This document shows, one piece after another, positions 1 to 64,000 of a stretch of 64,000 bases of DNA. The stretch comes from Candidatus Gastranaerophilales bacterium (lineage in GTDB: Bacteria; Cyanobacteriota; Vampirovibrionia; Gastranaerophilales; CAJFVJ01): NCBI GenBank assembly GCA_944323485.1, contig CALUSR010000002.1, forward strand, positions 318,048 to 382,047, in the 5' to 3' direction. Below the pieces are notes generated by a model. The model saw nothing but the letters and a program-made list of their open reading frames with translations. It was not told the DNA's origin and searched no databases. The first letter of the stretch is position 1; each line of letters starts with the position of its first letter. The translations under genes and the position numbers were made by a program.

Positions 1-986
1 ATACAACTCTTGAATTCGGAGGAATTGAACCGAACCCGAGATACGAAACCTGCATGCAGGCAGTCGAGCTGATAAAGAAAGAAAATATAGACTTTCTCCT
101 TGCTGTAGGAGGAGGTTCAACTCTCGATGGTACAAAATTCATCGCAGCCGCCTCAAAATACGAAGGTGATGACCCGTGGGATATTCTCGAAAAAGGCGCT
201 GAAGTCAAAAATGCACTTCCTATCGGAGATGTAATTACCCTTCCAGCTACAGGCTCTGAGATGAACGGAAATTCTGTAATCTCAAAAAATGCAACGGATG
301 AAAAACTTTCATTTTGCAGCGAAAAAGTTTATCCACAATTTTCAATCATAGACCCTCAGGTAACATACAGCCTTCCTGAAAAGCAAACAATCAACGGCAT
401 AGTAGACACCTATGTTCATGTAATGGAACAATTCGCCACAGTCGAAGAAAACACTCCTCTGCAGAGTTACTGGGCTATCGGCATAATCAAAACCCTCGTT
501 CAGGAAGCGCCCAAAGTGCTGAAAAATCCTCAGGATTATGACGCACGGGCAAATATCTTCTGGTGTGCTACATGCGGTTTGAATTACTGGTTCTCCCTAG
601 GCTGTACTCAGGACTGGGCTACTCATATGATAGGACATGAACTTACAGCCTTCTATGGAATAGACCACGGTCAGTCACTTGCAATAGTCCTCCCGAGATT
701 ATGGAGAAATCAAAAAGCCTCAAAATTTGAAAAACTTGCAGACCTTGCAAGAGATGTCTACCATGTTAAAGACTCTGATGACTTTAAAGCTGCAGAGCTC
801 GCTATTATTAAAACAGAAGAATTTTTCAATTCAATCGGAATGAAAACAAAACTTTCTGACTACGGTATCAACCCTGAAGAGGCAGCTCAAAAAATTAAAG
901 AACGCTTTGAAAAAAGAGGCTGCAAATTAGGAGAACATGGCAATATCGATGCTCAAACAGCCTATGAAATCATAAAATCCTGCTAA
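1..986 (+). CDS. yqhD: YqhD-like NADPH-dependent aldehyde reductase (iron-type alcohol dehydrogenase), 5' end outside window
   Basis: The frame is open from position 3, so the N-terminus lies upstream of the window; the first in-window ATG (54) is not the true start. The visible part follows E. coli YqhD closely from memory: EFGGIEPNP just before residue M at 54, then AVGGGSTLDGTK (nucleotide-binding turn), TLPATGSE, and the metal-binding stretch HMIGHELTAFYGIDHGQ. These enzymes reduce aldehydes to alcohols with NADPH in the cytoplasm, either as the last step of fermentative alcohol formation or for aldehyde detoxification. The stop at 984-986 is followed by a separate unknown gene after 17 nt. 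An Fe-ADH of a different subgroup lies at 10.9 kb. The family call is secure; the physiological substrate is not visible. Confidence 0.9.
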   Translation, partial: TTLEFGGIEPNPRYETCMQAVELIKKENIDFLLAVGGGSTLDGTKFIAAASKYEGDDPWDILEKGAEVKNALPIGDVITLPATGSEMNGNSVISKNATDEKLSFCSEKVYPQFSIIDPQVTYSLPEKQTINGIVDTYVHVMEQFATVEENTPLQSYWAIGIIKTLVQEAPKVLKNPQDYDARANIFWCATCGLNYWFSLGCTQDWATHMIGHELTAFYGIDHGQSLAIVLPRLWRNQKASKFEKLADLARDVYHVKDSDDFKAAELAIIKTEEFFNSIGMKTKLSDYGINPEEAAQKIKERFEKRGCKLGEHGNIDAQTAYEIIKSC

Positions 987-1003
987 ATATAGGAGATACT
1001 ATA

Positions 1004-1990
1004 TTGTTCAAAAAAAGAATAATTCTGCCTGTTGTTATCTCCATGGTAGTTTTAGTAATTGTTGTTTCTCTGCTGTTTTCTTTGAATGGCAGAGAAAAGA
1101 CTTATCCTTATCATGAACAGCTCAGGGATATGGTTGTTTTTAGAATAAAATTCTTTGATATTCCCGAGCAATGTGATAAAGATTTTAAAAAAACCATAGA
1201 CTATCTTGATCTCCAAAAGCATAAAGAAGAACTCCCCTTCCCTTCAGATGCAGAAAAAAGTTGTTTTGAAGCTTATCAAAATTATAAAAATCTTGAAATA
1301 CCCAAAAGCCTTTCTAAAGAACACAGAAAAATTATAAAAAAAGAAATTGAATATCAAAAAAAATTACGAAAAACCATGTATCTGGCAACAAAAGATTCTA
1401 AAAAAATGGTAGACTCAAACTTCAACCCCATAGTAACAATCCCCGTGCTATTAGTAAATTCTTCAAGATATAAAAAATTAAATGATAACATGGCAGGTAT
1501 TCAATTCACACAAATATATATCAAACTTTTAAAAGAACCTTATGATAAGAATTATATTCCTCAAACCTCTCTCGAGAGTTACACAATGTTTGTAAAAAAT
1601 ATATATGAAATAAGAAATGAATGCTTGGAATATACAAACACAACAGAAAAACTCCTTGATGAAAATAACCTGAACGAAGCTCTAAAAACTGCCCAAAAAG
1701 CAGAACAAAGCTGTCTAAAAGCGAGCCAAAATTATGCAAAACTCAACGCTGATGACAAAATCCCCGAAGAAGAAAGAAAACTTCTCAAAAATGCCTCTGA
1801 TAAACTGAGCGGAATATACTATCTGAAATACGAATACACAAAAGACCTGCAAACAGCAGCAAAAACAAACTCAAAAGATTTCAGAAAAAAAGACAAAACA
1901 AAATCTCCGAAATATAATAACGTACTCTTATACTCTTTTGATATCATAGATGAAGCAGGCAAAAGATTGATATTGCAGGATGAAAAATAA
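1004..1990 (+). CDS. membrane-anchored extracytoplasmic protein, unknown function
   Basis: I do not recognise this family. The start is TTG at 1004, chosen because AGGAGA (991-996) sits 7 nt upstream and the reading begins MFKKR followed by one hydrophobic segment (about residues 6-26). This looks like an uncleaved signal anchor, putting roughly 300 residues outside the cytoplasm. The rest is rich in Lys, Glu and Asn, predicted mostly helical, with several scattered cysteines (for example in PEQCDKD, KSCFEAYQN, NECLEYT and QSCLKASQNY). SCFEAYQNY and SCLKASQNY look like two copies of one helical repeat, one in each half. It sits just behind the yqhD-like gene, probably in the same transcript, and ends 3 nt before a convergent thioesterase gene. 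Confidence 0.75.
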   Translation: MFKKRIILPVVISMVVLVIVVSLLFSLNGREKTYPYHEQLRDMVVFRIKFFDIPEQCDKDFKKTIDYLDLQKHKEELPFPSDAEKSCFEAYQNYKNLEIPKSLSKEHRKIIKKEIEYQKKLRKTMYLATKDSKKMVDSNFNPIVTIPVLLVNSSRYKKLNDNMAGIQFTQIYIKLLKEPYDKNYIPQTSLESYTMFVKNIYEIRNECLEYTNTTEKLLDENNLNEALKTAQKAEQSCLKASQNYAKLNADDKIPEEERKLLKNASDKLSGIYYLKYEYTKDLQTAAKTNSKDFRKKDKTKSPKYNNVLLYSFDIIDEAGKRLILQDEK

Positions 1991-1993
1991 AAA

Positions 1994-2752
1994 TCAAACA
2001 CCCTTCCAGCGGATTCTGATATCACAAAGATTTTCGAGACTCTCGGCATTTTTCAAAGAATGAAGGGTAATGTTTTTCTCTTCATCATACTCAACCTGAG
2101 AAAGAACAACCATCCCGTAGGTGCATTCTTTTTTATACTGAATTTCTACCTCGGCTAAAGAATTCGATACTCTGAAATCATAAGGCAGAGTCTCTGTCGC
2201 CCAGGCTATATAATTTGCATTGTTCACATGCCTGTTGATATCGAGGTCATCAAATCTTATCTCAAAAGTTTTTTCATAATCAACTCTTGCCACAGGGGGG
2301 ATTTTTTCAAAAGATGTTTCAAGAGCCCTCTCATCAGGCAGATTTGGAAACTCAAGCGTTTTGAAGGGATTAACAGGACGTTTCGAATCAACCCCGACAA
2401 GTACCCAGGCACTGCTTGCAACACCTGTTTTTCTTCCGTCTTCCGAATAAATTTCAAAATCGCGCAAACACTGAATACCACCGTTTTTTCTCGGCCATGT
2501 TTTGATTTTTATTTTCTCCCAGGCCTGCGGAAGTTTTTCAAACTTCAGGTGATATTTCACTACAAACCAGTACAAATTCTTGGAAGAAGTCACACTGTGA
2601 CCGAATCCGTAGCTTTCTGCATTCAAATAAGCAGCATCTTCAAAATAATGCAAAAGTGCAAAAGGTTTTAGTTCATTGTTCTGGGTAACTTCATAACTCT
2701 TTACCTTATACTCTTTTATGAGAGAAATATCTTTCTTTTCGTCCGTAATCAT
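1994..2752 (-). CDS. acyl-ACP thioesterase
   Basis: The 252-residue length fits the bacterial acyl-ACP thioesterase family, which has two hotdog folds in tandem. The second hotdog carries the recognisable active-site stretch DLDINRHVNNANYIAW (about residues 169-184), the family pattern D-x-N-x-H-V-N-N. The first contains the partner helix region FALLHYFEDAA (31-41). The enzyme hydrolyses fatty acyl-ACP in the cytoplasm to release free fatty acid and ACP, ending or diverting fatty acid synthesis. It is divergently placed from the GNAT gene at 2851 and convergent with the unknown gene ending at 1990. Chain-length preference cannot be read from the sequence. Confidence 0.88.
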   Translation of the reverse strand: MITDEKKDISLIKEYKVKSYEVTQNNELKPFALLHYFEDAAYLNAESYGFGHSVTSSKNLYWFVVKYHLKFEKLPQAWEKIKIKTWPRKNGGIQCLRDFEIYSEDGRKTGVASSAWVLVGVDSKRPVNPFKTLEFPNLPDERALETSFEKIPPVARVDYEKTFEIRFDDLDINRHVNNANYIAWATETLPYDFRVSNSLAEVEIQYKKECTYGMVVLSQVEYDEEKNITLHSLKNAESLENLCDIRIRWKGV

Positions 2753-2850
2753 AACTTCCCATACCTGCTATATGATAATATTTTAAATTTTATCATGGAT
2801 GTAGTATTCTTAGCATAGAATTTTACAGACGCAAACAATCTGGAGACACA

Positions 2851-3285
2851 ATGAAAATCAGAAAAATGATAAAAGAAGACATTCCGCAACTCGAAATTCT
2901 CTACAGATTATACTGGAATGAAAAATCAGACATAGAAAAAATGAAAGAAAAATTCGACGAAATAAACAAACGGGAAGACTATATAATACTGAGCGCAGAA
3001 GAAAATAACAAACTCACAGGCTCAGTTATGGGAATAGTCTGCCAGGAATTATACGGTCCTTGCAAACCTTTTCTTGTTGTAGAAAATCTTGTTGTCGCAA
3101 AAGACGCACAGAGAAAAGGTGTAGGCAAAGCACTTATGGCTGAAATAGAAAAATTTGCAAAAAAACAAGACTGCAGACAAATAATCCTTGTTACCGAATC
3201 TGACAGAGAAGACGCTTTGTCTTTTTATCCTGCGATTGGTTTTCCTAAAGGAACAAACAGCGGATTTAAGAAAAAAATAAAATAA
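2851..3285 (+). CDS. GNAT-family N-acetyltransferase
   Basis: This is a 144-residue single-domain GNAT. The start MKIRKMIKEDIPQLEILY is the typical first strand and helix of the fold. The acetyl-CoA-binding motif A reads VVAKDAQRKGVGKALM (about residues 81-96), matching R/Q-x-x-G-x-G/A, followed by a strand-helix ending LSFYPAIGF, the common 'FY...GF' of motif B. The protein transfers an acetyl group from acetyl-CoA to an amine; the substrate cannot be inferred. The promoter region is probably shared with the divergent thioesterase (98-nt gap). No terminator is seen before the following Hsp20-like gene, so co-transcription is possible. Confidence 0.85.
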   Translation: MKIRKMIKEDIPQLEILYRLYWNEKSDIEKMKEKFDEINKREDYIILSAEENNKLTGSVMGIVCQELYGPCKPFLVVENLVVAKDAQRKGVGKALMAEIEKFAKKQDCRQIILVTESDREDALSFYPAIGFPKGTNSGFKKKIK

Positions 3286-3377
3286 ATTTTATTGCCCGTC
3301 CGGACAATCACCTTACTAATTGTAAAAGAGGGAACACTTCTTTAAAATCAAAAGTGCCGAAAACAAAGGAGGTTATT

Positions 3378-3929
3378 ATGGACGAAAATAACAACAGACA
3401 CGATTATGACCGAGAACACCATGAACTGCATCATGTGCTTGGATGGGTAAAAGTTCTGCTCATCAGCTTTGCAGCTTTCCTTGGTGCCTATCTCGCTACA
3501 TACTACATCGTAGACCAGGCAAGGCACACTCATGGTTATCCCTTTGCCAGATTTGAACGACCAAACAAAGATTTCATGGCTCAAAGAAGATTATACGAAG
3601 ACTTCAACAGATTTGAACGTGATGCTCTTATGATAGATAAAGAGCTTATGGCAAAAAATCCCGTCAAAATAAAACCGCTCAAAGACAACGAAGGTTATAA
3701 AATCTGTATTAATCTAAAACCCTTTGATGACAATGAAAAAAACATCAAAGTGGACATCAAACCAAACAGAGTAAATATATCAGGTCAAAGCGGCAAAGTT
3801 GACAAAAATAATGAAAGTGAATTTTCTTTTGCCCAAAGTTTCATACTTCCGGAAACAATAAATGTATCAAAAGTCAAAAAGGAGAGAAAAGGGCATAAAT
3901 ATATAATTATTCTTCCATTTGAAGATTGA
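3378..3929 (+). CDS. membrane-anchored Hsp20/alpha-crystallin-like protein
   Basis: The start is ATG 3378, preceded by a strong Shine-Dalgarno AAAGGAGG (3366-3372); an in-frame ATG at 3354 lacks one. The protein (183 residues) opens with a His/Asp/Glu-rich segment, then one transmembrane helix (VLLISFAAFLGAYLATYYIV, about residues 25-44). A charged linker follows, and then a C-terminal domain of about 85 residues with the strand pattern of small heat-shock proteins: KIKPLKDNEGYKICINLKPF, a middle NIKVDIKPNRVNISGQ, and a late ILPETINVSKV, the usual L-P-x-x-(I/V)-x-x-x-x-V strand. Known sHsps are soluble ATP-independent holdases; here the domain appears tethered to the membrane. The fold call rests on strand pattern only, so I keep it moderate. 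Confidence 0.65.
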   Translation: MDENNNRHDYDREHHELHHVLGWVKVLLISFAAFLGAYLATYYIVDQARHTHGYPFARFERPNKDFMAQRRLYEDFNRFERDALMIDKELMAKNPVKIKPLKDNEGYKICINLKPFDDNEKNIKVDIKPNRVNISGQSGKVDKNNESEFSFAQSFILPETINVSKVKKERKGHKYIIILPFED

Positions 3930-3949
3930 TAACTCATAAATAATAAAAA

Positions 3950-3975
3950 AGGCTGTCTTTTTGACAGCTTTTTCT
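3950..3975 (+). terminator. intrinsic terminator
   Basis: A GCTGTC/GACAGC stem (3952-3957 and 3963-3968) with a TTTTT loop is followed by a T run. It lies 20 nt after the Hsp20-like stop codon and closes that transcription unit. An A run precedes the stem, so weak function on the other strand is possible. Confidence 0.8.
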
Positions 3976-3995
3976 GTTTTGGTATAATCTCTGTT

Positions 3996-4580
3996 ATGAA
4001 TAACAAACACAATCTGATACTAAAAGAAGCAAAAAACTCAGATATCATCTTTGAGGATATGCAAAAGCAATTTCCTCCTGAAGAACTTAAGGATTTTAAC
4101 ACCTTCAAAAAGTTGTTGAATACTCCTGATTACAAGCTGTTTGTCCTTGAAGACAACTCAAGACTGACAGGATATCTGATTTTCTTAGAAGATAAACAGT
4201 CAAAGACAATATGGATTGACTATGTTGCAATACTCAAAGAGTATCACGGCTGCGGCTTCGGGTCTGAAATTTTTCACATTGCAAAAAACACCTTCAAAGA
4301 CCTGAAAGGATGTTATCTCGAAGTCGAAAAACAAAATCCTGATGATATCAACACTCTCAGACGCATAAAATTCTATACCCGCCTCGGAGCAAAAAAACTC
4401 GATGTAGACTACATCTATCCGAATAAAACAGGAGGACTCCCGATGGATTTGTATTTTATGCCATTTGACGAAACTTATTTCCCCTCAAAAGAAGATATGA
4501 TGCAGGCAATCAACCATACTTTTTCATATCTGCACTCTGATATAAAAAATACAAAAGAAATATTTTCAAAAATCAAGTAG
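3996..4580 (+). CDS. GNAT-family N-acetyltransferase
   Basis: This 194-residue protein has the GNAT layout: an N-terminal strand and helix (NLILKEAKNSDIIFEDM), a central strand pair SRLTGYLIFLEDKQSKTIWIDY, and motif A VAILKEYHGCGFGSEIFH (about residues 74-91) with the G-x-G turn that binds the acetyl-CoA pyrophosphate. The later RIKFYTRLGAKKLD is the usual motif B helix (F/Y-Y-x-x-x-G). The substrate is unknown. It starts 20 nt after the preceding terminator, so it has its own promoter, and its 3' end overlaps the convergent operon at 4573 by 8 nt. Confidence 0.83.
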   Translation: MNNKHNLILKEAKNSDIIFEDMQKQFPPEELKDFNTFKKLLNTPDYKLFVLEDNSRLTGYLIFLEDKQSKTIWIDYVAILKEYHGCGFGSEIFHIAKNTFKDLKGCYLEVEKQNPDDINTLRRIKFYTRLGAKKLDVDYIYPNKTGGLPMDLYFMPFDETYFPSKEDMMQAINHTFSYLHSDIKNTKEIFSKIK

Positions 4581-5124
4581 CATCGGCGTTTTGCTTATAT
4601 AAACTTTGAGAAGAGTAGTTTCTTATATATTCCAAAATTGCACCGCCTATCTCCTCGCTCGGATCAAAAACAGGCGGAACAGGTCTTTGTGATGTTTGTG
4701 CAAGCATTCTGCAAAGAGGTCCAAAAGCATCAGGAACCTGTGTTTTACGATAAATTCCCGATAACAGAACCTGAACGGTCGGTGACTGAGAAGAGTTGAA
4801 CCTTGAGATAGTGCCGTAAATTTTATCTATCCCCTTCACTCCCGCATCTAACATCCTATCATAGACATAAAGTCCTTCTGATATTGTTTTTTCATCAGTT
4901 GCTTCAGCCAGTTTTTTTTCTATAACAGGAACAGCTTCTTCTCTATAAGATACAAGCTCGTTGACAAGTGGCATATTAAAAACGGCATAATTCCTTTGAG
5001 GAGTTGCCATATCAACATTTTTTCCGAGATTATTTACAAGAAAATTTATCCTTTTAACTTTTGGCTGTATTGCAGTTCCCGCAACATACCCGCCTCTCAT
5101 CGCAACAATTCTTGAAATATCCAT
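4573..5124 (-). CDS. unknown protein, last gene of a three-gene operon
   Basis: I do not recognise this family. I take the ATG at 5124 rather than the GTG at 5127: AAGGAGG (5135-5129) lies 4 nt before the ATG but only 1 nt before the GTG. The 183-residue product has no obvious signal peptide or membrane segment. It is largely helical, with a loose repeat of short helices (LVNELVSYREEAVPVIEKKL, then TISEGLYVYDRMLDAGVKGI, then VQVLLSGIYRKTQVPDAFGP) that resembles HEAT/ARM-type solenoids. The Shine-Dalgarno overlaps the stop codon of the upstream gene (5134-5136), which implies co-translation with it. Confidence 0.75.
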   Translation of the reverse strand: MDISRIVAMRGGYVAGTAIQPKVKRINFLVNNLGKNVDMATPQRNYAVFNMPLVNELVSYREEAVPVIEKKLAEATDEKTISEGLYVYDRMLDAGVKGIDKIYGTISRFNSSQSPTVQVLLSGIYRKTQVPDAFGPLCRMLAQTSQRPVPPVFDPSEEIGGAILEYIRNYSSQSLYKQNADAT

Positions 5125-5133
5125 CACGCCTCC

Positions 5134-6759
5134 TTATGCATAAACAAACGGAGGACCGTTTTTAATTTCAGATAAAACATTATCAGCCATCTTCCTCAGC
5201 TCTTCATCGCTGATATCAGGATATTTGTTTCTTATCTCCTCCATAAGAGGTTCTACATAACTCATTTTTTTGCTGTAAAAATTCTTTAACTCGGTATTTA
5301 TCAAACTTTTTTGAAGTTCGAGTTCAGAATCAGTATTTGCTTTTTTCACCTCTGCATCACGAATTGCTTCGATACCCTGTTTCCCTATATACCCGATGCC
5401 TGATACGGCTGTCAGCACAACGGACAAAATCCCGAGAGGTTTTGACCCCAAATTCATCATCCAGTTATAAAAATGCCCTCTTGCATCATCGTTATAAGAA
5501 TAGAACTGCCAGTTTCCCGCTAAACCTCCAAGTTCATAAGGAGTCATTGCAAACTTATTATTTGATTGCCTTAACCTGTTTACGACATTATTTCGTACAT
5601 CATCATCACATCCGACTTTTTTTAGCATCTTATCTGCATAATCAGCCTTGAAATTAAATGACGTCACTATATCTACAACATTATCCTTATATTTTGAAAG
5701 CTCATCCTGAGGCGCCTTGTCTAAAAGCTCCTGCACACTCTGCAACAGCTCATCATGTGTTTTTCCGAGCAGTTTATCAACCTTTTTTATATTCTTATAC
5801 GCCGACGCAGCAAATAACACCGAAGCCACAACCGTACCGAGTCCTAAGATTGGATACAGCTTATTTTGTTTTTTCTCCTCAGTCTTCGTTTTTTCTCGAA
5901 CTGTTTGCGTTTCTTTCATTGCATCTTCCCCATGCCCGAAAGTTGGAGTTTTTCTCAAAAATCCGCTGAACGTTTTCTTGCTTTTGTCATATTTTTTGTT
6001 CGATTCAATTCTCTGCAGCTCAAGAGCAGTAGTAGAAAGCATATTTCTGATAATTTCATTTTTCCCTTTGAACACACGGGTTTCAACATCAATAAGATTT
6101 TCCTGAAGATTCTTCTCAGCATCAAGTTCTTTCTTCTTGACCCAGATTGATTTAGCCCCGTCAACAAAATTTTTCAGAACAAATCCTGTTATCGAAAAAG
6201 CCGCAAACGCTGCCGTTGCCATAACGGTTTTTATCTCGGGATTTCTGATTAGCATATAGGATACAAAAAACTCTTCCTTATTCAGGTTCATGTTTCTTCC
6301 TATATCTGGAAGCTTCTCATTGTTGTTGTTGACAAAATTTTTGAAACTGCGGCGAAGTGCGGCATTCTCAGTCAAATCTTTCAAATCATCAAGTGTCTTA
6401 AGCTGGGGAATTTTCAATTTTGACCGGGCTATTTTGCTCCCGAGTTTTGCAACTCCTGCAACACCTCCGGTTAAAAGCAATGTCGCACCGGCAAGATAAA
6501 GAAGAGGATTCTTTGAATTTTTCTTCTTATTATCATATTTTGATGAAGTTGGAACAAACAAATCCTGCGGAAGCTCGGCATGCTCAGGAATAACATAATC
6601 ACTTCTCAAATCCGCCATTCCCAAAGATTCTTCTTTCGGAATGGTGTTGATAATCACACCCTGTTTGGTATCTATCATATTTTTACGTTGGGTTGAGGTA
6701 TTATTCCTCAGCTGGCGTTTTGTTTCAATGTCATTAAACGGATTTCTAGGATTTATCAT
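5134..6759 (-). CDS. multi-pass membrane protein, unknown function
   Basis: The family is unrecognised (541 residues). A polar, Asn/Lys-rich N-terminus of about 85 residues is followed by hydrophobic segments near residues 88-108 (LLYLAGATLLLTGGVAGVA), 178-197 (TVMATAAFAAFSITGFVL), 303-322 (YPILGLGTVVASVLFAASAY) and 443-460 (PLGILSVVLTAVSGIGYIG). Long charged helical stretches lie between them. There are no cysteines in the membrane segments and no catalytic motif I can name. Translation starts inside the end of the upstream gene with a 14-nt overlap (6746-6759), and its stop overlaps the next gene's ribosome site. The layout (Lys/Asn-rich N-terminus, Gly/Ala-rich helices) resembles the unknown protein at 18140. 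Confidence 0.78.
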   Translation of the reverse strand: MINPRNPFNDIETKRQLRNNTSTQRKNMIDTKQGVIINTIPKEESLGMADLRSDYVIPEHAELPQDLFVPTSSKYDNKKKNSKNPLLYLAGATLLLTGGVAGVAKLGSKIARSKLKIPQLKTLDDLKDLTENAALRRSFKNFVNNNNEKLPDIGRNMNLNKEEFFVSYMLIRNPEIKTVMATAAFAAFSITGFVLKNFVDGAKSIWVKKKELDAEKNLQENLIDVETRVFKGKNEIIRNMLSTTALELQRIESNKKYDKSKKTFSGFLRKTPTFGHGEDAMKETQTVREKTKTEEKKQNKLYPILGLGTVVASVLFAASAYKNIKKVDKLLGKTHDELLQSVQELLDKAPQDELSKYKDNVVDIVTSFNFKADYADKMLKKVGCDDDVRNNVVNRLRQSNNKFAMTPYELGGLAGNWQFYSYNDDARGHFYNWMMNLGSKPLGILSVVLTAVSGIGYIGKQGIEAIRDAEVKKANTDSELELQKSLINTELKNFYSKKMSYVEPLMEEIRNKYPDISDEELRKMADNVLSEIKNGPPFVYA

Positions 6760-7453
6760 CGTCTTCTGGTTCTTTCTCTTGTTTTATCATAAGCTTTAGC
6801 TTCTGAGTAAGTGTTTTCAGATTAAATATTTTCTTCAATTCCTCATCATCCGTCTCTTCTTCAACTTCCAGCTTCAGGAAGGAGAATAAGCTTGATAATT
6901 TTTTCTTCACACGGTCTATACCCTTTTCAAAGACCGAAGACAGCGCATTTTTCAAATCTCCGTAAATTGCCGCCAGTTTATCCGTAATATTAATAAATTG
7001 ACTTTTTATACCATCAAAAGCAGCCGCTAACATATTTGATACAGGATTGTTCACAACAAAAGACATCACATTGCGGGCAAAGTTCATAACAGCCTGTGCA
7101 CCGTCTTTCAAAACGGCAGATATCGGCTTGCTTAAAATCTCCTGAATGTTTTGAGCAATCTGATTTATTTTCACAGCCAGAGTTAAAACAGGCTGGAGCA
7201 TCTTATTATGAGCCACTGCATTTAAAAATGCCGTTTGTTGACTTTGAAGAGCAGCCTCCTGAGCTGACTCTGCAGCACGTTTCATCAACATTCCTTCATA
7301 ATAGCACTGATTCCAGCTCATCTCACCTGCAACACGAGGGGTGTTCAAAGAACTTCCGCCACCGCCGCCTGTTTTACCGGAACAAATAGGACAGGCACCC
7401 GGTGCCATTCCATGCGGGCATGTTCCGCTTTGAGTACTTAGAGGAGATACCAT
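6746..7453 (-). CDS. unknown protein with N-terminal zinc-knuckle-like CPHG...CPIC motif
   Basis: The 235-residue product begins with a short cysteine cluster, CPHGMAPGACPIC (about residues 12-24). Its Cys/His spacing could bind one Zn(II). A GGGGG linker follows. Then come helical segments, amphipathic to moderately hydrophobic (KMLQPVLTLAVKINQIAQ, VMNFARNVMSFVVNNPVSNM), and a highly acidic C-terminus (EVEEETDDEELKK; ending EPEDDDKS). I recognise no domain beyond the cysteine cluster. It is the first gene of a minus-strand operon with 5134-6759 and 4573-5124, and its 5' leader holds a candidate cobalamin-family riboswitch. The start is ATG 7453, with GGGG about 8 nt upstream. Confidence 0.75.
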   Translation of the reverse strand: MVSPLSTQSGTCPHGMAPGACPICSGKTGGGGGSSLNTPRVAGEMSWNQCYYEGMLMKRAAESAQEAALQSQQTAFLNAVAHNKMLQPVLTLAVKINQIAQNIQEILSKPISAVLKDGAQAVMNFARNVMSFVVNNPVSNMLAAAFDGIKSQFINITDKLAAIYGDLKNALSSVFEKGIDRVKKKLSSLFSFLKLEVEEETDDEELKKIFNLKTLTQKLKLMIKQEKEPEDDDKS

Positions 7454-7802
7454 CCTTTACCCCTATCTTTAACAATCCTGCCAGTGATATCGTGAAAAAT
7501 AAAAAAACTAAAAAATTTTTGTATTCCCTAAAATCACGAAGTACTAACAAAAAGGTCTGCTGCCTTCTTCCAAAAAATATTCCGACTTTAACGGCTACGG
7601 CTTAGTTGAGGATTTTCACCAACATTTCTTCTTTGAAATTAAGTTTATTTTACTATATACAAAAACTTAGTAAATAATTTATTACAAAACATTTAAACGA
7701 CTTAATCAAGCAAGGCACTTAATAACTGCTCTATTGAGGAATACTGTCTGATTAAAAGAACATGCTAATATCGTTCTGTTCAAAAAAATGAGGATATTAA
7801 AA
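7454..7802. other. 349-nt intergenic region between divergent transcription units
   Basis: This gap holds the leader and promoter of the minus-strand operon (including the candidate riboswitch at 7490-7660) and, on its right side, the promoter of the small lipoprotein gene at 7803. I see no convincing open reading frame, tRNA or repeat in it. The segment 7640-7690 is very AT-rich and would fit a promoter, but I cannot pick a -10/-35 pair with confidence. Confidence 0.6.
7490..7660 (-). promoter_or_regulatory. candidate cobalamin-type riboswitch in the leader of the 7453-4573 operon
   Basis: Read on the minus strand, the leader contains in order several cobalamin-riboswitch core elements: AAGAAGAA then GGTGAAAATCC (7620-7610), a hairpin P5-like pairing GTTGG with CC-t-CAAC, then CCGTAGCCGTTA (7600-7589) where the family usually has CCGCAACTGTAA, then GTCGGA (P6 closing), and GGCAGCAGACC (7564-7554) where the family has the CAGxAGACC box. 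An ACTTCGTG hairpin segment follows (7543-7536). The match is by eye and some positions deviate from consensus, so this remains a candidate. If real, the three unknown downstream genes would respond to a cobalamin. Confidence 0.45.
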
Positions 7803-8153
7803 ATGAAAAAAAAGTTATTTTCACTGTGCGTAGCAGCAATATTTGCGTCCTGTTCATCTTTAGCATCTGATGCATCAGATATCGTAGAGGTAAAAACTCC
7901 TCCGGTATTTGTACCTATCAATGCGGCACAAAGCTCAACACAAACACAATCTGCAAAAAAACCTCTTTCACAAACAGTCAAAGACGATATGGAACAAGCC
8001 GAAAAAAATACAAAAAATGCAGCTAAAAAGGCTGAACAAACTGTCAAAAAAGATCTGAAACAAACAGATAAAAAACTGCAGCAGACTGGCAAAGATATCG
8101 AGCATGGAACAAAAAATGAAATAAACAGATTAAAAAATGACACAAAAAAATAA
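7803..8153 (+). CDS. small lysine-rich lipoprotein
   Basis: The start is ATG 7803, preceded by GAGG about 9 nt upstream; an in-frame ATG at 7788 has no ribosome site. The 116-residue product begins MKKKLFSLCVAAIFASCSS, a short basic region plus hydrophobic stretch ending in a lipobox-like F-A-S-C, so lipidation at Cys17 is likely. The mature part is polar. From about residue 60 it is an uninterrupted amphipathic helix of Lys/Gln/Asp/Thr (repeated KK-x-x-E/Q-x-T-x-K), resembling apolipoprotein- or LEA-like helices that lie along a surface. No enzyme motif is present. It is monocistronic, between the divergent operon and a strong terminator at 8173. Confidence 0.75.
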   Translation: MKKKLFSLCVAAIFASCSSLASDASDIVEVKTPPVFVPINAAQSSTQTQSAKKPLSQTVKDDMEQAEKNTKNAAKKAEQTVKKDLKQTDKKLQQTGKDIEHGTKNEINRLKNDTKK

Positions 8154-8172
8154 TAAACTTCCTCTCATTCGT

Positions 8173-8201
8173 AAAAAGACCATAGACTATATGGTCTTTT
8201 T
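8173..8201. terminator. bidirectional intrinsic terminator
   Basis: The perfect inverted repeat AAAAAGACCAT/ATGGTCTTTTT (8173-8183 and 8191-8201) has A and T runs at both ends. It serves the lipoprotein gene on + and the GT9 gene on the minus strand. Confidence 0.85.
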
Positions 8202-8237
8202 CGTATCCTGCTAAGCTCTTTTTCATCAGATCAATAT

Positions 8238-9196
8238 CTAAATCAGCTCTTTAAGCTTTTCAAAACACAATGAAGCGCTTATCCCTTCTTCACTTAATAT
8301 AACTCTTGTGAAGGATTCATCCCGAGGCGCCCATTCATCAAGCAAAAAGGGCACAAAAAATAAACAAACAACAGGCATTTTCATTGCAACACCTATATGC
8401 ATTGTTCCCGTATCAACACTAACCAAAGCTTTGCAATTTTTAAAACCCCGCCGAGCAAGGCTATATCTGTCTTATTTATCAAATTCAAGAAGACATCTCC
8501 GATATTATTCTCAACTTCTTCTGCCATCTCTGCAGAATTCGATGTTCCAACCCAAACAACACGCCGCTCGCTTTTATTCACAAGTTTTATAAACTCAGCA
8601 GCCTCTTTAGCATTCCAGTCTTTTACGGGATTTTTTGTATTTGTGCAAAGAGCAATAAGCTCATATTTATCATAACCCTGTTCTTTTATCATATCAAAAG
8701 CTCTTTTGGAGTATTCATCTTTTACTCTATAATTCATTGATGATTCAGGCTTTTTTCCGGTAACAGGAACAACCAGTTCAAGTGTCCTGTCAACAACATG
8801 AATACTATCGGTGTTTAAACAATCAGTAAGCAAAAAACGTGTAAGATTTTTCTCCTGTTTATTAGATATTCGTCTTCTTGCTCCTGTCAAAAAAGCAAGC
8901 AGATTACCTCTGTCATAAGAGTGAACAGGAAAGCAGACATCTACATCTTTGAAAGTCGAAGCAAATTTCAAAAGCCCGAGCAATCCTCTGTGCTCTTTTT
9001 TCTTGTCAAAAATCCTTACCTCATCAACAGAAGGAATACCCTCAGCCACCTGTGCGGAAATGTTATTCGTAACAAAAATAAGCTTTGACTCTGGATAATT
9101 CTTCTTTATCTCCTCGCACAGAGCACTGCACACCATAACATCTCCGATATATGCAAGATTTATAACAACAAATGTCTTTTGCCTATTCTTCCCCAT
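8238..9196 (-). pseudogene. GT9-family heptosyltransferase, interrupted by a frameshift
   Basis: Two overlapping minus-strand frames make one glycosyltransferase family 9 protein (ADP-heptose:LPS heptosyltransferase type). The N-terminal part (9196-8393) starts FVVINLAYIGDVM, the family's donor-domain entry, and reaches LINKTDIALLGGVLK. The C-terminal part (to 8238) continues NCKALVSVDTGTMHIGVAM, the conserved D-T-G-x-M-H-I site that binds the sugar nucleotide. Adding one A to the A run (+ strand T5 at 8437-8441) restores a continuous reading. Such enzymes add heptose to the lipopolysaccharide inner core, which fits rfaE2 and lpx genes elsewhere in the window. The break may be a true loss, slippage at the run, or a sequencing error. 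Its start overlaps the upstream hydrolase gene by 14 nt. Confidence 0.8.
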
Positions 9197-10343
9197 AATA
9201 ATATCTTCGACCTATTTCATACGTTTTCACCATATCTTTTGACAATTTCTTGGCATTCCTCCAATAAGACAGATGCGCCCCCATAAAAGTTCTTCTGCTC
9301 TTCAAATCGGAACGATCAAATAAAAAGCCTTGTCTAGGGGAAATATCAAGTTCCAAAATTCTTGAAATAGCGTCAACATCCAAATTTGTGGCAGACGGGA
9401 ATCCCAGAGGGTCCTCTCTGTAATTTGTCGTAATCCAGAAAAAATCATGTTCTATGATATATTCATACATCAATTTATTATACAAGCTCAAATCAAAATC
9501 ATTGCTGCTTATATCTGAATAAAATAAAACCAGCGGACTGCCAAAGTTAATAATGCCTCTTATATCATCAGCAGAAGCACATGAACAATCTGTTTGTTTA
9601 TCAAGAGCCGAATATTTTTCTTTCAACAATTTTTCATTTTCAACCGGAACAACCTTACCGCTTGTAGAAACAACAACGAGATTTGAGTCTACCAAAGCAT
9701 CAATACAGGTGGGTTTTACCTCAGTATTTTTGATAAACTCCTTGCTCTCTTCAGATATATTCGAATTCAAAAATATTTCCTCAGGTTCAACTATATAAGG
9801 AAATTTATTGAAAATATACTGATATGTAATAAAACTTCCAGCACTATATCCCAAAAGCACCACTTTATTACCTGAAGCTCTCTCCTGTTTAATTTTTTCA
9901 TGCAGCTCTGAGGTAATCATACTCATATTATGCGGTTTTTGCACCCAGATTGCATCATGCATACAATGAGCAAAAAATGAACGGATAGTTTGTGCTATCT
10001 TCGGACTGAATATGCTCGAGATTAAGAGTTCTTTATCAAGCCTTCCGACTTCAGACTGGCTCTTATCTCCCCAATAAAAGGCAACGGGTTCTGAAGATAT
10101 GGAAAATTTATTATCCTTCAAAAAATGTTTGACCGCATACTCATTTGACTCAAATGCACTTTTCAAAAAAGGATGAAATTTTTGAACATCTTCCAAAAAA
10201 CCTTTTTTTGATTTCTCGCAATTTGTATTAGAACCGTTCATATAAATAAAAACTATATTACTGTCTTCTGTTTTTGATACATCAGCATATGAAGGAGAAA
10301 CATAAAACAATAATAAAAAAAGTATCAAACAAAAATTTTTCAT
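9183..10343 (-). CDS. secreted alpha/beta-hydrolase-like protein
   Basis: This is a 386-residue product with a clear Sec signal peptide (MKNFCLILFLLLFYVSPSYA, cleavage likely after residue 20). The mature protein has the nucleophile elbow GYSAG at residues 165-169, preceded by the hydrophobic strand VVLL, the usual lipase/esterase arrangement with Ser167 as nucleophile. Acid and His partners cannot be assigned by eye. An early strand VFIYMNGSNTN fits the oxyanion-hole region. It probably acts in the periplasm on an ester or thioester, with no visible clue to the substrate. It is the first gene of a two-gene unit: the heptosyltransferase begins inside its last codons (overlap 9183-9196). Confidence 0.7.
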   Translation of the reverse strand: MKNFCLILFLLLFYVSPSYADVSKTEDSNIVFIYMNGSNTNCEKSKKGFLEDVQKFHPFLKSAFESNEYAVKHFLKDNKFSISSEPVAFYWGDKSQSEVGRLDKELLISSIFSPKIAQTIRSFFAHCMHDAIWVQKPHNMSMITSELHEKIKQERASGNKVVLLGYSAGSFITYQYIFNKFPYIVEPEEIFLNSNISEESKEFIKNTEVKPTCIDALVDSNLVVVSTSGKVVPVENEKLLKEKYSALDKQTDCSCASADDIRGIINFGSPLVLFYSDISSNDFDLSLYNKLMYEYIIEHDFFWITTNYREDPLGFPSATNLDVDAISRILELDISPRQGFLFDRSDLKSRRTFMGAHLSYWRNAKKLSKDMVKTYEIGRRYYYGEE

Positions 10344-10466
10344 AACCGCCTGCCGTTCATAATCTTCTCAACGCAATGTTATCATAACAACAAAAAAATC
10401 ACCACATTTACAACAGATTTTTTTTTGACTATTATCCCTTATGATAGACAGAACAAGGAGTTTTAT

Positions 10467-10859
10467 ATGAAGTTTTTACACACAATGATAAAAGCATATA
10501 ACATAGAAAAATCACTCAAGTTTTATACAGAATTGATGGATATGGAAATCGTAAAAGAAAAATATGCCCCTGATTTAAAATTCACTCTTTATTATCTCTC
10601 TGACAAAACAGGTTATACCCAGCTCGAAATTGTCAAAGAAGACGAAAAACCTCAACATCCTTATCAACTCGGCAAAACATTCGGACATCTTGCTTTTGAA
10701 GTCGAAAACTTTGAAGAGTTCACAAAAAAACTGAATAACTACGGACTTAATTATATTCAAAAACCGTTTGAACTGGGCAAAAACGGGACCAAAATAGCTT
10801 TCATAAACGACCCTGACGGAAACTCAATCGAGCTTATTCAAAAAGGATTCAAACTGTAA
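10467..10859 (+). CDS. gloA: lactoylglutathione lyase-like VOC protein (glyoxalase I)
   Basis: I choose ATG 10467, with AAGGAG (10455-10460) 6 nt before it, over the upstream in-frame ATG at 10425. The 130-residue protein is a two-module VOC domain. HTMIKAYNIEKSLKFYTELMDM is the glyoxalase I opening with the first metal ligand (His5). LEIV holds the Glu of the first module, GKTFGHLAFEV the second His, and GNSIELIQK the final Glu. These are the four ligands used by GloA (His/Glu/His/Glu). Known GloA isomerises the hemithioacetal of methylglyoxal and a thiol. Whether glutathione is the thiol here is unknown. It stands alone ahead of an Fe-ADH gene. Confidence 0.85.
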   Translation: MKFLHTMIKAYNIEKSLKFYTELMDMEIVKEKYAPDLKFTLYYLSDKTGYTQLEIVKEDEKPQHPYQLGKTFGHLAFEVENFEEFTKKLNNYGLNYIQKPFELGKNGTKIAFINDPDGNSIELIQKGFKL

Positions 10860-10921
10860 ATTTGCCGCAAAATGTTATATAATTATGTGCGTGAGTAAAA
10901 GTTTATTAGAGGACACATACT

Positions 10922-12136
10922 ATGTGGGAAAAAGATATTGATATCTATCAAGTACAGGAACTTAGGGTAAAACCGAACGTATATTTTGGTGTCGGAGCAA
11001 TAAATAAAATATCTGATGCCCTGAAGGATTTGAAAACAAAAGGTGTTGAAAAAATAATTGTAATCTCAGGAAGAGGTGCTTATAAAAGCACGGGAGCTTG
11101 GGATGTTGTCGAGAAAGCGCTTATTGAAAACGGTATAGGCTACACAAACTATGCCAAAGTCACCCCAAATCCGACAGCAGATCAGGTTGATGAAGCAGCA
11201 CAACAGGCAAAAGACTTCGGGGCTACGGCTGTCATGGGGATAGGAGGAGGCTCTCCTATCGACACTGCAAAAAGTGTAGCAATTCTTCTTGCAAACGAAG
11301 GAGTTACCTGCCGTGACGTTTACGAATTCAAGTTTATTCCTGAAAAAGCCGTTCCAATAGTCGCTATCAACCTAACTCACGGAACAGGAACCGAAGTTGA
11401 CAGATTTGCAGTTGTCACAATCCCTGAAACTCAGTATAAACCGGCAATTGCCTACGACTGCATCTACCCCTCTTATGCAATCGATGACCCGGGGCTGATG
11501 ACAAAACTCTCAAAAGAACAAACGGTTTATGTATCAATCGATGCTGTAAACCACTCTATCGAAGCTGCAACATCAAAAGTCGCCTCGCCTTATTCAATAT
11601 CAACAGCAAAAGAGTGTATCAGACTGGTTGCAAAATACCTTCCGATTATCAATAAAAACCCTGATGACCTCGAAGCAAGATATTATTTGCTTTATGCTTC
11701 GCTGCTAGGAGGTGTAAGCTTTGACAACGGTCTTCTGCATTTCACACATGCTCTTGAACACCCGCTCAGCGGTATGAAACCTCAATTGACACATGGCTTA
11801 GGATTAGGAATTATCCTGCCGGCAGTAGTGAAATACATTTATCCCGCTAAAGCAAAAACTCTCGCAGACATTTTGGAACCTGCAATTCCTGACCTTTCAA
11901 GTGATCCATCAGGAGGAGAAGAGGCTGCAAAAAAAGTTGAAAAATGGCTTGTTGATATGGGAGTTACTACAAAACTCATAGATGAAGGATTTACTGAAGA
12001 AGATGTAGATAAACTTGTCAATCTTGCATTCACGACCCCATCACTTGACGGTTTGTTGAGTATAGCTCCTGTTGAAGCTACAAAAGAAGTTGTCAGAGCT
12101 ATCTACACAGAATCACTGACTTCTTATAATAAATAG
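10922..12136 (+). CDS. iron-containing alcohol dehydrogenase
   Basis: This full-length (404 residues) member of the iron-type ADH family has an N-terminal Rossmann-like part with MGIGGGSPIDTAKS (nucleotide phosphate turn) and LTHGTGTE. The C-terminal helical part has metal-ligand motifs DAVNHSIEA, HALEHPLSG and LTHGLGLGIILP. It would interconvert an aldehyde and an alcohol with NAD(P)H in the cytoplasm, consistent with fermentative redox balancing. Its similarity to the YqhD-like gene at the window start is only at family level. The start ATG has AGAGG 9 nt upstream, and a TATAAT box lies at 10878-10883 in the short leader. A strong terminator follows. Confidence 0.9.
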   Translation: MWEKDIDIYQVQELRVKPNVYFGVGAINKISDALKDLKTKGVEKIIVISGRGAYKSTGAWDVVEKALIENGIGYTNYAKVTPNPTADQVDEAAQQAKDFGATAVMGIGGGSPIDTAKSVAILLANEGVTCRDVYEFKFIPEKAVPIVAINLTHGTGTEVDRFAVVTIPETQYKPAIAYDCIYPSYAIDDPGLMTKLSKEQTVYVSIDAVNHSIEAATSKVASPYSISTAKECIRLVAKYLPIINKNPDDLEARYYLLYASLLGGVSFDNGLLHFTHALEHPLSGMKPQLTHGLGLGIILPAVVKYIYPAKAKTLADILEPAIPDLSSDPSGGEEAAKKVEKWLVDMGVTTKLIDEGFTEEDVDKLVNLAFTTPSLDGLLSIAPVEATKEVVRAIYTESLTSYNK

Positions 12137-12151
12137 GAATCACAACTTAAT

Positions 12152-12183
12152 AAAAGCTGCCGGTAAATACCGGCAGCTTTTTT
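12152..12183. terminator. intrinsic terminator
   Basis: The GC-rich stem GCTGCCGGT/ACCGGCAGC with an AAAT loop is extended by AAAA on the left and TTTTTT on the right. It ends the Fe-ADH transcription unit. Confidence 0.9.
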
Positions 12184-12274
12184 AATTAAACATTGTAAAT
12201 AAATTGTCTTTTTTTATCAAATATGCAAAATTTCTATCATTAAATAAATAGTCAGATGATGAAAAAAATTTTTT

Positions 12275-12526
12275 ATGTATAAAATGAACTCACCGGCACT
12301 TAAACCGAAAGAAATAAAAGCAAATCTCCAAAAACTTCATAAAAGCGGATTTGAAGTTATTTACAACGGAAAAAGCAAACAAGGACAAGACATCGTTACC
12401 CTCAGCGGAAAAAACGAGGTTATCTCAGACTGCTCTTCAAGCGGAGAAAATATAATTGAAGCACTGCAAAATCTTTTTGCAAAATTATCAAATACCACAA
12501 TAATAACCAAAACGGATAAATACTAA
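12275..12526 (+). CDS. small hypothetical protein
   Basis: This is an 83-residue unrecognised protein without signal peptide or membrane segment. The reading looks like real coding: varied, charged composition and a plausible alpha/beta pattern, with PKEIKANLQKLHKSGFEVIYNG then strands DIVTLSG and EVISDC then helix NIIEALQNLFAKL. No Shine-Dalgarno is visible at ATG 12275 or at the alternative ATG 12284, so the start is uncertain. It stands alone between a terminator and an acetyltransferase gene. Confidence 0.5.
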   Translation: MYKMNSPALKPKEIKANLQKLHKSGFEVIYNGKSKQGQDIVTLSGKNEVISDCSSSGENIIEALQNLFAKLSNTTIITKTDKY

Positions 12527-12634
12527 ACTTTTTGACAAAAATTATATCTGATAAAACATTCTAACCAGCAGAATAAATATATAACAAACGATTGAAACAG
12601 ATGTTTGAAATTGTTTATGGTAATACTGATTAAA

Positions 12635-13171
12635 ATGAAAGAAAAATATGTCGTGAAAAAGATTATAATTCGACAGGAAACGGAAAAAGACAGAGCATAT
12701 GTCTACAATCTAATAAAGAAGACTTTCAAACAGGCAGAGCATTCTGATGGAAATGAACATAACCTTGTTGAAAAGTTAAGAACAAGTGAAGCATTTATTC
12801 CTGAACTTTCTCTTGTCGCTGTATTAGATAAAAAAATAGTAGGTCATATTCTGTTTACCAAGCTTAAGGTTTGGGAAACAACACAACTCGCTCTGGCTCC
12901 TTTAACTGTTGCAACACCGTTTCAGAAACAGGGTATCGGTAGCCTGCTAATCAAAACGGGACATAAAATAGCAAAGGAAATGGGATTTGAATATTCCATT
13001 TTATTAGGAAGTCCAAAATACTATTCACGTTTTGGGTATAAACCCTCAACGGAGTTTAATATTATATCTCCTTTTGATGTTCCTCAAGAGTATTTTATGG
13101 CTGTAAATCTTCAAGAGAAAAACTCTTTGCTCAATGCCAAAGTTGAATATCCAAAAGAATTTTTAATATAG
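12635..13171 (+). CDS. GNAT-family N-acetyltransferase (YhbS-like)
   Basis: The domain starts IIIRQETEKDRAYVYNLIKKTF and carries ELSLVAVLDKKIVGHILFTKL, then LAPLTVATPFQKQGIGSLLI (motif A with Q-x-x-G-I-G) and ILLGSPKYYSRFGYKPS. The last element (G-x-P-x-Y-Y-x-R-F-G-F/Y) is typical of YhbS-type acetyltransferases. The start is uncertain: TTG 12605, ATG 12635 and GTG 12653 are all in frame and none has a good ribosome site. I use ATG 12635 (178 residues). The substrate is unknown. A TTGACA box at 12532-12537 could be part of its promoter. Confidence 0.82.
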   Translation: MKEKYVVKKIIIRQETEKDRAYVYNLIKKTFKQAEHSDGNEHNLVEKLRTSEAFIPELSLVAVLDKKIVGHILFTKLKVWETTQLALAPLTVATPFQKQGIGSLLIKTGHKIAKEMGFEYSILLGSPKYYSRFGYKPSTEFNIISPFDVPQEYFMAVNLQEKNSLLNAKVEYPKEFLI

Positions 13172-13324
13172 TTTGTTAATCTAATGTAAAATAATCACAC
13201 CGCTCTTAACTTTATGGTGCCACAAGATGCGAAACTGTTCTAGGCGCAAATAATTTAAACAAGAATTTTCCTTGCAAAATTCTGCCCATATATAAAAAAC
13301 TTTAAAAAAGTCTTTTTTGAAAAA

Positions 13325-13405
13325 TGTCGATGGAGGGACTCGAACCCTCATGAATCTCTTCACATGCTCCTGAAACATGCGCGTCTACCATTTCGCCACA
13401 TCGAC
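13325..13405 (-). tRNA. tRNA-Leu (anticodon CAG)
   Basis: On the minus strand a full class II cloverleaf is visible. The acceptor stem is GTCGATG/CATCGAC with discriminator A, then a D-arm with GGTAGACGCG. The anticodon stem CATGT/GCATG encloses loop TTCAGGA, giving CAG. A long variable arm (TGAAGAGATTCA) and a T-arm GAGGG-TTCGAGT-CCCTC complete it. The long variable arm and anticodon identify leucine. The 3' CCA is not encoded. A short A/T-rich hairpin follows downstream (13290-13318) and could act as a weak terminator. Confidence 0.93.
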
Positions 13406-13462
13406 ATAAAATATTTACTTTTCAACATACAAAATATTATACCAAACAAAAAAATCGGGCAA

Positions 13463-14491
13463 TCAAATATTTTTCTTGCGAAAACCAAAATCTTCAGATA
13501 CAAAGCGCCCGATTTTTTCTATTTTCTCTTCAAGTGCTCTCTTGGCAAAAGCAGCAGGCACATCAGCCCCGCTTTTTCCCGGGTACAAATTGTAATATTT
13601 TTTATGCACAAAATCTGTTACATTGGGCATAACAACATTCGCACCGCTTTGCAGTGCAAGAATACGCCCGTCAGGACTGAGTGTCTCCATCGCAGTCGTT
13701 GCAGGTATATTGATATCAGGCATCAACAGCCTGACAAGAGCCATAACCTTGCGCGCCATCTCAAAAGTTCCGCCCCTCTCCAAAGACAGAGGAGTATCTG
13801 GATTAGGAATAAACGGTCCTAATCCTATCATATCAGCACCTATCTCCCTGAAAAACAATAAATCTCTTGCTAAAGACAACGGTGTCTGTGAAGGCAAGCC
13901 TATAAGACACCCCGTCCCGACTTCATAACCTAACTTTTTCAAATTTCTCAAACACTTCACTCTGTTTGAAAAATCCATATCAGGATGCAATGCCTTATAA
14001 ATCGCAGTATCTGTTGTTTCTATTCTGAGCAAAAATCTGTCAGCTCCGGCATTCTTAAACTGTTTATACTCTTCATAACTCTTCTCTCCTATACTAAGAG
14101 TTATAGCTAAATCGAATTTCTTTATCTCTCTTAAGATATAAACCATTTTATCAACAGAATAAACAGATGACTCCCCTGATTGCAAAACAACCGTCTTATA
14201 CCCGAGTTCTTTAGCCCTGCCTGCAAGAGAAATTATCTCATCTGCACCAAGACTGTACCTGTTCACATTCCTGTTTTCACACCTGAGTCCGCAATAAAAA
14301 CAACTCCTCGAACACACATTCGAAAACTCTATTAAGCCTCTTAGATGAACACCATCTCCGACATATTTTTGCCTCACTCTATCCGCAGCTTCAAACAAAT
14401 CTTTATCATAACAGTCATTTCCGATAAGCAAAACAAGCTCTTCTAAAGAAAGATTATGTTGTTTTTCTATTTTTCTGACAATTTTGTTCAT
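13463..14491 (-). CDS. hydE: [FeFe]-hydrogenase maturation radical SAM protein HydE
   Basis: This 342-residue radical SAM protein has the C-x3-C-x2-C cluster-binding motif at Cys60, Cys64 and Cys67 (NVCSRSCFYCGLR), which is followed by biotin-synthase-like TIM barrel elements. HydE signatures include YKTVVLQSGESSVYS, the RIETTDTAIYKALHPDM stretch, GLIGLPSQT-type turns and GLGPFIPNPDTPL. Known HydE works with HydF and HydG to build the H-cluster of [FeFe]-hydrogenase. Neither partner nor a hydrogenase is in this window, but its presence implies H2 metabolism in a fermentative anaerobe. It is monocistronic here; tRNA-Leu lies downstream on the same strand. Confidence 0.88.
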   Translation of the reverse strand: MNKIVRKIEKQHNLSLEELVLLIGNDCYDKDLFEAADRVRQKYVGDGVHLRGLIEFSNVCSRSCFYCGLRCENRNVNRYSLGADEIISLAGRAKELGYKTVVLQSGESSVYSVDKMVYILREIKKFDLAITLSIGEKSYEEYKQFKNAGADRFLLRIETTDTAIYKALHPDMDFSNRVKCLRNLKKLGYEVGTGCLIGLPSQTPLSLARDLLFFREIGADMIGLGPFIPNPDTPLSLERGGTFEMARKVMALVRLLMPDINIPATTAMETLSPDGRILALQSGANVVMPNVTDFVHKKYYNLYPGKSGADVPAAFAKRALEEKIEKIGRFVSEDFGFRKKNI

Positions 14492-14684
14492 AATAAAAAA
14501 TTATAATATAAGCATGAACAAACTCTGCAAATAAAAAATAAATTTTTTCTTATAATGAAAATTTTATAAAAATAAAGGCTTTCAAATATTTTCAAAAAAT
14601 AGTTTAAATATAAATATATTTGTTTTATAATGCTCAAGATAACATGAGTATAATTATATATTTTTAAATAAGAAAGAGAGAAAT

Positions 14685-15983
14685 ATGGACGTAAAAATCG
14701 AAAAACAGGAAAATAACACTGTAAAACTTGATATCACAGTAGACGCAGAAACTGCTTCGCAAGAATATAGCAAAACTTGCAAAAAAGTAAGCGAATCAGT
14801 CAATATCCCAGGGTTCAGAAGAGGAAAAGCTCCAAGAAACGTTGTTGAAAAACATGTCGGCATCGGAAGAATCAAAAGAGAAGCTCTCAATAGAATGCTT
14901 CCAAATATTTTCGCCAATGTAATCAACGAAAATAAATTCAACGTTGCATCAGAACCATATGTAGAATCATTTGACTACGAAGTAGGCAAACCGGCTAATA
15001 TCATAGCTAAAATCGAGCTCAAACCGGATGTAAAACTTGATAAATATAAAGATATTTCAGTAGACGTTGAAAAATACACAACTCCTGACGACGCTGTTGA
15101 AAAAGAGCTCTCAAATCTCGCTCAAAGATTTGTAACAACAGAAACAGTTACTGACAGAAACTCTACGGATAAAGATATCGTCGTAATCGATTTTGACGGA
15201 ACTGTTGATGGTGAACCGATTAAAGGCGGAAGCGCCAAAAATTATTCTCTCGATTTAGAACACAGCAACTTTATCGAAGGATTTGCTCCTCAACTGGTCG
15301 GGCATGCCGCAGGTGAAGAATTTGACATTAACGTCACATTCCCTGAAAACTACCATGACGAAACACTCAAAGGAAAACCTGCCGTTTTCAAAATTAAAAT
15401 TAATGAAATAAAACAAAAAAATGTTCCAGAAATTACCGATGAGCTTGCTCAGAAAGTAGGACCTTTCCAAACAGTCGAAGAGCTGAAAAAAGATATAGAA
15501 TCTTATCTCAAAAGACATGAAGAAATGGAAAACAAAAACAGAGCTCAAAATAAAATTCTTGAAACGATTATAGAAAACGCACAGGTTGATATCCCTGATT
15601 CAATGATAAACAGAGAAGCAAAACTTCTTATGGAAGATATCAAAAACAAAGTTACCGCTAACGGCACATCATGGGAACAATTCCTTGATTTGCAAGGACA
15701 GGAAAATATCTGGAACAACCTCAGAGATGAAGCTCAAAAAAGAATTAAAAATTCTCTTGTTCTTGAACACATTTCAAAAGTCGAAAATATCAAACTTGAA
15801 GATGATGCGATTGAAAAGAAAGTTTCTGAAATGGCTAAGATGTACAACACGGATGAAAAGACCGTTTACAATCAAATGTCAAAGAATCCGCAGATTCTCC
15901 AATCTCTCATCCAGCAGCTCATAAGCCAAAATATAATCGACTTTTTGGTTGAAAATAATAAAGTTAACTATGTAACAAAATAG
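14685..15983 (+). CDS. tig: trigger factor
   Basis: The 432-residue length and three-part architecture match trigger factor. The N-terminal ribosome-binding domain carries the signature GFRRGKAP (residues 43-50). A central FKBP-type PPIase domain runs about 155-240 (DIVVIDFDGTVDGEPIKGG ... GKPAVFKIKINEIKQK), and the C-terminal part is a long helical chaperone module. The ribosome-associated chaperone receives nascent chains at the exit tunnel. AAGAAAGAGAG precedes the ATG. The order tig-clpP-clpX is a conserved bacterial arrangement, with 56 nt to clpP, so these three are probably one operon. Confidence 0.96.
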   Translation: MDVKIEKQENNTVKLDITVDAETASQEYSKTCKKVSESVNIPGFRRGKAPRNVVEKHVGIGRIKREALNRMLPNIFANVINENKFNVASEPYVESFDYEVGKPANIIAKIELKPDVKLDKYKDISVDVEKYTTPDDAVEKELSNLAQRFVTTETVTDRNSTDKDIVVIDFDGTVDGEPIKGGSAKNYSLDLEHSNFIEGFAPQLVGHAAGEEFDINVTFPENYHDETLKGKPAVFKIKINEIKQKNVPEITDELAQKVGPFQTVEELKKDIESYLKRHEEMENKNRAQNKILETIIENAQVDIPDSMINREAKLLMEDIKNKVTANGTSWEQFLDLQGQENIWNNLRDEAQKRIKNSLVLEHISKVENIKLEDDAIEKKVSEMAKMYNTDEKTVYNQMSKNPQILQSLIQQLISQNIIDFLVENNKVNYVTK

Positions 15984-16039
15984 AAAAATCTGTTACAATT
16001 TTATTAAATACGGGATTTTATAGGAAAGGATAAATATTA

Positions 16040-16648
16040 ATGAGTTTCGTACCTGTAGTAATAGAACAATCAAGTAGAGGAGAACGCTCTTTTGATATTT
16101 TCTCAAGATTGTTGAGAGAACGTATAATATTCTTGGGAACACCTGTTGATGATATGGTGGCAAACCTCATCGTCGCCCAGCTGTTGCTTCTGGATTCAGA
16201 AAACCCTGAAAAAGATATTATGCTATATATAAACTCACCTGGTGGCAGCGTAACGGCAGGTCTTGCAATTTATGATACAATACAGCATATCAGAGCAGAT
16301 GTTTGCACTATATGTCTGGGACAGGCAGCCAGCATGGGAGCATTCCTCCTTGCTGCAGGGACAAAAGGAAAGAGAATGGCGCTTCCTCACTCAAGAATCC
16401 TTATCCACCAACCTCTTGGAGGCGCTCAAGGACAAGCTACCGATATTCAAATTCAAGCTGCAGAAATCGGAAGATTGAAAAAGACATTGAATGAGTTGCT
16501 CGCTCAAAACACAGGTCAATCAATCAAAAAGATAGAAAAAGATACAGATAGAGATTATATCATGACTCCTGAAGAAGCCCTCGAGTATGGTATGATTGAT
16601 AAAGTGGTTGCTCACGCCGAAAAACCGAAAAAAAGTTCAGAAGACTAA
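16040..16648 (+). CDS. clpP: ATP-dependent Clp protease proteolytic subunit (ClpP, copy 1)
   Basis: This is a 202-residue serine protease of the ClpP family. The catalytic Ser98 lies in GQAASMGA, His123 in LIHQPLGG, and Asp in the [11 protein letters not shown] segment near residue 172. The N-terminal hydrophobic loop and handle helix are present. It forms tetradecameric barrels that degrade proteins unfolded by ClpX, and the clpX gene follows after 21 nt. A second copy at 19.8 kb is close in sequence but has its own N-terminal extension. The start ATG has AAGGA 11 nt upstream. Confidence 0.96.
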
Positions 16649-16669
16649 TTAGAAAATCAGGAGATATAA

Positions 16670-18016
16670 ATGGCTAAAAGAGATGACAGCCGGCTAAAAT
16701 GTTCGTTTTGCGGAAAAACGCAGGATCAGGTAAAAAAACTCATTGCAGGACCTGAAGTTTATATATGCGATGAGTGCGTAGAACTCTGTAATGAAATTCT
16801 TGATGAAGAATTCTTTGATGACAAAGAAAAAGCTCAGGAAAATATCAAAACAGAAGATAGCAATATACCTAAACCAAGCGAAATTAAAGCTTACTTGGAT
16901 GAACATATTGTCGGTCAGGATGATGCAAAAAAAGTTCTCTCAGTGGCTGTATATAACCATTACAAACGTATCCTCCATAATACCGGCGACAACACAAATG
17001 ATGTTGAAATTCAAAAAAGCAACATTCTGTTAGTCGGACCTACAGGAAGCGGAAAAACTCTCTTGGCTCAAACTCTTGCCAAAATGCTCGATGTTCCGTT
17101 TGCGGTAGCTGACGCAACAACTCTGACAGAAGCAGGTTATGTCGGTGATGATGTAGAAAACATTCTCCTTCGTCTTTATCAAAACTCAAACTACGACGTA
17201 ACTAAAGCTGAAAGAGGAATAATATACATCGATGAAATCGATAAAATTGCAAGAAAATCAGAAAACCCGAGTATAACAAGAGATGTCAGCGGAGAAGGCG
17301 TTCAACAGGCTCTATTAAAGATGATTGAAGGGACCGTGGCTAACGTTCCTCCTCAGGGTGGAAGAAAGCATCCTCATCAGGAATTTATCCAGATTGACAC
17401 CAAAAATATTCTCTTCATCGTCGGAGGTGCATTTGTCGGACTCGATAAGATTATTGAACAGCGTTCAACATCAGGCAAACGCCTCGGTTTTGGAGCCGTA
17501 ACTTATCAGAGCATAGAAGAAAAAGAAATGCAGGAATCAAGACTGCTAAAAGAGATGGTGCCTGATGATCTCCTAAAATTCGGACTGATTCCTGAGTTTA
17601 TCGGTCGTGTTCCTGTCTATGCAATTTTAGATGCACTTGATGAAAAAGCATTAATAAAAATCCTAACGGAGCCGAAAAATGCAATCATAAAACAATATCA
17701 AAAACTTCTTGATATGGACGGAGTGGAACTCAAGTTTGAAGACGAAGCTATTTCTATGATTGCAAAAGAAGCAATTAAAAGAAAAACAGGCGCAAGAGCT
17801 CTTCGTTCAATCGTTGAGGAACTAATGCTTGATATTATGTATGAAATACCATCAAGAGAAGATATCAAAGTCTTCACGATTACAGCTGATATGGTAGAAA
17901 AGAAAAAAGGGATAGCTGAACTTCTTCCATGGCCAAAAAGCATAATGCCTCAGGAAGTTTCATCTTCATCAACAACACCGCCTGTTGCGGAAGAAAACAA
18001 AGAAGAAATTGCTTAA
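16670..18016 (+). CDS. clpX: ATP-dependent Clp protease ATP-binding subunit ClpX
   Basis: The 448 residues show the full ClpX plan. The N-terminal zinc-binding domain has C11-x2-C14 and C33-x2-C36. The AAA+ module has Walker A GPTGSGKT (123-130), Walker [12 protein letters not shown], and the pore region between. The C-terminal small domain ends in [21 protein letters not shown], the sensor-2 helix. ClpX recognises tagged substrates, unfolds them with ATP and feeds ClpP. The C-terminal tail is a low-complexity Ser/Thr/Glu stretch. It is the last gene of the tig-clpP-clpX operon, closed by a perfect terminator 1 nt after the stop. Confidence 0.96.
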
Positions 18017-18050
18017 ACTAAAAAACGGGAGTAATCTCCCGTTTTTTAGT
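18017..18050. terminator. bidirectional intrinsic terminator after clpX
   Basis: A 15-bp perfect inverted repeat (18017-18031 and 18036-18050) with a TAAT loop has ACGGGAG/CTCCCGT as its GC core and A6/T6 flanks. Confidence 0.92.
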
Positions 18051-18139
18051 GTCAAAAAAATGTAAAAAAAATAAAACAAATCCCTTCTTTTTATCAAAAA
18101 AAATAGATTTTTAATTTTTATATATAAGTAAGGGATTAA

Positions 18140-19795
18140 TTGATAATGGATCAGTACTATATAAATATACCAAAAAATAATGCCTTCGAGGCTTTCGAAA
18201 AAAAGGATAATACTGCTGAATTACGCAAGTATTATCTGAAACCTGATTCTGACACGGACAAATTTATCCCTGAAAAAAAGCTTAAAAACTCAAAACAAAA
18301 AAATAAGAAAAATAAAAAAAGTATTAAAGATATGGTTATCCTCGGATTTGGAGCCTCGAGCCTGATGCTCGCAGGTGCGTTTTTATTTTTAACAACTGGT
18401 TCGAGCAATAAACTGTTTAAAAATATAGGTAGTAGCTTCAAAAAACTAAAATACGCTGCTGTTGATAAAGACACACACTTTATGTTCGAAAAAGCGTTAA
18501 ATAAAGCCTACAACGGAGTTAACAAATTTCTCAACATATCAGCTAACTTTACACCAATCAAGGATACAATATTTAGAAAATTTATGTTCTCACTGCCTGA
18601 TAATATAGGAAGAAAACCCTGGCAAAAAATTACTGATATCTATTCAAACATAAACGTCAGCACAACAAGACGTACCCTTACAGACTCAAATGATAAAGTA
18701 AACAGAGTCCTCGACTGGATTAACTTTAACGGTGAAAAACTGCCGGAAGACTCAAGAAAACAGCTCTTTGAACTTTCAAAATCCTTGCATAGAACAAAAT
18801 CAGATTACTTCAAAGGATTTGATTCAAGAGTAGACAAAATGCACAAAAGCATGCATGACATGAGAGACAGACTCTCTATTAAAGACATATTCCTCAAAAT
18901 GAAAGAAGGACTGGTCACTGATAGTCTTCTTGAAGAAAAAAGCGCTATTTCAGGCTATTTCACGCCCATTGAGGAAAGTATAGAAACAATGACAAACAAC
19001 ATACCGCAGCTTTGTAAAGGATTGTCAGAACAAATCAATCAATCAAAAGACTTAATGTACAAAATAAAAAATAAAAAACTGCGTTTAGATGTAAGAGATT
19101 ATTTGAAAACATTGACCAAAGAACTCGATGTATACAAAAAAATGGACAATATAGGCAGAGACGAAAAAGCCAAACAAATAAGAGCTCTTATTTGTGATTA
19201 TCAATCATTCCTGAAAGAAAATAATCAAGCAGAACTTCTTTCAGCATCAGATAACCTGCTCAAGGCATTTGACGAAATACCGAATAAAAAAGGTATTATT
19301 GAAGAAATGCGAATTCTCATACGTGACTCTGAACTCAGTGAGCAGGATAAACTATCTTTCAAAACTGTTTGCGACAATGCCCGTGACAGCTTATATGATT
19401 CTCTCAAAAGCGAACATAATATGTTCGATAAAGATAGAGAAATCGTTGTCGGAAACGGCCCCACAGATGTCCTCGGTCTTCTGGCTCCTTTTGCTCTCCT
19501 CGGAGGACAACTAGCAAGCAACAAAACAAAAGACGAAAAAATAGGCATAACACTCGAAGCCGGAGCTCCGCTCATAGGTGGTGTCGCTACATACCTCTAT
19601 GCAATGGCAAGACAACTATCAGGAGTTGCAGCGCTGGTTACTTCATTCGGGACAGGTGCTGTGTTGAATCTGGTTGGTTCAGCTATCTTCAAAACATATC
19701 AAAATCATTCAAATAAAAATTCACAGATTAATGCTGCAAAACTAAATACAAATAATAATACTGAAAAAAAAGAAGAAACTAAGGTTTCAAAATAA
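18140..19795 (+). CDS. large membrane-associated protein, unknown function
   Basis: The family is unrecognised (551 residues). The N-terminal 60 residues are polar and end in a Lys/Asn-rich block ([13 protein letters not shown]). A hydrophobic segment follows ([22 protein letters not shown], about 64-85). A long charged helical region of about 340 residues comes next, with several coiled-coil-like stretches, and then a C-terminal pair of Gly/Ala-rich hydrophobic segments ([53 protein letters not shown], in pieces). The design (membrane ends, helical middle) resembles other unknown proteins here at 5134, 21901 and 57814. It has its own promoter region after the clpX terminator, and its 3' end overlaps the convergent clpP copy by 17 nt. 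Confidence 0.78.
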
Positions 19796-20378
19796 CTTTG
19801 TCAATAAGTCCATACTCGACAGCTTCTTCTGAACTCATATAATAATCACGTTCAGTATCTTCCTGAATTTTTTTCAAATCCTGACCTGTGTGCTCAGCCA
19901 AAAGATGATTGAGAGTATCCTTCATTCTAAGAATTTCTTTAGCTTCAATCTCAATATCGGTTGCCTGACCTCTTGCACCTCCAAGCGGCTGGTGTATCAT
20001 AATTCTCGCATGAGGCAGGGCCATCCTTTTCCCCTTAGCTCCAGATGAAAGCAAAAACGCTCCCATACTTGCAGCCTCTCCAAAGCAAATTGTATTTACA
20101 TCAGAAGATATATGCTTCATCGTATCATATATAGCCATGCCGGCTGTTATAACACCACCGGGAGAATTTATGTACATCATGATATCTTTCCCCGGATTTT
20201 CGGAGTCCAAAAGCAGAAGCTGAGCGATTATGGAATTTGCCATCTCATCATCTATTTCATCACCCAAAAAGACAATTCTCTCTCTCAAAAGTCTCGAGAA
20301 AATATCAAATGAACGCTCTCCTCGTGATGAAGATTCTATAACCGTCGGCAAATAACTCAATATTTTTTGATAATCCAT
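19779..20378 (-). CDS. clpP: ATP-dependent Clp protease proteolytic subunit (ClpP, copy 2)
   Basis: This 199-residue ClpP paralogue has Ser104 in GEAASMGA, His129 in MIHQPLGG, and the Asp region [15 protein letters not shown]. The triad is intact, so it should be active, unlike the ClpR-type inactive subunits of cyanobacteria. It keeps the [20 protein letters not shown] block almost identical to copy 1 but differs at GEAAS (GQAAS in copy 1) and has ten extra N-terminal residues. Multiple ClpPs are usual in Cyanobacteria. It is transcribed alone on the opposite strand, convergent with the gene ending at 19795, so the two copies are probably regulated differently. Confidence 0.93.
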
Positions 20379-20475
20379 AAATCAACTCCGAAAATACTTA
20401 CAACCTAATTATATAAAAGTGATAAAGCTTTTTCAAGAATGAATACAAGGAATTTATATGACAAATACAAAACAA

Positions 20476-21765
20476 CTAACCGGTTATTCTTCCAAAAGCC
20501 CTGCTGTCAAAAATATTTTCCACCAGAACATCCTGCATCGTATTGCACAAATCTCTCTCATCATCAACAAGAACATTTATATAATTCCCGCTTATTCCCT
20601 TAAGATAACCTGTTTTTTTATCCCTCTTCCTCTCTATCAATACCCTGAGAGTTTGCCCTCTCATCGACTCAAGAAATTCTCTTTTTTTCTCATGAGCAAG
20701 TTCTTTCAACCTATCAGCTCTATCCCTTTTTTTATCATCTGCAACCTTCGGTTCTATTTTTGATGCAAGAGTATTTTTCCTGGCTGAATAAGGAAAGACA
20801 TGGATGTCTGAGAGCGGCAGCTTCGATAAATTATCATAAGTTTCTTTGAACTGCTCCTCCGTTTCACCAGGAAAACCGACAATTATATCACTGCCGAGAA
20901 AAATATCCGGCATACTCATCTTGAGCTTATGAATTATGTCTGAATAAAACCCAACATCATAATGCCGCTTCATCAACTTCAAAATTTCATCACACCCGCT
21001 CTGCAAAGACAAATGGAGATGATGCGCAAACTTTCTCGATGAACTCAAAAAATCAATAACTTCATCGCTTATCTCAGGAGGTTCCAAAGACCCGATTCTA
21101 TACCTTTCAATCGGTGTATCTTCAATAGCCTGCAACAGATGAAGAAAAGACTTCTTCTCTTCAAAATCCAATCCCCACTGCCCGAGATGAATTCCTGTCA
21201 GCACAATCTCTTTATAACCTTCTTCCGATAACTCCCTTACATTGCGCAATATATTATCAAGAGAGTTGCTGCGGCTCCTTCCTCTCGCAAACGGTATAAT
21301 ACAATAAGAACAAAAGTTGTTGCACCCGTCCTGCACTTTTATGCTGGCTCTTGTTTTCTCCTGATGAGCGGATATATCTCTAAACTTTTTCTCCTCAAAT
21401 ATATTCGATACAAAAACTCGCTGCTCCTGGTTCGTCAAATACTTCAAAATTTCCGTTTTTTCACTGTTACCCAATACCATATCAACCTCTGGCATGGCTG
21501 ATACTTCATCTTTTGATACCTGCGCAAAACACCCCGTCACAACAACTTTCGCTTCAGGATTTGTCCTTCTTGCTTTTCTTATATAATACTTCGACTCCTG
21601 ATCAACAAGTGATGTGACAGAACATGTGTTAATGATATAAAAATCAGCACACTCTTTGAAATCTACCTCTTCAAAACCCGCCTCTTTCAGCTGTTTAACC
21701 ATTACAAAACTCTCAAGCTGGTTTGTCTTGCACCCGAGTGTGTGTATCGCAAATTTGTTCTTCAT
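20476..21765 (-). CDS. mtaB: tRNA t6A37 methylthiotransferase MtaB
   Basis: The 429 residues show the methylthiotransferase plan. The N-terminal UPF0004 domain has three cluster cysteines (Cys12 in TLGCKTNQLES, Cys48 in NTCSVTS, Cys79 in VTGCFAQ). The radical SAM domain has C148-x3-C152-x2-C155 (DGCNNFCSYCIIP), and a C-terminal TRAM domain ends the protein. LGCKTNQ-E and the short linker favour MtaB (t6A to ms2t6A at position 37 of ANN-decoding tRNAs) over MiaB or RimO. It uses two 4Fe-4S clusters. It sits apart, with no clear operon partners, facing the ClpP copy on the same strand. Confidence 0.9.
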   Translation of the reverse strand: MKNKFAIHTLGCKTNQLESFVMVKQLKEAGFEEVDFKECADFYIINTCSVTSLVDQESKYYIRKARRTNPEAKVVVTGCFAQVSKDEVSAMPEVDMVLGNSEKTEILKYLTNQEQRVFVSNIFEEKKFRDISAHQEKTRASIKVQDGCNNFCSYCIIPFARGRSRSNSLDNILRNVRELSEEGYKEIVLTGIHLGQWGLDFEEKKSFLHLLQAIEDTPIERYRIGSLEPPEISDEVIDFLSSSRKFAHHLHLSLQSGCDEILKLMKRHYDVGFYSDIIHKLKMSMPDIFLGSDIIVGFPGETEEQFKETYDNLSKLPLSDIHVFPYSARKNTLASKIEPKVADDKKRDRADRLKELAHEKKREFLESMRGQTLRVLIERKRDKKTGYLKGISGNYINVLVDDERDLCNTMQDVLVENIFDSRAFGRITG

Positions 21766-21900
21766 AATAATTTAATTTTCCAACAAAAAATTTAAAAAAT
21801 ATGTTAATATTTATTAAAGAAAAGAAAAAAAATAACAATTTTATTAATGTTTCAACTTTATAATTTTATGAATTATAAAAACTAAAAGCGGGAGAAAAAA

Positions 21901-22755
21901 ATGGTTGTACCAAGTGTAGGTTTTGATATTAATAAAGCAGCAAAAAGCGATCCGGCTCTGGCAAAACAAATTATCTCAATTCCAGATTCAGAGCTTTATC
22001 TTGTAGCCAATGATTTAACTGCTGATAAATACGAAAAGAAAAATAAAAAACATCAAAAAGCAGGAACTGCACTTATAGCAGGAATACCTATTGCACATGG
22101 TATTTCAACCGCATTAAACTCTGATAAAAAACTGGTACAATTAGCGAAGAATCAAGGAATAGCGACTGTTCCAATGAATGCTGCTGAAAGAGCAGTCAAA
22201 GGTTTGAAATCTGCAGGCTATATCGGAGCAGAATTCGCCGGTTTTGCGATAGCAAACAAAGCTTACAACAAACTGAGCGAAAAAGTACCGTTTTTGAAAA
22301 AGTTCAAAGAAGAATCTCCGACTCTCAATATGTTGACAGGTCTTGCAGCCACTTTCTTCGGCGGCGAAGCTATTGCAAGAGGCGCAGCAACAGTTGCATC
22401 AAAAATAGCTGAAACAAAGAAAGTGCAAAATCTCAATATACCTCAAAAAATTGAAACAGCTCTCAATACTATCAAAAAACATGTTCCTGAGAAAGTTTCA
22501 AACTTTGCACAAAAACACTCAAAAGGTATCAAAACAGCTTCAAAATTTGTTGTACCTGCAGCTATCGTCGGCTATTTGGCTTCCGGTATAATTAATGCCG
22601 TAAAACAAGAAAAAGAGACTCAGGCTGTCTACCAAGCAGCAAAAGATGTCAAAAGTCAAGCAGCGGTTGATTATGCAAAAAGCGTTGAAGCAGAACAAAT
22701 TAAACAAGAAATGAGCGATAATTTCAGTTCAATTCTTTCTGAAATTCAAAAATAA
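21901..22755 (+). CDS. small-residue-rich membrane-associated protein, unknown function
   Basis: The family is unrecognised (284 residues). It starts MVVPSVGFDINKAAKS with GGGAG 7 nt before the ATG. Weakly hydrophobic Ala/Gly-rich stretches occur at about 56-66 (AGTALIAGIPIAHGIST), 101-118 (SAGYIGAEFAGFAIANKA), 140-160 (LNMLTGLAATFFGGEAIARG) and 218-235 (FVVPAAIVGYLASGIINAV). They are separated by Lys-rich amphipathic helices. The C-terminus is a charged helix. No catalytic motif is visible. The leader contains an AT-only inverted repeat TTTATAATT/AATTATAAA (21857-21879). It is convergent with the CcdA gene, with an 8-nt gap. Confidence 0.72.
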   Translation: MVVPSVGFDINKAAKSDPALAKQIISIPDSELYLVANDLTADKYEKKNKKHQKAGTALIAGIPIAHGISTALNSDKKLVQLAKNQGIATVPMNAAERAVKGLKSAGYIGAEFAGFAIANKAYNKLSEKVPFLKKFKEESPTLNMLTGLAATFFGGEAIARGAATVASKIAETKKVQNLNIPQKIETALNTIKKHVPEKVSNFAQKHSKGIKTASKFVVPAAIVGYLASGIINAVKQEKETQAVYQAAKDVKSQAAVDYAKSVEAEQIKQEMSDNFSSILSEIQK

Positions 22756-22763
22756 AGAAGCTG

Positions 22764-23480
22764 CTAGATAAATCTCGAAAATATCTGATAATAAATATAC
22801 AAAGAGAATAATACAAGAACTAATCCGCTTGCTTTCATGAGTAAAGCGGAATATTTTTGCAATTTCATAACCTTCTTGAACACATCGGTAAACAATGCTG
22901 CTATCAACAAAATTAATCCCTGCCCCATCGAAAAAGTAAACAAAAGTACAGCACCGGTAAAAAGATTTGACTCTAGCGAGGCAAAAGCCATTATACTTGC
23001 CAGAATAGGCGTCGAACAAGGTGTTGTACCAAGTGCAAATGCTGCTCCTATCGACAGAGGTATAAAAAATAAATTATGATGGGTATTTTTTGGCAATTCT
23101 TTTACAACAGCAGGAATTGGAAGAGATATCACCTCCATCATCTGCAAACCCATCACAAGAATCATTGAAGCAAGAATCAAAACCCATATAGTCCTTGACT
23201 GTGCAGAAAATATCTGCCCGGTTGCCGCACAAATGATCCCAATTACTGTCAATGTAAGAGCTAAACCGACTATGAAGAAAAATACCTGAACATACAATCG
23301 CCAGCTTTTCTTCTCATTCTGACCGCCGACATAACTTATAATCAATGGCAACAGCCCCAATGAACAAGGAGAAAGCGACGATAAAAGCCCGCCGAGAAAG
23401 GCAAAAAGAACAAGTATCAACGACATCCCATGAAAGTTCGTCAAATACTGCGAAAAGTGTTGTGTAACAAAATTATCCAT
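22764..23480 (-). CDS. ccdA: CcdA/DsbD-type thiol:disulfide interchange membrane protein
   Basis: This 238-residue protein has six predicted transmembrane helices. The two redox cysteines sit in the family's Pro-flanked positions: Cys39 in GGLLSSLSPCSLGLLP and Cys155 in ALGTTPCSTPI. CcdA moves electrons from cytoplasmic thioredoxin across the membrane to a periplasmic thiol carrier. The carrier is very probably the thioredoxin-like protein encoded just upstream, whose gene overlaps this one by 8 nt. No cytochrome c genes are nearby, so the pathway may serve general disulfide reduction in the periplasm. Confidence 0.9.
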   Translation of the reverse strand: MDNFVTQHFSQYLTNFHGMSLILVLFAFLGGLLSSLSPCSLGLLPLIISYVGGQNEKKSWRLYVQVFFFIVGLALTLTVIGIICAATGQIFSAQSRTIWVLILASMILVMGLQMMEVISLPIPAVVKELPKNTHHNLFFIPLSIGAAFALGTTPCSTPILASIMAFASLESNLFTGAVLLFTFSMGQGLILLIAALFTDVFKKVMKLQKYSALLMKASGLVLVLFSLYIYYQIFSRFI

Positions 23481-23856
23481 TATTCAATTCTTCTAAATAA
23501 TTCTTGAAATTTTCCTTAGTTACCGCCCCCTCTATCTTTTTCTTCAAATCACCTTTTTTGTTGAACATCAAAAAAGTCGGGGTCAGTGTAATATTATATT
23601 TCTTTATATACTGCTGTGTTTCCTCATTTTCTGGATACATTTTTTTGAAATCAATCTTGTTTTCAAACTCTGGAAGCACTTCCTGAACAATCACATCCAT
23701 TTTTTTGCACTCACCGCACATAGAAGACGACACCATTATTACAACAGGTTTTGCCCCAAGCTTAACTGACGGATTTGCTTCGGCTCCCTTCATCAGAGTA
23801 TAAAATATTATGGGAACAACAAATATCAAAAGTATAATCAAATTGTTCAGCTTCAT
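23473..23856 (-). CDS. membrane-anchored thioredoxin-like protein (CGEC)
   Basis: The start is ATG 23856, with a strong AGGAGG just upstream; a longer reading from 23919 has none. The 127-residue protein begins with an N-terminal anchor (LNNLIILLIFVVPIIFYTLM, residues 3-22), then a thioredoxin fold: strand PVVIMVSS, active-site C47-G-E-C50, a helix, and the conserved cis-Pro segment NITLTPTFLMF. Facing the periplasm, it would take electrons from CcdA (next gene, overlapping 8 nt) and reduce target disulfides. The CGEC dipeptide is less common than CGPC but is found in ResA/TlpA-like and other bacterial carriers. Confidence 0.85.
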   Translation of the reverse strand: MKLNNLIILLIFVVPIIFYTLMKGAEANPSVKLGAKPVVIMVSSSMCGECKKMDVIVQEVLPEFENKIDFKKMYPENEETQQYIKKYNITLTPTFLMFNKKGDLKKKIEGAVTKENFKNYLEELNNG

Positions 23857-24028
23857 ATTTTCCTCCTGCAGTTTAGTATAGTTTAATTGTATATAACATT
23901 TTGCTAAATTTCCAATCAACTGCTTATATATTTTAAAAAACTAAATATAATATTACAATTAGCTAGCAGAGTACAATAAAATAAGGACATGATATACTAT
24001 ATCTTGTTATTCTTAAAGACAAACAAAA

Positions 24029-27000
24029 ATGCTTAAAACAGAACAGGAAATTCTAAAAACATATCTCCAATCATCAGAAAAACTTTCAAGAACAATCAAA
24101 AGAATAATCCTCAAAAAACTCCAAGGACTCTTTGGACTGAACTCGAGCGCCAAGGAAGTCTTCATAAGCCAGCTTGCTGAACAAACAGACAAACCTCTCT
24201 TTATCATAATAAACAGCCAGCAGCTTATGCTTAATTTTTTGGAAAGCCTGAAAAATCTTACTGATAAAAATATCAGCCTCCTTGACCAAACAGAACAATC
24301 ACCATACGAATTGCTCTATTCTGACGTTTCTATATTTCATCAAAACAGACAAAAACTCAAAGACTTCCAAAACGGAAAAACAGACATCCTGCTATGTTCT
24401 GCCAAAAGCCTGATGGATCTTTATCCGAATCAAAAAATATTCGAAAAGTATTCTGTATATCTTGAAAAAAAACAGGAAATCAATCCCTACGACCTGATCA
24501 AACAATTATCTTCCATCGGATATAGAAGAGTAACAATGGTATCTGATGCAGGGGAATACAGTCTTAGAGGGGATATTCTTGATATCTTCCCATCAAATAC
24601 AGATCCTGTAAGACTCGAGTTCTGGGGCGATACAATCGAGAGCATAAGACACTTCTCAACTGACTCTCAAAGGACAACAAAACACATTAAAGAAATTTCA
24701 ATCAATCCAAGATACAGCGTTGTTCTGGAAAAACAAAACCTCGAAAATTTCAAAAAAAATCTCGATAATGCATACTCTTCTCAAGAAAAAAAACTTGATG
24801 ATGAAAGTGCAAAAGATACCCTGCTGCATACCTACCGCAGCATAATAGAAGACCTCGAACAAAATTTTTATTTCGAAGGCATAGAATACTTCGCCCCTTA
24901 TATCGAAAACAAATTTGATACCGTATTTTCTTATCTTCCGCCTGAAACTCTTATTATCACGGTTGAAACACCGGAAATTCTGTCAAAAATAGAACTCCAG
25001 CATAAAAAATATACTGAAGAATACAAGAACTCTCTTAATCAAGGACTGCTTCTGCCAATACCGCGGCTTCTTCACAACGATTATGAAAATATTGAAAAAT
25101 ACCTGACCCAGTTTCAACGATTTTATCTTGACAGTTTCATAAGCGATTTATTCGAATTCGACGACTCAATAGAATGCGAACCCGCACCAAAATTCGGTAC
25201 TGATAAAGATTCTCTGATTAGCTATATCAAACAACACCGCCAAAAAGGCAACTTCATAATCATATCAACAACTTATCCTCAAAGAGCAGCAGAAATTCTC
25301 AAAGAAAACGAAATCCCCTACCAGAATATTAAAAACTTAAACACCAACATTGACTACAAAGATGTCCTAATCTGCAACTTTGACCTGACGGAAGGTTTCT
25401 CTTCAGAAGACCTGAAACTCACAATTCTCACTGATACGGAATTTTTTAATAAAAAAATCAAGAAAACAACAGTTACCAAAAAACTCCTCAACAAGGAAAA
25501 AGCAGAATACATCGAAAACATCAACGACCTCAAAGAAGGTGACTACGTCGTTCACCTGCACCATGGAATAGGTCGATATCTTGGTCTTACAAAACAGGAA
25601 TTCGATGGTGAAATAAAAGACTATCTCACAATAGAATACGCAAGAAAAGACAAACTCCATATTCCGGCAGAACAAATCAACTTCCTATCAAGATACAGAG
25701 GCTCAGGCAACCAACCCCCTGTACTATCAAAAATGGGCGGTGATGACTGGGTTAAAACCAAAACAAAAGTTCAAAAAGCAATCGAAGAAGTTGCTCAAGA
25801 CCTGCTTCTTCTCTATGCAAGAAGGGCAAAAGCAGAAGGCATTGTCTATGAACAGGATTCTCCCTGGCAAATTGAAATGGAAGACGCATTCCCCTTCACA
25901 GAAACGCCTGACCAGCTAAAAGCCATCGAAGATACAAAATCAGATATGGAATCACCAAAAGTTATGGACAGACTCATCTGCGGCGATGTTGGTTTCGGTA
26001 AAACGGAAGTGGCAATCAGAGCAATCTTCAAAGCAGTTCTCTCAGGCAAACAGGTAGCCATGCTCGTTCCCACAACAATTCTTGCTAGACAGCACTACCT
26101 GAATATATCTGACAGATTTAAGCCTTACCCGATGAAAGTCGGCCTGCTATCAAGATTTCGCACGCCAAAAGAGCAAAAACAACTCATCAAAGACATCGAA
26201 ACAGGCGAAGTTGATATTGTTATAGGCACGCACAGACTCCTGCAAAAAGACATTCATTTCAAAAATCTCGGACTTTTGGTTATAGACGAAGAACACCGCT
26301 TCGGAGTAAAAGACAAAGAAAACCTTAAACAACTGAAAGCAAATGTAGACGTCCTGACTCTTTCTGCAACACCTATTCCAAGAACACTATATATGTCACT
26401 CTCAGGAGTCAGGGAGATGAGCCTCATCAACTCTCCTCCCGTAAACCGTGCGCCAATCAAAACATACGTCGGAGAATACAACATCAACTACGTAAAATCA
26501 GCAATCAACCACGAAATTGAAAGAGAAGGACAGGTATATTTTCTTTATAATCGTGTCGAAACAATACATCAATTTGCCGATGAACTGAGAATGCATATGC
26601 CAAATATAAATATTGCCGTCGCTCATGGACAAATGCCCCCAAAAGAACTCGAAGAAATTATGTACGCCTTCTCAGAGGGAGAATATGATGTTTTGCTTTG
26701 TACAACTATCATCGAATCAGGATTAGACATACCAAATGCAAATACAATGATTGTCTATGACGCTGACAGATTCGGTCTTGCCCAGCTTTATCAAATAAGA
26801 GGCAGAGTTGGAAGAAGCGAAAGACAGGCTTATGCATACTGTTTTTACCGTCCCGGGAAACTTCTTACAAAAGATGCATCTGATAGACTCAACGCTATCA
26901 AAGACTTTACAACTCTCGGCAGCGGCTATCAAATAGCAATGAGAGATTTAGAAATCAGAGGAGTAGGGCATATATTGGGACATAAACAACACGGTCATAT

Positions 27001-27568
27001 GATAAGCGTCGGCTTCGACGCTTACTGCCAGCTGCTTGATGAAGCAATAAGAGAACTAAAAGGAGAAAAAGTCGAAAAAATTACCCCTCCGGCTGTCGAC
27101 ATCAATGTAACAGCCTATATCCCCGATGAATGGGTAGGTGATGAAAATCAAAAAATGATAGAATACAAACGTCTCGCTGATGTTAAAAATCTAAGAGAAC
27201 TTACTCTGATAAAAGACGAATGGGAAGACCGCTTCGGAAAAATACCTGAAAGTGTAGAAGTACTCATAAAAGTAATCAAAATAAGGCTTCTTGCAACAGG
27301 AATCGGCATAAATTTCATAAGAGAAACACCTTCTGGAATAAGAATTTATACCGAATATGAACAAAATGAATGGAAATACCTGGCAAACCACCTCGACAAA
27401 AAACTATTGCGCCTGCTTAAATGGACAAAAGCACCTGAATCATCAAAAGATGCAAAATCAATTATTATACTGAACAACGCCCACATGGGTACAAATGAAT
27501 TATTTGCCATGCTCGAAACACTGTTTTATGGTATAAATAAAATACAAAATAAATTATTAGATGTTTAA
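24029..27568 (+). CDS. mfd: transcription-repair coupling factor Mfd
   Basis: At 1179 residues this is full-length Mfd. The N-terminal UvrB-homology region includes YRRVTMVSDAGEYSLRGDIL and DIFPSN. The RNA polymerase interaction domain is near residues 500-560 (EGDYVVHLHHGIGRYLGL). The RecG-like translocase follows, with Walker A ICGDVGFGKTEVA (about 650-660), DEEH box VIDEEHRFGV (about 753), motif VLTLSATPIPRTL, motif VI QIRGRVGRS, and a C-terminal TRCF domain. Mfd pushes stalled polymerase off lesions and recruits UvrA. No Shine-Dalgarno is visible before ATG 24029, so a leaderless or weak start is possible. A TATACT box lies at 23994-23999. A parvulin lipoprotein gene follows after 11 nt. 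Confidence 0.96.
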   Translation: MLKTEQEILKTYLQSSEKLSRTIKRIILKKLQGLFGLNSSAKEVFISQLAEQTDKPLFIIINSQQLMLNFLESLKNLTDKNISLLDQTEQSPYELLYSDVSIFHQNRQKLKDFQNGKTDILLCSAKSLMDLYPNQKIFEKYSVYLEKKQEINPYDLIKQLSSIGYRRVTMVSDAGEYSLRGDILDIFPSNTDPVRLEFWGDTIESIRHFSTDSQRTTKHIKEISINPRYSVVLEKQNLENFKKNLDNAYSSQEKKLDDESAKDTLLHTYRSIIEDLEQNFYFEGIEYFAPYIENKFDTVFSYLPPETLIITVETPEILSKIELQHKKYTEEYKNSLNQGLLLPIPRLLHNDYENIEKYLTQFQRFYLDSFISDLFEFDDSIECEPAPKFGTDKDSLISYIKQHRQKGNFIIISTTYPQRAAEILKENEIPYQNIKNLNTNIDYKDVLICNFDLTEGFSSEDLKLTILTDTEFFNKKIKKTTVTKKLLNKEKAEYIENINDLKEGDYVVHLHHGIGRYLGLTKQEFDGEIKDYLTIEYARKDKLHIPAEQINFLSRYRGSGNQPPVLSKMGGDDWVKTKTKVQKAIEEVAQDLLLLYARRAKAEGIVYEQDSPWQIEMEDAFPFTETPDQLKAIEDTKSDMESPKVMDRLICGDVGFGKTEVAIRAIFKAVLSGKQVAMLVPTTILARQHYLNISDRFKPYPMKVGLLSRFRTPKEQKQLIKDIETGEVDIVIGTHRLLQKDIHFKNLGLLVIDEEHRFGVKDKENLKQLKANVDVLTLSATPIPRTLYMSLSGVREMSLINSPPVNRAPIKTYVGEYNINYVKSAINHEIEREGQVYFLYNRVETIHQFADELRMHMPNINIAVAHGQMPPKELEEIMYAFSEGEYDVLLCTTIIESGLDIPNANTMIVYDADRFGLAQLYQIRGRVGRSERQAYAYCFYRPGKLLTKDASDRLNAIKDFTTLGSGYQIAMRDLEIRGVGHILGHKQHGHMISVGFDAYCQLLDEAIRELKGEKVEKITPPAVDINVTAYIPDEWVGDENQKMIEYKRLADVKNLRELTLIKDEWEDRFGKIPESVEVLIKVIKIRLLATGIGINFIRETPSGIRIYTEYEQNEWKYLANHLDKKLLRLLKWTKAPESSKDAKSIIILNNAHMGTNELFAMLETLFYGINKIQNKLLDV

Positions 27569-27579
27569 GGAGTTTATAG

Positions 27580-28719
27580 ATGAAAAAAGTTTTGTTATCC
27601 CTGTTGATTGCTTCATCCGTATTTATGACAGGATGTTCATCTTTTAAATCAGGGAAAGACGTAATCATAAAAGTAAACGATACAAATATCACCAAACAAA
27701 TGTATGACGATGCGTTCAATCAATCAGCATCAAGCTCGCTTGTCAAAAAAGAAGACAAAAACTCAGACAAAGGACGCTTCTTGAATCTTGTTATGAAAGA
27801 CAGAATAGTCAACGAACTCGTCATTAAAGAAATGCTTGAACAAGAATACAAAAAAATGAATATAACCGTCTCCGATGAAGAAATGAACAAAGCAATGGAC
27901 AAAATCTATACTCTGGTAGGAGGCAGAAAAAACTTCCTCGAAGGACTAAAGATGTCAGGCGCAACGGAACAACAATACAAAGAAGCAGTTGAAAAAGAAC
28001 TCAAAGCTGACAAACTGCTCAAAAAAATCAATACCGATAAAATTTCAGACAAAGATATTGAAAAATATTATAACGAAAATAAATCATCAAAATTTGTCTA
28101 TCCGGATATGGTAAGAGCCTCTCATATTCTGATTATGGCAAACGAAGAAGAAATTAAAGAAGAACTTAAAAACAAAAATCCCAAAACAAACGACTCGACA
28201 ATAACATCTCAAGCCTCACAAGAAATGGAAAAAAGAAAAGCAAAAGCAAATGCTATCTTGGCTGAACTCAAAAAAGATTCTTCAAACTTCGCAAAAACTG
28301 CACAAAAAGAATCAGAAGACCTGAGTTCAGCAAACCTCGGCGGAGATCTCGGATTTTTTGCACAACAAGAAGTCCCTGAAGAATTTTCAAAAGCAGCCTT
28401 CAACACAAAACCGGGAGAAATGGTTGATTCTGTAATCCAAACAATGGCAGGCTATCACATCATTAAAGTTACGGACAGAAAAGAAGCAGGTGTGATGCCA
28501 TTTGAAGAAGTTAAAGGAGATATCAGAACTTACCTCGAAAATGAAAAGAAAATCTCCTCTCTTCAAAAATATATCGACAGTTTGAAATCAAAAACAAAAG
28601 TTGTTTACGTAGACAAAAGTTATGACCCGGCAGAAATCCAACAGGAACTCAAAGATGTAATGAAAAAGTTTAACAAAGAATCACAACAAACTGTCAAAAA
28701 AGATGAAAAACAGAAATAA
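27580..28719 (+). CDS. peptidylprolyl isomerase lipoprotein (PrsA/SurA-like)
   Basis: This 379-residue exported foldase begins MKKVLLSLLIASSVFMTGCSS, a signal peptide with lipobox M-T-G-C19. A SurA-N-type helical region comes next, then a parvulin domain (VRASHILIMANEEE at the start, LGGDLGFFAQQEVPEEF in the middle, GYHIIKVTDRKE at the end). A helical insertion of about 30 residues sits between the first strand and the rest of the parvulin core. A Lys-rich tail ends the protein. It helps fold secreted or outer-membrane proteins in the periplasm. AAGGAG precedes the start, and the gene is 11 nt from mfd, so it is probably co-transcribed with it. A terminator follows. Confidence 0.9.
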   Translation: MKKVLLSLLIASSVFMTGCSSFKSGKDVIIKVNDTNITKQMYDDAFNQSASSSLVKKEDKNSDKGRFLNLVMKDRIVNELVIKEMLEQEYKKMNITVSDEEMNKAMDKIYTLVGGRKNFLEGLKMSGATEQQYKEAVEKELKADKLLKKINTDKISDKDIEKYYNENKSSKFVYPDMVRASHILIMANEEEIKEELKNKNPKTNDSTITSQASQEMEKRKAKANAILAELKKDSSNFAKTAQKESEDLSSANLGGDLGFFAQQEVPEEFSKAAFNTKPGEMVDSVIQTMAGYHIIKVTDRKEAGVMPFEEVKGDIRTYLENEKKISSLQKYIDSLKSKTKVVYVDKSYDPAEIQQELKDVMKKFNKESQQTVKKDEKQK

Positions 28720-28730
28720 TAACAACTCTG

Positions 28731-28757
28731 AGGCGGAAATGAACTTTCCGCCTTTTC
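28731..28757 (+). terminator. intrinsic terminator
   Basis: The stem AGGCGGAAA/TTTCCGCCT (28731-28739 and 28745-28753) is followed by TTTT. It separates the mfd-parvulin unit from rfaE2. Confidence 0.8.
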
Positions 28758-28773
28758 AAAAAGGATAATAGGT

Positions 28774-29244
28774 ATGAAAAATTTATTAACCGAACAAAAT
28801 CTTGTTCAAACAATACAAACCCTCAAAAAACAAAATAAAACAATAGTAACAACAAACGGCTGCTTTGACATCCTGCATGTAGGACACGTAAGATATCTCG
28901 AAGAATCAAAAAAACTTGGAGATATATTGATTGTATGTCTCAACTCTGATTCTTCTGTAAAAAAGCTCAAAGGCGACTCAAGACCTCTGAATAACGAACA
29001 GGATAGAGCCGAAGTCTTGCTTGCACTCAAAAGCGTTGATTATGTCATAATCTTCGAAGAGCAAACTCCATCAAAACTCCTTGATATAATAAAACCGGAT
29101 ATACACACTAAAGGCGGTGACTATGACGCAACAACGCTGCCTGAATATCCAGTAATTATGAAAAACAACGGAAAAATGGTGTTTATAAACTTTGTGGAAG
29201 GCAAATCAACAACATCAATCATTGAAAAAATGAAAACTAACTAA
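28774..29244 (+). CDS. rfaE2: D-glycero-beta-D-manno-heptose 1-phosphate adenylyltransferase
   Basis: This 156-residue nucleotidyltransferase domain of the RfaE2/HldE-C type has the H-x-G-H signature at residues 35-38 (FDILHVGHVRYLE). Conserved downstream motifs LIVCLNSDSSVKKLKG and HTKGGDY complete the ATP site. It activates heptose 1-phosphate to ADP-heptose for the LPS inner core. The kinase half (HldE-N) is absent here, so it must be a separate protein. Together with the GT9 gene at 8.2 kb and the lpx operon right after, it shows that this organism makes heptose-bearing lipopolysaccharide. AAAAGG precedes the ATG. Confidence 0.93.
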   Translation: MKNLLTEQNLVQTIQTLKKQNKTIVTTNGCFDILHVGHVRYLEESKKLGDILIVCLNSDSSVKKLKGDSRPLNNEQDRAEVLLALKSVDYVIIFEEQTPSKLLDIIKPDIHTKGGDYDATTLPEYPVIMKNNGKMVFINFVEGKSTTSIIEKMKTN

Positions 29245-29318
29245 AATAATTTATTTGCGAAAAACCGTTGTTAATAATAAAATATAGAAATAACACAGAT
29301 ATATGAGGGGTTAGGAAG

Positions 29319-30425
29319 TTGAATACAGAAAAGAACTATTCACTCGAAGAAATTACTGAAATTATAGGCGGTATCCTTACAAAAAAAACGGATACAAAAG
29401 TCAAACGTATCGGTCCTCCGAGAATAGCAGACGAAAACACTCTTGCGCTTGCTCTTTCGGAAGAAGAAATTCTAAATCTCCAACAGTGCAACGCTAAAGC
29501 AGCTCTTGTGCCTCTGGGCGTAAACTTTGACCATATATCAACAATAGAAGTCGAAAGACCAAGACTCGCAATGATGAAACTTCTGCACCTCTTCTATATT
29601 CCGCCTGATGCTCCATCAGGCATACACCCGACAGCTACAGTACACCCCGAAGCAAAACTCGGACAAAATGTATCAATCGGTGCAAATGTCGTCATATCAA
29701 GAGGGGTTGAAATCGGCGACAACACAAAAATTCTGCCGAATTGCTATGTCGGAAAATACACAACAATCGGAGCAAACTGCCTCTTTCACCCAGGAGTTAA
29801 CATAGGCGACTTTATTAAAATCGGTAATAAAGTAATAATCAACCACGGGGCAAGCATAGGAGGGGATGGCTTCAGCTTTGTAACGGAAACCCCGAGCACT
29901 ATCGAAGCAGCAAAAGAACAGGGTAATGTACAGGGAGATTTTTCTTCTCAAAGAATCTACAAAATTCCATCAATAGGCTCCGTAGTAATAGGTGATGACG
30001 TAGAAATCGGGGCAAATACAACTATCGACAGAGGCACCGTTGAAAATACAGTTATCGGTAACGGAACAAAAATCGATAATCTGGTTATGATTTCTCACAA
30101 CTGCAAAGTCGGCGAAAATTGTATGATTATCTCTCAAGTAGGAGTAGCCGGAAGCTGTAACATTGGAGATAGAGTTGTTCTCGCAGGTCAGGTCGGTATG
30201 GCAGATCATATCAATATCGGTGCTGACTCAATAGTTATGGCAAAATCAGGCGTAAGCAAAAGCATTCCTGAAAAAAGCATCGTAATCGGTATCCCCGCTG
30301 TTCCTCGAAAACAGTTCATCAAACAAATAAAATATATGAAAGAAATGGAATCTCTCGTAAAAGATTTTAAAAAATATCAAAAACAAATCGAAGAGATGTT
30401 CTCAACAATCCAAGAGGAAGAATAA
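29319..30425 (+). CDS. lpxD: UDP-3-O-acylglucosamine N-acyltransferase LpxD
   Basis: The 368-residue protein starts at TTG 29319 (AGGAAG just upstream). An N-terminal uridine-binding domain leads into a left-handed beta-helix of hexapeptide repeats ([19 protein letters not shown] onward). The catalytic His is in [12 protein letters not shown], and the C-terminal part is a helical tail. LpxD adds the second fatty acid, as hydroxyacyl-ACP, to UDP-3-O-acyl-glucosamine in lipid A synthesis. It opens the lpxD-lpxC-fabZ-lpxA operon; its stop and the lpxC start share one base (TAATG at 30423-30427). Confidence 0.95.
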
Positions 30426-31240
30426 TGGCAACACTAAAAAAACAAATAAGCATACATGGAACAGCTCTGATGAGCGGAATAGACTCTTCTGTCGAAATCT
30501 TTCCATCAGATAAAAAAGGAATAAGATTCTTTGTCAACAACACTGAAATCCCTGCAAAAGCTGAAAATGTCGTATCAACACAAAATTGTACGGTACTGGC
30601 AAAAGACAATGCCAGCATAATGCTTATCGAACACTTTATGGCAACATGTGCATTCTGCAACATCGATAGTCTTGATGTCTGCGTAAATGCCCAAGAACTC
30701 CCTATTCTTGACGGTAGCGCTAAAGGATGGTATGAAGCTTTTTGCGAAGCCGGTATAACTGACGATGAACAAGAACCTCTTGCAATCAAAGAACCGGTAA
30801 ACTTTATCCACAATAGCTCGCTTGTCAGCGTAATTCCTTCTGACTCGCTGAACATAAGTTATATGGTAAACTTCAACCATAAAGACCTTTCTCAAAGATG
30901 GGTTAACTTTACAAAAAATACGGATAAAAAAGAAATTATTGAAGCAAGAACCTTCGGATATCTCAAAGACCTCGAGAAAATTCAGGCAATGGGATTGGCA
31001 AAAGGCGTAAATATCGAGAATACGGTAGGTCTTACGGATGATGGTTACACAACAGAACTAAGAAGCCTCTATGAACCAGCCAAACACAAAATTCTTGATC
31101 TCATAGGAGATTTTATGCTTACAGGTTTCAACCCTCTTTCTATGAATGCAATGATTATTGCAAAAGAAGCAGGACACTTTCTGCATGTTGAAACAGCAAA
31201 AAAAATGAATAACTTAATTATAGTTAAGGAGAAGATATAA
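30425..31240 (+). CDS. lpxC: UDP-3-O-acyl-N-acetylglucosamine deacetylase LpxC
   Basis: This 271-residue zinc amidase has its metal and catalytic motifs in place: His70 in LIEHFMA, the HKILDLIGD segment holding the second His and the Asp, and a late conserved His in EAGHFLHVE. It performs the committed step of lipid A synthesis, deacetylating UDP-3-O-acyl-GlcNAc. The start overlaps the lpxD stop by one base, and fabZ starts on the next base after its stop. The order lpxC-fabZ-lpxA is the usual cyanobacterial one and is also widespread among Gram-negatives. Confidence 0.95.
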   Translation: MATLKKQISIHGTALMSGIDSSVEIFPSDKKGIRFFVNNTEIPAKAENVVSTQNCTVLAKDNASIMLIEHFMATCAFCNIDSLDVCVNAQELPILDGSAKGWYEAFCEAGITDDEQEPLAIKEPVNFIHNSSLVSVIPSDSLNISYMVNFNHKDLSQRWVNFTKNTDKKEIIEARTFGYLKDLEKIQAMGLAKGVNIENTVGLTDDGYTTELRSLYEPAKHKILDLIGDFMLTGFNPLSMNAMIIAKEAGHFLHVETAKKMNNLIIVKEKI

Positions 31241-31696
31241 ATGACACAAACAGAAAGCAAAATGAGTTTTGATATCATGCAGATAATGGATTTGATTCCC
31301 CACAGATATCCGTTTCTGCTGATTGATAAAATTACAGAATGCGTCCCGGGTAAATATGTTAAAGGCTATAAAAATGTTTCAATGAATGAAAACTTCTTTC
31401 AGGGACATTTCCCCAATAATCCTGTTATGCCGGGAGTTTTACAAATAGAAGCAATGGCTCAGCTATGCTCAGGACTTGTTATGACTATGCCTGAATACAA
31501 AGGTAAACTTGCCCTCTTCGCCGGAATTGATAATGCACGTTTCAAAAGAGTCGTAAGACCGGGGGATCGCCTTGATATGGAAGCTGAAGTAATTAAAATG
31601 CGCGGTCCTATTGTTAAAGCCAAAGTAATGGGACATGTCGACGGAGAAGCAGCTGTCGAAGCAGAACTTATGGTAGCTATTCAGGATAAACACTAA
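31241..31696 (+). CDS. fabZ: 3-hydroxyacyl-ACP dehydratase FabZ
   Basis: This 151-residue hotdog protein reads IMDLIPHRYPFLLIDKI at the N-terminus and carries the active-site stretch FQGHFPNNPVMPGVLQIEAMAQ (His in the first part, Glu in the second), the canonical FabZ dyad. It dehydrates 3-hydroxyacyl-ACP to trans-2-enoyl-ACP in fatty acid synthesis and, by consuming the same hydroxyacyl-ACP that LpxA/LpxD use, helps balance phospholipid and lipid A. The gene abuts lpxC with no spacer, and AAGGAGAAG lies at the end of lpxC. Confidence 0.95.
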   Translation: MTQTESKMSFDIMQIMDLIPHRYPFLLIDKITECVPGKYVKGYKNVSMNENFFQGHFPNNPVMPGVLQIEAMAQLCSGLVMTMPEYKGKLALFAGIDNARFKRVVRPGDRLDMEAEVIKMRGPIVKAKVMGHVDGEAAVEAELMVAIQDKH

Positions 31697-31718
31697 AACT
31701 TAAAGACGAGGTATGAAA

Positions 31719-32492
31719 ATGTCAAAAATTCACAACACTGCAATCATCCACCCGAGCGCACAAATAGCTGACGATGTTGAAATCGGTGCATTTGCCGTTA
31801 TCGGTGAAAATGTCAAAATTGACAAAGGCGTAATCATAAGACCCTATGCCCATGTTGAATTTGCTGAAATCGGAGAAAATTCTATGATTTACAGCGGAGC
31901 AATCATCGGAACAGAGCCTCAGGACTTGGGATACAAAAATGAACCGACAAAAGTCGTAATCGGAAAAAGAGTTCAGGTCAGAGAATATGTCACAATCAAC
32001 CGTGCCTCTGGAGAAGGGGGAGTTACACAGGTAGGCGATGAGTGTTTGTTAATGACGAATGCGCACCTCGGACACAACACAAAACTTGCAAATAACGTAA
32101 TACTTGCAAATAATGTAATCCTTGCAGGTCATGTCAAAGTCGAAAAACGTGCATTCCTTGGAGGAACAATGGTCGTTCATCAACACTGCCGCATCGGAGA
32201 AATGGCAATTATGAGCGGATTTTCAGGAACACGTCAGGATGTTCCTCCTTATGCAAAAACAGACGGGCGTCCAGCCAAAGTTGCAGGCATAAATTCTGTC
32301 GGACTCAAAAGAGCAGGAGTAAGCGACGAAGATAGAAATATTATCAAACATGCCTACAAACTTTTGTTCTATTCAGGATTGAATACAACCCAGGCCCTTG
32401 AAGCAATAGAAAAAGAAATGCCTGCAGACAATCCTTACGTTAAACACCTTGTTGAATTTATCAAATCAAGCAAACGAGGAATAATTAAATAA
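31719..32492 (+). CDS. lpxA: UDP-N-acetylglucosamine acyltransferase LpxA
   Basis: I take ATG 31719: GAGG (31708-31711) lies 7 nt upstream, whereas ATG 31713 leaves only 1 nt. The protein (257 residues) is a hexapeptide-repeat beta-helix. It starts with HNTAIIHPSAQIADDVEIGA and carries the catalytic His in NAHLGHNTKLANNV, the GG-x-x-x-x-H-Q segment, and a C-terminal helical part. It catalyses the first lipid A step, transferring hydroxyacyl from ACP to UDP-GlcNAc. It is the last gene of the operon; lpxB, often next, is not here. A terminator follows immediately. Confidence 0.95.
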   Translation: MSKIHNTAIIHPSAQIADDVEIGAFAVIGENVKIDKGVIIRPYAHVEFAEIGENSMIYSGAIIGTEPQDLGYKNEPTKVVIGKRVQVREYVTINRASGEGGVTQVGDECLLMTNAHLGHNTKLANNVILANNVILAGHVKVEKRAFLGGTMVVHQHCRIGEMAIMSGFSGTRQDVPPYAKTDGRPAKVAGINSVGLKRAGVSDEDRNIIKHAYKLLFYSGLNTTQALEAIEKEMPADNPYVKHLVEFIKSSKRGIIK

Positions 32493-32495
32493 CAC

Positions 32496-32529
32496 AAAAA
32501 GAGGACTTGTTGAACAAGTCCTCTTTTTT
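32496..32529. terminator. bidirectional intrinsic terminator
   Basis: The stem GAGGACTTGT/ACAAGTCCTC (32501-32510, 32514-32523) is flanked by A5 and T6. It ends the lpx operon on + and the small membrane protein gene on the minus strand. Confidence 0.92.
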
Positions 32530-32544
32530 ATTTCAAAAAAATGA

Positions 32545-32961
32545 TTATGCTTCTTCATCAAGTTTTTGTGCTTTAACGGAAGCTGCTGAATCTGCAACAA
32601 CTGCATCTGACTTTGCATTTTTACCGCCTTTGTAGGCATCAACAATATTTGCAATCCATAAACCTGTTCCAGCAAGCCCCATCAATCCTAAAGCAACAAA
32701 TTTTCCTACAGGAGTTTTTGGCAAAGTTTCAGCGCCTTCTTCTAATGCCTGGGAAGCTTTTCTCAGCATAGAAACACTGACCAGAGTTGATGCAGCACCA
32801 AGACCAACTGAAGCACCAAGATATTTAGCACCGTCTTTGTTTCTTCCATCCAAAAATTGTCCAAGCCCCGGAACAAAAGCTGACGCAACTGCTTTGACTG
32901 CTCCACCTTTTTGTTTTGGCTGGTCGATATTTCCTGCAAAATTTACCGGTGATACTGTCAT
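32545..32961 (-). CDS. small two-helix membrane protein with N-terminal F-x-G motif
   Basis: The 138-residue product starts MTVSPVNFAGN, a short N-terminal F-x-G motif seen on other unknown membrane proteins in this window. It continues with AFVPGLGQFLDGRNKDGAKYLG, the P-G-L-G-Q-F...G turn typical of TM2/DUF5683-type small membrane proteins. Two hydrophobic segments follow (about residues 47-62 and 88-106). The C-terminus is polar and acidic. Function is unknown. It is monocistronic, ending at the shared terminator after lpxA. The ATG has AAGGAG 8 nt upstream. Confidence 0.72.
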   Translation of the reverse strand: MTVSPVNFAGNIDQPKQKGGAVKAVASAFVPGLGQFLDGRNKDGAKYLGASVGLGAASTLVSVSMLRKASQALEEGAETLPKTPVGKFVALGLMGLAGTGLWIANIVDAYKGGKNAKSDAVVADSAASVKAQKLDEEA

Positions 32962-33070
32962 GATTTATTTCTCCTTACCTTCACTTTTTATATGTTTATT
33001 TAAAATAGAAACATCTCAAAAAATTGTTATCTACAACAATGATATTTACAAAACTTTATATTATTATACT

Positions 33071-33109
33071 AACAAAAAAGACTACCTTTTAAAGGTAGTC
33101 TTTTTTGTT
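33071..33109. terminator. bidirectional intrinsic terminator
   Basis: The near-perfect palindrome GACTACCTTT-t-AAAGGTAGTC (33080-33100) has A6 and T6 flanks. It lies just after the stop of the giant pilin-like gene on the minus strand. Confidence 0.9.
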
Positions 33110-33115
33110 ATATTT

Positions 33116-36100
33116 TTATTTATCTTTATATGTAACAGTAAGAGTTATTCTTTTTATCGCCCAATCATCAAATGCATTTATTTTATTTTGAGGTCTATTA
33201 CCATCTACATATGCTCCTGCAGATATAGTTATTTTCAGTTTTTTTCTACTTTTCAGTACTTCACAAGAAGCAGTAGATTTTGATAAGCAATAAATATTTT
33301 TTCCCCTGCCTGCACCACCACCTATCTTCGTACAATTCCTATCATTTATTGAAGAATCTTTACAAGATTCAATTACAGCATCTTTAGGTAAATTTTTAAT
33401 ATCAGAAAATGAAATATATTTAGTCCCCACACATTTATTTTTATTTGCTGTAGAGGTAGAACTACGCAAATATTCACAATTTTTTACATACTGTGATGGA
33501 CTACCCAAATCTGGTCTAACATATGGATCATCTCCAATAATAATAGGTGTTTTAATTGTATATGTTTTTGTATGAGTCACTGTCGGACAAGGTTTTCCAT
33601 TATCAAATGTTTCATTACAAGACGCATTTGTACAAACCTTCAAAATCCTTGGAGGATTTTTATCATCACATTCTACATTTTTAAATGTGCAAGTTCCGCA
33701 CTCGGTACAAGTATCAGAACTTCCTGTCTGCATACATACACAAGATGTACAAGGAATAGGAATCGGCGTAAACTTGCGAGAACACAGAGGATCTGCATAT
33801 GTATAATACAGAGTTACCTTGCTCAGAGTATCATTCACTGCTTCTTTTCTCATGCAGCGTCCGTTGCTCTTCCACTTAACACATTTTTTACATGTTTTCG
33901 GATTCTTTTTTGAGCCGCAAGAATAAGTTTTATATCTGGCACATGTTTTGCATGCAGCATACGTCTGCCAGTCATTGCCTGAACATGTCCTTGTACATTT
34001 TGTCTGCATATGAACCCTTATTGTAAATGTTTGGGCAGAATAGTTATAACCTGTCACCTCGCATTTAAAACCGTTGTTTGTTTCGCATTTTTCAGGAAGG
34101 AAATATGGACTCAACTTTCCTTCTTTGGTTGAAAGATTTCCGGCTACAGGATTATATGGTTCATATTCAACAATCTGGTCTTCATTTCTGTAGTTATTTG
34201 AATTATCTTTTACTCTTCTCAGGTTATAAACTTCTTTATTTACATGAGAAGAAGGAATTTTTATCGTATAGTCTTTTGTTGTGGTTGTGCTACTTGATTT
34301 GCTTGATGGACAAGTATTTCCAATCAAATTTCTACAATACTTAAAGTTGTACGGCAGCCCGGGAACATTTGTCGACAACTGCTCGCAGGCACATGAATAT
34401 TCTACATTGCCGGTATCAAAGCCTTTATATCTGCTATAGGCATTATCAGTGTATCCTGTTCTGTTCTGGTCAGCCTGTGAGCAGTATCTTCTAACCTGAC
34501 ACCGCGCATCTGATGTTCTGTTTTTTATTTTATTTTCTGAATAGCACGCACTGCATCCAAGAAGGTTTTTAAACTTATTTGAATCAAAGCCATAATTGAA
34601 TGTTGTATCTTCGCATTCTCTGCGGACCTGCGTGCACGCCGTCATATATTTGAAGGTATGTTTATTTAATTCCGTTGAATTTACGGAGGTTGCCGTTTGT
34701 TGATTTTTATCCGTTTTGAGGAAATAACTATTGAACAAATCACACGGTTTGCAGCCTTTTATACCTCCGTCGCGATCATACTTTCGTTTATTGGGGTCTT
34801 CGTCGTCATCTACAAGGTTCATATTTCCATCTCCACCCATGCTTCCTCCGGGGAAGTTTGAAGAGAAGTTATATGACTTTCCGCCTGCTGTCAATGGAGG
34901 GCATTCTCTTCTTGCCTGTGTACACTGCTTTTTATATTTCGTATATGTCCATTCATTTTCGCCATTCGGACAATCTCCGTATTTATCCTCCGTTCTGCAG
35001 GCATAAGCAGCATTATTCGGATCGGTCATTGTGATTTTCAAGATATTTCTTGTCGGAAAGTCACATCTCTCACATTTCGTCACTCCGTCGTTTCTGCTTC
35101 CAAATACAAACGGCATATCGAATTCTTTATATTTATAGAACGCTGTTCCTCCGCAGTCTCTTTCTATCTGGGTGCACTGGGTCAAATATCCGCAACCGAG
35201 GTTTATATAGTCTTTGTTGTTTCCTGAGTTTCCCTCGAACAATTTCAGCGATGTCGGGTCGACCATTCTGACTGAGGCGCCTCTTCCGTCTTTTCTATAT
35301 ATTGCGCTGTCTATTGTTCCGCAGTCATTTCCTACGCCTATGCGCAATGAGCCGCTGATTGTATTCTTTGAATTTTTATCGTTCCACAGAAGCATATCTT
35401 CTGTACCCATGAGTTCTTTTTGAGTGAGCGGGTCTAATTCTTCAGTAGTCCATGCAGCAATTTCTTCTGACATTTCAACGCCTTTTTCATATACAAGCTG
35501 GTTTACTAACACTGCTCTTTGTCTTATTGTGCAGTTGTCTACTTTTGTTATATGGGCTTTTCCGTAGTAGTTTACCGCATGTTTCTCTTTTTCCCCTACT
35601 TTGTGTGTTTCTAGTGTATTTAAGGCTTCATTCAGGGTTATCTTTCCTACTGAACTTCCGTCCTCATACTTCAATTCATTTTCATTATCTTCGTTGTTTA
35701 TTGCAGCATTTAGTGAGGCAGGGCATTCTCTTCTATATTCTATGCCGGCTTTAGATGTATTCGCCATATTAGATATATAGTCTCTTGTTATTATTCCAGT
35801 ACTGTCATTTATCAAGACTTTTCGGTCTTCTACATCAGGACATTCGATGCAGACCTCGGGTCTTGTCGTTTCTGTCGTTTCTCCGTCTTTTGTGCAGCGG
35901 ATTATTTCCTGATAGCACAATCTATGGGCTACGTTTGCTTTTTCATTTTCTGCTTTATCTGATATATTTTCTCTGCTTATCACTGTTGTTATCGGTGAGC
36001 ATATTCCGAGTGCGCCGTCTTTATCCGGGGTTCTGCTTGTATTTGCAACTTCATGCACTCCGATTTTTCCGTTTTTATACAAGTCAAGCGCTACTATATC

Positions 36101-36571
36101 TTCGCCAAGTTTATTATTTCCTTTATTCGGACCGTTTACGTCCGTTAAGATTTTTATCGGTTCATCTCCTTCGAAGTTCTGGCTAACTCCCCACCATACT
36201 TCTCCGTTTGATGCTTTTATATTCGCTTTATTATACAGGTCTGAATCTTTTGACAGACCATTTACTGCTGCATTCTCGATGTTCTCTACTGGCTCGTTCT
36301 GATTACAGTCTACGTTTACTCCCATTTTAAACAAGCCTGCGTAGTCTTTACAGAATTTCTCTCCGTTTTTAAATTCTTTGCCAGGATATTTCCTGTCATC
36401 CTCCAGCATCGTTTTTACTCCTTCGCTAAGGGTTACCGATGCTTTCTTCGCTGTATATGTATAGTCCTCTGGAATTACATTCCTCAGCACTCCTATTGTT
36501 ACTGCTGCTACTACTCCCAATATCGCCACTGCCAGCAACACTTCCGCCAGCGTAAATCCAAACTTCTTCAT
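33116..36571 (-). CDS. giant cysteine-rich protein with type IV pilin N-terminus
   Basis: This is an 1151-residue single open frame. Residues 1-30 are a textbook class III leader: MKKFG, then FTLAEVLLAVAILGVVAAVT, with prepilin peptidase cleavage expected after Gly5 and Glu at +5 of the mature chain. The hydrophobic helix anchors or assembles the protein. Ordinary pilins and pseudopilins have 100-300 residues; here a 1100-residue secreted domain follows. It is Cys-rich, with a diverged repeat: CTQIERDC (about 466), CTQARREC (550), CTQVRREC (646) and CQVRRYC (691), each followed tens of residues later by C-x-x-C or C-x-C. A second dense cluster (858-985) has many C-x-x-C pairs. No adhesin domain is recognised. 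It is monocistronic; GGAG precedes the ATG. Confidence 0.85.
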   Translation of the reverse strand: MKKFGFTLAEVLLAVAILGVVAAVTIGVLRNVIPEDYTYTAKKASVTLSEGVKTMLEDDRKYPGKEFKNGEKFCKDYAGLFKMGVNVDCNQNEPVENIENAAVNGLSKDSDLYNKANIKASNGEVWWGVSQNFEGDEPIKILTDVNGPNKGNNKLGEDIVALDLYKNGKIGVHEVANTSRTPDKDGALGICSPITTVISRENISDKAENEKANVAHRLCYQEIIRCTKDGETTETTRPEVCIECPDVEDRKVLINDSTGIITRDYISNMANTSKAGIEYRRECPASLNAAINNEDNENELKYEDGSSVGKITLNEALNTLETHKVGEKEKHAVNYYGKAHITKVDNCTIRQRAVLVNQLVYEKGVEMSEEIAAWTTEELDPLTQKELMGTEDMLLWNDKNSKNTISGSLRIGVGNDCGTIDSAIYRKDGRGASVRMVDPTSLKLFEGNSGNNKDYINLGCGYLTQCTQIERDCGGTAFYKYKEFDMPFVFGSRNDGVTKCERCDFPTRNILKITMTDPNNAAYACRTEDKYGDCPNGENEWTYTKYKKQCTQARRECPPLTAGGKSYNFSSNFPGGSMGGDGNMNLVDDDEDPNKRKYDRDGGIKGCKPCDLFNSYFLKTDKNQQTATSVNSTELNKHTFKYMTACTQVRRECEDTTFNYGFDSNKFKNLLGCSACYSENKIKNRTSDARCQVRRYCSQADQNRTGYTDNAYSRYKGFDTGNVEYSCACEQLSTNVPGLPYNFKYCRNLIGNTCPSSKSSSTTTTKDYTIKIPSSHVNKEVYNLRRVKDNSNNYRNEDQIVEYEPYNPVAGNLSTKEGKLSPYFLPEKCETNNGFKCEVTGYNYSAQTFTIRVHMQTKCTRTCSGNDWQTYAACKTCARYKTYSCGSKKNPKTCKKCVKWKSNGRCMRKEAVNDTLSKVTLYYTYADPLCSRKFTPIPIPCTSCVCMQTGSSDTCTECGTCTFKNVECDDKNPPRILKVCTNASCNETFDNGKPCPTVTHTKTYTIKTPIIIGDDPYVRPDLGSPSQYVKNCEYLRSSTSTANKNKCVGTKYISFSDIKNLPKDAVIESCKDSSINDRNCTKIGGGAGRGKNIYCLSKSTASCEVLKSRKKLKITISAGAYVDGNRPQNKINAFDDWAIKRITLTVTYKDK

Positions 36572-36738
36572 TTCGTTTCTCCAAATTTAATCATACTAAT
36601 TGAATTCAAATAAAAACATTTATTTTATATTCCACATCAGCACAAAAAATATTCCAATTTATAAGAAATAATAAGTAATGTATATATTTTATCAAATATC
36701 TTAACAAATTAAAAATTATTTAAAACCATATTAAAAGA

Positions 36739-37395
36739 CTATTTTTCAACCGTATGTTGAAATTTTTCACGAAGTTCTTTGACTTCATAAGACAGGCGTC
36801 TCAATTCGCAGGTAATCGGATCAGGAATACGGTTATGTTGAAGTTCTCCGTTAGGTTCACTGTATCGCTGAATAACCACACGCCCAGGAATTCCGACAAC
36901 TGTCGAATGAGGAGGAACATTGTCGACGACAACAGAGCCGGCTCCGATACGGACATTTGCTCCTATCATAATATTTCCGAGAACTTTAGCGCCTGCGCCT
37001 ATTACAACGTTGTTTGATACCGTCGGGTGTCTTTTCCCGTGTTCTTTGCCAGTACCACCGAGTGTTACTCCCTGATAAATCAAGACATCTCTGCCTATTA
37101 CCGTTGTTTCGCCAATAACAACACCCATACCGTGATCAATAAAGAAACGTCTGCCGATAGTAGCACCGGGATGTATTTCTATGCCGGTAAAAAATCTTGA
37201 AATATGAGATATCATACGGGGAATAAGCGGAATTTTTTTATGGTAGAGATAGTTTGCAAAACGATGGCAAATCAATGCATGCAACCCCGGATAACACAGA
37301 ATAACCTCTGCTAGATTTGTTGCTGCGGGATCTTTATCGTAGATTGTTTTTATATCCTCTTTTATTAACTTTGAGATGCTTAATCTTCTTTTCAT
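36739..37395 (-). CDS. cysE: serine O-acetyltransferase
   Basis: This 218-residue CysE has an N-terminal helical domain ([17 protein letters not shown]), then the left-handed beta-helix with [20 protein letters not shown] (catalytic Asp-His pair) and [20 protein letters not shown], followed by [13 protein letters not shown] (acetyl-CoA/serine loop). It makes O-acetylserine from serine and acetyl-CoA for cysteine synthesis. It lies 12 nt downstream of cysK on the same strand, so the pathway's two enzymes are one operon. The tail after the beta-helix is longer than the usual minimal form, ending in a charged helix. Confidence 0.94.
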
Positions 37396-37407
37396 AATCA
37401 GTATTCC

Positions 37408-38328
37408 TTAATCAAAAAGAGGGGTTGATAAATATCTCTCTGCCGTATCAGGAGCGATGACGACAACCAATTTATTTTTATACTCCGGTCTCGAGGCTAT
37501 GGTTAATCCTGCTCTCAAGGCAGCACCGGCCGAGATACCGCATAAAATTCCTTCTTTTTTTGCAAGCAGCTGAGAAGTTTTGATTGCATCTTTTGTTTTG
37601 ATAGGAATTATCTCATCCATAAGAGTCAAATCCATTATCTTCGGAACAAAACCTGCTCCAATGCCTTGTATACCGTGTATACCGCAATTTTTCCCGGACA
37701 AAACAGCACTCTCTTCCGGCTCAACCGCAATAATTTTTACTGAGGGTTTCTTTTCTTTCAATTTTTTTGCAATACCGGTAATAGTCCCTCCTGTCCCTAC
37801 TCCCGCAACAACCACATCAACCTTGCCATCCGTATCTTTATAGATTTCTTCAGCAGTTGAAACGTAATGAGCAACAGTATTTGACTCATTTTCAAATTGC
37901 ATCGGTATAAAAGAATTTTTTGTTTTGGAATAAATTTCATTAGCCTTATCAATAGACCCTCTCATCCCATCTTCTCCGGGGGTCAATACAATTTTTGCTC
38001 CGAATTGTTCAATCAGTTTACGTCTTTCGACGCTGACAGAATCAGGCATTGTAATAATCAATCTGTATCCTTTGATTGCGCAAATCATCGCAAGTGCAAT
38101 ACCTGTATTGCCTGATGTCGGTTCAATTATCGTAGCGCCGTCAGTAATAATCCCCGCCTCTTCTGCTGAGTTTATCATTGAAATAGCTGTTCTATCTTTG
38201 ATTGAACTCGTCGGATTAAAATACTCCACTTTCAAAACCACATCAGCGCAGCAATCTTTTGCTAGATTATTCAGTCTTACAAGCGGAGTATTTCCTATTA
38301 AATCCAATATGTTTGAATATATTTTCAT
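37408..38328 (-). CDS. cysK: cysteine synthase A (O-acetylserine sulfhydrylase)
   Basis: This 306-residue fold type II PLP enzyme has the PLP lysine in NPTSSIKDRTA, the substrate loop PTSGNTGIALA, and the phosphate-binding GVGTGGTITGIAKKL. GISAGAA and the C-terminal DTAERYLST complete the family pattern. It joins O-acetylserine and sulfide to make cysteine. It is the first gene of the cysK-cysE operon. The product pair probably forms the CysE-CysK complex known in other bacteria. The C-terminus of CysE does not end in the usual Ile, so complex formation is uncertain. Confidence 0.95.
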   Translation of the reverse strand: MKIYSNILDLIGNTPLVRLNNLAKDCCADVVLKVEYFNPTSSIKDRTAISMINSAEEAGIITDGATIIEPTSGNTGIALAMICAIKGYRLIITMPDSVSVERRKLIEQFGAKIVLTPGEDGMRGSIDKANEIYSKTKNSFIPMQFENESNTVAHYVSTAEEIYKDTDGKVDVVVAGVGTGGTITGIAKKLKEKKPSVKIIAVEPEESAVLSGKNCGIHGIQGIGAGFVPKIMDLTLMDEIIPIKTKDAIKTSQLLAKKEGILCGISAGAALRAGLTIASRPEYKNKLVVVIAPDTAERYLSTPLFD

Positions 38329-38365
38329 ATACTCATCTTACAAGAAAATAAGCATAAGTAAAGTA

Positions 38366-39037
38366 TTATATTTTCTTTTTGCAGAGATACCATGTCAGGC
38401 ATTCTTCAGCATCATTCCTGTCTTTTTCTGACTCCTGCAGTGTCTTCGGAGGAGGAATTATCACAGGCTGCCCGTCTTGCCAGTCTGCAGGAGTAGCCAC
38501 ATTGTTTTTTGACACAACAATCAGAGCATCGAGGGTTCTCAATATTTCATTGATATTTCTTCCCACCGACTGAGGATAAGCCACCATATATCTGATAATA
38601 TTATCCGGATCTATAATAAATACCGTTCTTACTGCTTGGATATCACTGATTGACGGATGAATCATCCCGTAAAGATTCGCTATCTCAGCAGACAAATCAG
38701 CAATTACGGGAAATTTAATTTCGACATCAAAGGCTTTTTCCAGGTCTCTTAACCATGCAATGTGAGAGTGAATACTGTCAACACTTAGTCCTATAAGTTT
38801 GACACCTCTTTTATCAAATTCTTCCTGATTTTGAGCAAAAGCCACAAACTCTGTTGAACAAACAGGCGTAAAATCACCCGGATGAGAAAACAACAGAGCC
38901 CAGTTTCCTCTTTTGTAGTCATAAAAATTTATATTCCCGTTTGTAGTAACTGCGTCAAAATCAGGTGCCTTATCTCCGAGTTTCAGACAGTTGCATATTG
39001 TATATTCATTGATGAATTCTTCAGTATTTTCAGCCAT
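38366..39037 (-). CDS. peroxiredoxin (1-Cys/Prx6-like)
   Basis: The start is ATG 39037 with GGGAGG upstream; the longer reading to 39085 lacks a ribosome site. The 223-residue protein has the peroxidatic Cys in HPGDFTPVCSTEF and the conserved Arg in a later strand (AVRTVFIIDPDN). The C-terminal extension PADWQDGQPVIIPP is typical of Prx6-type enzymes. These reduce H2O2 and organic peroxides in the cytoplasm. Two further Cys near the C-terminus (ECLTWYLC) might serve as resolving cysteines. It stands alone upstream of cysK on the same strand (37-nt gap), so read-through into the cysteine operon is possible. Confidence 0.92.
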   Translation of the reverse strand: MAENTEEFINEYTICNCLKLGDKAPDFDAVTTNGNINFYDYKRGNWALLFSHPGDFTPVCSTEFVAFAQNQEEFDKRGVKLIGLSVDSIHSHIAWLRDLEKAFDVEIKFPVIADLSAEIANLYGMIHPSISDIQAVRTVFIIDPDNIIRYMVAYPQSVGRNINEILRTLDALIVVSKNNVATPADWQDGQPVIIPPPKTLQESEKDRNDAEECLTWYLCKKKI

Positions 39038-39133
39038 AGTTGAATACCTCCCTTTACGTATTGAGTACGATATAAAATAACCCAAAACAAAAAAAGATAT
39101 AATATCACACAGGGTGGTACTTGTTGGCTAGAG

Positions 39134-40528
39134 TTATGATTGAACTTGAATTATTTTTTCTTTGAGTTCTTTTGCGGATTCTTCATAACCCCGTCTGCCC
39201 ATCAGTGCATAAGTGTAATTTTTAGCCTGTTCAACTCCCGGCTGGTTAAATGTATCAACATTATACAGCTCGCCGGCGATAGCAGTTTGAACTTCAAGCA
39301 TATAAAGAAGCTGCCCGAGGTAATAACCGTTTATGCGTGGAAGCGTGATAGTAACATTCGGACGTTTGTAGTCAGTCAGAGCAATTCTTGTTGCATCAGC
39401 TTCTGCATTCATCAAGTCATTTATTGTTTTTTCGCAGAGATAACCTATACCAGTATATTCAAATGTTTTTGGAATAGTTAAAGTAGAGTCAAACTCTTTC
39501 ACTCTGATAAAGTTTATCAACTTATCATTAGGCCCCTCATTGTATAGCTGAATTTGAGAGTGCTGGTCTGTTGCACCGAGAGCTTTAATCGGAGTAGGTC
39601 CGACATGAACCGTATGTCCTTGTTTATCAACTTCTTTTCCCAAAGACTCTGCCCACAACTGAACATACCAGTCTGAAACATATTTCAACCTGCTTGAATA
39701 AGGCATCATAACGGAAAGATTTTTACCCTTCTCTGTATCCATCAAATAATGAATAAGAGCATTCTGCGCTGCTATATTTCTTTTTATGTCAGTATTTTTT
39801 AAATCCAAATCTATATCTTTGATACCTCTGACTATTTCATCGATATCAATTCCAAGAAGAGCAAACGGAAGCAAACCTACTGCAGAAAAAACAGAAAAAC
39901 GACCGCCGACATCATCCGGGATAACAAACGTCTTATACCCTTCCTGATCAGAAAGCTGGCGAAGAACGCCTACTTCTCTGTCTGTAGTTGCTACTATATT
40001 ATTTCTGTAATCTTCTCCAAGTTCCGCTTCCAACTTGTCTTTTATAATCATATAAGCAGACATTGTTTCCGCTGTTGAACCTGATTTTGTTATGACATTT
40101 ACAAGAGTTTTTTTCAAATCAAGCACATGCAAAAGACCGTTAATTGTATCAGGGTCAATGTTGTCAATAAAAAATATTCTCGGATAGTTATCTCTTTCAT
40201 CATCAGATAGAAAATTCCAGTAAGGTTTCAACAGAGCTTCAGCAACAGCCTGTGCTCCGAGTGCTGAACCGCCTATACCAAGAACCAAAAGGTTTTCAAA
40301 CTCCCCTCTCACTTTAGCGGCATACTCTTTGATGTACCAGATAGTTTCTTCGCTATATCCGAGGTTCATCCAGCGCAACCATTGACCCGGTTTGTCTTTT
40401 CTGGCATTCAAATCTTTGATAATCTCACCGATTTTATACTGATATTTGTTGAATTCTTCTTCTATATCAAGACCGTGTTCCTGTCCCAAAATCATGGTGG
40501 TGACATTTCTGTAGTTAAATTCAAGCAT
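39134..40528 (-). CDS. pgi: glucose-6-phosphate isomerase
   Basis: This 464-residue isomerase is of the bacterial short type (about 450 residues). It carries the sugar-phosphate-binding VITKSGSTAETM, GGSALGAQ before it, and VGGRFSVFSAVGLLP. The late GATDQHSQIQLYNEGPND holds the conserved Gln/His region. It interconverts glucose-6-P and fructose-6-P in glycolysis. An AAGGGA lies upstream of the ATG. It is divergent from no close neighbour; a 200-nt gap separates it from the next minus-strand gene. Confidence 0.95.
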   Translation of the reverse strand: MLEFNYRNVTTMILGQEHGLDIEEEFNKYQYKIGEIIKDLNARKDKPGQWLRWMNLGYSEETIWYIKEYAAKVRGEFENLLVLGIGGSALGAQAVAEALLKPYWNFLSDDERDNYPRIFFIDNIDPDTINGLLHVLDLKKTLVNVITKSGSTAETMSAYMIIKDKLEAELGEDYRNNIVATTDREVGVLRQLSDQEGYKTFVIPDDVGGRFSVFSAVGLLPFALLGIDIDEIVRGIKDIDLDLKNTDIKRNIAAQNALIHYLMDTEKGKNLSVMMPYSSRLKYVSDWYVQLWAESLGKEVDKQGHTVHVGPTPIKALGATDQHSQIQLYNEGPNDKLINFIRVKEFDSTLTIPKTFEYTGIGYLCEKTINDLMNAEADATRIALTDYKRPNVTITLPRINGYYLGQLLYMLEVQTAIAGELYNVDTFNQPGVEQAKNYTYALMGRRGYEESAKELKEKIIQVQS

Positions 40529-40728
40529 TCATAGATTCCCTTATTTTTTATGCCGCTATTTTTATTTTATTTGCTAAAAAATAAAATAACAGTACTCAAC
40601 TTAACGGTTTTTTCTTCCAAGAAACAATGAACATCGCTAATTCAGTTATATATTATTTTTAAGCGTACATACTACACTTTAATAAGTTAAAAAATGTAAC
40701 AAAGTTAAAATAAAAAAGACCGGATATC

Positions 40729-41295
40729 CTATTTTGCAATAGGAAACATATTTTCAAAATGTTTTTCTATCTCTCCGTACATGATTTTCAAATAAGTTGT
40801 ATCAAAAATCTCCGTATCAGCATAATACAGTTTATCATTATCAGGTTCCTCTTCTGCTTTGAACATAGGAAGTGACGCAACAACCTGATGCCCCTGCTTG
40901 AGCAAAAGCCAGTCCTGCCCCTCAGAATCTTGGCGGTATACAGCATTGTAATAACCTTTCGGTACAACCTGCCTGTTGTTATAAATATCACAAGGCAAAG
41001 CCATCAGCATATATGGTTTTACAAGAATATTTGTATTTCCGTGAATTTTTTTCTCATCTGCCTCTTTGAGCATTTTATCTTCTTTTGAAAGTTTTGGTTT
41101 TTTCTTCGGCTTTGGCATTCTTCCCTTGTTTTCGTTAAGGGATTTTATGGTATCAAGAGCATCCTGATATTCCTGAGGAGTAACAGTTTTCCCCATATCA
41201 AAATCTTCGTAATAATCAAGATTTGACTCTGAGGCATATGAACAAATATTCAGAGATAAAAAACTTATTATCAAATATAACAAAATCTTCTTCAT
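40729..41295 (-). CDS. secreted protein, unknown function
   Basis: The family is unrecognised (188 residues). The N-terminal signal peptide (MKKILLYLIISFLSLNICSYA) is likely cut after residue 21. The mature part starts acidic, then has a Lys/Pro-rich linker (GRMPKPKKKPKLSKEDK), followed by a compact domain of alternating strands: NTNILVKPYMLMALPCDIYNN, VPKGYYNAVYRQD, WLLLKQGHQVVASLPMF. That C-terminal part may be a small beta-rich fold. It probably faces the periplasm. It is divergent from the TPR gene at 41363. Confidence 0.72.
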   Translation of the reverse strand: MKKILLYLIISFLSLNICSYASESNLDYYEDFDMGKTVTPQEYQDALDTIKSLNENKGRMPKPKKKPKLSKEDKMLKEADEKKIHGNTNILVKPYMLMALPCDIYNNRQVVPKGYYNAVYRQDSEGQDWLLLKQGHQVVASLPMFKAEEEPDNDKLYYADTEIFDTTYLKIMYGEIEKHFENMFPIAK

Positions 41296-41362
41296 AAACC
41301 GTCTTTCTTATATAAAGAATAAATTTTTATATTATAATTGTCTGAGGAAAGACTATAAACAT

Positions 41363-42895
41363 ATGAACTTATTTATTCTTACAATCATTATATTACTCAT
41401 CTTTCTGACATCAATGATTTTTAAGCAAAAATCATCTTTAAAGAGGTCAGAAGAATTATCTCAGCATTTTTATTTTAATGATAATACTGAAGAAATAAAA
41501 CAAATTATAAATTTATATAGCTCAAATCTCATAAAAGATGCGGAAAAGAAAGCACGAGAGATGATTTTGCTTGATTCAAAAAACCTTTATCATCACTATC
41601 TGCTCGGATGCATTTTGATGAAAGAGTCAAATTTGTCTGAAGCTCTGCAACAATTCAAAATAATCCTCGAGTTAATGCCCGCTCTTGAATACCCTCGAAA
41701 AAGAATGATTGAATGTTATTATGAAATGAAAGATTATGAAAAAACAATCGGAGAATGCGAAACATACCTCAGAACATACAATTATTCACCTGAAATTTTT
41801 GAATATAAAAACCTCCTTGCTGACTCATATTTTCAAACGGGAAATAACGACAAAGCAATAGAAACATACATAAAGTTACTCTCATCAAACACATCAAACA
41901 TTGAATATCTGAATAGACTCTCTATTTTATTTCTCAGAAAAAACGAGCCTGAAAAAACTTTCGAAATCGACAAAAGAATACTCGCAATGAACAACATTCA
42001 TAAAGAAGCGGTAAAAAGAACTGCTGATTTTTATTTTGGCAGAGAAGATTATCCCAAAGCTCTTGAATTTTTAGAAACATACAATAAAATTAAACCGGAA
42101 GATGAAACATCTCTCAAAATAGCACAATGTTTTTATCATATGAACAGAATGATGGATTCAAGAGCCATTGCAACAGGACTTCTGCGCAAAAATCCGGATA
42201 ATATTGATATTTATTATCTCTTAATAAAAATCTGTAAAGCACAAAGCTGCTATGAACGAGCTATAGAATATGCAAAAGAAGCAATAGGTCTATCAAAAGA
42301 TGATGAGGAAGAAACAAAAAACAAAAAAACAGTATCATCTCTTCTTCTTGATTATGGGAAAAAATGGCTCGAAAAAGACCAGCAGGAAATAAGTTTTGAT
42401 TATTTTCTCGAAGCGCTCAAATATGACCCTGAAAATTCTGAAGTTTATTATGCGCTTGCCATAAATAACCAGTATGCAAAAGACTATGAAAAAGCTATCA
42501 CAATGGTAAAAAAAGCCCTGTCTTTTGAAAAAAAAGCAAAATACTACCTGCTTCTTGGATATTTGTTTGATGAAGAAAACAACCCGATTCTCTCAAGAAA
42601 ATCATTTGAAGATGTACTGCGTCTTGAACCGAATAACACTGAAGCCATGTCTTTTCTGGGCATTTTTTATGCTCAGGAAAAAAAGTATGATAAGGCTATT
42701 GAACTTTTTTCGGATATAATTAAAATTGATAAAAATAATCAAGATGCATATTACAATATTGCATTATGCTATGAATATTTGGATAATAAAGTAAGAGCAT
42801 ATGAGTATTATAAAAAATTGTTGGAAATAAATCCCCAGCATCTCGGTGCCAAAAATAATATTGATATACTACAATGGGAAAAAATCGACAAGTAA
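41363..42895 (+). CDS. membrane-anchored TPR-repeat protein
   Basis: The 510-residue protein begins with one transmembrane helix (LFILTIIILLIFLTSMIFKQ, residues 3-22). About ten tetratricopeptide repeats follow, with the usual pattern W/L-x2-G/A-x6-A-x-P: for example HHYLLGCILMKESNLSEALQ, LADSYFQTGNNDKAIETYIK, YYALAINNQYAKDYEKAITM, AMSFLGIFYAQEKKYDKAIE and YYNIALCYEYLDNKVRAYEY. TPR arrays bind partner proteins, often in envelope assembly or secretion. The partner cannot be named. It is first in a unit with ndk and tgt (15 nt, then 1-nt overlap). Confidence 0.88.
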   Translation: MNLFILTIIILLIFLTSMIFKQKSSLKRSEELSQHFYFNDNTEEIKQIINLYSSNLIKDAEKKAREMILLDSKNLYHHYLLGCILMKESNLSEALQQFKIILELMPALEYPRKRMIECYYEMKDYEKTIGECETYLRTYNYSPEIFEYKNLLADSYFQTGNNDKAIETYIKLLSSNTSNIEYLNRLSILFLRKNEPEKTFEIDKRILAMNNIHKEAVKRTADFYFGREDYPKALEFLETYNKIKPEDETSLKIAQCFYHMNRMMDSRAIATGLLRKNPDNIDIYYLLIKICKAQSCYERAIEYAKEAIGLSKDDEEETKNKKTVSSLLLDYGKKWLEKDQQEISFDYFLEALKYDPENSEVYYALAINNQYAKDYEKAITMVKKALSFEKKAKYYLLLGYLFDEENNPILSRKSFEDVLRLEPNNTEAMSFLGIFYAQEKKYDKAIELFSDIIKIDKNNQDAYYNIALCYEYLDNKVRAYEYYKKLLEINPQHLGAKNNIDILQWEKIDK

Positions 42896-42910
42896 AAAAG
42901 GAATAGAATT

Positions 42911-43381
42911 ATGTTGATGCAAAGAATGCAAAGAACGTTCATCGCTATCAAACCTGATGCGGTCCAAAGAGAGTTAATCGGAGAAATTATCACAAAAATT
43001 GAAAGAAAAGGTTTCAAAATTATCGGAATGAAAATGCTCCACCTCACAAAAGAGATGGCTCATGCCCACTACGCCGAACACATTGGAAAACCTTTCTTTG
43101 ATGATCTGGTAAGGTTTATAACATCAGGACCTATTGTTGCTATGGTTGTTCAGGGTGTCAATGTTATCGAAGAAACAAGAAGAATAATGGGAAGAACAAG
43201 ACCTGAAGAGTCTGAACAGGGTTCTATCCGTGCAGAATACGCTCAAAGCAAAAGAAGCAACATTATACACGGTTCTGACAGCTATGAAAGTGCTGAAAGA
43301 GAAATTGCTCTTTATTTCAAAGAAGACGAGCTTTGCACAAACTGGGAAACTACATCTGAAGAATTCTTGCGTAAATACTAA
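42911..43381 (+). CDS. ndk: nucleoside diphosphate kinase
   Basis: At 156 residues, slightly longer than usual at the N-terminus (MLMQRM before QRTFIAIKPDAVQR). The active-site His lies in SKRSNIIHGSDSYESA, and the nucleotide-binding stretch RRIMGRTRPEESEQGSIRAEY is intact. It transfers the gamma-phosphate between NTPs and NDPs through phospho-His to keep nucleotide pools balanced. AAGGAA precedes the ATG. The stop codon overlaps the tgt start by one base (TAATG), so these are translationally coupled. Confidence 0.95.
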   Translation: MLMQRMQRTFIAIKPDAVQRELIGEIITKIERKGFKIIGMKMLHLTKEMAHAHYAEHIGKPFFDDLVRFITSGPIVAMVVQGVNVIEETRRIMGRTRPEESEQGSIRAEYAQSKRSNIIHGSDSYESAEREIALYFKEDELCTNWETTSEEFLRKY

Positions 43382-44526
43382 TGTCTGATTTTTTTAGTTT
43401 CACACTCGAGAAAAAAAGCTCAAAAACTCATGCAAGAGCCGGTCTGTTCAAAACTCCCCACGGGGTGATAGAAACACCCATATTTATGCCTGTCGGCACA
43501 AATTCAACAGTAAAGATGCTTACAAACCATCATCTTTACGAAACAGGAGCGCAAATTATTCTTGCAAATTCCTACCACCTTTTCTTACGCCCGGGACATA
43601 ACCTTATCAAAAAAGCCGGCGGTATACACAAATGGATGAACTGGAATAAACCTGTTTTGACAGACTCAGGCGGTTTTCAGGTGTTCAGTCTTTCTCATCT
43701 TAGAAAAATTAAAGAAGAAGGCGTCAGCTTTCAGGACCCAAAAGACGGAAAAAAATATTTCATCAGTCCTGAAGTTTCTATGGAAATTCAGGAAGCTATC
43801 GGTCCAGACATTGCAATGGCATTTGATGAGTGCACTCCATATCCCTGCACTTATGAAGAAGCCAAATTGTCAATGGAGAGAACTCACAGATGGCTTGAGA
43901 GATGCTTTAAAGCACACACGAGGAAAGACCAGGCTCTCTTTCCGATTGTTCAGGGTTCAACTTTTGATGACCTGAGAAAAGAAGCAGCCGCAGTAATATC
44001 ATCATTTGACGCTATAGGCTACGCCATAGGCGGCGTCAGTGTCGGAGAACCTTCTGATGAAAAAAATCATATAGTCGAAATCACAGCTCCCCTCTTGCCT
44101 GAAAATAAACCGAGATACCTGATGGGAGTCGGAACGCCTGAAGACCTCCTAGATGGAGTCAAAAGGGGCGTGGATATGTTTGATTGTGTTATGCCTACAA
44201 GACTCGCACGCCATGGCGGTTTTTTCACAGATGAAGGCAGGAAGATTATTAAAAATAAAGAATTTGAAGAAGATTTTTCCCCTCTTGACAAAAACTGTAC
44301 CTGCTATGCCTGTCAAAATCATACAAGAGCTTATATAAAACACTTATTCAGAATGAAAGAAGCAACAGCAGCAACATTATTATCAATCCATAATACACAT
44401 TATCTCATAAACCTCATGAAAGAAATACGTAAAGCCATAATGGAAGACAGATTTGAAAAGCTTTATATTGAAAAAATGGAACAACTTGTCTGCTGCAAAA
44501 AAATTGCTAAGAATCAATTTTTTTGA
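43381..44526 (+). CDS. tgt: queuine/preQ1 tRNA-guanine transglycosylase
   Basis: This 381-residue TGT has a TIM barrel with the conserved VLTDSGGFQVFSL (active-site Asp), the GGVSVGE substrate loop, the VDMFDCVMPTRLARHG region with the nucleophile Asp, and the zinc site CTCYACQNHTRAYIKHL (C-x-C-x2-C and a His). Bacterial TGT swaps guanine 34 for preQ1 in GUN-anticodon tRNAs, the first tRNA-bound step to queuosine. No other queuosine genes are in the window. It is translationally coupled to ndk. Confidence 0.95.
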   Translation: MSDFFSFTLEKKSSKTHARAGLFKTPHGVIETPIFMPVGTNSTVKMLTNHHLYETGAQIILANSYHLFLRPGHNLIKKAGGIHKWMNWNKPVLTDSGGFQVFSLSHLRKIKEEGVSFQDPKDGKKYFISPEVSMEIQEAIGPDIAMAFDECTPYPCTYEEAKLSMERTHRWLERCFKAHTRKDQALFPIVQGSTFDDLRKEAAAVISSFDAIGYAIGGVSVGEPSDEKNHIVEITAPLLPENKPRYLMGVGTPEDLLDGVKRGVDMFDCVMPTRLARHGGFFTDEGRKIIKNKEFEEDFSPLDKNCTCYACQNHTRAYIKHLFRMKEATAATLLSIHNTHYLINLMKEIRKAIMEDRFEKLYIEKMEQLVCCKKIAKNQFF

Positions 44527-44644
44527 ATAAAAATACTTTATATATATATAAATAATAAATTTATTTTGTATATATAGCCGCAAAATAAATTTCTAAAAAA
44601 TTTTTATTTTATATACTTATCAGGGATATTTTACAACTATGGCT

Positions 44645-44669
44645 CAAATTGTTATACAATAACAATTTG
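44645..44669. promoter_or_regulatory. 25-nt inverted repeat upstream of the 44695 gene
   Basis: The arms CAAATTGTTAT and ATAACAATTTG are a perfect 11-bp inverted repeat with an ACA centre, ending 25 nt before the ATG at 44695. There is no T run after it, so it is not an intrinsic terminator. It may be an operator for a dimeric repressor or a hairpin in the 5' leader. Confidence 0.5.
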
Positions 44670-44694
44670 TCTGAACCAAGGGGGATGTTAGATT

Positions 44695-45111
44695 ATGAAC
44701 TTTATTATCGGAGCAGCAGGAGGACAAATACCTAATCCTGAGGAATACACAAGAAGATATGCTTCTCAACAAGGTAAATCAATTGATGAAGCAAAACAAT
44801 ACTTAAAAACTGAAATCGATAACGTGCAGGGTGTTGATAACAACCAATCATCGATAATAGGAGGAACCTCAATATGGACGGATGGGAAACAGGAAAAGCC
44901 AAACAAAAAACAAACAGACGGCATTTCCCTAAACGCTTCTTATCCTTATACTATGGATTTCAGTCAGGAAATACTTCCGCCGGAGCCTATTGACGGACAA
45001 ACTTCAGGAACATTCTCATGGTTCAACAAATTTCTAAACGGAGGAAAAAATCAGGAACAAAAAACACAAAATGATGAACAACCAAAAGAATTCAAGAGTT
45101 ATTGGGGATAA
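44695..45111 (+). CDS. small hypothetical protein, paralogue of the next gene
   Basis: This is an unrecognised 138-residue protein with no signal peptide. A short helical motif near the N-terminus, PNPEEYTRRYASQQGKSIDE followed by AKQYLKTEI (residues 13-40), is shared with the next gene (NPDSYAQKYAEQNNISLEEA). The rest is polar and Gly/Asn/Gln-rich, probably disordered, with a WFNKFLNGG patch. AGGGGG precedes the ATG by about 10 nt. An inverted repeat lies in the leader. It is followed after 38 nt by its paralogue, which has its own strong ribosome site. Confidence 0.68.
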   Translation: MNFIIGAAGGQIPNPEEYTRRYASQQGKSIDEAKQYLKTEIDNVQGVDNNQSSIIGGTSIWTDGKQEKPNKKQTDGISLNASYPYTMDFSQEILPPEPIDGQTSGTFSWFNKFLNGGKNQEQKTQNDEQPKEFKSYWG

Positions 45112-45149
45112 GTTTTTCATACCATCCCCTAAAAAAAGAGGAGGAATCT

Positions 45150-45554
45150 ATGACACAAATTAATGGATTAAACACAAATTATCAAAATCAGCAAATTAAT
45201 CCTGACAGTTATGCTCAAAAATATGCAGAACAAAATAACATCTCACTTGAAGAGGCGAGATAAGAACTGCGAGCCAAATTCGGAGAGCCTTCGCAAGATT
45301 CTTCACTTTCAGCAATGCTTGCAGGAAGCGCCCAAATTGGAATCACTCCGATGACAAATAATGACCAACCTTCAGTTTTTGGTAATTTTCAACTGCAAGG
45401 AGGACCTCAGCAACCGGGGGACCCGAATCCGCTCGGATTTGCAGGAATAATGGCAGGACGGGAAGCCAATTTCAACAATAATGACTGGGGATTCATGCAA
45501 AAGCCTCAAGAAACGGAGAATTCTGAATTTCAAGGATTAGATTTCTTTTCCTAA
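45150..45554 (+). pseudogene. paralogue of the 44695 gene with an in-frame TAA at codon 38
   Basis: ATG 45150 has an excellent AGAGGAGG upstream. The reading runs MTQINGLNTNYQNQQ, then NPDSYAQKYAEQNNISLEEA, then R, then stops at TAA (45261-45263). It stays in the same frame afterwards (ELRAKFGEPSQD...) to a stop at 45552-45554. The paralogue has Gln at the aligned position (EAK-Q-YLKTEI), so CAA to TAA is the simplest change. The downstream part is Gly/Pro/Asn-rich and remains open for 96 codons, which means either a recent nonsense mutation, readthrough, or a sequencing error. A short 37-residue product is also possible. A terminator follows. Confidence 0.7.
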
Positions 45555-45560
45555 AAAATA

Positions 45561-45590
45561 AAAGAGGATAGTAAAAACTATCCTCTTTTT
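45561..45590. terminator. bidirectional intrinsic terminator
   Basis: The stem AAGAGGATAGT/ACTATCCTCTT (45562-45572 and 45577-45587) has A and T runs outside. It ends the small paralogue pair on + and the secreted protein gene on the minus strand. Confidence 0.88.
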
Positions 45591-45607
45591 GTATAAAAAA
45601 TTATATC

Positions 45608-46660
45608 CTACTGTTTTGATACTTTTTCAAGCAGGTCTGAATTTCTCACTTTCAAAGCAAAATAAGGTCTGTCTTGATTTGCTTCTTTCATAAACAAAAC
45701 AAACGGCTTATCAAAGAAAAATTCTCTTCCGCCCTCTCTGCGTATAAGGCTCATAGTTGATATTACCATTGCCTCACTCTTAAGGTTCCCTCCTTTGTTA
45801 TCAAGCCCAAAATCCACTGTTTGAATCGCTTTGTCAATAAACAAACCGTTGGTTCCTACAATTTTTTTGTTGCACAACTCATCATAAGAAAACTGTTTTG
45901 AAAACTTGATGTAAGGAACTTTCAACAAATCCTGCTCTCCAAGTTCTTTTTTACCGAACCAGAATCTTTTTTGTTTCTTCATTACAGCAGAATACAAGTC
46001 ATCAAAAGATTTATTATCATCTGTTCTATAAAGAATAATCTCTTCTCCTTCTTTTGTTTTCAGCTTTATCGCATAACTGTTTTCAGAGTTGTAGAACAAA
46101 ACATCAACATTTTGATAAAGCGTAGGATTGCTTGTATTTTTGTCTATCCCGAAATATCTGATACGCTCATCACTTCCGTAAAACGGAGCCGATGATAACT
46201 CAGGGAAAGCTGACAGATACTTGAACTCCTTTTTCAACATTGCATAAACAACATACCCTTGAGATGATGTCCAGTCAACGCTGTCTATAATTGAGCTTCT
46301 TTCTCCGAACTTTTCCATCAAACCTTTTTCTATTTCTTCTTTCAGCTCCAAGCTTTTCTCTCCGTAAGCTTTGAAATAAGAATTTTCGGATAACATGCTC
46401 GACTTGAACGATTGTCTGTTGAGTTCTTCAACAAGCTTGGGAGTTTCTCCCTCAAATTTTATTGGAGCTTTGACTATTTTATCCTGAAAATCATTCCACA
46501 CAAGCTGGAATGTGCCAACCCACACATCATTTTTATCAACGGTATTTGACGGTACAAATGACGAATATTTCTCAAACCATCCCGCATCAGCAGATGAAGA
46601 TAAAATAAAACAGGCCCCGAATAAAACAAAAATTGCAGAAAATATTTTCTTCAAATTCAT
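45608..46660 (-). CDS. secreted protein, unknown function
   Basis: I recognise no family. The 350-residue product has a signal peptide (MNLKKIFSAIFVLFGACFIL, ending SSSADA, cleavage likely before GWFEKYSS). The mature domain is mixed alpha/beta: it repeats short strand motifs such as WVGTFQLVWNDFQDK, SYAIKLKTKEGEEIILYRTD, VPYIKFSKQFSYDELCNKKI and REFFFDKPFVLFMKEAN. VGTFQLVWNDF followed much later by DKPFVLFMKE, FALKVRN resembles the start and end of serpins (reactive-loop region ...RPFxFxI...), and INKAIQTVDF-like text also fits, so a distant serpin-like fold is worth testing. It is monocistronic, between two terminators. Confidence 0.65.
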   Translation of the reverse strand: MNLKKIFSAIFVLFGACFILSSSADAGWFEKYSSFVPSNTVDKNDVWVGTFQLVWNDFQDKIVKAPIKFEGETPKLVEELNRQSFKSSMLSENSYFKAYGEKSLELKEEIEKGLMEKFGERSSIIDSVDWTSSQGYVVYAMLKKEFKYLSAFPELSSAPFYGSDERIRYFGIDKNTSNPTLYQNVDVLFYNSENSYAIKLKTKEGEEIILYRTDDNKSFDDLYSAVMKKQKRFWFGKKELGEQDLLKVPYIKFSKQFSYDELCNKKIVGTNGLFIDKAIQTVDFGLDNKGGNLKSEAMVISTMSLIRREGGREFFFDKPFVLFMKEANQDRPYFALKVRNSDLLEKVSKQ

Positions 46661-46706
46661 ATCAAAAATCCTCTATATCTTTACATAAGTAATATTAAAA
46701 CATAAA

Positions 46707-46740
46707 CAAAAAGAGCTGATGGTATTTCAGCTCTTTTTTA
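46707..46740. terminator. bidirectional intrinsic terminator
   Basis: The inverted repeat AAAAAGAGCTGA/TCAGCTCTTTTT (46708-46719 and 46727-46738) follows the ilvD stop on the minus strand. It lies ahead of the secreted protein gene. Confidence 0.88.
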
Positions 46741-46768
46741 TTTTTAGTATTTATAATCTGAAAAAAGT

Positions 46769-48433
46769 CTATCTCCCGTTGTTAACAGCCCCTTTGTTTG
46801 CAGGTGAAACTGTTTGAGAATATTTCTTCAGATAACCTTTTGATGCTTTCGGTTCTATTGGTTTGAAATTCTGTCTGCGTCTTTCAATTTCTTCTTCTGA
46901 AACCAAAAGAGTCAGCTCTCTTTTTTCGATATTAATATAAATTTCATCACCCTCTTCGACAAGCCCGATAAGACCGCCGTTAGCAGCCTCAGGAGCTATA
47001 TGACCTATACATAACCCTCTTGTACCGCCTGAGAAACGTCCGTCTGTAATCAACGCAACTTCTTTTCCCAAGCCCTTGCCGACAATCGACGATGTAGGAG
47101 CAAGCATCTCTCTCATACCGGGACCGCCTTTCGGTCCTTCATATCTGATTACGACAACATCGCCGGGAACAATCTTATCCGTATTGATTGCAATCATTGA
47201 ATCTTCTTCGCTGTTGAAAACTCGTGCACGTCCTTTGAATTCAAGACAATCTTTATCTACGCCTGATATTTTTACAACAGCACCGTCTTTCGCAAGATTA
47301 CCATACAAAACAGCCAGCCCCGGATTTGAAGTAATCGGATTATCAAGAGGTCTGATTACTTCGTTATCACACCAGACATCTTTTATTATCTCAGAAATTT
47401 TTAACCCTGAGACTCCTACCGTATCTGTCATTTCAGGCACTTTACCAAACATTGTTTTCAAAACAGCAGGAATTCCACCTGCATTCTCTAAATCAGTCAT
47501 AGTCATAGTGCTTGACGGGTCTAACTTTATTATCTGAGGAATTTTGAAGCTCAATTCTTCAAAATCATCAAGAGAAATATCTATGCCTGCTTCATTTGAA
47601 ATAGCAAGCAGGTGAAGAATAGAATTTGTAGAACCGCCAAGTGCTAAATCTACGATAATAGCATTTCTGACCGAGTCTCTCGTTATTATTTGCGAAGGAC
47701 GAATATCTCTTTCAACAAGTTCATTGATAATAAGCCCTGAATCAAAGGCTATTCTTTTTGTCTTCGCCGATACGGCAGAAGAAGAAGCACACCCGGGTAA
47801 ACTCATCCCCATAACTTCAGATAAACAAGCCATTGTATTTGCGGTGTAAAGTCCCTGACAAGCTCCTGCTCCGGGGCATGAGTTCATCTCCATCTCTTCA
47901 AATATTTTCTTGTCAATCTGACCCGAGGTGTATTTTGCAATTGCCTCAAAAGTACCTCGAACCATCGTCAATGATTGATGTCTGCATTTCCCTTCAAGCA
48001 TAGGTCCCACTGTCACAACAACACATGGAATATCAAGCCTCAAAGCAGCCATCAGCATACCTGGGGTAATCTTATCGCAATTTGTCAACAAAACAAGCCC
48101 ATCGAGCTGATGAGCAGCCGCAACAGATTCAACACAGTCAGCTATCAAGTCTCTTGAAGGAAGTGAATACTTCATCCCGCTGTGACCCATTGCAATCCCG
48201 TCACAAATAGCAGGAACTCCAAAAATAAAAGACTGTCCGCCTCCTGAATGGATACCTTTTTCTATCTGACGTTCAATTTCCCTCATTCCTGCATGACCAG
48301 GAACCAAATCGCTAAAGCTGCTTGCAATGCCGATAAAACGTTTGTCAATCTGCTTATTCGACATGCCGGTACCGTACAAAAGGGCTCTGTGCGGAGTTCT
48401 GTGAACTCCTTTTTTGATTTCATCACTTTTCAT
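46769..48433 (-). CDS. ilvD: dihydroxy-acid dehydratase
   Basis: The 554-residue length and motifs match IlvD. An Fe-S cluster Cys is in [13 protein letters not shown] and another in [34 protein letters not shown] and the C-terminal [22 protein letters not shown] (given in pieces: DGRFSGG and [11 protein letters not shown]) are family signatures. It converts dihydroxyisovalerate and dihydroxymethylvalerate to the keto acids for valine, isoleucine and leucine. No other ilv/leu gene is in the window. It is monocistronic, closed by a bidirectional terminator. Confidence 0.96.
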
Positions 48434-48590
48434 ATTTTAACTATCCTCAAACATTCTTATTAAATATTATTATACTAAATAAATTGTTTAAAAATATTAA
48501 GATTATTTATTTGTTAGCAATTTCACAAAACAAAATGTTTTTATAAATATAAGGGTAAAAAGGTAGATTCGGTTTTATAGAAGGTATAGT

Positions 48591-49472
48591 ATGACAATAG
48601 ATACACGGATAGTTGCTTTACCATTTCAAGTATACGGAAAAATGTTTGCAAGAAGTGCTTCTTCAGGTGTTGCAGCAGGACAGGACGGCAACATATTCAA
48701 AGAAGTCGGAGGTATTGCAAAAGACATAAACCGAGCACCTGATATCATGTATGATATGAAAAGCGTATGGAGCGATGTCAAAAATATAAACGGAAAAATA
48801 TCAAATCCTATTAACAGCTTGAAAGGCAGTGCTTCAGAAGTTTCAGAATGGACATTCTTCAAAAACACTTTTCTTGACAACAAGGTTTCTCAAAACAGCT
48901 TTTTGAGAACTCTTGATAAAACAATTCTCAACACAAAAGCCGGAGCAGATATAGTCGAAGCTCTCGGTGGTAAAATAGTTACGGAAGAAGTGGCTGATCA
49001 GGCAGGAAAAACAGTTCTTAAAAAGACAATCGAAGGAACAGCAGCCTCTCAGGTTGTCGGTAATACAATGGCAAAAATATCCGGGTTGAACTTGATATTT
49101 GCGTCAGTGCTCGAAATTCCTGATATTGTAAAAAGTATCGAAAACGGTGATGCACCGCAGCAAATCGGACGTTCTGCAGTTAACGTTACAGCAGGATGGG
49201 TATCGACAACATTCTTCAGCTCATTATTCAAAAAATTTGCACCAAAAAAATTCAAATCAATAGCAGGTCTTGTAGGCGGCGCAGTAGGAGCTGTATTAGG
49301 AGGCATCGGAACTTCTAAATTCAATAATGCCGTTTTCGGAAAAAGCATAGCTTCACAAAAGAAAGAACAGGAACATCTCGAAGAACAGCAAAAGACAAAA
49401 GCAGCAGCTCAAAGAGTAATCGATACAGCACTAAATCAATACAATGCTCAAACAATATCAATGATGGCTTAA
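48591..49472 (+). CDS. membrane-associated protein with Gly-rich hydrophobic segment, unknown function
   Basis: This 293-residue unrecognised protein starts MTIDTRIVALPFQVYGKMFARSAS without a signal peptide; GAAGGTA lies upstream of the ATG. The middle has moderately hydrophobic helices (SGLNLIFASVLEIPDIV at about 163-179). A glycine-zipper-like stretch follows (IAGLVGGAVGAVLGGIGTS, about 224-242), which could insert in or pack against a membrane. The C-terminus is a charged, coiled-coil-like helix (KKEQEHLEEQQKTKAAAQR). Glycine-zipper repeats of this kind occur in envelope and secretion proteins. Function cannot be assigned. A terminator follows. Confidence 0.7.
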   Translation: MTIDTRIVALPFQVYGKMFARSASSGVAAGQDGNIFKEVGGIAKDINRAPDIMYDMKSVWSDVKNINGKISNPINSLKGSASEVSEWTFFKNTFLDNKVSQNSFLRTLDKTILNTKAGADIVEALGGKIVTEEVADQAGKTVLKKTIEGTAASQVVGNTMAKISGLNLIFASVLEIPDIVKSIENGDAPQQIGRSAVNVTAGWVSTTFFSSLFKKFAPKKFKSIAGLVGGAVGAVLGGIGTSKFNNAVFGKSIASQKKEQEHLEEQQKTKAAAQRVIDTALNQYNAQTISMMA

Positions 49473-49488
49473 CATAACCCCAAAAAGG

Positions 49489-49517
49489 AAGAGGTCCTGA
49501 TTGGACCTCTTTTTTTA
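49489..49517 (+). terminator. intrinsic terminator
   Basis: The stem AGAGGTCC/GGACCTCT (49490-49497, 49503-49510) has a TGATT loop followed by T7. It is shared with the end of the convergent nucleotidase gene. Confidence 0.85.
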
Positions 49518-49519
49518 TT

Positions 49520-51289
49520 TTAATCCTTTGATTCTATTTCTATTCGCCCTGCCGGTTTGAGTTCAAAAGTTCTGTTGTTGAAACTTGCGAGATAATCTAT
49601 CAACGCCTGAGTTGTCGTAACACCGAAGGCTTTAATCATCTTCTCAGGACAGTTCATCATCTCAAGATACTTTGGTCCTCCTCCGAGATAAGTATCGTAC
49701 ACTACGGTATAGAAAGTGTTTTCTGAAGGATGTTCTTCATCTATTTCTTTCCAGGTGCCGTCTTTCTGCTGGATGAAAACATCATCAATTTTGTTGTCTT
49801 CATCTATCTTATAACGCAATCCTGATACCTGAATTGCACTTGGACCATGTGCTTTGTTGACGTGAGAAGCAACGCCGCCTTTCAAAACGTCTATAATATC
49901 TTTTTCGCTGTATTTGAAAGTTTTCAGCTCATTTTCATAAGGCAGCAGTTCCATAATCTGTCTGTCAGTAATTTCTCCCGGACCTACAGAGCCTCTGACA
50001 GAGCCTATATTCGAAAAAGCAACATCAGCGCCTGTTTTTGCTCTCATTGCATCTGTTATCAAATCAGAAATTGCACTCTCTGCCATATATTCTTCAGAAA
50101 TAGCATCAACTTTGTTTGTTATATTCGCAAGCACTTTCGCAGGTCCCATATGGACTATCTCGAAATGGTTTGCAAGAGCACTTTGAGGAATATTTTTTGT
50201 CGGATAAACATTATTTTCAGCCTTAATTATTCTTCCCTCATCATCCCATGTCACTTTGGCGATACCGTAATGTTTACCGTCTTTTCCTGCCTGAGTAATA
50301 AGTACAGGGTCGCCGTCTTTATTGTAAACAAAGTTTTCACCCTCTTTTACGCCATCAACAACTTTGTGAGTGTGAGCTCCGGTTATAATATCAATACCCG
50401 ATGTATTCTCGGCAATTTTTTTCTTCTCATCATCTTCCATATGAGCAGAGAGGATTATCCTGTCAACGCCCTGCGCCTTAAGTTTATCAACTTCCTGCTG
50501 AAGCTCGGCAATTGTTTGGTCAAGATTGTCTACACTCATCGTTTCGGCTGTTTCTTTTGCATCGGCATTCAATCTTTCTTTCAAATTGGTCGGTATTGCC
50601 CCAAGATAACCGTATTTTGTTCCGTTTTCTTCAATAATCGCCGACCTGAGAATTTTGTTGTTAACAACATGCCTGTGCAGAGGATTAGACGGGTCAGTGT
50701 TCAAATTTGTAACGACAAAATTTGAAGGAATCTTATCAAGATGCTCTGCAAGCTTATCAGTGCCCATATCAAACTCATGATTGCCGGGTGTTTTTGCATC
50801 TATTCCCATCAAACGCATCAAATCAAACATATATGCATTTTTCGCATCATCAGAACCGATAGCCACATCTCCAGAGGCAATTTTCAGAGTATCAACTCCT
50901 TGATTTTCATATTGATCATCAAACTGATGTGCTGCCGTCACAAGTCTTTTTGAACCGTCAAGACGCCCGTGAAGATCATTTATATACCACAGAACAGTTT
51001 GATTATTTCCTTTAGGCTTTGCTACTGCAGGTTTTGTTTCAGGAGGAATAGAAGCAGCCTGCGTCTGATAATAGTTCTGGACAGATTGAAGCTGAGTCTG
51101 CTGCTGTTGCTGCGGCTGATAGGGATAAGCAAAAGGAGCAGACTGCGGCATATAAAAAGAATACGTCCAATTTGCTCCCTGCTGATTATTATTGAAATTA
51201 TTCACACCGTTCTGGGCAGGATATTGCGCATAATAAGCCTGCTGGGGTGGAATATATGTCTGCGGTGGTGGAAATGAATAAGAATACAT
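49520..51289 (-). CDS. 5'-nucleotidase/UshA-like metallophosphoesterase with Tyr/Gln/Pro-rich N-terminus
   Basis: The 589 residues are in two parts. Residues 1-95 are low complexity and rich in Tyr, Gln, Pro and Asn (a QQQQQ run near residue 62, many YP and PQ pairs), with no signal peptide before them. From residue 98 the enzyme begins: WYINDLHGRLDG (metal ligands), ASGD (140-141), GNHEFDMG (169-176), LSAHMEDDE and TGAHTHKV, the calcineurin-like dimetal site. A 5'-nucleotidase C-terminal domain follows, with AFSNIGSVRGSVGPG and YDTYLGGGP for base and ribose binding. Relatives are periplasmic nucleotide hydrolases. The missing signal peptide and disordered head are unusual here. It is monocistronic, with the MITE-like element in its upstream region. 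Confidence 0.88.
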   Translation of the reverse strand: MYSYSFPPPQTYIPPQQAYYAQYPAQNGVNNFNNNQQGANWTYSFYMPQSAPFAYPYQPQQQQQTQLQSVQNYYQTQAASIPPETKPAVAKPKGNNQTVLWYINDLHGRLDGSKRLVTAAHQFDDQYENQGVDTLKIASGDVAIGSDDAKNAYMFDLMRLMGIDAKTPGNHEFDMGTDKLAEHLDKIPSNFVVTNLNTDPSNPLHRHVVNNKILRSAIIEENGTKYGYLGAIPTNLKERLNADAKETAETMSVDNLDQTIAELQQEVDKLKAQGVDRIILSAHMEDDEKKKIAENTSGIDIITGAHTHKVVDGVKEGENFVYNKDGDPVLITQAGKDGKHYGIAKVTWDDEGRIIKAENNVYPTKNIPQSALANHFEIVHMGPAKVLANITNKVDAISEEYMAESAISDLITDAMRAKTGADVAFSNIGSVRGSVGPGEITDRQIMELLPYENELKTFKYSEKDIIDVLKGGVASHVNKAHGPSAIQVSGLRYKIDEDNKIDDVFIQQKDGTWKEIDEEHPSENTFYTVVYDTYLGGGPKYLEMMNCPEKMIKAFGVTTTQALIDYLASFNNRTFELKPAGRIEIESKD

Positions 51290-51396
51290 TTACTTTACCT
51301 TATATGTCTTTATTTATATTAAAGCGCCTAAATAAAATTATTGCCCCATGTTTCATGTGTATTGAAATAAATTTTTACAATCATAAAAAAAATGGA

Positions 51397-51540
51397 ATTT
51401 ATATAGCAAATTCCAGAGATACTATTAAAAGTCCGTCATTCTGAGGGCTTTAGCCAGAAGAATCTTTTTTGTTTCGATACTTCGCTAACGCTCAGTATGA
51501 CGTTGTTTTGAGAATTTTTTGCGGAATTTGCTATATAAAT
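51397..51540. mobile_element. MITE-like element with 18-bp terminal inverted repeats
   Basis: An 18-bp perfect inverted repeat bounds the element: ATTTATATAGCAAATTCC at 51397-51414 and its reverse complement at 51523-51540. Inside, a second inverted pair, CGTCATTCTGAG (51434-51445) and CTCAGTATGACG (51491-51502, one mismatch), encloses GGCTTTAGCC and GAAGAATCT text. The whole could fold into one long hairpin and codes for nothing. The inner 'GTCATTCTGAG...GAAGAATCT' wording is a recurring bacterial intergenic repeat, recalled rather than searched. No clear target duplication is seen. Confidence 0.7.
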
Positions 51541-51541
51541 C

Positions 51542-51576
51542 AAAAAAACTCCGGGTATGTTATCCCGGAGTTTTTT
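51542..51576. terminator. bidirectional intrinsic terminator
   Basis: The stem AAAAAACTCCGGG/CCCGGAGTTTTTT encloses a TATGTTAT loop (51542-51555, 51564-51576). It ends the 51605-53008 gene on the minus strand. Confidence 0.9.
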
Positions 51577-51604
51577 ATTTATGTTTATTGAGAGAGAATT
51601 TCTA

Positions 51605-53008
51605 TTATACGTAGTATTGTTGTAAATATTCCTGACTTGAGTCATCTTTTGACATTTCATACGGTAGAACTTGTTTTGTTGCCAATCCCATATCTTTTCC
51701 GTGATTTTTGAAGAATTCAATTCCGTGTGCTTTTGCTTGTTGGAATGCCCCTGAGCCGACTGCTTCTTTGTATGCGACCTGACCTGATTTTGACAACATG
51801 TCCGGATTTATTTTCTGACCTTGTCTGAGAGCAGATCTCAGGTATGTTTTATCTGTTGTTGATAGTCCTTTAATATCATCGAGATTGTCTAGTGTGATTT
51901 TTGTTTTTGAAGGAACTTTTGACTTCAACGCTTCTACATAATCTCTTCCTGATGCTTTTACCGGATTTTTTCCGCCTTTTGCTGCATTTTTAAGTGTATT
52001 CAAGTCTGTATATTCAACACTGTTATTAAAATCATCAAGATCTTTTTGTGCTTTCTCTAAATTTTTACTTGCTCTAGTTTGTGCCTTCTGCCCCTTAGCG
52101 CTATTTAATTTTTGTTGTGCTTTATCAACTGCTTCGGTATAATGATTTCTTGAAGAAGCAACATCATCCATAATACTATCGTCTAATTGTTTTGCTCCTG
52201 ATTTTGCCAGCTCATCCATTCTTGTATTAAGTCTTGTATTTGCAATGTCATCAGCTTGAGATGTCAAAGTCTTTTTGAAATTTTTAATATTAGATATGGT
52301 TAATTTTTTCCCTAATGGTGATGATTTTGCATCTTCCAACATTGCTTTGCCGAAATCTTTCATCCCTTCAACAGGTTTAAATTTATTCTTACTATTTTTG
52401 AATACATTCGACAATTTGACTTTTTGAATATTTCCACTCTTATCAAGTACTCCTAATTTTTGTCCGACAGCAGAGCCTGCGCCCATTGACTTAACGGAAG
52501 CTTTTGCTCCTGCGACTGACAATCCGACGGTCAATCCGCCTGCACCGATATCCTGGAAGGCAGCTTTTGCTTCTGCATCAGTTTTAGCATTCATGGCTTT
52601 TGAAATTCCGCCAATAACTTTTGCACCGCCTGATACAATACCTATGCCTGCAAGTGCCAGACCTGCCGGTGGGAATACAACGCACAATGCCGCAGTTGCA
52701 ACTGCTCCAAGCAATTTGGCAGGATTTGTTACAATATCCTTAACTGTATTCACAACCATTTTGGCTGCGCCTTTAAATATATTTCCTATTGCACTGAAAA
52801 ATCCGATTTTACCATCGTTATTCCCGTCAGTACATCCTCTTGATTCAAGATACTCTTCTCTTGTCATCGAGTTTGTTGAATTTGTTGATGATGTTGACCC
52901 CGTAAATAACGACATCTGATTCTGTACGGAACTCATTGTTTCAGCAATCTGCTTATCAAGCTGCGGATTTCCATACGGGTTTACATAAGTGTTTGAAATA
53001 GCTGTCAT
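51605..53008 (-). CDS. hypothetical protein with Ca-binding-like DGNNDGKI loop and Gly/Ala-rich membrane segments
   Basis: The family is unrecognised (467 residues). The N-terminal 60 residues are Ser/Thr/Asn-rich, then comes SRGCTDGNNDGKIGFF (57-71). Residues D61-x-N63-x-D65-G-x-I68 match a dockerin/EF-hand calcium loop, though position 12 is Ser, not Glu. Two hydrophobic Gly/Ala stretches follow (LLGAVATAALCVVFPPAG and LALAGIGIVSGGAKVIGG, about 94-130). The C-terminal two thirds are Lys-rich helices with a coiled-coil section (AVDKAQQKLNSAKGQKAQ). There is no signal peptide. Function is unknown. It is monocistronic and ends at a strong terminator. Confidence 0.73.
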   Translation of the reverse strand: MTAISNTYVNPYGNPQLDKQIAETMSSVQNQMSLFTGSTSSTNSTNSMTREEYLESRGCTDGNNDGKIGFFSAIGNIFKGAAKMVVNTVKDIVTNPAKLLGAVATAALCVVFPPAGLALAGIGIVSGGAKVIGGISKAMNAKTDAEAKAAFQDIGAGGLTVGLSVAGAKASVKSMGAGSAVGQKLGVLDKSGNIQKVKLSNVFKNSKNKFKPVEGMKDFGKAMLEDAKSSPLGKKLTISNIKNFKKTLTSQADDIANTRLNTRMDELAKSGAKQLDDSIMDDVASSRNHYTEAVDKAQQKLNSAKGQKAQTRASKNLEKAQKDLDDFNNSVEYTDLNTLKNAAKGGKNPVKASGRDYVEALKSKVPSKTKITLDNLDDIKGLSTTDKTYLRSALRQGQKINPDMLSKSGQVAYKEAVGSGAFQQAKAHGIEFFKNHGKDMGLATKQVLPYEMSKDDSSQEYLQQYYV

Positions 53009-53186
53009 AGAAATTCCTCTCTTTCTTTTTCTCTTCTCAATTTGGGTAATAAAATTTTTCTATTGTGACATATATAATAATAAAAACAATGCCATAAAAA
53101 ATATTGCTTTAGTATATACTCTTTAATGACTCTTTAGAGCTGTTTTTAGTAAAACTATTATTATAATTGAATTTTACAACTTTACA

Positions 53187-54167
53187 TTATTTAACAATAT
53201 TTATATACTCAAGTTTATTTTTATAAAATCCGCATATTTCTATCAGCGCATGCATCAAAAGCGCAGAATACTCAACCTCTTTCTTCCACTGATAATATCC
53301 GCAGCTATCAGGCAATATGGCAAGCGGATTATCTGGAAAATCTCTGCACAACTTAGGTCGTTTATCGTATATGGAGCATAAATTATCTTCCGTTATGTGA
53401 GGACAATGATAGAAATATACTCTATCAGTTTTCGACTCCATCATCGATACAAACTCGGGATAAACCTTTCTTGCTTCTTCTATGTTTTCATATGGAATAA
53501 AAATGCTCACAAAATCGCATGCAAACCTATCGCCATTTGAAGCTTTTTCTTTAAGCTGCTCAAGCGTATACTCAGAACATGCAAGACGGCAGCATGTTCC
53601 CGTATGGTTGCAGGAAAATTCATATCTGTATTTTTTTATATCTTCAAGCTTTTTGAGAATATCTTTTGATATTTCGTTCTCTATTTTTTCAAGAATAAGT
53701 TTCTGCCACATGACATAAACACAGTTCTCATCAAGAATTGCTGTCGATGAATTTGGATATCCGAGACAAAAAGCGGCACTGTCTTTGTTCTTGATACATT
53801 GCCCGTCAATAAAATACCGGCATCTGAAAAAGAAAACATCTTTCGACACCGTATTCAAAACATGCCGAACAAAAACATCATCAGCCTCTTGAGCCAGTTT
53901 ATGATTTTCAGATATATCAACATCCTCAAATTTATCAGAGCCAAAAGGAACAAAGAGCTTATCAAAAATTTTGTTTTCTCCTGAAAGCTGAGAAGGTGGA
54001 GCTTCTTTGCTCAAAATTTTGCAGCATCGTCTGCATTTCTTGCAGGAGAAATTTGTTTTCAAACTCAAAAAGAACTCTTCAAGCGACTTTGATGAACTCT
54101 TGAACAATTCACGATATAATAATATATCCTCGCCGCATTCCCTCGAAAGTTTATTTTTATTATTCAT
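53187..54167 (-). CDS. YkgJ-like cysteine-cluster protein with two tandem modules
   Basis: I take ATG 54167 (326 residues), which overlaps the upstream gene by 8 nt in ATGAATAA; the longer reading to 54212 has no ribosome site. Two modules repeat. Module 1 is C42-x2-C45-x2-C48-C49 (SCKKCRRCCK), then C116, C124, then CLGYPNSSTAILDENCVYVMW (134-154, split by one residue from the limit). Module 2 is C186...C192-C193 (CNHTGTCCRL), then C255, C264, then CRDFPDNPLAILPDSCGYYQ (274-293). The YkgJ/UPF0153 family is usually one such module and is thought to bind Zn or an Fe-S cluster. Function is unknown. It follows an 88-codon gene in an operon. Confidence 0.8.
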   Translation of the reverse strand: MNNKNKLSRECGEDILLYRELFKSSSKSLEEFFLSLKTNFSCKKCRRCCKILSKEAPPSQLSGENKIFDKLFVPFGSDKFEDVDISENHKLAQEADDVFVRHVLNTVSKDVFFFRCRYFIDGQCIKNKDSAAFCLGYPNSSTAILDENCVYVMWQKLILEKIENEISKDILKKLEDIKKYRYEFSCNHTGTCCRLACSEYTLEQLKEKASNGDRFACDFVSIFIPYENIEEARKVYPEFVSMMESKTDRVYFYHCPHITEDNLCSIYDKRPKLCRDFPDNPLAILPDSCGYYQWKKEVEYSALLMHALIEICGFYKNKLEYINIVK

Positions 54168-54426
54168 ATTTGCTTTCAGCAGAGGATAACTTGCTTGATA
54201 AAGCAGCAACAACTCTTCCTATTTCAGAACCGCCTATAGCAATTTCCAAAATAAGCGACGGATTCAAAAGGACTGTTTCGCAATATTCCATAGTATCTGT
54301 GTCAATGACATCAACTTCAACAAAATCTGCACCGACATACTTAATTTTGCAAAACTCGGCAGCCGTAGCCCAGCGCATAAATACTATTTGTCTTTCAAAT
54401 TGTTTCAGTTTATGAACCAACAACAT
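54160..54426 (-). CDS. small conserved-looking hypothetical protein
   Basis: An 88-residue unrecognised protein. A beta-rich core is suggested by AAEFCKIKYVGADFVEVDVID, then TMEYCETVLLNPSLILEIAI, followed by a short C-terminal helix (IGRVVAALSSKLSS). No signal peptide or strong membrane segment. It lies directly upstream of the YkgJ-like protein, whose ATG overlaps its stop by 8 nt, so the two are translationally coupled and may work together. Confidence 0.65.
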   Translation of the reverse strand: MLLVHKLKQFERQIVFMRWATAAEFCKIKYVGADFVEVDVIDTDTMEYCETVLLNPSLILEIAIGGSEIGRVVAALSSKLSSAESKYE

Positions 54427-54596
54427 ATCTGCCCTACATCCTCTAAACTACCTTATATATTCATGATAGCCTATTCTTCAAAAGTGTCAATGAACTTAAG
54501 ATATTCTTTATAGTTTGTAATAAAAAACTTAATTTTAGTGCCATCACAAGTTTGTGTATGTTATAAAACAGTTAAGTAGGGAAATGAGATTAGAAA

Positions 54597-55613
54597 TTGA
54601 ACAAAATTAACTCAAAATTATTATCATCAATTTTATGCTTAATATGGATGAGCAACACAGCTTCAGCCATATCATTCCCGCCTGTGCCTCTACCGGCGCC
54701 GACTTATGCAAAACAAGAAAAAAAAGTAGAACAAAAAACAATTCAGCCGCAAAATACAAATACGGTAACAAAAAAAGAAACACCTCAAGCGGCTAAGGTT
54801 CAAACAACCCAAACAACAAAACAAACTCAGAAAAAAGAATCATCACAAAATCCCTACGAAATTACTCTGACAGCAGAGGACCTGCCTGAGCAGAAAATTC
54901 AGAGCAAAAAAATAACAAAAGTCGATGACCCGCTTTTTGAAACTGATAAAGAAGCCTTATCAAAGATTTTTAATGCCCAGAAAAAACAGGATAAAGAAGA
55001 TTTGGATAAGTTATGGTATGCGACTCTTGATCGCAACAGCGCAATAAGATTTGCCGTACAAAAACTGTCCATCCCTCCAGAACAACTCAAAAGCCACTCA
55101 TCAATAATGGCTCGTTCAATCTCCACCCTCATAAGCGGAGCAGCACTTGTACCTTATATGCTCGGAGCAGGATACACAACACAAACTCTTTCTCTTGCAG
55201 GCGGTCAGCTTGCAAGCAGGCTGGTTGAAAAAAGTGCAATGCCAAAGAAGATGCCGCTTACTGATACTGAATTGATTCAACTCTCTGAACTGGTTGAAAA
55301 TCTGCAAAATCGAATAATTAAAAATTATTACGGTTACAAAAGTTCTATCAACGAACTAAAAAACTGCCGTCAAAAAATGATGGTCGAACACAGAAATTAT
55401 TCAAATGCAATTGAAAAAAATGACTCTTTCTACATTGTAGTATCATCGGCACTCTATGATGAGCAGCTTCTTGAAGAAGTAAAAATAAAACAAAAGATTA
55501 AACAATACAGACTTGAACTTGAAAGACTTGCCGGTGCAGAAGCTGTATCATCTCTTAATTTGAACGCTGTTGTCTATAACAACCAATCCGATGAAAAATC
55601 TGATGTAAAATAA
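54597..55613 (+). CDS. secreted protein, tandem paralogue 1
   Basis: The 338-residue product starts at TTG 54597 (weak ribosome site) with a signal peptide, MNKINSKLLSSILCLIWMSN then TASA. A Gln/Thr/Lys-rich disordered linker follows (to about residue 85). The core domain (about 125-320) has LDKLWYATLDRNSAIRFAVQ, a Gly/Ala-rich hydrophobic hairpin (LISGAALVPYMLGAGYTTQT), then LTDTELIQLSELVENLQNRI and long helices ending RLELERLAGAEAV. The next gene encodes the same plan. The helices before and after the small hydrophobic hairpin recall TolC-like or periplasmic coiled-coil scaffolds, but I cannot name the family. Confidence 0.72.
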   Translation: MNKINSKLLSSILCLIWMSNTASAISFPPVPLPAPTYAKQEKKVEQKTIQPQNTNTVTKKETPQAAKVQTTQTTKQTQKKESSQNPYEITLTAEDLPEQKIQSKKITKVDDPLFETDKEALSKIFNAQKKQDKEDLDKLWYATLDRNSAIRFAVQKLSIPPEQLKSHSSIMARSISTLISGAALVPYMLGAGYTTQTLSLAGGQLASRLVEKSAMPKKMPLTDTELIQLSELVENLQNRIIKNYYGYKSSINELKNCRQKMMVEHRNYSNAIEKNDSFYIVVSSALYDEQLLEEVKIKQKIKQYRLELERLAGAEAVSSLNLNAVVYNNQSDEKSDVK

Positions 55614-55642
55614 ATTAAAGATATTATATTAAGAAGAAAAAA

Positions 55643-56734
55643 ATGAAAAAACTAACTCTTATTATACTCTCCATATTTTTTTCACTCTTAACAACAAAGG
55701 CTTATGCAGTTATTGTCCCCGGAAAAAGCCCCTCTGTAGCTGACAGTAAATCAGTAAAATCAGGCAGCTACTATGACATGGACATGACAAAAATAGCACA
55801 GGAAATAGGTCTTGAACTCAAAGATGAAGAAGAAGATATGCTTAATGACCTTACTTTCTTGTGGCCTTATGCCGTTGAACACAGCGAAACAATTAAATTT
55901 GCCATATACAAACTCTCAGACCCTCAGGATAAAGACAAGGAAAAAGAAAAAGCAAAAGTAAAAAATCTCCTCAAACCTATTGCAGCCATTGCTCCGGTAG
56001 CAGCACTGGGGTCATCTTCCGCAATGTTAGGGGGGTCTGCACTTATTGGCGGCAGCTTTCTGCAAGAAGTTTTACAGGGCAGCAAAACTCCTCTCGAAAA
56101 ACATATCGAAAAAGTAACTGATACGGATCTCGTCCTTCTTGCCAAATCCGTTGAAGAACTCCAGACAAAACTTGTCATTACCTACTATGACTACATAACA
56201 GCAAAAAAAGTTCTGTTTATGACCGACGAAATCCTAAAAAACAGGCATAAACATTATGTACAGATGCAAAATTCAACGGACAAAAATCTCGTCATAGCAG
56301 ACACATTTTATCGTGATGCAATACAGAAACAAACAAAAGCCCGTGAAGACTTTCTTATCAAACGTTCTTCTCTTGAACAAATAGTCGGCAGCGAAGCAAT
56401 TGTCCTCCTCGAAGAACAGAAACAAAAACAAAAGGAAATTCAGAAAAATGACAAAACAAAAACAGAGGACAAACAAAAACAGGAGAATACTCCTCAAAAA
56501 GGAGCTGACGAAAAAGAATTAAAAGAACAAAAACAACCTAAAGAAGATAAAAAAGACAAAAAAGATGAGAAACAGGATCAACCTGCTGAAAATGATGCAA
56601 AAAGCTTGAAGTTTCAGGAAAAAGAATTCAAAAAGCTAAAAGAAAAACATAAACAATCAGAAGAAGCAAAAAAACAATCTCAAACAAAATCTCAGAACAA
56701 AACTACACAAAATCAACAGCAACAGAAGAAATAA
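55643..56734 (+). CDS. secreted protein, tandem paralogue 2
   Basis: This 363-residue paralogue of the gene 29 nt upstream starts with the signal peptide MKKLTLIILSIFFSLLTTKA-YA. The shared core reads LTFLWPYAVEHSETIKFAIY, then the Gly/Ala hairpin (AAIAPVAALGSSSAMLGGSA), then VTDTDLVLLAKSVEELQTKL and helices ending SSLEQIVGSEAIVLLEEQ, colinear with paralogue 1. It differs by a C-terminal tail of about 110 residues made almost only of Lys, Gln, Glu and Asp, which must be disordered and highly charged. The two genes probably arose by tandem duplication and form an operon. Convergent with the 56736 gene (1-nt gap). Confidence 0.75.
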   Translation: MKKLTLIILSIFFSLLTTKAYAVIVPGKSPSVADSKSVKSGSYYDMDMTKIAQEIGLELKDEEEDMLNDLTFLWPYAVEHSETIKFAIYKLSDPQDKDKEKEKAKVKNLLKPIAAIAPVAALGSSSAMLGGSALIGGSFLQEVLQGSKTPLEKHIEKVTDTDLVLLAKSVEELQTKLVITYYDYITAKKVLFMTDEILKNRHKHYVQMQNSTDKNLVIADTFYRDAIQKQTKAREDFLIKRSSLEQIVGSEAIVLLEEQKQKQKEIQKNDKTKTEDKQKQENTPQKGADEKELKEQKQPKEDKKDKKDEKQDQPAENDAKSLKFQEKEFKKLKEKHKQSEEAKKQSQTKSQNKTTQNQQQQKK

Positions 56735-56735
56735 T

Positions 56736-57827
56736 TTAACCTATAAACTTCTGGAATGTAGACCCTGTTCGTTCTCTAAGATGCCTGAGCGACGGTGCAT
56801 TTTTTGTAATCGTAATATTTGATTCTGTCTGCTGAGCCGGTATTTGTTTCGGTGTTGCAGAAAAAGAAGGCTGTTGAATAGCCTGAGCGGCTTTTTCTGC
56901 TTCTTTCGTTTTCTTTTCATTAATACTCGGTATCAAAAGACCAAGAATCGCCGGAGTGATTACAAACAAATTCAAAGCACCGGCCAGTGAATTATAGAAT
57001 TTTGTCTTGTTAACAAAAATATTATCGGCATTAGAGAAAACTTTCTTCAAAGATTCAGCACCTTTTTTCATTGCCTCGGGAGCATCTTCTTTGAATGCAC
57101 GTCCTACAACTTCAAGAATATCATCATTTGAAGAAGCAAAAATAGAACCCGTTTTCCCTGCTTCTTTATACATATTCTCCAGTACAGGAGCATCTTCTTT
57201 CAGATTTTTAAACATCTTTCCGAGGTTAGCCCCGTTATCTGTAAGCACTTTAAAGAAATCTGTAGCCGGCTTGCCTGCGGAAAGATAATCATCAATTCCT
57301 GAGTAAAGATGTTTTGCATCAAAAGCATTCAAAACTCTGTCACCTTTTTCAGGTCTTATCGTATCAAAAACATTCTTCCAAAAACCCTGAGTTTTTCTGT
57401 TTGGATTTGTTGACAAAATTAACCCTGATTTCTCCTGGCAAACCTTTGCCATCGTCTTATTCAACAAAGGAACAGAAAACAATACAGCACCTATTGAAGG
57501 AATATCTCTTCTCAAAATATCCTTCAACTCAACATTCTTAGCTCCCTGAGTTTTGGCTTTATCACGTTTTTGAGCCTGAATAATACGAGGTAAAAGAACA
57601 AATCCGTAAGTCGTCGTAAACAATATCGGGAAAGACATATTCAAACTGTCAAATTGGATAACATCCAAAAACTTTTTGCCTGAAGAGCTCTTTGAAAATT
57701 TATCAACAGCATCACCGGCTTTGGAAATAATAGTTGAGGCACTTCCGAATGTTTGTGCTTGAGCTTTTTTTGTTCCCAAACGTCCGTTCTTTTTCATTCC
57801 GTCAAAAGAAACTCTATTTACCTGCAT
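56736..57827 (-). CDS. membrane protein with N-terminal F-x-G motif, unknown function
   Basis: The family is unrecognised (363 residues). The start MQVNRVSFDGMKKNG carries the short F-x-G motif also seen at 32545 and 57814. Hydrophobic segments lie near 70-88 (MSFPILFTTTYGFVLLPRI), 110-128 (DIPSIGAVLFSVPLLNKTM) and 283-303 (AGALNLFVITPAILGLLIPSI). The middle is charged and helical, and the C-terminus is a polar Gln/Thr-rich tail. It begins inside the last codons of the upstream gene (overlap 57814-57827) with AAGGAG positioned within that gene, so the two are translationally coupled. Confidence 0.76.
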   Translation of the reverse strand: MQVNRVSFDGMKKNGRLGTKKAQAQTFGSASTIISKAGDAVDKFSKSSSGKKFLDVIQFDSLNMSFPILFTTTYGFVLLPRIIQAQKRDKAKTQGAKNVELKDILRRDIPSIGAVLFSVPLLNKTMAKVCQEKSGLILSTNPNRKTQGFWKNVFDTIRPEKGDRVLNAFDAKHLYSGIDDYLSAGKPATDFFKVLTDNGANLGKMFKNLKEDAPVLENMYKEAGKTGSIFASSNDDILEVVGRAFKEDAPEAMKKGAESLKKVFSNADNIFVNKTKFYNSLAGALNLFVITPAILGLLIPSINEKKTKEAEKAAQAIQQPSFSATPKQIPAQQTESNITITKNAPSLRHLRERTGSTFQKFIG

Positions 57828-58869
57828 TTTGAGCTCCTTTCTCCGTTGCGGTTTGTTGTTGAGTATTATTTGTATTTTTAATCAGCCCTTCTGACCCCGG
57901 ATAAGTCTTGCTTCTTGAATAAATTTTCGGTATCACAGTCATAAATGAGAAAATAGAAGCTATCGCTACCAAAGAAGAAGCAAACTTGGCTCCTTTCACT
58001 TTCTTCACGGTTTTTTCTGCCACATCACCAAAAGAAGACTTTGTGACAGATTTTTGAACTCTGTCAAACACCGATGCGGATTTATCAACAACATCATTTG
58101 CAAAAGTAACAGCCTGTTTTGCAAATGCCTGAGAATCTTTTGATAAAAGCTCTGCCCCTGATTTAACCGTAATAATCGAAGGATTTATTGCCGAGGCAGC
58201 ATCTTTCTTGTTTGCAACCGCAAATGCATCGGCTATTTTTTCATAAAGACCTGAAACAGCTGCCTTATACTCTTTTTTGGTAGCATAATCGGTTTTCTTT
58301 AACTCAGAAATTTTCATCATTGAATCCGTAACTGATGCAATCGTCTTTTCATCGTCAGTAACAGACTTGGCAACATTCTCAAAAAATCCTCTCTTCAAAC
58401 CTGCCTTATCTGAAACATTCTCAACATCAACATCTTTCAAATTATTTTTGAATGAATTCAACAAATTAAAATCAACAGAAGTAGAGGGTCCCCACTTTTT
58501 CTTTGTTCCATAAAAAATAGCGGCAGGAATCAAGAACATGCTCGGTCCTGTTATATACTCTCTGAGCGCTTCTTCAAGTGCAGCCTTATAATTCAGCCCG
58601 CCGATTTCTTCTTTATTTCGGAAGAGCCCTTTGACCGTTCTTGGAACATTTGTCCCCAAATTATCGGTAATCGTAAACGAAGCAAACAATCCGCCTCTGT
58701 CTATGGCACCCATCAAATTAACGAGGAAAGATGACGCAGCCCCCAATGATGCCGCACCTGCCGCAACATTAGAAGCAGATACACCCCTGAATGACGGTGC
58801 GCTCTGTTTCTGCTGATTGCGCTTTCTATAAACACTTACACTGGTATTATTTATACTGTTTACTTTCAT
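57814..58869 (-). CDS. membrane protein with N-terminal F-x-G motif, unknown function
   Basis: This 351-residue unrecognised protein is first in a two-gene operon. The polar N-terminus reads MKVNSINNTSVSVYRKRNQQ and then SAPSFRGVSASN, with the F-x-G motif near residue 28. Hydrophobic segments follow at about 33-50 (VAAGAASLGAASSFLVNLMG), 112-126 (SMFLIPAAIFYG) and 302-318 (FASSLVAIASIFSFMTVIP). The middle is helical and Lys/Asp-rich. No catalytic motif is visible. The upstream region to murC (about 290 nt) holds its promoter on the minus strand. Confidence 0.76.
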   Translation of the reverse strand: MKVNSINNTSVSVYRKRNQQKQSAPSFRGVSASNVAAGAASLGAASSFLVNLMGAIDRGGLFASFTITDNLGTNVPRTVKGLFRNKEEIGGLNYKAALEEALREYITGPSMFLIPAAIFYGTKKKWGPSTSVDFNLLNSFKNNLKDVDVENVSDKAGLKRGFFENVAKSVTDDEKTIASVTDSMMKISELKKTDYATKKEYKAAVSGLYEKIADAFAVANKKDAASAINPSIITVKSGAELLSKDSQAFAKQAVTFANDVVDKSASVFDRVQKSVTKSSFGDVAEKTVKKVKGAKFASSLVAIASIFSFMTVIPKIYSRSKTYPGSEGLIKNTNNTQQQTATEKGAQNAGK

Positions 58870-59163
58870 CTATCTACCGACTAACCTGTTTGTTTCAGAC
58901 CTTCTTCTACTCTCACAACAACCGTGAATAAAATAAATTGCCTGTTTTTCCACAAAATTTAATAATTTTTAAAAGTGTAAGGGGTACAATTATTATTGTA
59001 TCAAAAAGAGTATTAAATTCAATATTATTTGCTAAGTCTGTAATATTTAATAACACTTCCGAAAAACTCACAAAACAACGTATTTTTTCAACAAAAAATA
59101 TCGCTTGAAATAAGTTTTTACGATATGATTAAATGGGTAAAGTTTTTTCAAAGAGGATTTTCC
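58870..59163. other. 294-nt divergent intergenic region
   Basis: It separates the minus-strand membrane-protein operon from murC and should hold both promoters. A small inverted repeat TACAAT-TATT-ATTGTA sits near 58985-59000. TTGAAA at 59105-59110 could be a -35 for murC, but no well-spaced -10 follows. No RNA gene or open frame is seen. Confidence 0.5.
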
Positions 59164-60603
59164 ATGCCGACACTAAAATCAGAACTAGATATGAACAAAA
59201 AACTTGATGAAGTTATTAACAAAAACTCAAAGCTGCACTTCATAGCAATTGGTGGCATAGGGGTCAGCGCTGTTGCAAAAATTTTCCTGCAGGCAGGATA
59301 TCATGTTTCAGGAAGTGACATAAAAGAAAATAAAAATACCGTCATGCTCAAAGAACTTGGTGCTGAAATTTTTATCGGGCATAAACCGCAAAATGTTCAA
59401 TCAACGGATATAATCATTGCAAGCTCGGCGATACATCCAGATAATCCTGAAATTATCGAAGCAAAAAAATTGAACATCCCAATATTCCACCGTTCTCAGG
59501 CTCTTGCTTATCTTATGAGCAAAAAAACTTCTATCGGCGCATCAGGTACTCATGGAAAAACAACTACAAGCGGAATGGCTGCATTTGTTCTGAACAGTTT
59601 GAAAGAGGGAACCTCTTTTGCAATAGGCGGAATTATCCCCGAGCTCAAAACAAATGCTAAATACGGACATGGAGAATTTTTCGTATCAGAATTGGATGAA
59701 AGCGACGGTACAATTCTTATGTACTCTCCTGATGTGACAATTGTCACAAATCTGGAGTTAGACCATGTCGACTTCTACACAAGAGGATTTGAGCAATTGC
59801 TTGAAACTTTTGAAAAATTTTCATCAAATCTGAAACAAAACAGCAAACTTGTTATAAACGCTGATAGCGAAGGAAACCGTAAATTACTCGACAGAATAGA
59901 CAAAAACAGAGTAATCATCTATACAACAAAAGAAAATAAACTAAACGGGTATGAAAAAATCTACTCTGCACAAAATATCAAACTCAATGGCTTCTCTTCA
60001 TCAAGTGAAATATATCTGAACAATAATCTAATCGGAAAGCTCAATTTGAATGTTCCCGGCGAACACAATATTGCAAATGCACTTGGGGTAATTGCTTCCC
60101 TGATGGAAAAAAATATAAAATTCGAAGACATAACATCAAACATCATTCACTTCTCAGGCATGGGCAGAAGATTTGAAATAATAGGCGACTACAACGGAGC
60201 AAAAATTATTGACGACTATGCTCATCACCCGACTGAAATTAAAGCCACAATAAAAAGTGCTCAAAGCGTTTTAATAAGCCAAGGAAACGGACGACTGGTA
60301 GTAATTTTCCAACCTCATAGGTATTCTCGCTTTGAAGGATTATGGAATGAATTTCTGAAAGCTTTTGACGGTGTCGACAAATTATGTATATGTGATGTTT
60401 ATGCTGCAGGAGAAGAGCCATCTTCAAAACATACTCCGGAAGAATTTGCAAAACAAATAAAAAACGTACCCACTACTCATCTCAGCGGTAAAATAAACGA
60501 CCTCACTGAAGATGTAAAAAAAATGATACAACCGCAAGATATTGTGATTACAATGGGCGCAGGCGACATAACAAACTTAGGAAGGAATATCTGCCAAAAA
60601 TGA
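59164..60603 (+). CDS. murC: UDP-N-acetylmuramate-L-alanine ligase
   Basis: I choose ATG 59164, with GAGG 7 nt upstream, over ATG 59125. The 479-residue Mur ligase has the N-terminal nucleotide-sugar domain (LHFIAIGGIGVSAVAKIFL), the central ATPase with P-loop GASGTHGKTTTSG, and SELDESDGTI and NLELDHVDFY for metal and substrate. The C-terminal domain starts at IIDDYAHHPTEIKATI. MurC adds L-Ala to UDP-MurNAc in peptidoglycan synthesis. It leads murC-murB-ddl-ftsQ, a compact division/cell wall segment. The stop overlaps the murB start by 4 nt (ATGA). Confidence 0.95.
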   Translation: MPTLKSELDMNKKLDEVINKNSKLHFIAIGGIGVSAVAKIFLQAGYHVSGSDIKENKNTVMLKELGAEIFIGHKPQNVQSTDIIIASSAIHPDNPEIIEAKKLNIPIFHRSQALAYLMSKKTSIGASGTHGKTTTSGMAAFVLNSLKEGTSFAIGGIIPELKTNAKYGHGEFFVSELDESDGTILMYSPDVTIVTNLELDHVDFYTRGFEQLLETFEKFSSNLKQNSKLVINADSEGNRKLLDRIDKNRVIIYTTKENKLNGYEKIYSAQNIKLNGFSSSSEIYLNNNLIGKLNLNVPGEHNIANALGVIASLMEKNIKFEDITSNIIHFSGMGRRFEIIGDYNGAKIIDDYAHHPTEIKATIKSAQSVLISQGNGRLVVIFQPHRYSRFEGLWNEFLKAFDGVDKLCICDVYAAGEEPSSKHTPEEFAKQIKNVPTTHLSGKINDLTEDVKKMIQPQDIVITMGAGDITNLGRNICQK

Positions 60604-61505
60604 AAAAATACGAAAACTACGACCTGAAAAACAACACAACATCAAAAATATCTTCCGTCGCCAAAGTTGTATATATACCTGAATCAAAAGAAGAATTTGT
60701 TGACCTGCTCAAAACATTTGACTCAATGCCAGTGATAATCGGCGGAGGCTCAAATGTGCTGCTATCTTCTCATGGAGTAGATACACCCGTTATACTCACA
60801 ACAAATTTAAGAGACATAACAATCAACAACAACACCATAAAAGCTCAATGCGGGGTCAAAACCGGAGTTCTCTCAAAAACAGCAGCAGACAATAATCTAT
60901 CAGGCATGGAGTTCCTTTTTGTAATCCCTGCTACAGTCGGCGGAGTCGTAAAAATGAATTCATCAGCGCACTCTCAGAGCATAAAAGACATTATCATCAG
61001 CGCTGAAGTTTTTGATATAGGGCAAAAAAAAGTGTTAACTCTCTCAAATGACGAACTTGAGTTGTCTTATCGCACATCAATTCTGCAAAAAAAACCGTTA
61101 GTACTTCTGGAAGCTGTTTTCAATCTTGAAAAACAGAATAGAGAATTGATAGATAAAAGAATGCAGGAAAACCTCGACTACAGAAAAGAAAAACAACCTG
61201 CTCTCACAGAACCGAATTTTGGCAGTACATTCAGAAACCCTCAAGGAGCTGCCGTCGGAAAAATGATAGAAGAATTGGGACTCAAGGGAACTGTTGAAGG
61301 AGGAGCAAAAATTTCTGAAATTCACGGGAATTTTATTGTGAATTATTCAAAACAGGCAACCTCAACAGACGTGCTCAGGTTGATGTTTAAGATGTATAAT
61401 GCGGTTAAGCAAAAATTCGGATACGAAATAAAAACAGAAGTTATTTTCATAGGAAACATGACAGAGGAAGAAAAAAAGATATGGACACTGATAAAAAGCC
61501 ATTAA
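60600..61505 (+). CDS. murB: UDP-N-acetylenolpyruvoylglucosamine reductase
   Basis: This 301-residue type II MurB has the FAD-binding strand PVIIGGGSNVLLS, then GMEFLFVIPATVGGVVKMNS (FAD contact), YRTSIL, and the active-site Ser in the LTEPNFGSTFRNP segment with the proton donor, and a late IHGNFIVN. It reduces the enolpyruvyl group of UDP-GlcNAc-enolpyruvate to UDP-MurNAc. PATVGG replaces the more common PGTVGG, a mild change. The start overlaps murC by 4 nt, and ddl begins 25 nt before its stop. Confidence 0.94.
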   Translation: MKKYENYDLKNNTTSKISSVAKVVYIPESKEEFVDLLKTFDSMPVIIGGGSNVLLSSHGVDTPVILTTNLRDITINNNTIKAQCGVKTGVLSKTAADNNLSGMEFLFVIPATVGGVVKMNSSAHSQSIKDIIISAEVFDIGQKKVLTLSNDELELSYRTSILQKKPLVLLEAVFNLEKQNRELIDKRMQENLDYRKEKQPALTEPNFGSTFRNPQGAAVGKMIEELGLKGTVEGGAKISEIHGNFIVNYSKQATSTDVLRLMFKMYNAVKQKFGYEIKTEVIFIGNMTEEEKKIWTLIKSH

Positions 61506-62434
61506 TATCATACGACACAAAAATCGGCGTGCTATACGGCGGTATGTCAAGCGAAAGAGATGTATCTTTAAGATCAGGAAAAAACTGCTACGAAGCACTT
61601 TTACGCCTTGGTTACAAAAATGTTGAACTCATAGATGTCGATAAAAATATCGCCTCAAAACTTATCGAAAAAAATATAGAACTAGCTTACATCGCCCTGC
61701 ATGGGAAATACGGAGAAGACGGCTGCATTCAAGGTTTGCTTGAAATATTAGGCATACCTTACACAGGCTGCGGGGTAGAGGCAAGTGCCGTTTGCATGAA
61801 CAAAGAAACCACAAAAAAGGTTCTCAAAGACTCCGGTATCCCGCTGATAAAATCAGTAACGGTCAAAAAAGAAGATGATATCTTCGAGAAAATAAAAGGT
61901 CTTTCTTACCCGTTTATGGTAAAACCTCTTTGGGAAGGCTCAAGCATCGGAATGAGCAAAGCATCTGACGCAGAAGAACTGAAGAATTCAGTTGAAGAAG
62001 CCTTCAAATATTCACCTGAAGTAATGATAGAAGAATATCTAATCGGTAAATCAACGACTGTTGGTGTTCTTGACCTGCGAGATAAGACAATAGCAACCTC
62101 AATCCTTGAATTCAGAACAAAGACAGAATGGTATGATTTCGAAGCGAAATATACAAAAGGGCTTACAGAGTTTGTTCTGCCGGCAGAACTGGACAAAGAT
62201 ATGACAGATAAAATAAAATCACTCGCAATCAAAGCACACAAAACAGTCGGTGCTACAGGCATGAGCAGGGTAGATTTTCTCGTAACACAAGATACGCCTT
62301 ATGTCCTTGAAATTAATACAATTCCAGGAATGACTGACTTGAGCGATCTGCCTGCACAGAGCAAAGATATCGGAATATCATATGATGAGTTGGTAAATAT
62401 TATTCTTCAAAGTGCTACAATGCCTAAGAAGTAG
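61481..62434 (+). CDS. ddl: D-alanine-D-alanine ligase
   Basis: This 317-residue ATP-grasp ligase has the N-terminal GVLYGGMSSERDVSLRSG, LHGKYGEDGCIQGLLE (substrate and ATP), the Lys in MVKPLWEGSSIG, and the late RVDFLVTQDTPYVLEINTIP with the Mg-binding Glu/Asn. It makes the D-Ala-D-Ala dipeptide for peptidoglycan. The sequence LHGKYGEDG uses Lys-Tyr where many D-Ala ligases have H-G-x-x-G-E-D-G; the Tyr keeps the D-Ala-D-Ala rather than D-Ala-D-Lac class. The 25-nt overlap with murB implies coupling. Confidence 0.93.
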   Translation: MDTDKKPLISYDTKIGVLYGGMSSERDVSLRSGKNCYEALLRLGYKNVELIDVDKNIASKLIEKNIELAYIALHGKYGEDGCIQGLLEILGIPYTGCGVEASAVCMNKETTKKVLKDSGIPLIKSVTVKKEDDIFEKIKGLSYPFMVKPLWEGSSIGMSKASDAEELKNSVEEAFKYSPEVMIEEYLIGKSTTVGVLDLRDKTIATSILEFRTKTEWYDFEAKYTKGLTEFVLPAELDKDMTDKIKSLAIKAHKTVGATGMSRVDFLVTQDTPYVLEINTIPGMTDLSDLPAQSKDIGISYDELVNIILQSATMPKK

Positions 62435-62463
62435 TTTATCAATCCGACGCAAAAGGAAATGGA

Positions 62464-63321
62464 ATGACAGACGAAGACATAACCCAAAAACAAATTCTAT
62501 CAGACTCAATAAGACGTCGTTATGCCTATTTGAAAAGACGACGCAAAGTCCGTGCAATGAGAATTTTCTGGGGAAGAGTCAGAATGCTCATCAGACTCGC
62601 ATGCATTTACTTTTTGTGTGTCGGAATATGGAAATTCATGCATCTGCCTCAATGGTATCTTCCCCCAAAAGCTTTTGAAACATACAATTCAAGCAGAGTA
62701 GAGTTTGAAGGCAACAAAATTGCTACGAACCAGCAAATTCTTAATATGATGAAACGGGTAAAATATCCTAATAAAGCAATTTACCTAATAGATGTCGAAC
62801 CTTTTAAAAAAGAAATAATGAAACTTGAACCTATTAAAATGGTTTATGTCAAAAGATTTGCATTTCCTGCCCGTATAAAAGTTATAGTCGAAGAACATGA
62901 ACCGATTTTTTCGGTTGCCCCAAAACCGGATGTCCCTCCTCTTGCAGTGTTTACAATGGATGGAACAATCATACCGAACAAATATCTTCCATTTGAAGGA
63001 ATGGACAAAACTTACCGTGTTCTGACATATGATGACTACGAAAAATGGTCGAAAAAGAATATAAAATACCTTATCTATCTTGCAAAAATGGCAGAAGCTT
63101 ATTCAGGAGAAAAAATACAGTATATCGATATGAAAAATCCTGATGATGTCTATATTCAGCTGCAAACAGTATCAGTAAGAATAGGAGAACTTGATAAAGG
63201 AGCTTTCGAAAGACTTGCAAAAATCGAAGCAGTCCTCCCTCAGATGAAAACTCTAAAAGAAGATGTAAAATACATTGACCTGAGATGGGAAGACTCAGCA
63301 TTCATCAAACTCAAAAAATAA
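62464..63321 (+). CDS. ftsQ: cell division protein FtsQ-like
   Basis: The 285-residue protein has a basic cytoplasmic head (SIRRRYAYLKRRRKVRAMR), one membrane helix (LIRLACIYFLCVGIWKF, about 42-58) and a POTRA-type domain (SRVEFEGNKIATNQQILNMM, then LEPIKMVYVKRFAFPARIKV, then EHEPIFSV), with a FtsQ/DivIB region after it. The last match (L/R-x-W-P-x-x-I/L-x-V-x-V/I-x-E-x-x-P) is a FtsQ signature. It bridges division proteins at the septum. Position after ddl is classic (ddl-ftsQ). ftsA/ftsZ do not follow here; a convergent fumarase gene does. Confidence 0.85.
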   Translation: MTDEDITQKQILSDSIRRRYAYLKRRRKVRAMRIFWGRVRMLIRLACIYFLCVGIWKFMHLPQWYLPPKAFETYNSSRVEFEGNKIATNQQILNMMKRVKYPNKAIYLIDVEPFKKEIMKLEPIKMVYVKRFAFPARIKVIVEEHEPIFSVAPKPDVPPLAVFTMDGTIIPNKYLPFEGMDKTYRVLTYDDYEKWSKKNIKYLIYLAKMAEAYSGEKIQYIDMKNPDDVYIQLQTVSVRIGELDKGAFERLAKIEAVLPQMKTLKEDVKYIDLRWEDSAFIKLKK

Positions 63322-63323
63322 AA

Positions 63324-64000
63324 CTAAGAAACAACAACCGGAAATTTTTCAATCTCAAGACGATAGATTGCCTCAGGACCTAAATCCCCATAAGCGACAA
63401 GTTCGGATTTTTTTATGCACTGCTGCAAAAGACAAGCAACACCGCCTGTTGTCGTAAAATATACAAGAGAGGAATCAACTCCTCGCGCCCCTTTGCCTAT
63501 AGTTGCAAGAACCTCTTGTTTCTCGCACATATCAAGATATTTATCCATTCTGGCTGATGTAGTAGGACCTACAGGACCGATAACTTCACCTGGAGCACTC
63601 GGGCAGGGGCCTGCATAAAAAATAATCTTATTTTTTAAATCAAACGGAAGTGTTTCACCTCTGTTTATCGCATCAAACATACGTTTATGAGCCATATCAC
63701 GTGCGGTATAAATTTCCCCTGACAACAAAACATGCGTTCCCTTTGAGAGTTTTTTTATTTCATCACACTGCGAAGTGTTTAACTCAATAATATTATCTGA
63801 AGGGATTTCAATATTCTCCAAAATTTCATAGTCAAAATCATTACAGAACCGGACTTCTCCGTCTTGGAATATTTCAACATCGCCATGCCTGCAGCAATGA
63901 CAGCACAGGTTCACACTGACTGCCATAGAAGCAATGTGAGTCGGATAGTCTAAAACTCTCACACCAAGAATATCAAAATCTTTCAAAGCTTTTTCTATCT
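63324..64000 (-). CDS. class I (Fe-S) fumarate hydratase, single chain, 5' end outside window
   Basis: The frame is open past 64000, so the N-terminal catalytic part is missing; the in-window TTG at 63986 is not the true start. The visible part is the end of the alpha region (YPTHIASMAVSVNLCCHCCRH, split at 20) joined to the complete beta region: GTHVLLSGEIYTARDMAHKRM, then IIFYAGPCPSAPGEVIGPVG, then TTSARMDKYLDMC, then GKGARGVDS. These are the signatures of oxygen-sensitive 4Fe-4S fumarases/tartrate dehydratases. In many archaea and bacteria alpha and beta are separate; here they are one chain, as in E. coli FumA. It hydrates fumarate to malate. Convergent with ftsQ. Confidence 0.88.
   Translation of the reverse strand, partial: IEKALKDFDILGVRVLDYPTHIASMAVSVNLCCHCCRHGDVEIFQDGEVRFCNDFDYEILENIEIPSDNIIELNTSQCDEIKKLSKGTHVLLSGEIYTARDMAHKRMFDAINRGETLPFDLKNKIIFYAGPCPSAPGEVIGPVGPTTSARMDKYLDMCEKQEVLATIGKGARGVDSSLVYFTTTGGVACLLQQCIKKSELVAYGDLGPEAIYRLEIEKFPVVVS

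Follow-up and report, generated by a model that had tools for sequence, protein, structure and literature searches.

Belinky et al. (2021; PMC7918605) described many bacterial genes that carry in-frame stop codons and have dN/dS values below 1, and argued that such stops are frequently read through, proposing in general that an in-frame stop can act as an expression dimmer. According to the same survey, most of these stops are about as short-lived as polymorphisms. The gene analyzed here, from a Candidatus Gastranaerophilales bacterium, resembles the surveyed cases in having a single in-frame stop where a relative has a sense codon, a CAG/CAA-type precursor, and dN/dS well below 1 past the stop, but differs from them in that its stop is seen in one genome, whereas the survey relied on stops shared by at least two genomes. 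Our case fits the published description, and neither dataset decides between readthrough and a short-lived null allele for a single gene.

An interrupted gene in a conserved neighborhood

The window, that is, the entire stretch of 64,000 nucleotides that was analyzed, derives from a contig of a 2.05-Mb genome assembled in 8 contigs (99.5% complete). The genome used for comparison was that of a congener and sister species, Candidatus Adamsella avium, which comes from chicken gut and is placed in the Cyanobacteriota/Melainabacteria group, and in which the ortholog of the interrupted gene is bordered by the same genes on both sides. From 40 kb of that genome, 42 open reading frames (ORFs) were extracted, 28 of which match the window (36.4 to 64.0 kb); one of the 28 is cut by the window end, and among the 27 left for the comparison (~27 kb), only the gene at 45150-45554 is interrupted in the window. 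The frame opened at ATG 45150, which is preceded by AGAGGAGGAATCT, runs into an in-frame TAA and then continues through 96 open codons to the next stop (Table 1), as a first-pass annotation of the sequence had reported; its mention of a good ribosome site was borne out as well, the site ahead of this ATG being strong. The 96 codons are open in the frame of the gene and not in the two other forward frames, and the probability that a random frame of the same composition would stay open over this length is ~0.004.

Table 1. Features of the interrupted gene and its immediate surroundings (window coordinates)
Feature	Coordinates	Strand	Remarks
Tandem paralogue, intact, 138 aa	44695..45111	+	Divergent copy of the motif; Gln (CAA) at the matching position
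Shine-Dalgarno-like AGAGGAGGA before ATG 45150	45137..45145	+	Weaker in the sister species (AGAGGAAAA)
Coding part ahead of the premature stop, 37 codons	45150..45260	+	Holds residues 1-21 of the 34-residue motif (NPDSYAQKYAEQNNISLEEAR)
Premature TAA	45261..45263	+	CAA (Gln) in the Candidatus Adamsella avium ortholog
Downstream open part, 96 codons	45264..45551	+	Motif remainder ELRAKFGEP, then GGPQQPGDPNP; dN/dS 0.205 vs. the sister species
Original stop TAA	45552..45554	+	Next in-frame stop after 45261-45263
Example tryptic peptide predicted from the frame after residue 38			FGEPSQDSSLSAMLAGSAQIGITPMTNNDQPSVFGNFQLQGGPQQPGDPNPLGFAGIMAGR
Hairpin between two convergent genes	45560..45589	.	Terminator-like, minus-strand scored; conserved in the sister species

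A palindrome (CAAATTGTTATACAATAACAATTTG) occupies positions 44645-44669, upstream of the gene at 44695. In Candidatus Adamsella avium, its core is present as the reverse complement (GTTATACAATAAC vs. GTTATTGTATAAC); the loop has been inverted, as could result from template switching within a hairpin. The neighboring minus-strand gene 45608-46660 encodes a secreted-type protein with a weak, sub-threshold match to serpins (Pfam, E = 0.0003) and is present in 230 of the 286 genomes of the order.

Origin and age of the stop codon

The Candidatus Adamsella avium ortholog is uninterrupted and has CAA at the exact column of the window's TAA. The same codon is found in the tandem paralogue, where the earlier alignment of the stop with a Gln residue (EAK-Q-YLK) proved correct, and a sense codon also occupies this column in other motif copies; a pattern search of the order retrieved 26 copies of the motif, and the window's is the sole one with a stop there. 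By parsimony, TAA is the derived state, reached through one C-to-T change, and the CAA of the sister species confirms the single CAA-to-TAA step by which the first-pass annotation had explained the interruption. Relative to the sister ortholog, the gene contains three length differences (1, 3, and 10 codons), all of which preserve the frame.

Between the window and Candidatus Adamsella avium, dN/dS is 0.221 upstream of the stop (37 codons, with a very wide interval) and 0.205 downstream of it (92 codons; 95% interval, 0.11-0.38). When the downstream substitutions were shuffled 2,000 times, none of the shuffles yielded a nonsynonymous-to-synonymous ratio as low as the observed one, and a new stop arose in 88% of them. 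Under an assumed functional dN/dS of 0.10 to 0.205, neutral evolution is estimated to account for ~0-12% of the pairwise divergence, with an upper bound of 20-30%. Because this share is small, the gene was protein-coding for most of the divergence, which leaves two possibilities: a recent stop, or continued translation of the gene. The match between downstream and upstream selection indicates that the stop is young and supports a very recent nonsense mutation, which had been among the options raised at the outset; a low downstream dN/dS is equally expected of a gene kept functional by readthrough.

Neither relaxed selection nor further lesions were detected after the stop, where the frame is intact. 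The low downstream dN/dS and the lack of a second lesion speak against an established (old) pseudogene and, given that no decay is seen after the stop, our claim is confined to a recent allele. The dN/dS of the interrupted gene is the highest among the eight genes compared locally (0.01-0.15 in the others), which fits weak constraint.

Decoding of the stop codon

A search with RF00005 identified 42 tRNA genes in the genome, the anticodons of which, read with ARAGORN, are all ordinary; none of the 42 detected genes has a stop-reading anticodon. The normal stops of 23 neighboring genes are TAA in 15 cases, TAG in 6, and TGA in 2. Given these tRNAs and the prevalence of TAA as a regular terminator nearby, neither a code change, already dismissed in the first-pass annotation, nor a suppressor tRNA explains the interruption, and both are excluded as far as can be read from the genome. 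A stop-reading tRNA was likewise not found in the three other genomes with interrupted motif genes (G028, G048, and G507; see below), and the RNA following the window's stop folds no better than shuffled sequences (z = 0.61).

A patchy motif family with repeated interruptions

The interrupted gene belongs to a family with a 34-residue motif in the N-terminal half (consensus DPDxYAQxYAxxNGISLEEAKxxLKxKYGDP), which is present in two to four copies in some of the genes. Structure prediction for the intact ortholog was of low overall confidence (mean pLDDT 51), with two helices predicted at residues 18-28 and 33-44 at moderate local confidence and the rest of the protein unstructured. A stretch of the form GPQxxGDPQ is common to several family members, and the one in the downstream part of the window's gene resembles it, as judged by eye only. 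Searches of Pfam, NCBIfam, and PHROGs yielded only weak, sub-threshold matches to the family, none of them convincing; among PDB sequences, the family protein matched just short, weak stretches, and no homologs were found in phage records. The motif profile detected the family in 27 of the 286 genomes of the order, representing 17 of 50 genera, and in 26 of the 383 genomes of the family to which G028 belongs, whereas the source genome has a convincing motif in the two tandem genes only.

In several species (loci L013, L014, and L021), a multi-copy motif gene immediately follows a gene resembling a response regulator, with a receiver part and an end of the LuxR type. In genome G005, a motif gene (L020:1492-1851, minus strand) within a prophage-like cluster is flanked by tail- and baseplate-like genes, to which it is antisense and which we take to be phage tail genes; its position suggests the placement expected of an extra passenger gene.

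Beyond what the first-pass annotation had covered, the family has a patchy distribution, and in three other species belonging to three other genera it is interrupted by single in-frame stops with the frame open beyond them. In G028 (L015), the interruption reads YA-TAG-ENGIS, the two nearest relatives have AAG at that codon, and dN/dS of the interrupted gene is 0.215 and 0.32 vs. 0.20 for the intact pair. In G048 (L118), the stop falls in the second motif copy (LE-TAG-MYGKP), the first copy being LEQMYGKP, and in G507 (L124), a genome with 8% contamination, the sequence is RGA-TAG-QKP. With the window included, ~4 of 46 motif genes are interrupted (a rough count of loci), a high fraction that counts against the null-allele reading.

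Motif genes contain 4 internal stops in ~8,070 codons, compared with no more than a single internal stop, itself doubtful, in ~29,900 codons of homologous flanking genes at the same loci (Fisher test, 0.008; 0.03 without the window's own case). These figures are rough, since a simple pattern served to split the two classes and the alignments are uneven. Control gene 45608 has no verified internal stop among the ~150 matches listed; its high raw stop count was rejected as a sign of interruption, all 12 of the 12 flagged stops proving upon inspection to be natural C-terminal ends. The control genes are more widespread than the motif family and therefore probably more constrained.

The four stops are located at motif positions 11, 22, 26, and 31, are either TAA or TAG, and are followed by G, G, A, and C in the four cases, with no common next base. 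Repeated independent loss predicts that position, codon, and context differ, whereas a conserved recoding signal does not, and recurrent loss is most likely the best explanation of the repeated interruptions. The family represents an accessory gene with high turnover, and its patchy, repeatedly interrupted character, with several copies in some species, is in keeping with a gene of occasional benefit that is readily lost.

Explanations for the interruption

The stop is probably real and represents a nonsense (null) allele of recent origin, either fixed or still segregating, of an accessory gene in this Adamsella genome. This reading draws on the direct observations of the stop itself, CAA in the sister species, selection on the downstream half over most of the divergence, the lack of a detectable suppressor tRNA, and the interruptions elsewhere. 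A single C-to-T change would have turned the Gln codon CAA into TAA, recently relative to the split from Candidatus Adamsella avium, and translation should now terminate at the 38th codon, within helix two of the two-helix motif, so that the gene would be a pseudogene of recent origin or else a null allele that still segregates in the population. With the stop inside the second helix, the 37-residue product is most likely non-functional; this loss of function, the dispensability of the gene, and the state of the allele, fixed or segregating, are inferred. The consensus base at 45261 could be wrong or represent a minor allele. An error in base calling or in the assembly consensus, with CAA in the real population, would be compatible with the involvement of a single site and would also account for the sole broken gene of 27, but it is unlikely, given that the assembly is good, that no other interruption occurs in the compared region, and that interruptions of the motif family are also found in other assemblies.

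Alternatively, a near-cognate tRNA could allow readthrough of the stop, at a low rate or under regulation, so that some full-length protein is still made and the stop serves as an expression dimmer. The equal constraint on the two halves of the gene, the strong ribosome site kept at ATG 45150, the single stops that interrupt the motif, with an open frame beyond them, in members of three other genera, and the published survey of many bacterial genes with in-frame stops and dN/dS below 1 (PMC7918605) are all in line with this possibility. However, the four stops share neither motif position nor codon nor next base, no unusual RNA structure follows the window's stop, a suppressor tRNA was found in none of the four interrupted genomes, and the stop is absent from the sister species, which has CAA, the stops of the other species being elsewhere in the motif. 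Moreover, the survey itself concludes that most such stops have the persistence of polymorphisms. With no specific support, readthrough of the window's stop seems quite unlikely, and it is very unlikely that the family at large tolerates or uses in-motif stops to lower expression, with readthrough in several genera of the order. We consider it highly improbable that the gene has been split into a functional 37-residue peptide or a 79-residue protein re-initiated at ATG 45315: this ATG is in frame, 51 bases past the premature stop, but no Shine-Dalgarno-like sequence was seen just ahead of it, so that re-initiation at this site was rejected; furthermore, the stop cuts what is predicted, at moderate local confidence, to be the second helix of the motif, and the sister species has one uninterrupted gene. 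The recent null allele remains the preferred explanation.

Comparison with known systems

By itself, the window's stop is an ordinary recent loss-of-function change, and the interest of the locus lies mainly in the repeated interruption of the family. It points to an uncharacterised, lineage-restricted family of small proteins, patchy in distribution and repeatedly interrupted, which, by virtue of these properties, offers a convenient setting in which to ask if a bacterial gene holding one in-frame stop is dead or continues to be translated. The likeness to stop codon reassignment, namely, an in-frame stop where relatives have Gln, is offset by TAA being the commonest normal stop nearby and by the detected tRNAs, which do not read TAA. 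Compared with young bacterial pseudogenes, the window's gene differs in carrying no second lesion, decay itself not being seen, and is similar in combining one disabling change with an otherwise intact frame in an accessory gene.
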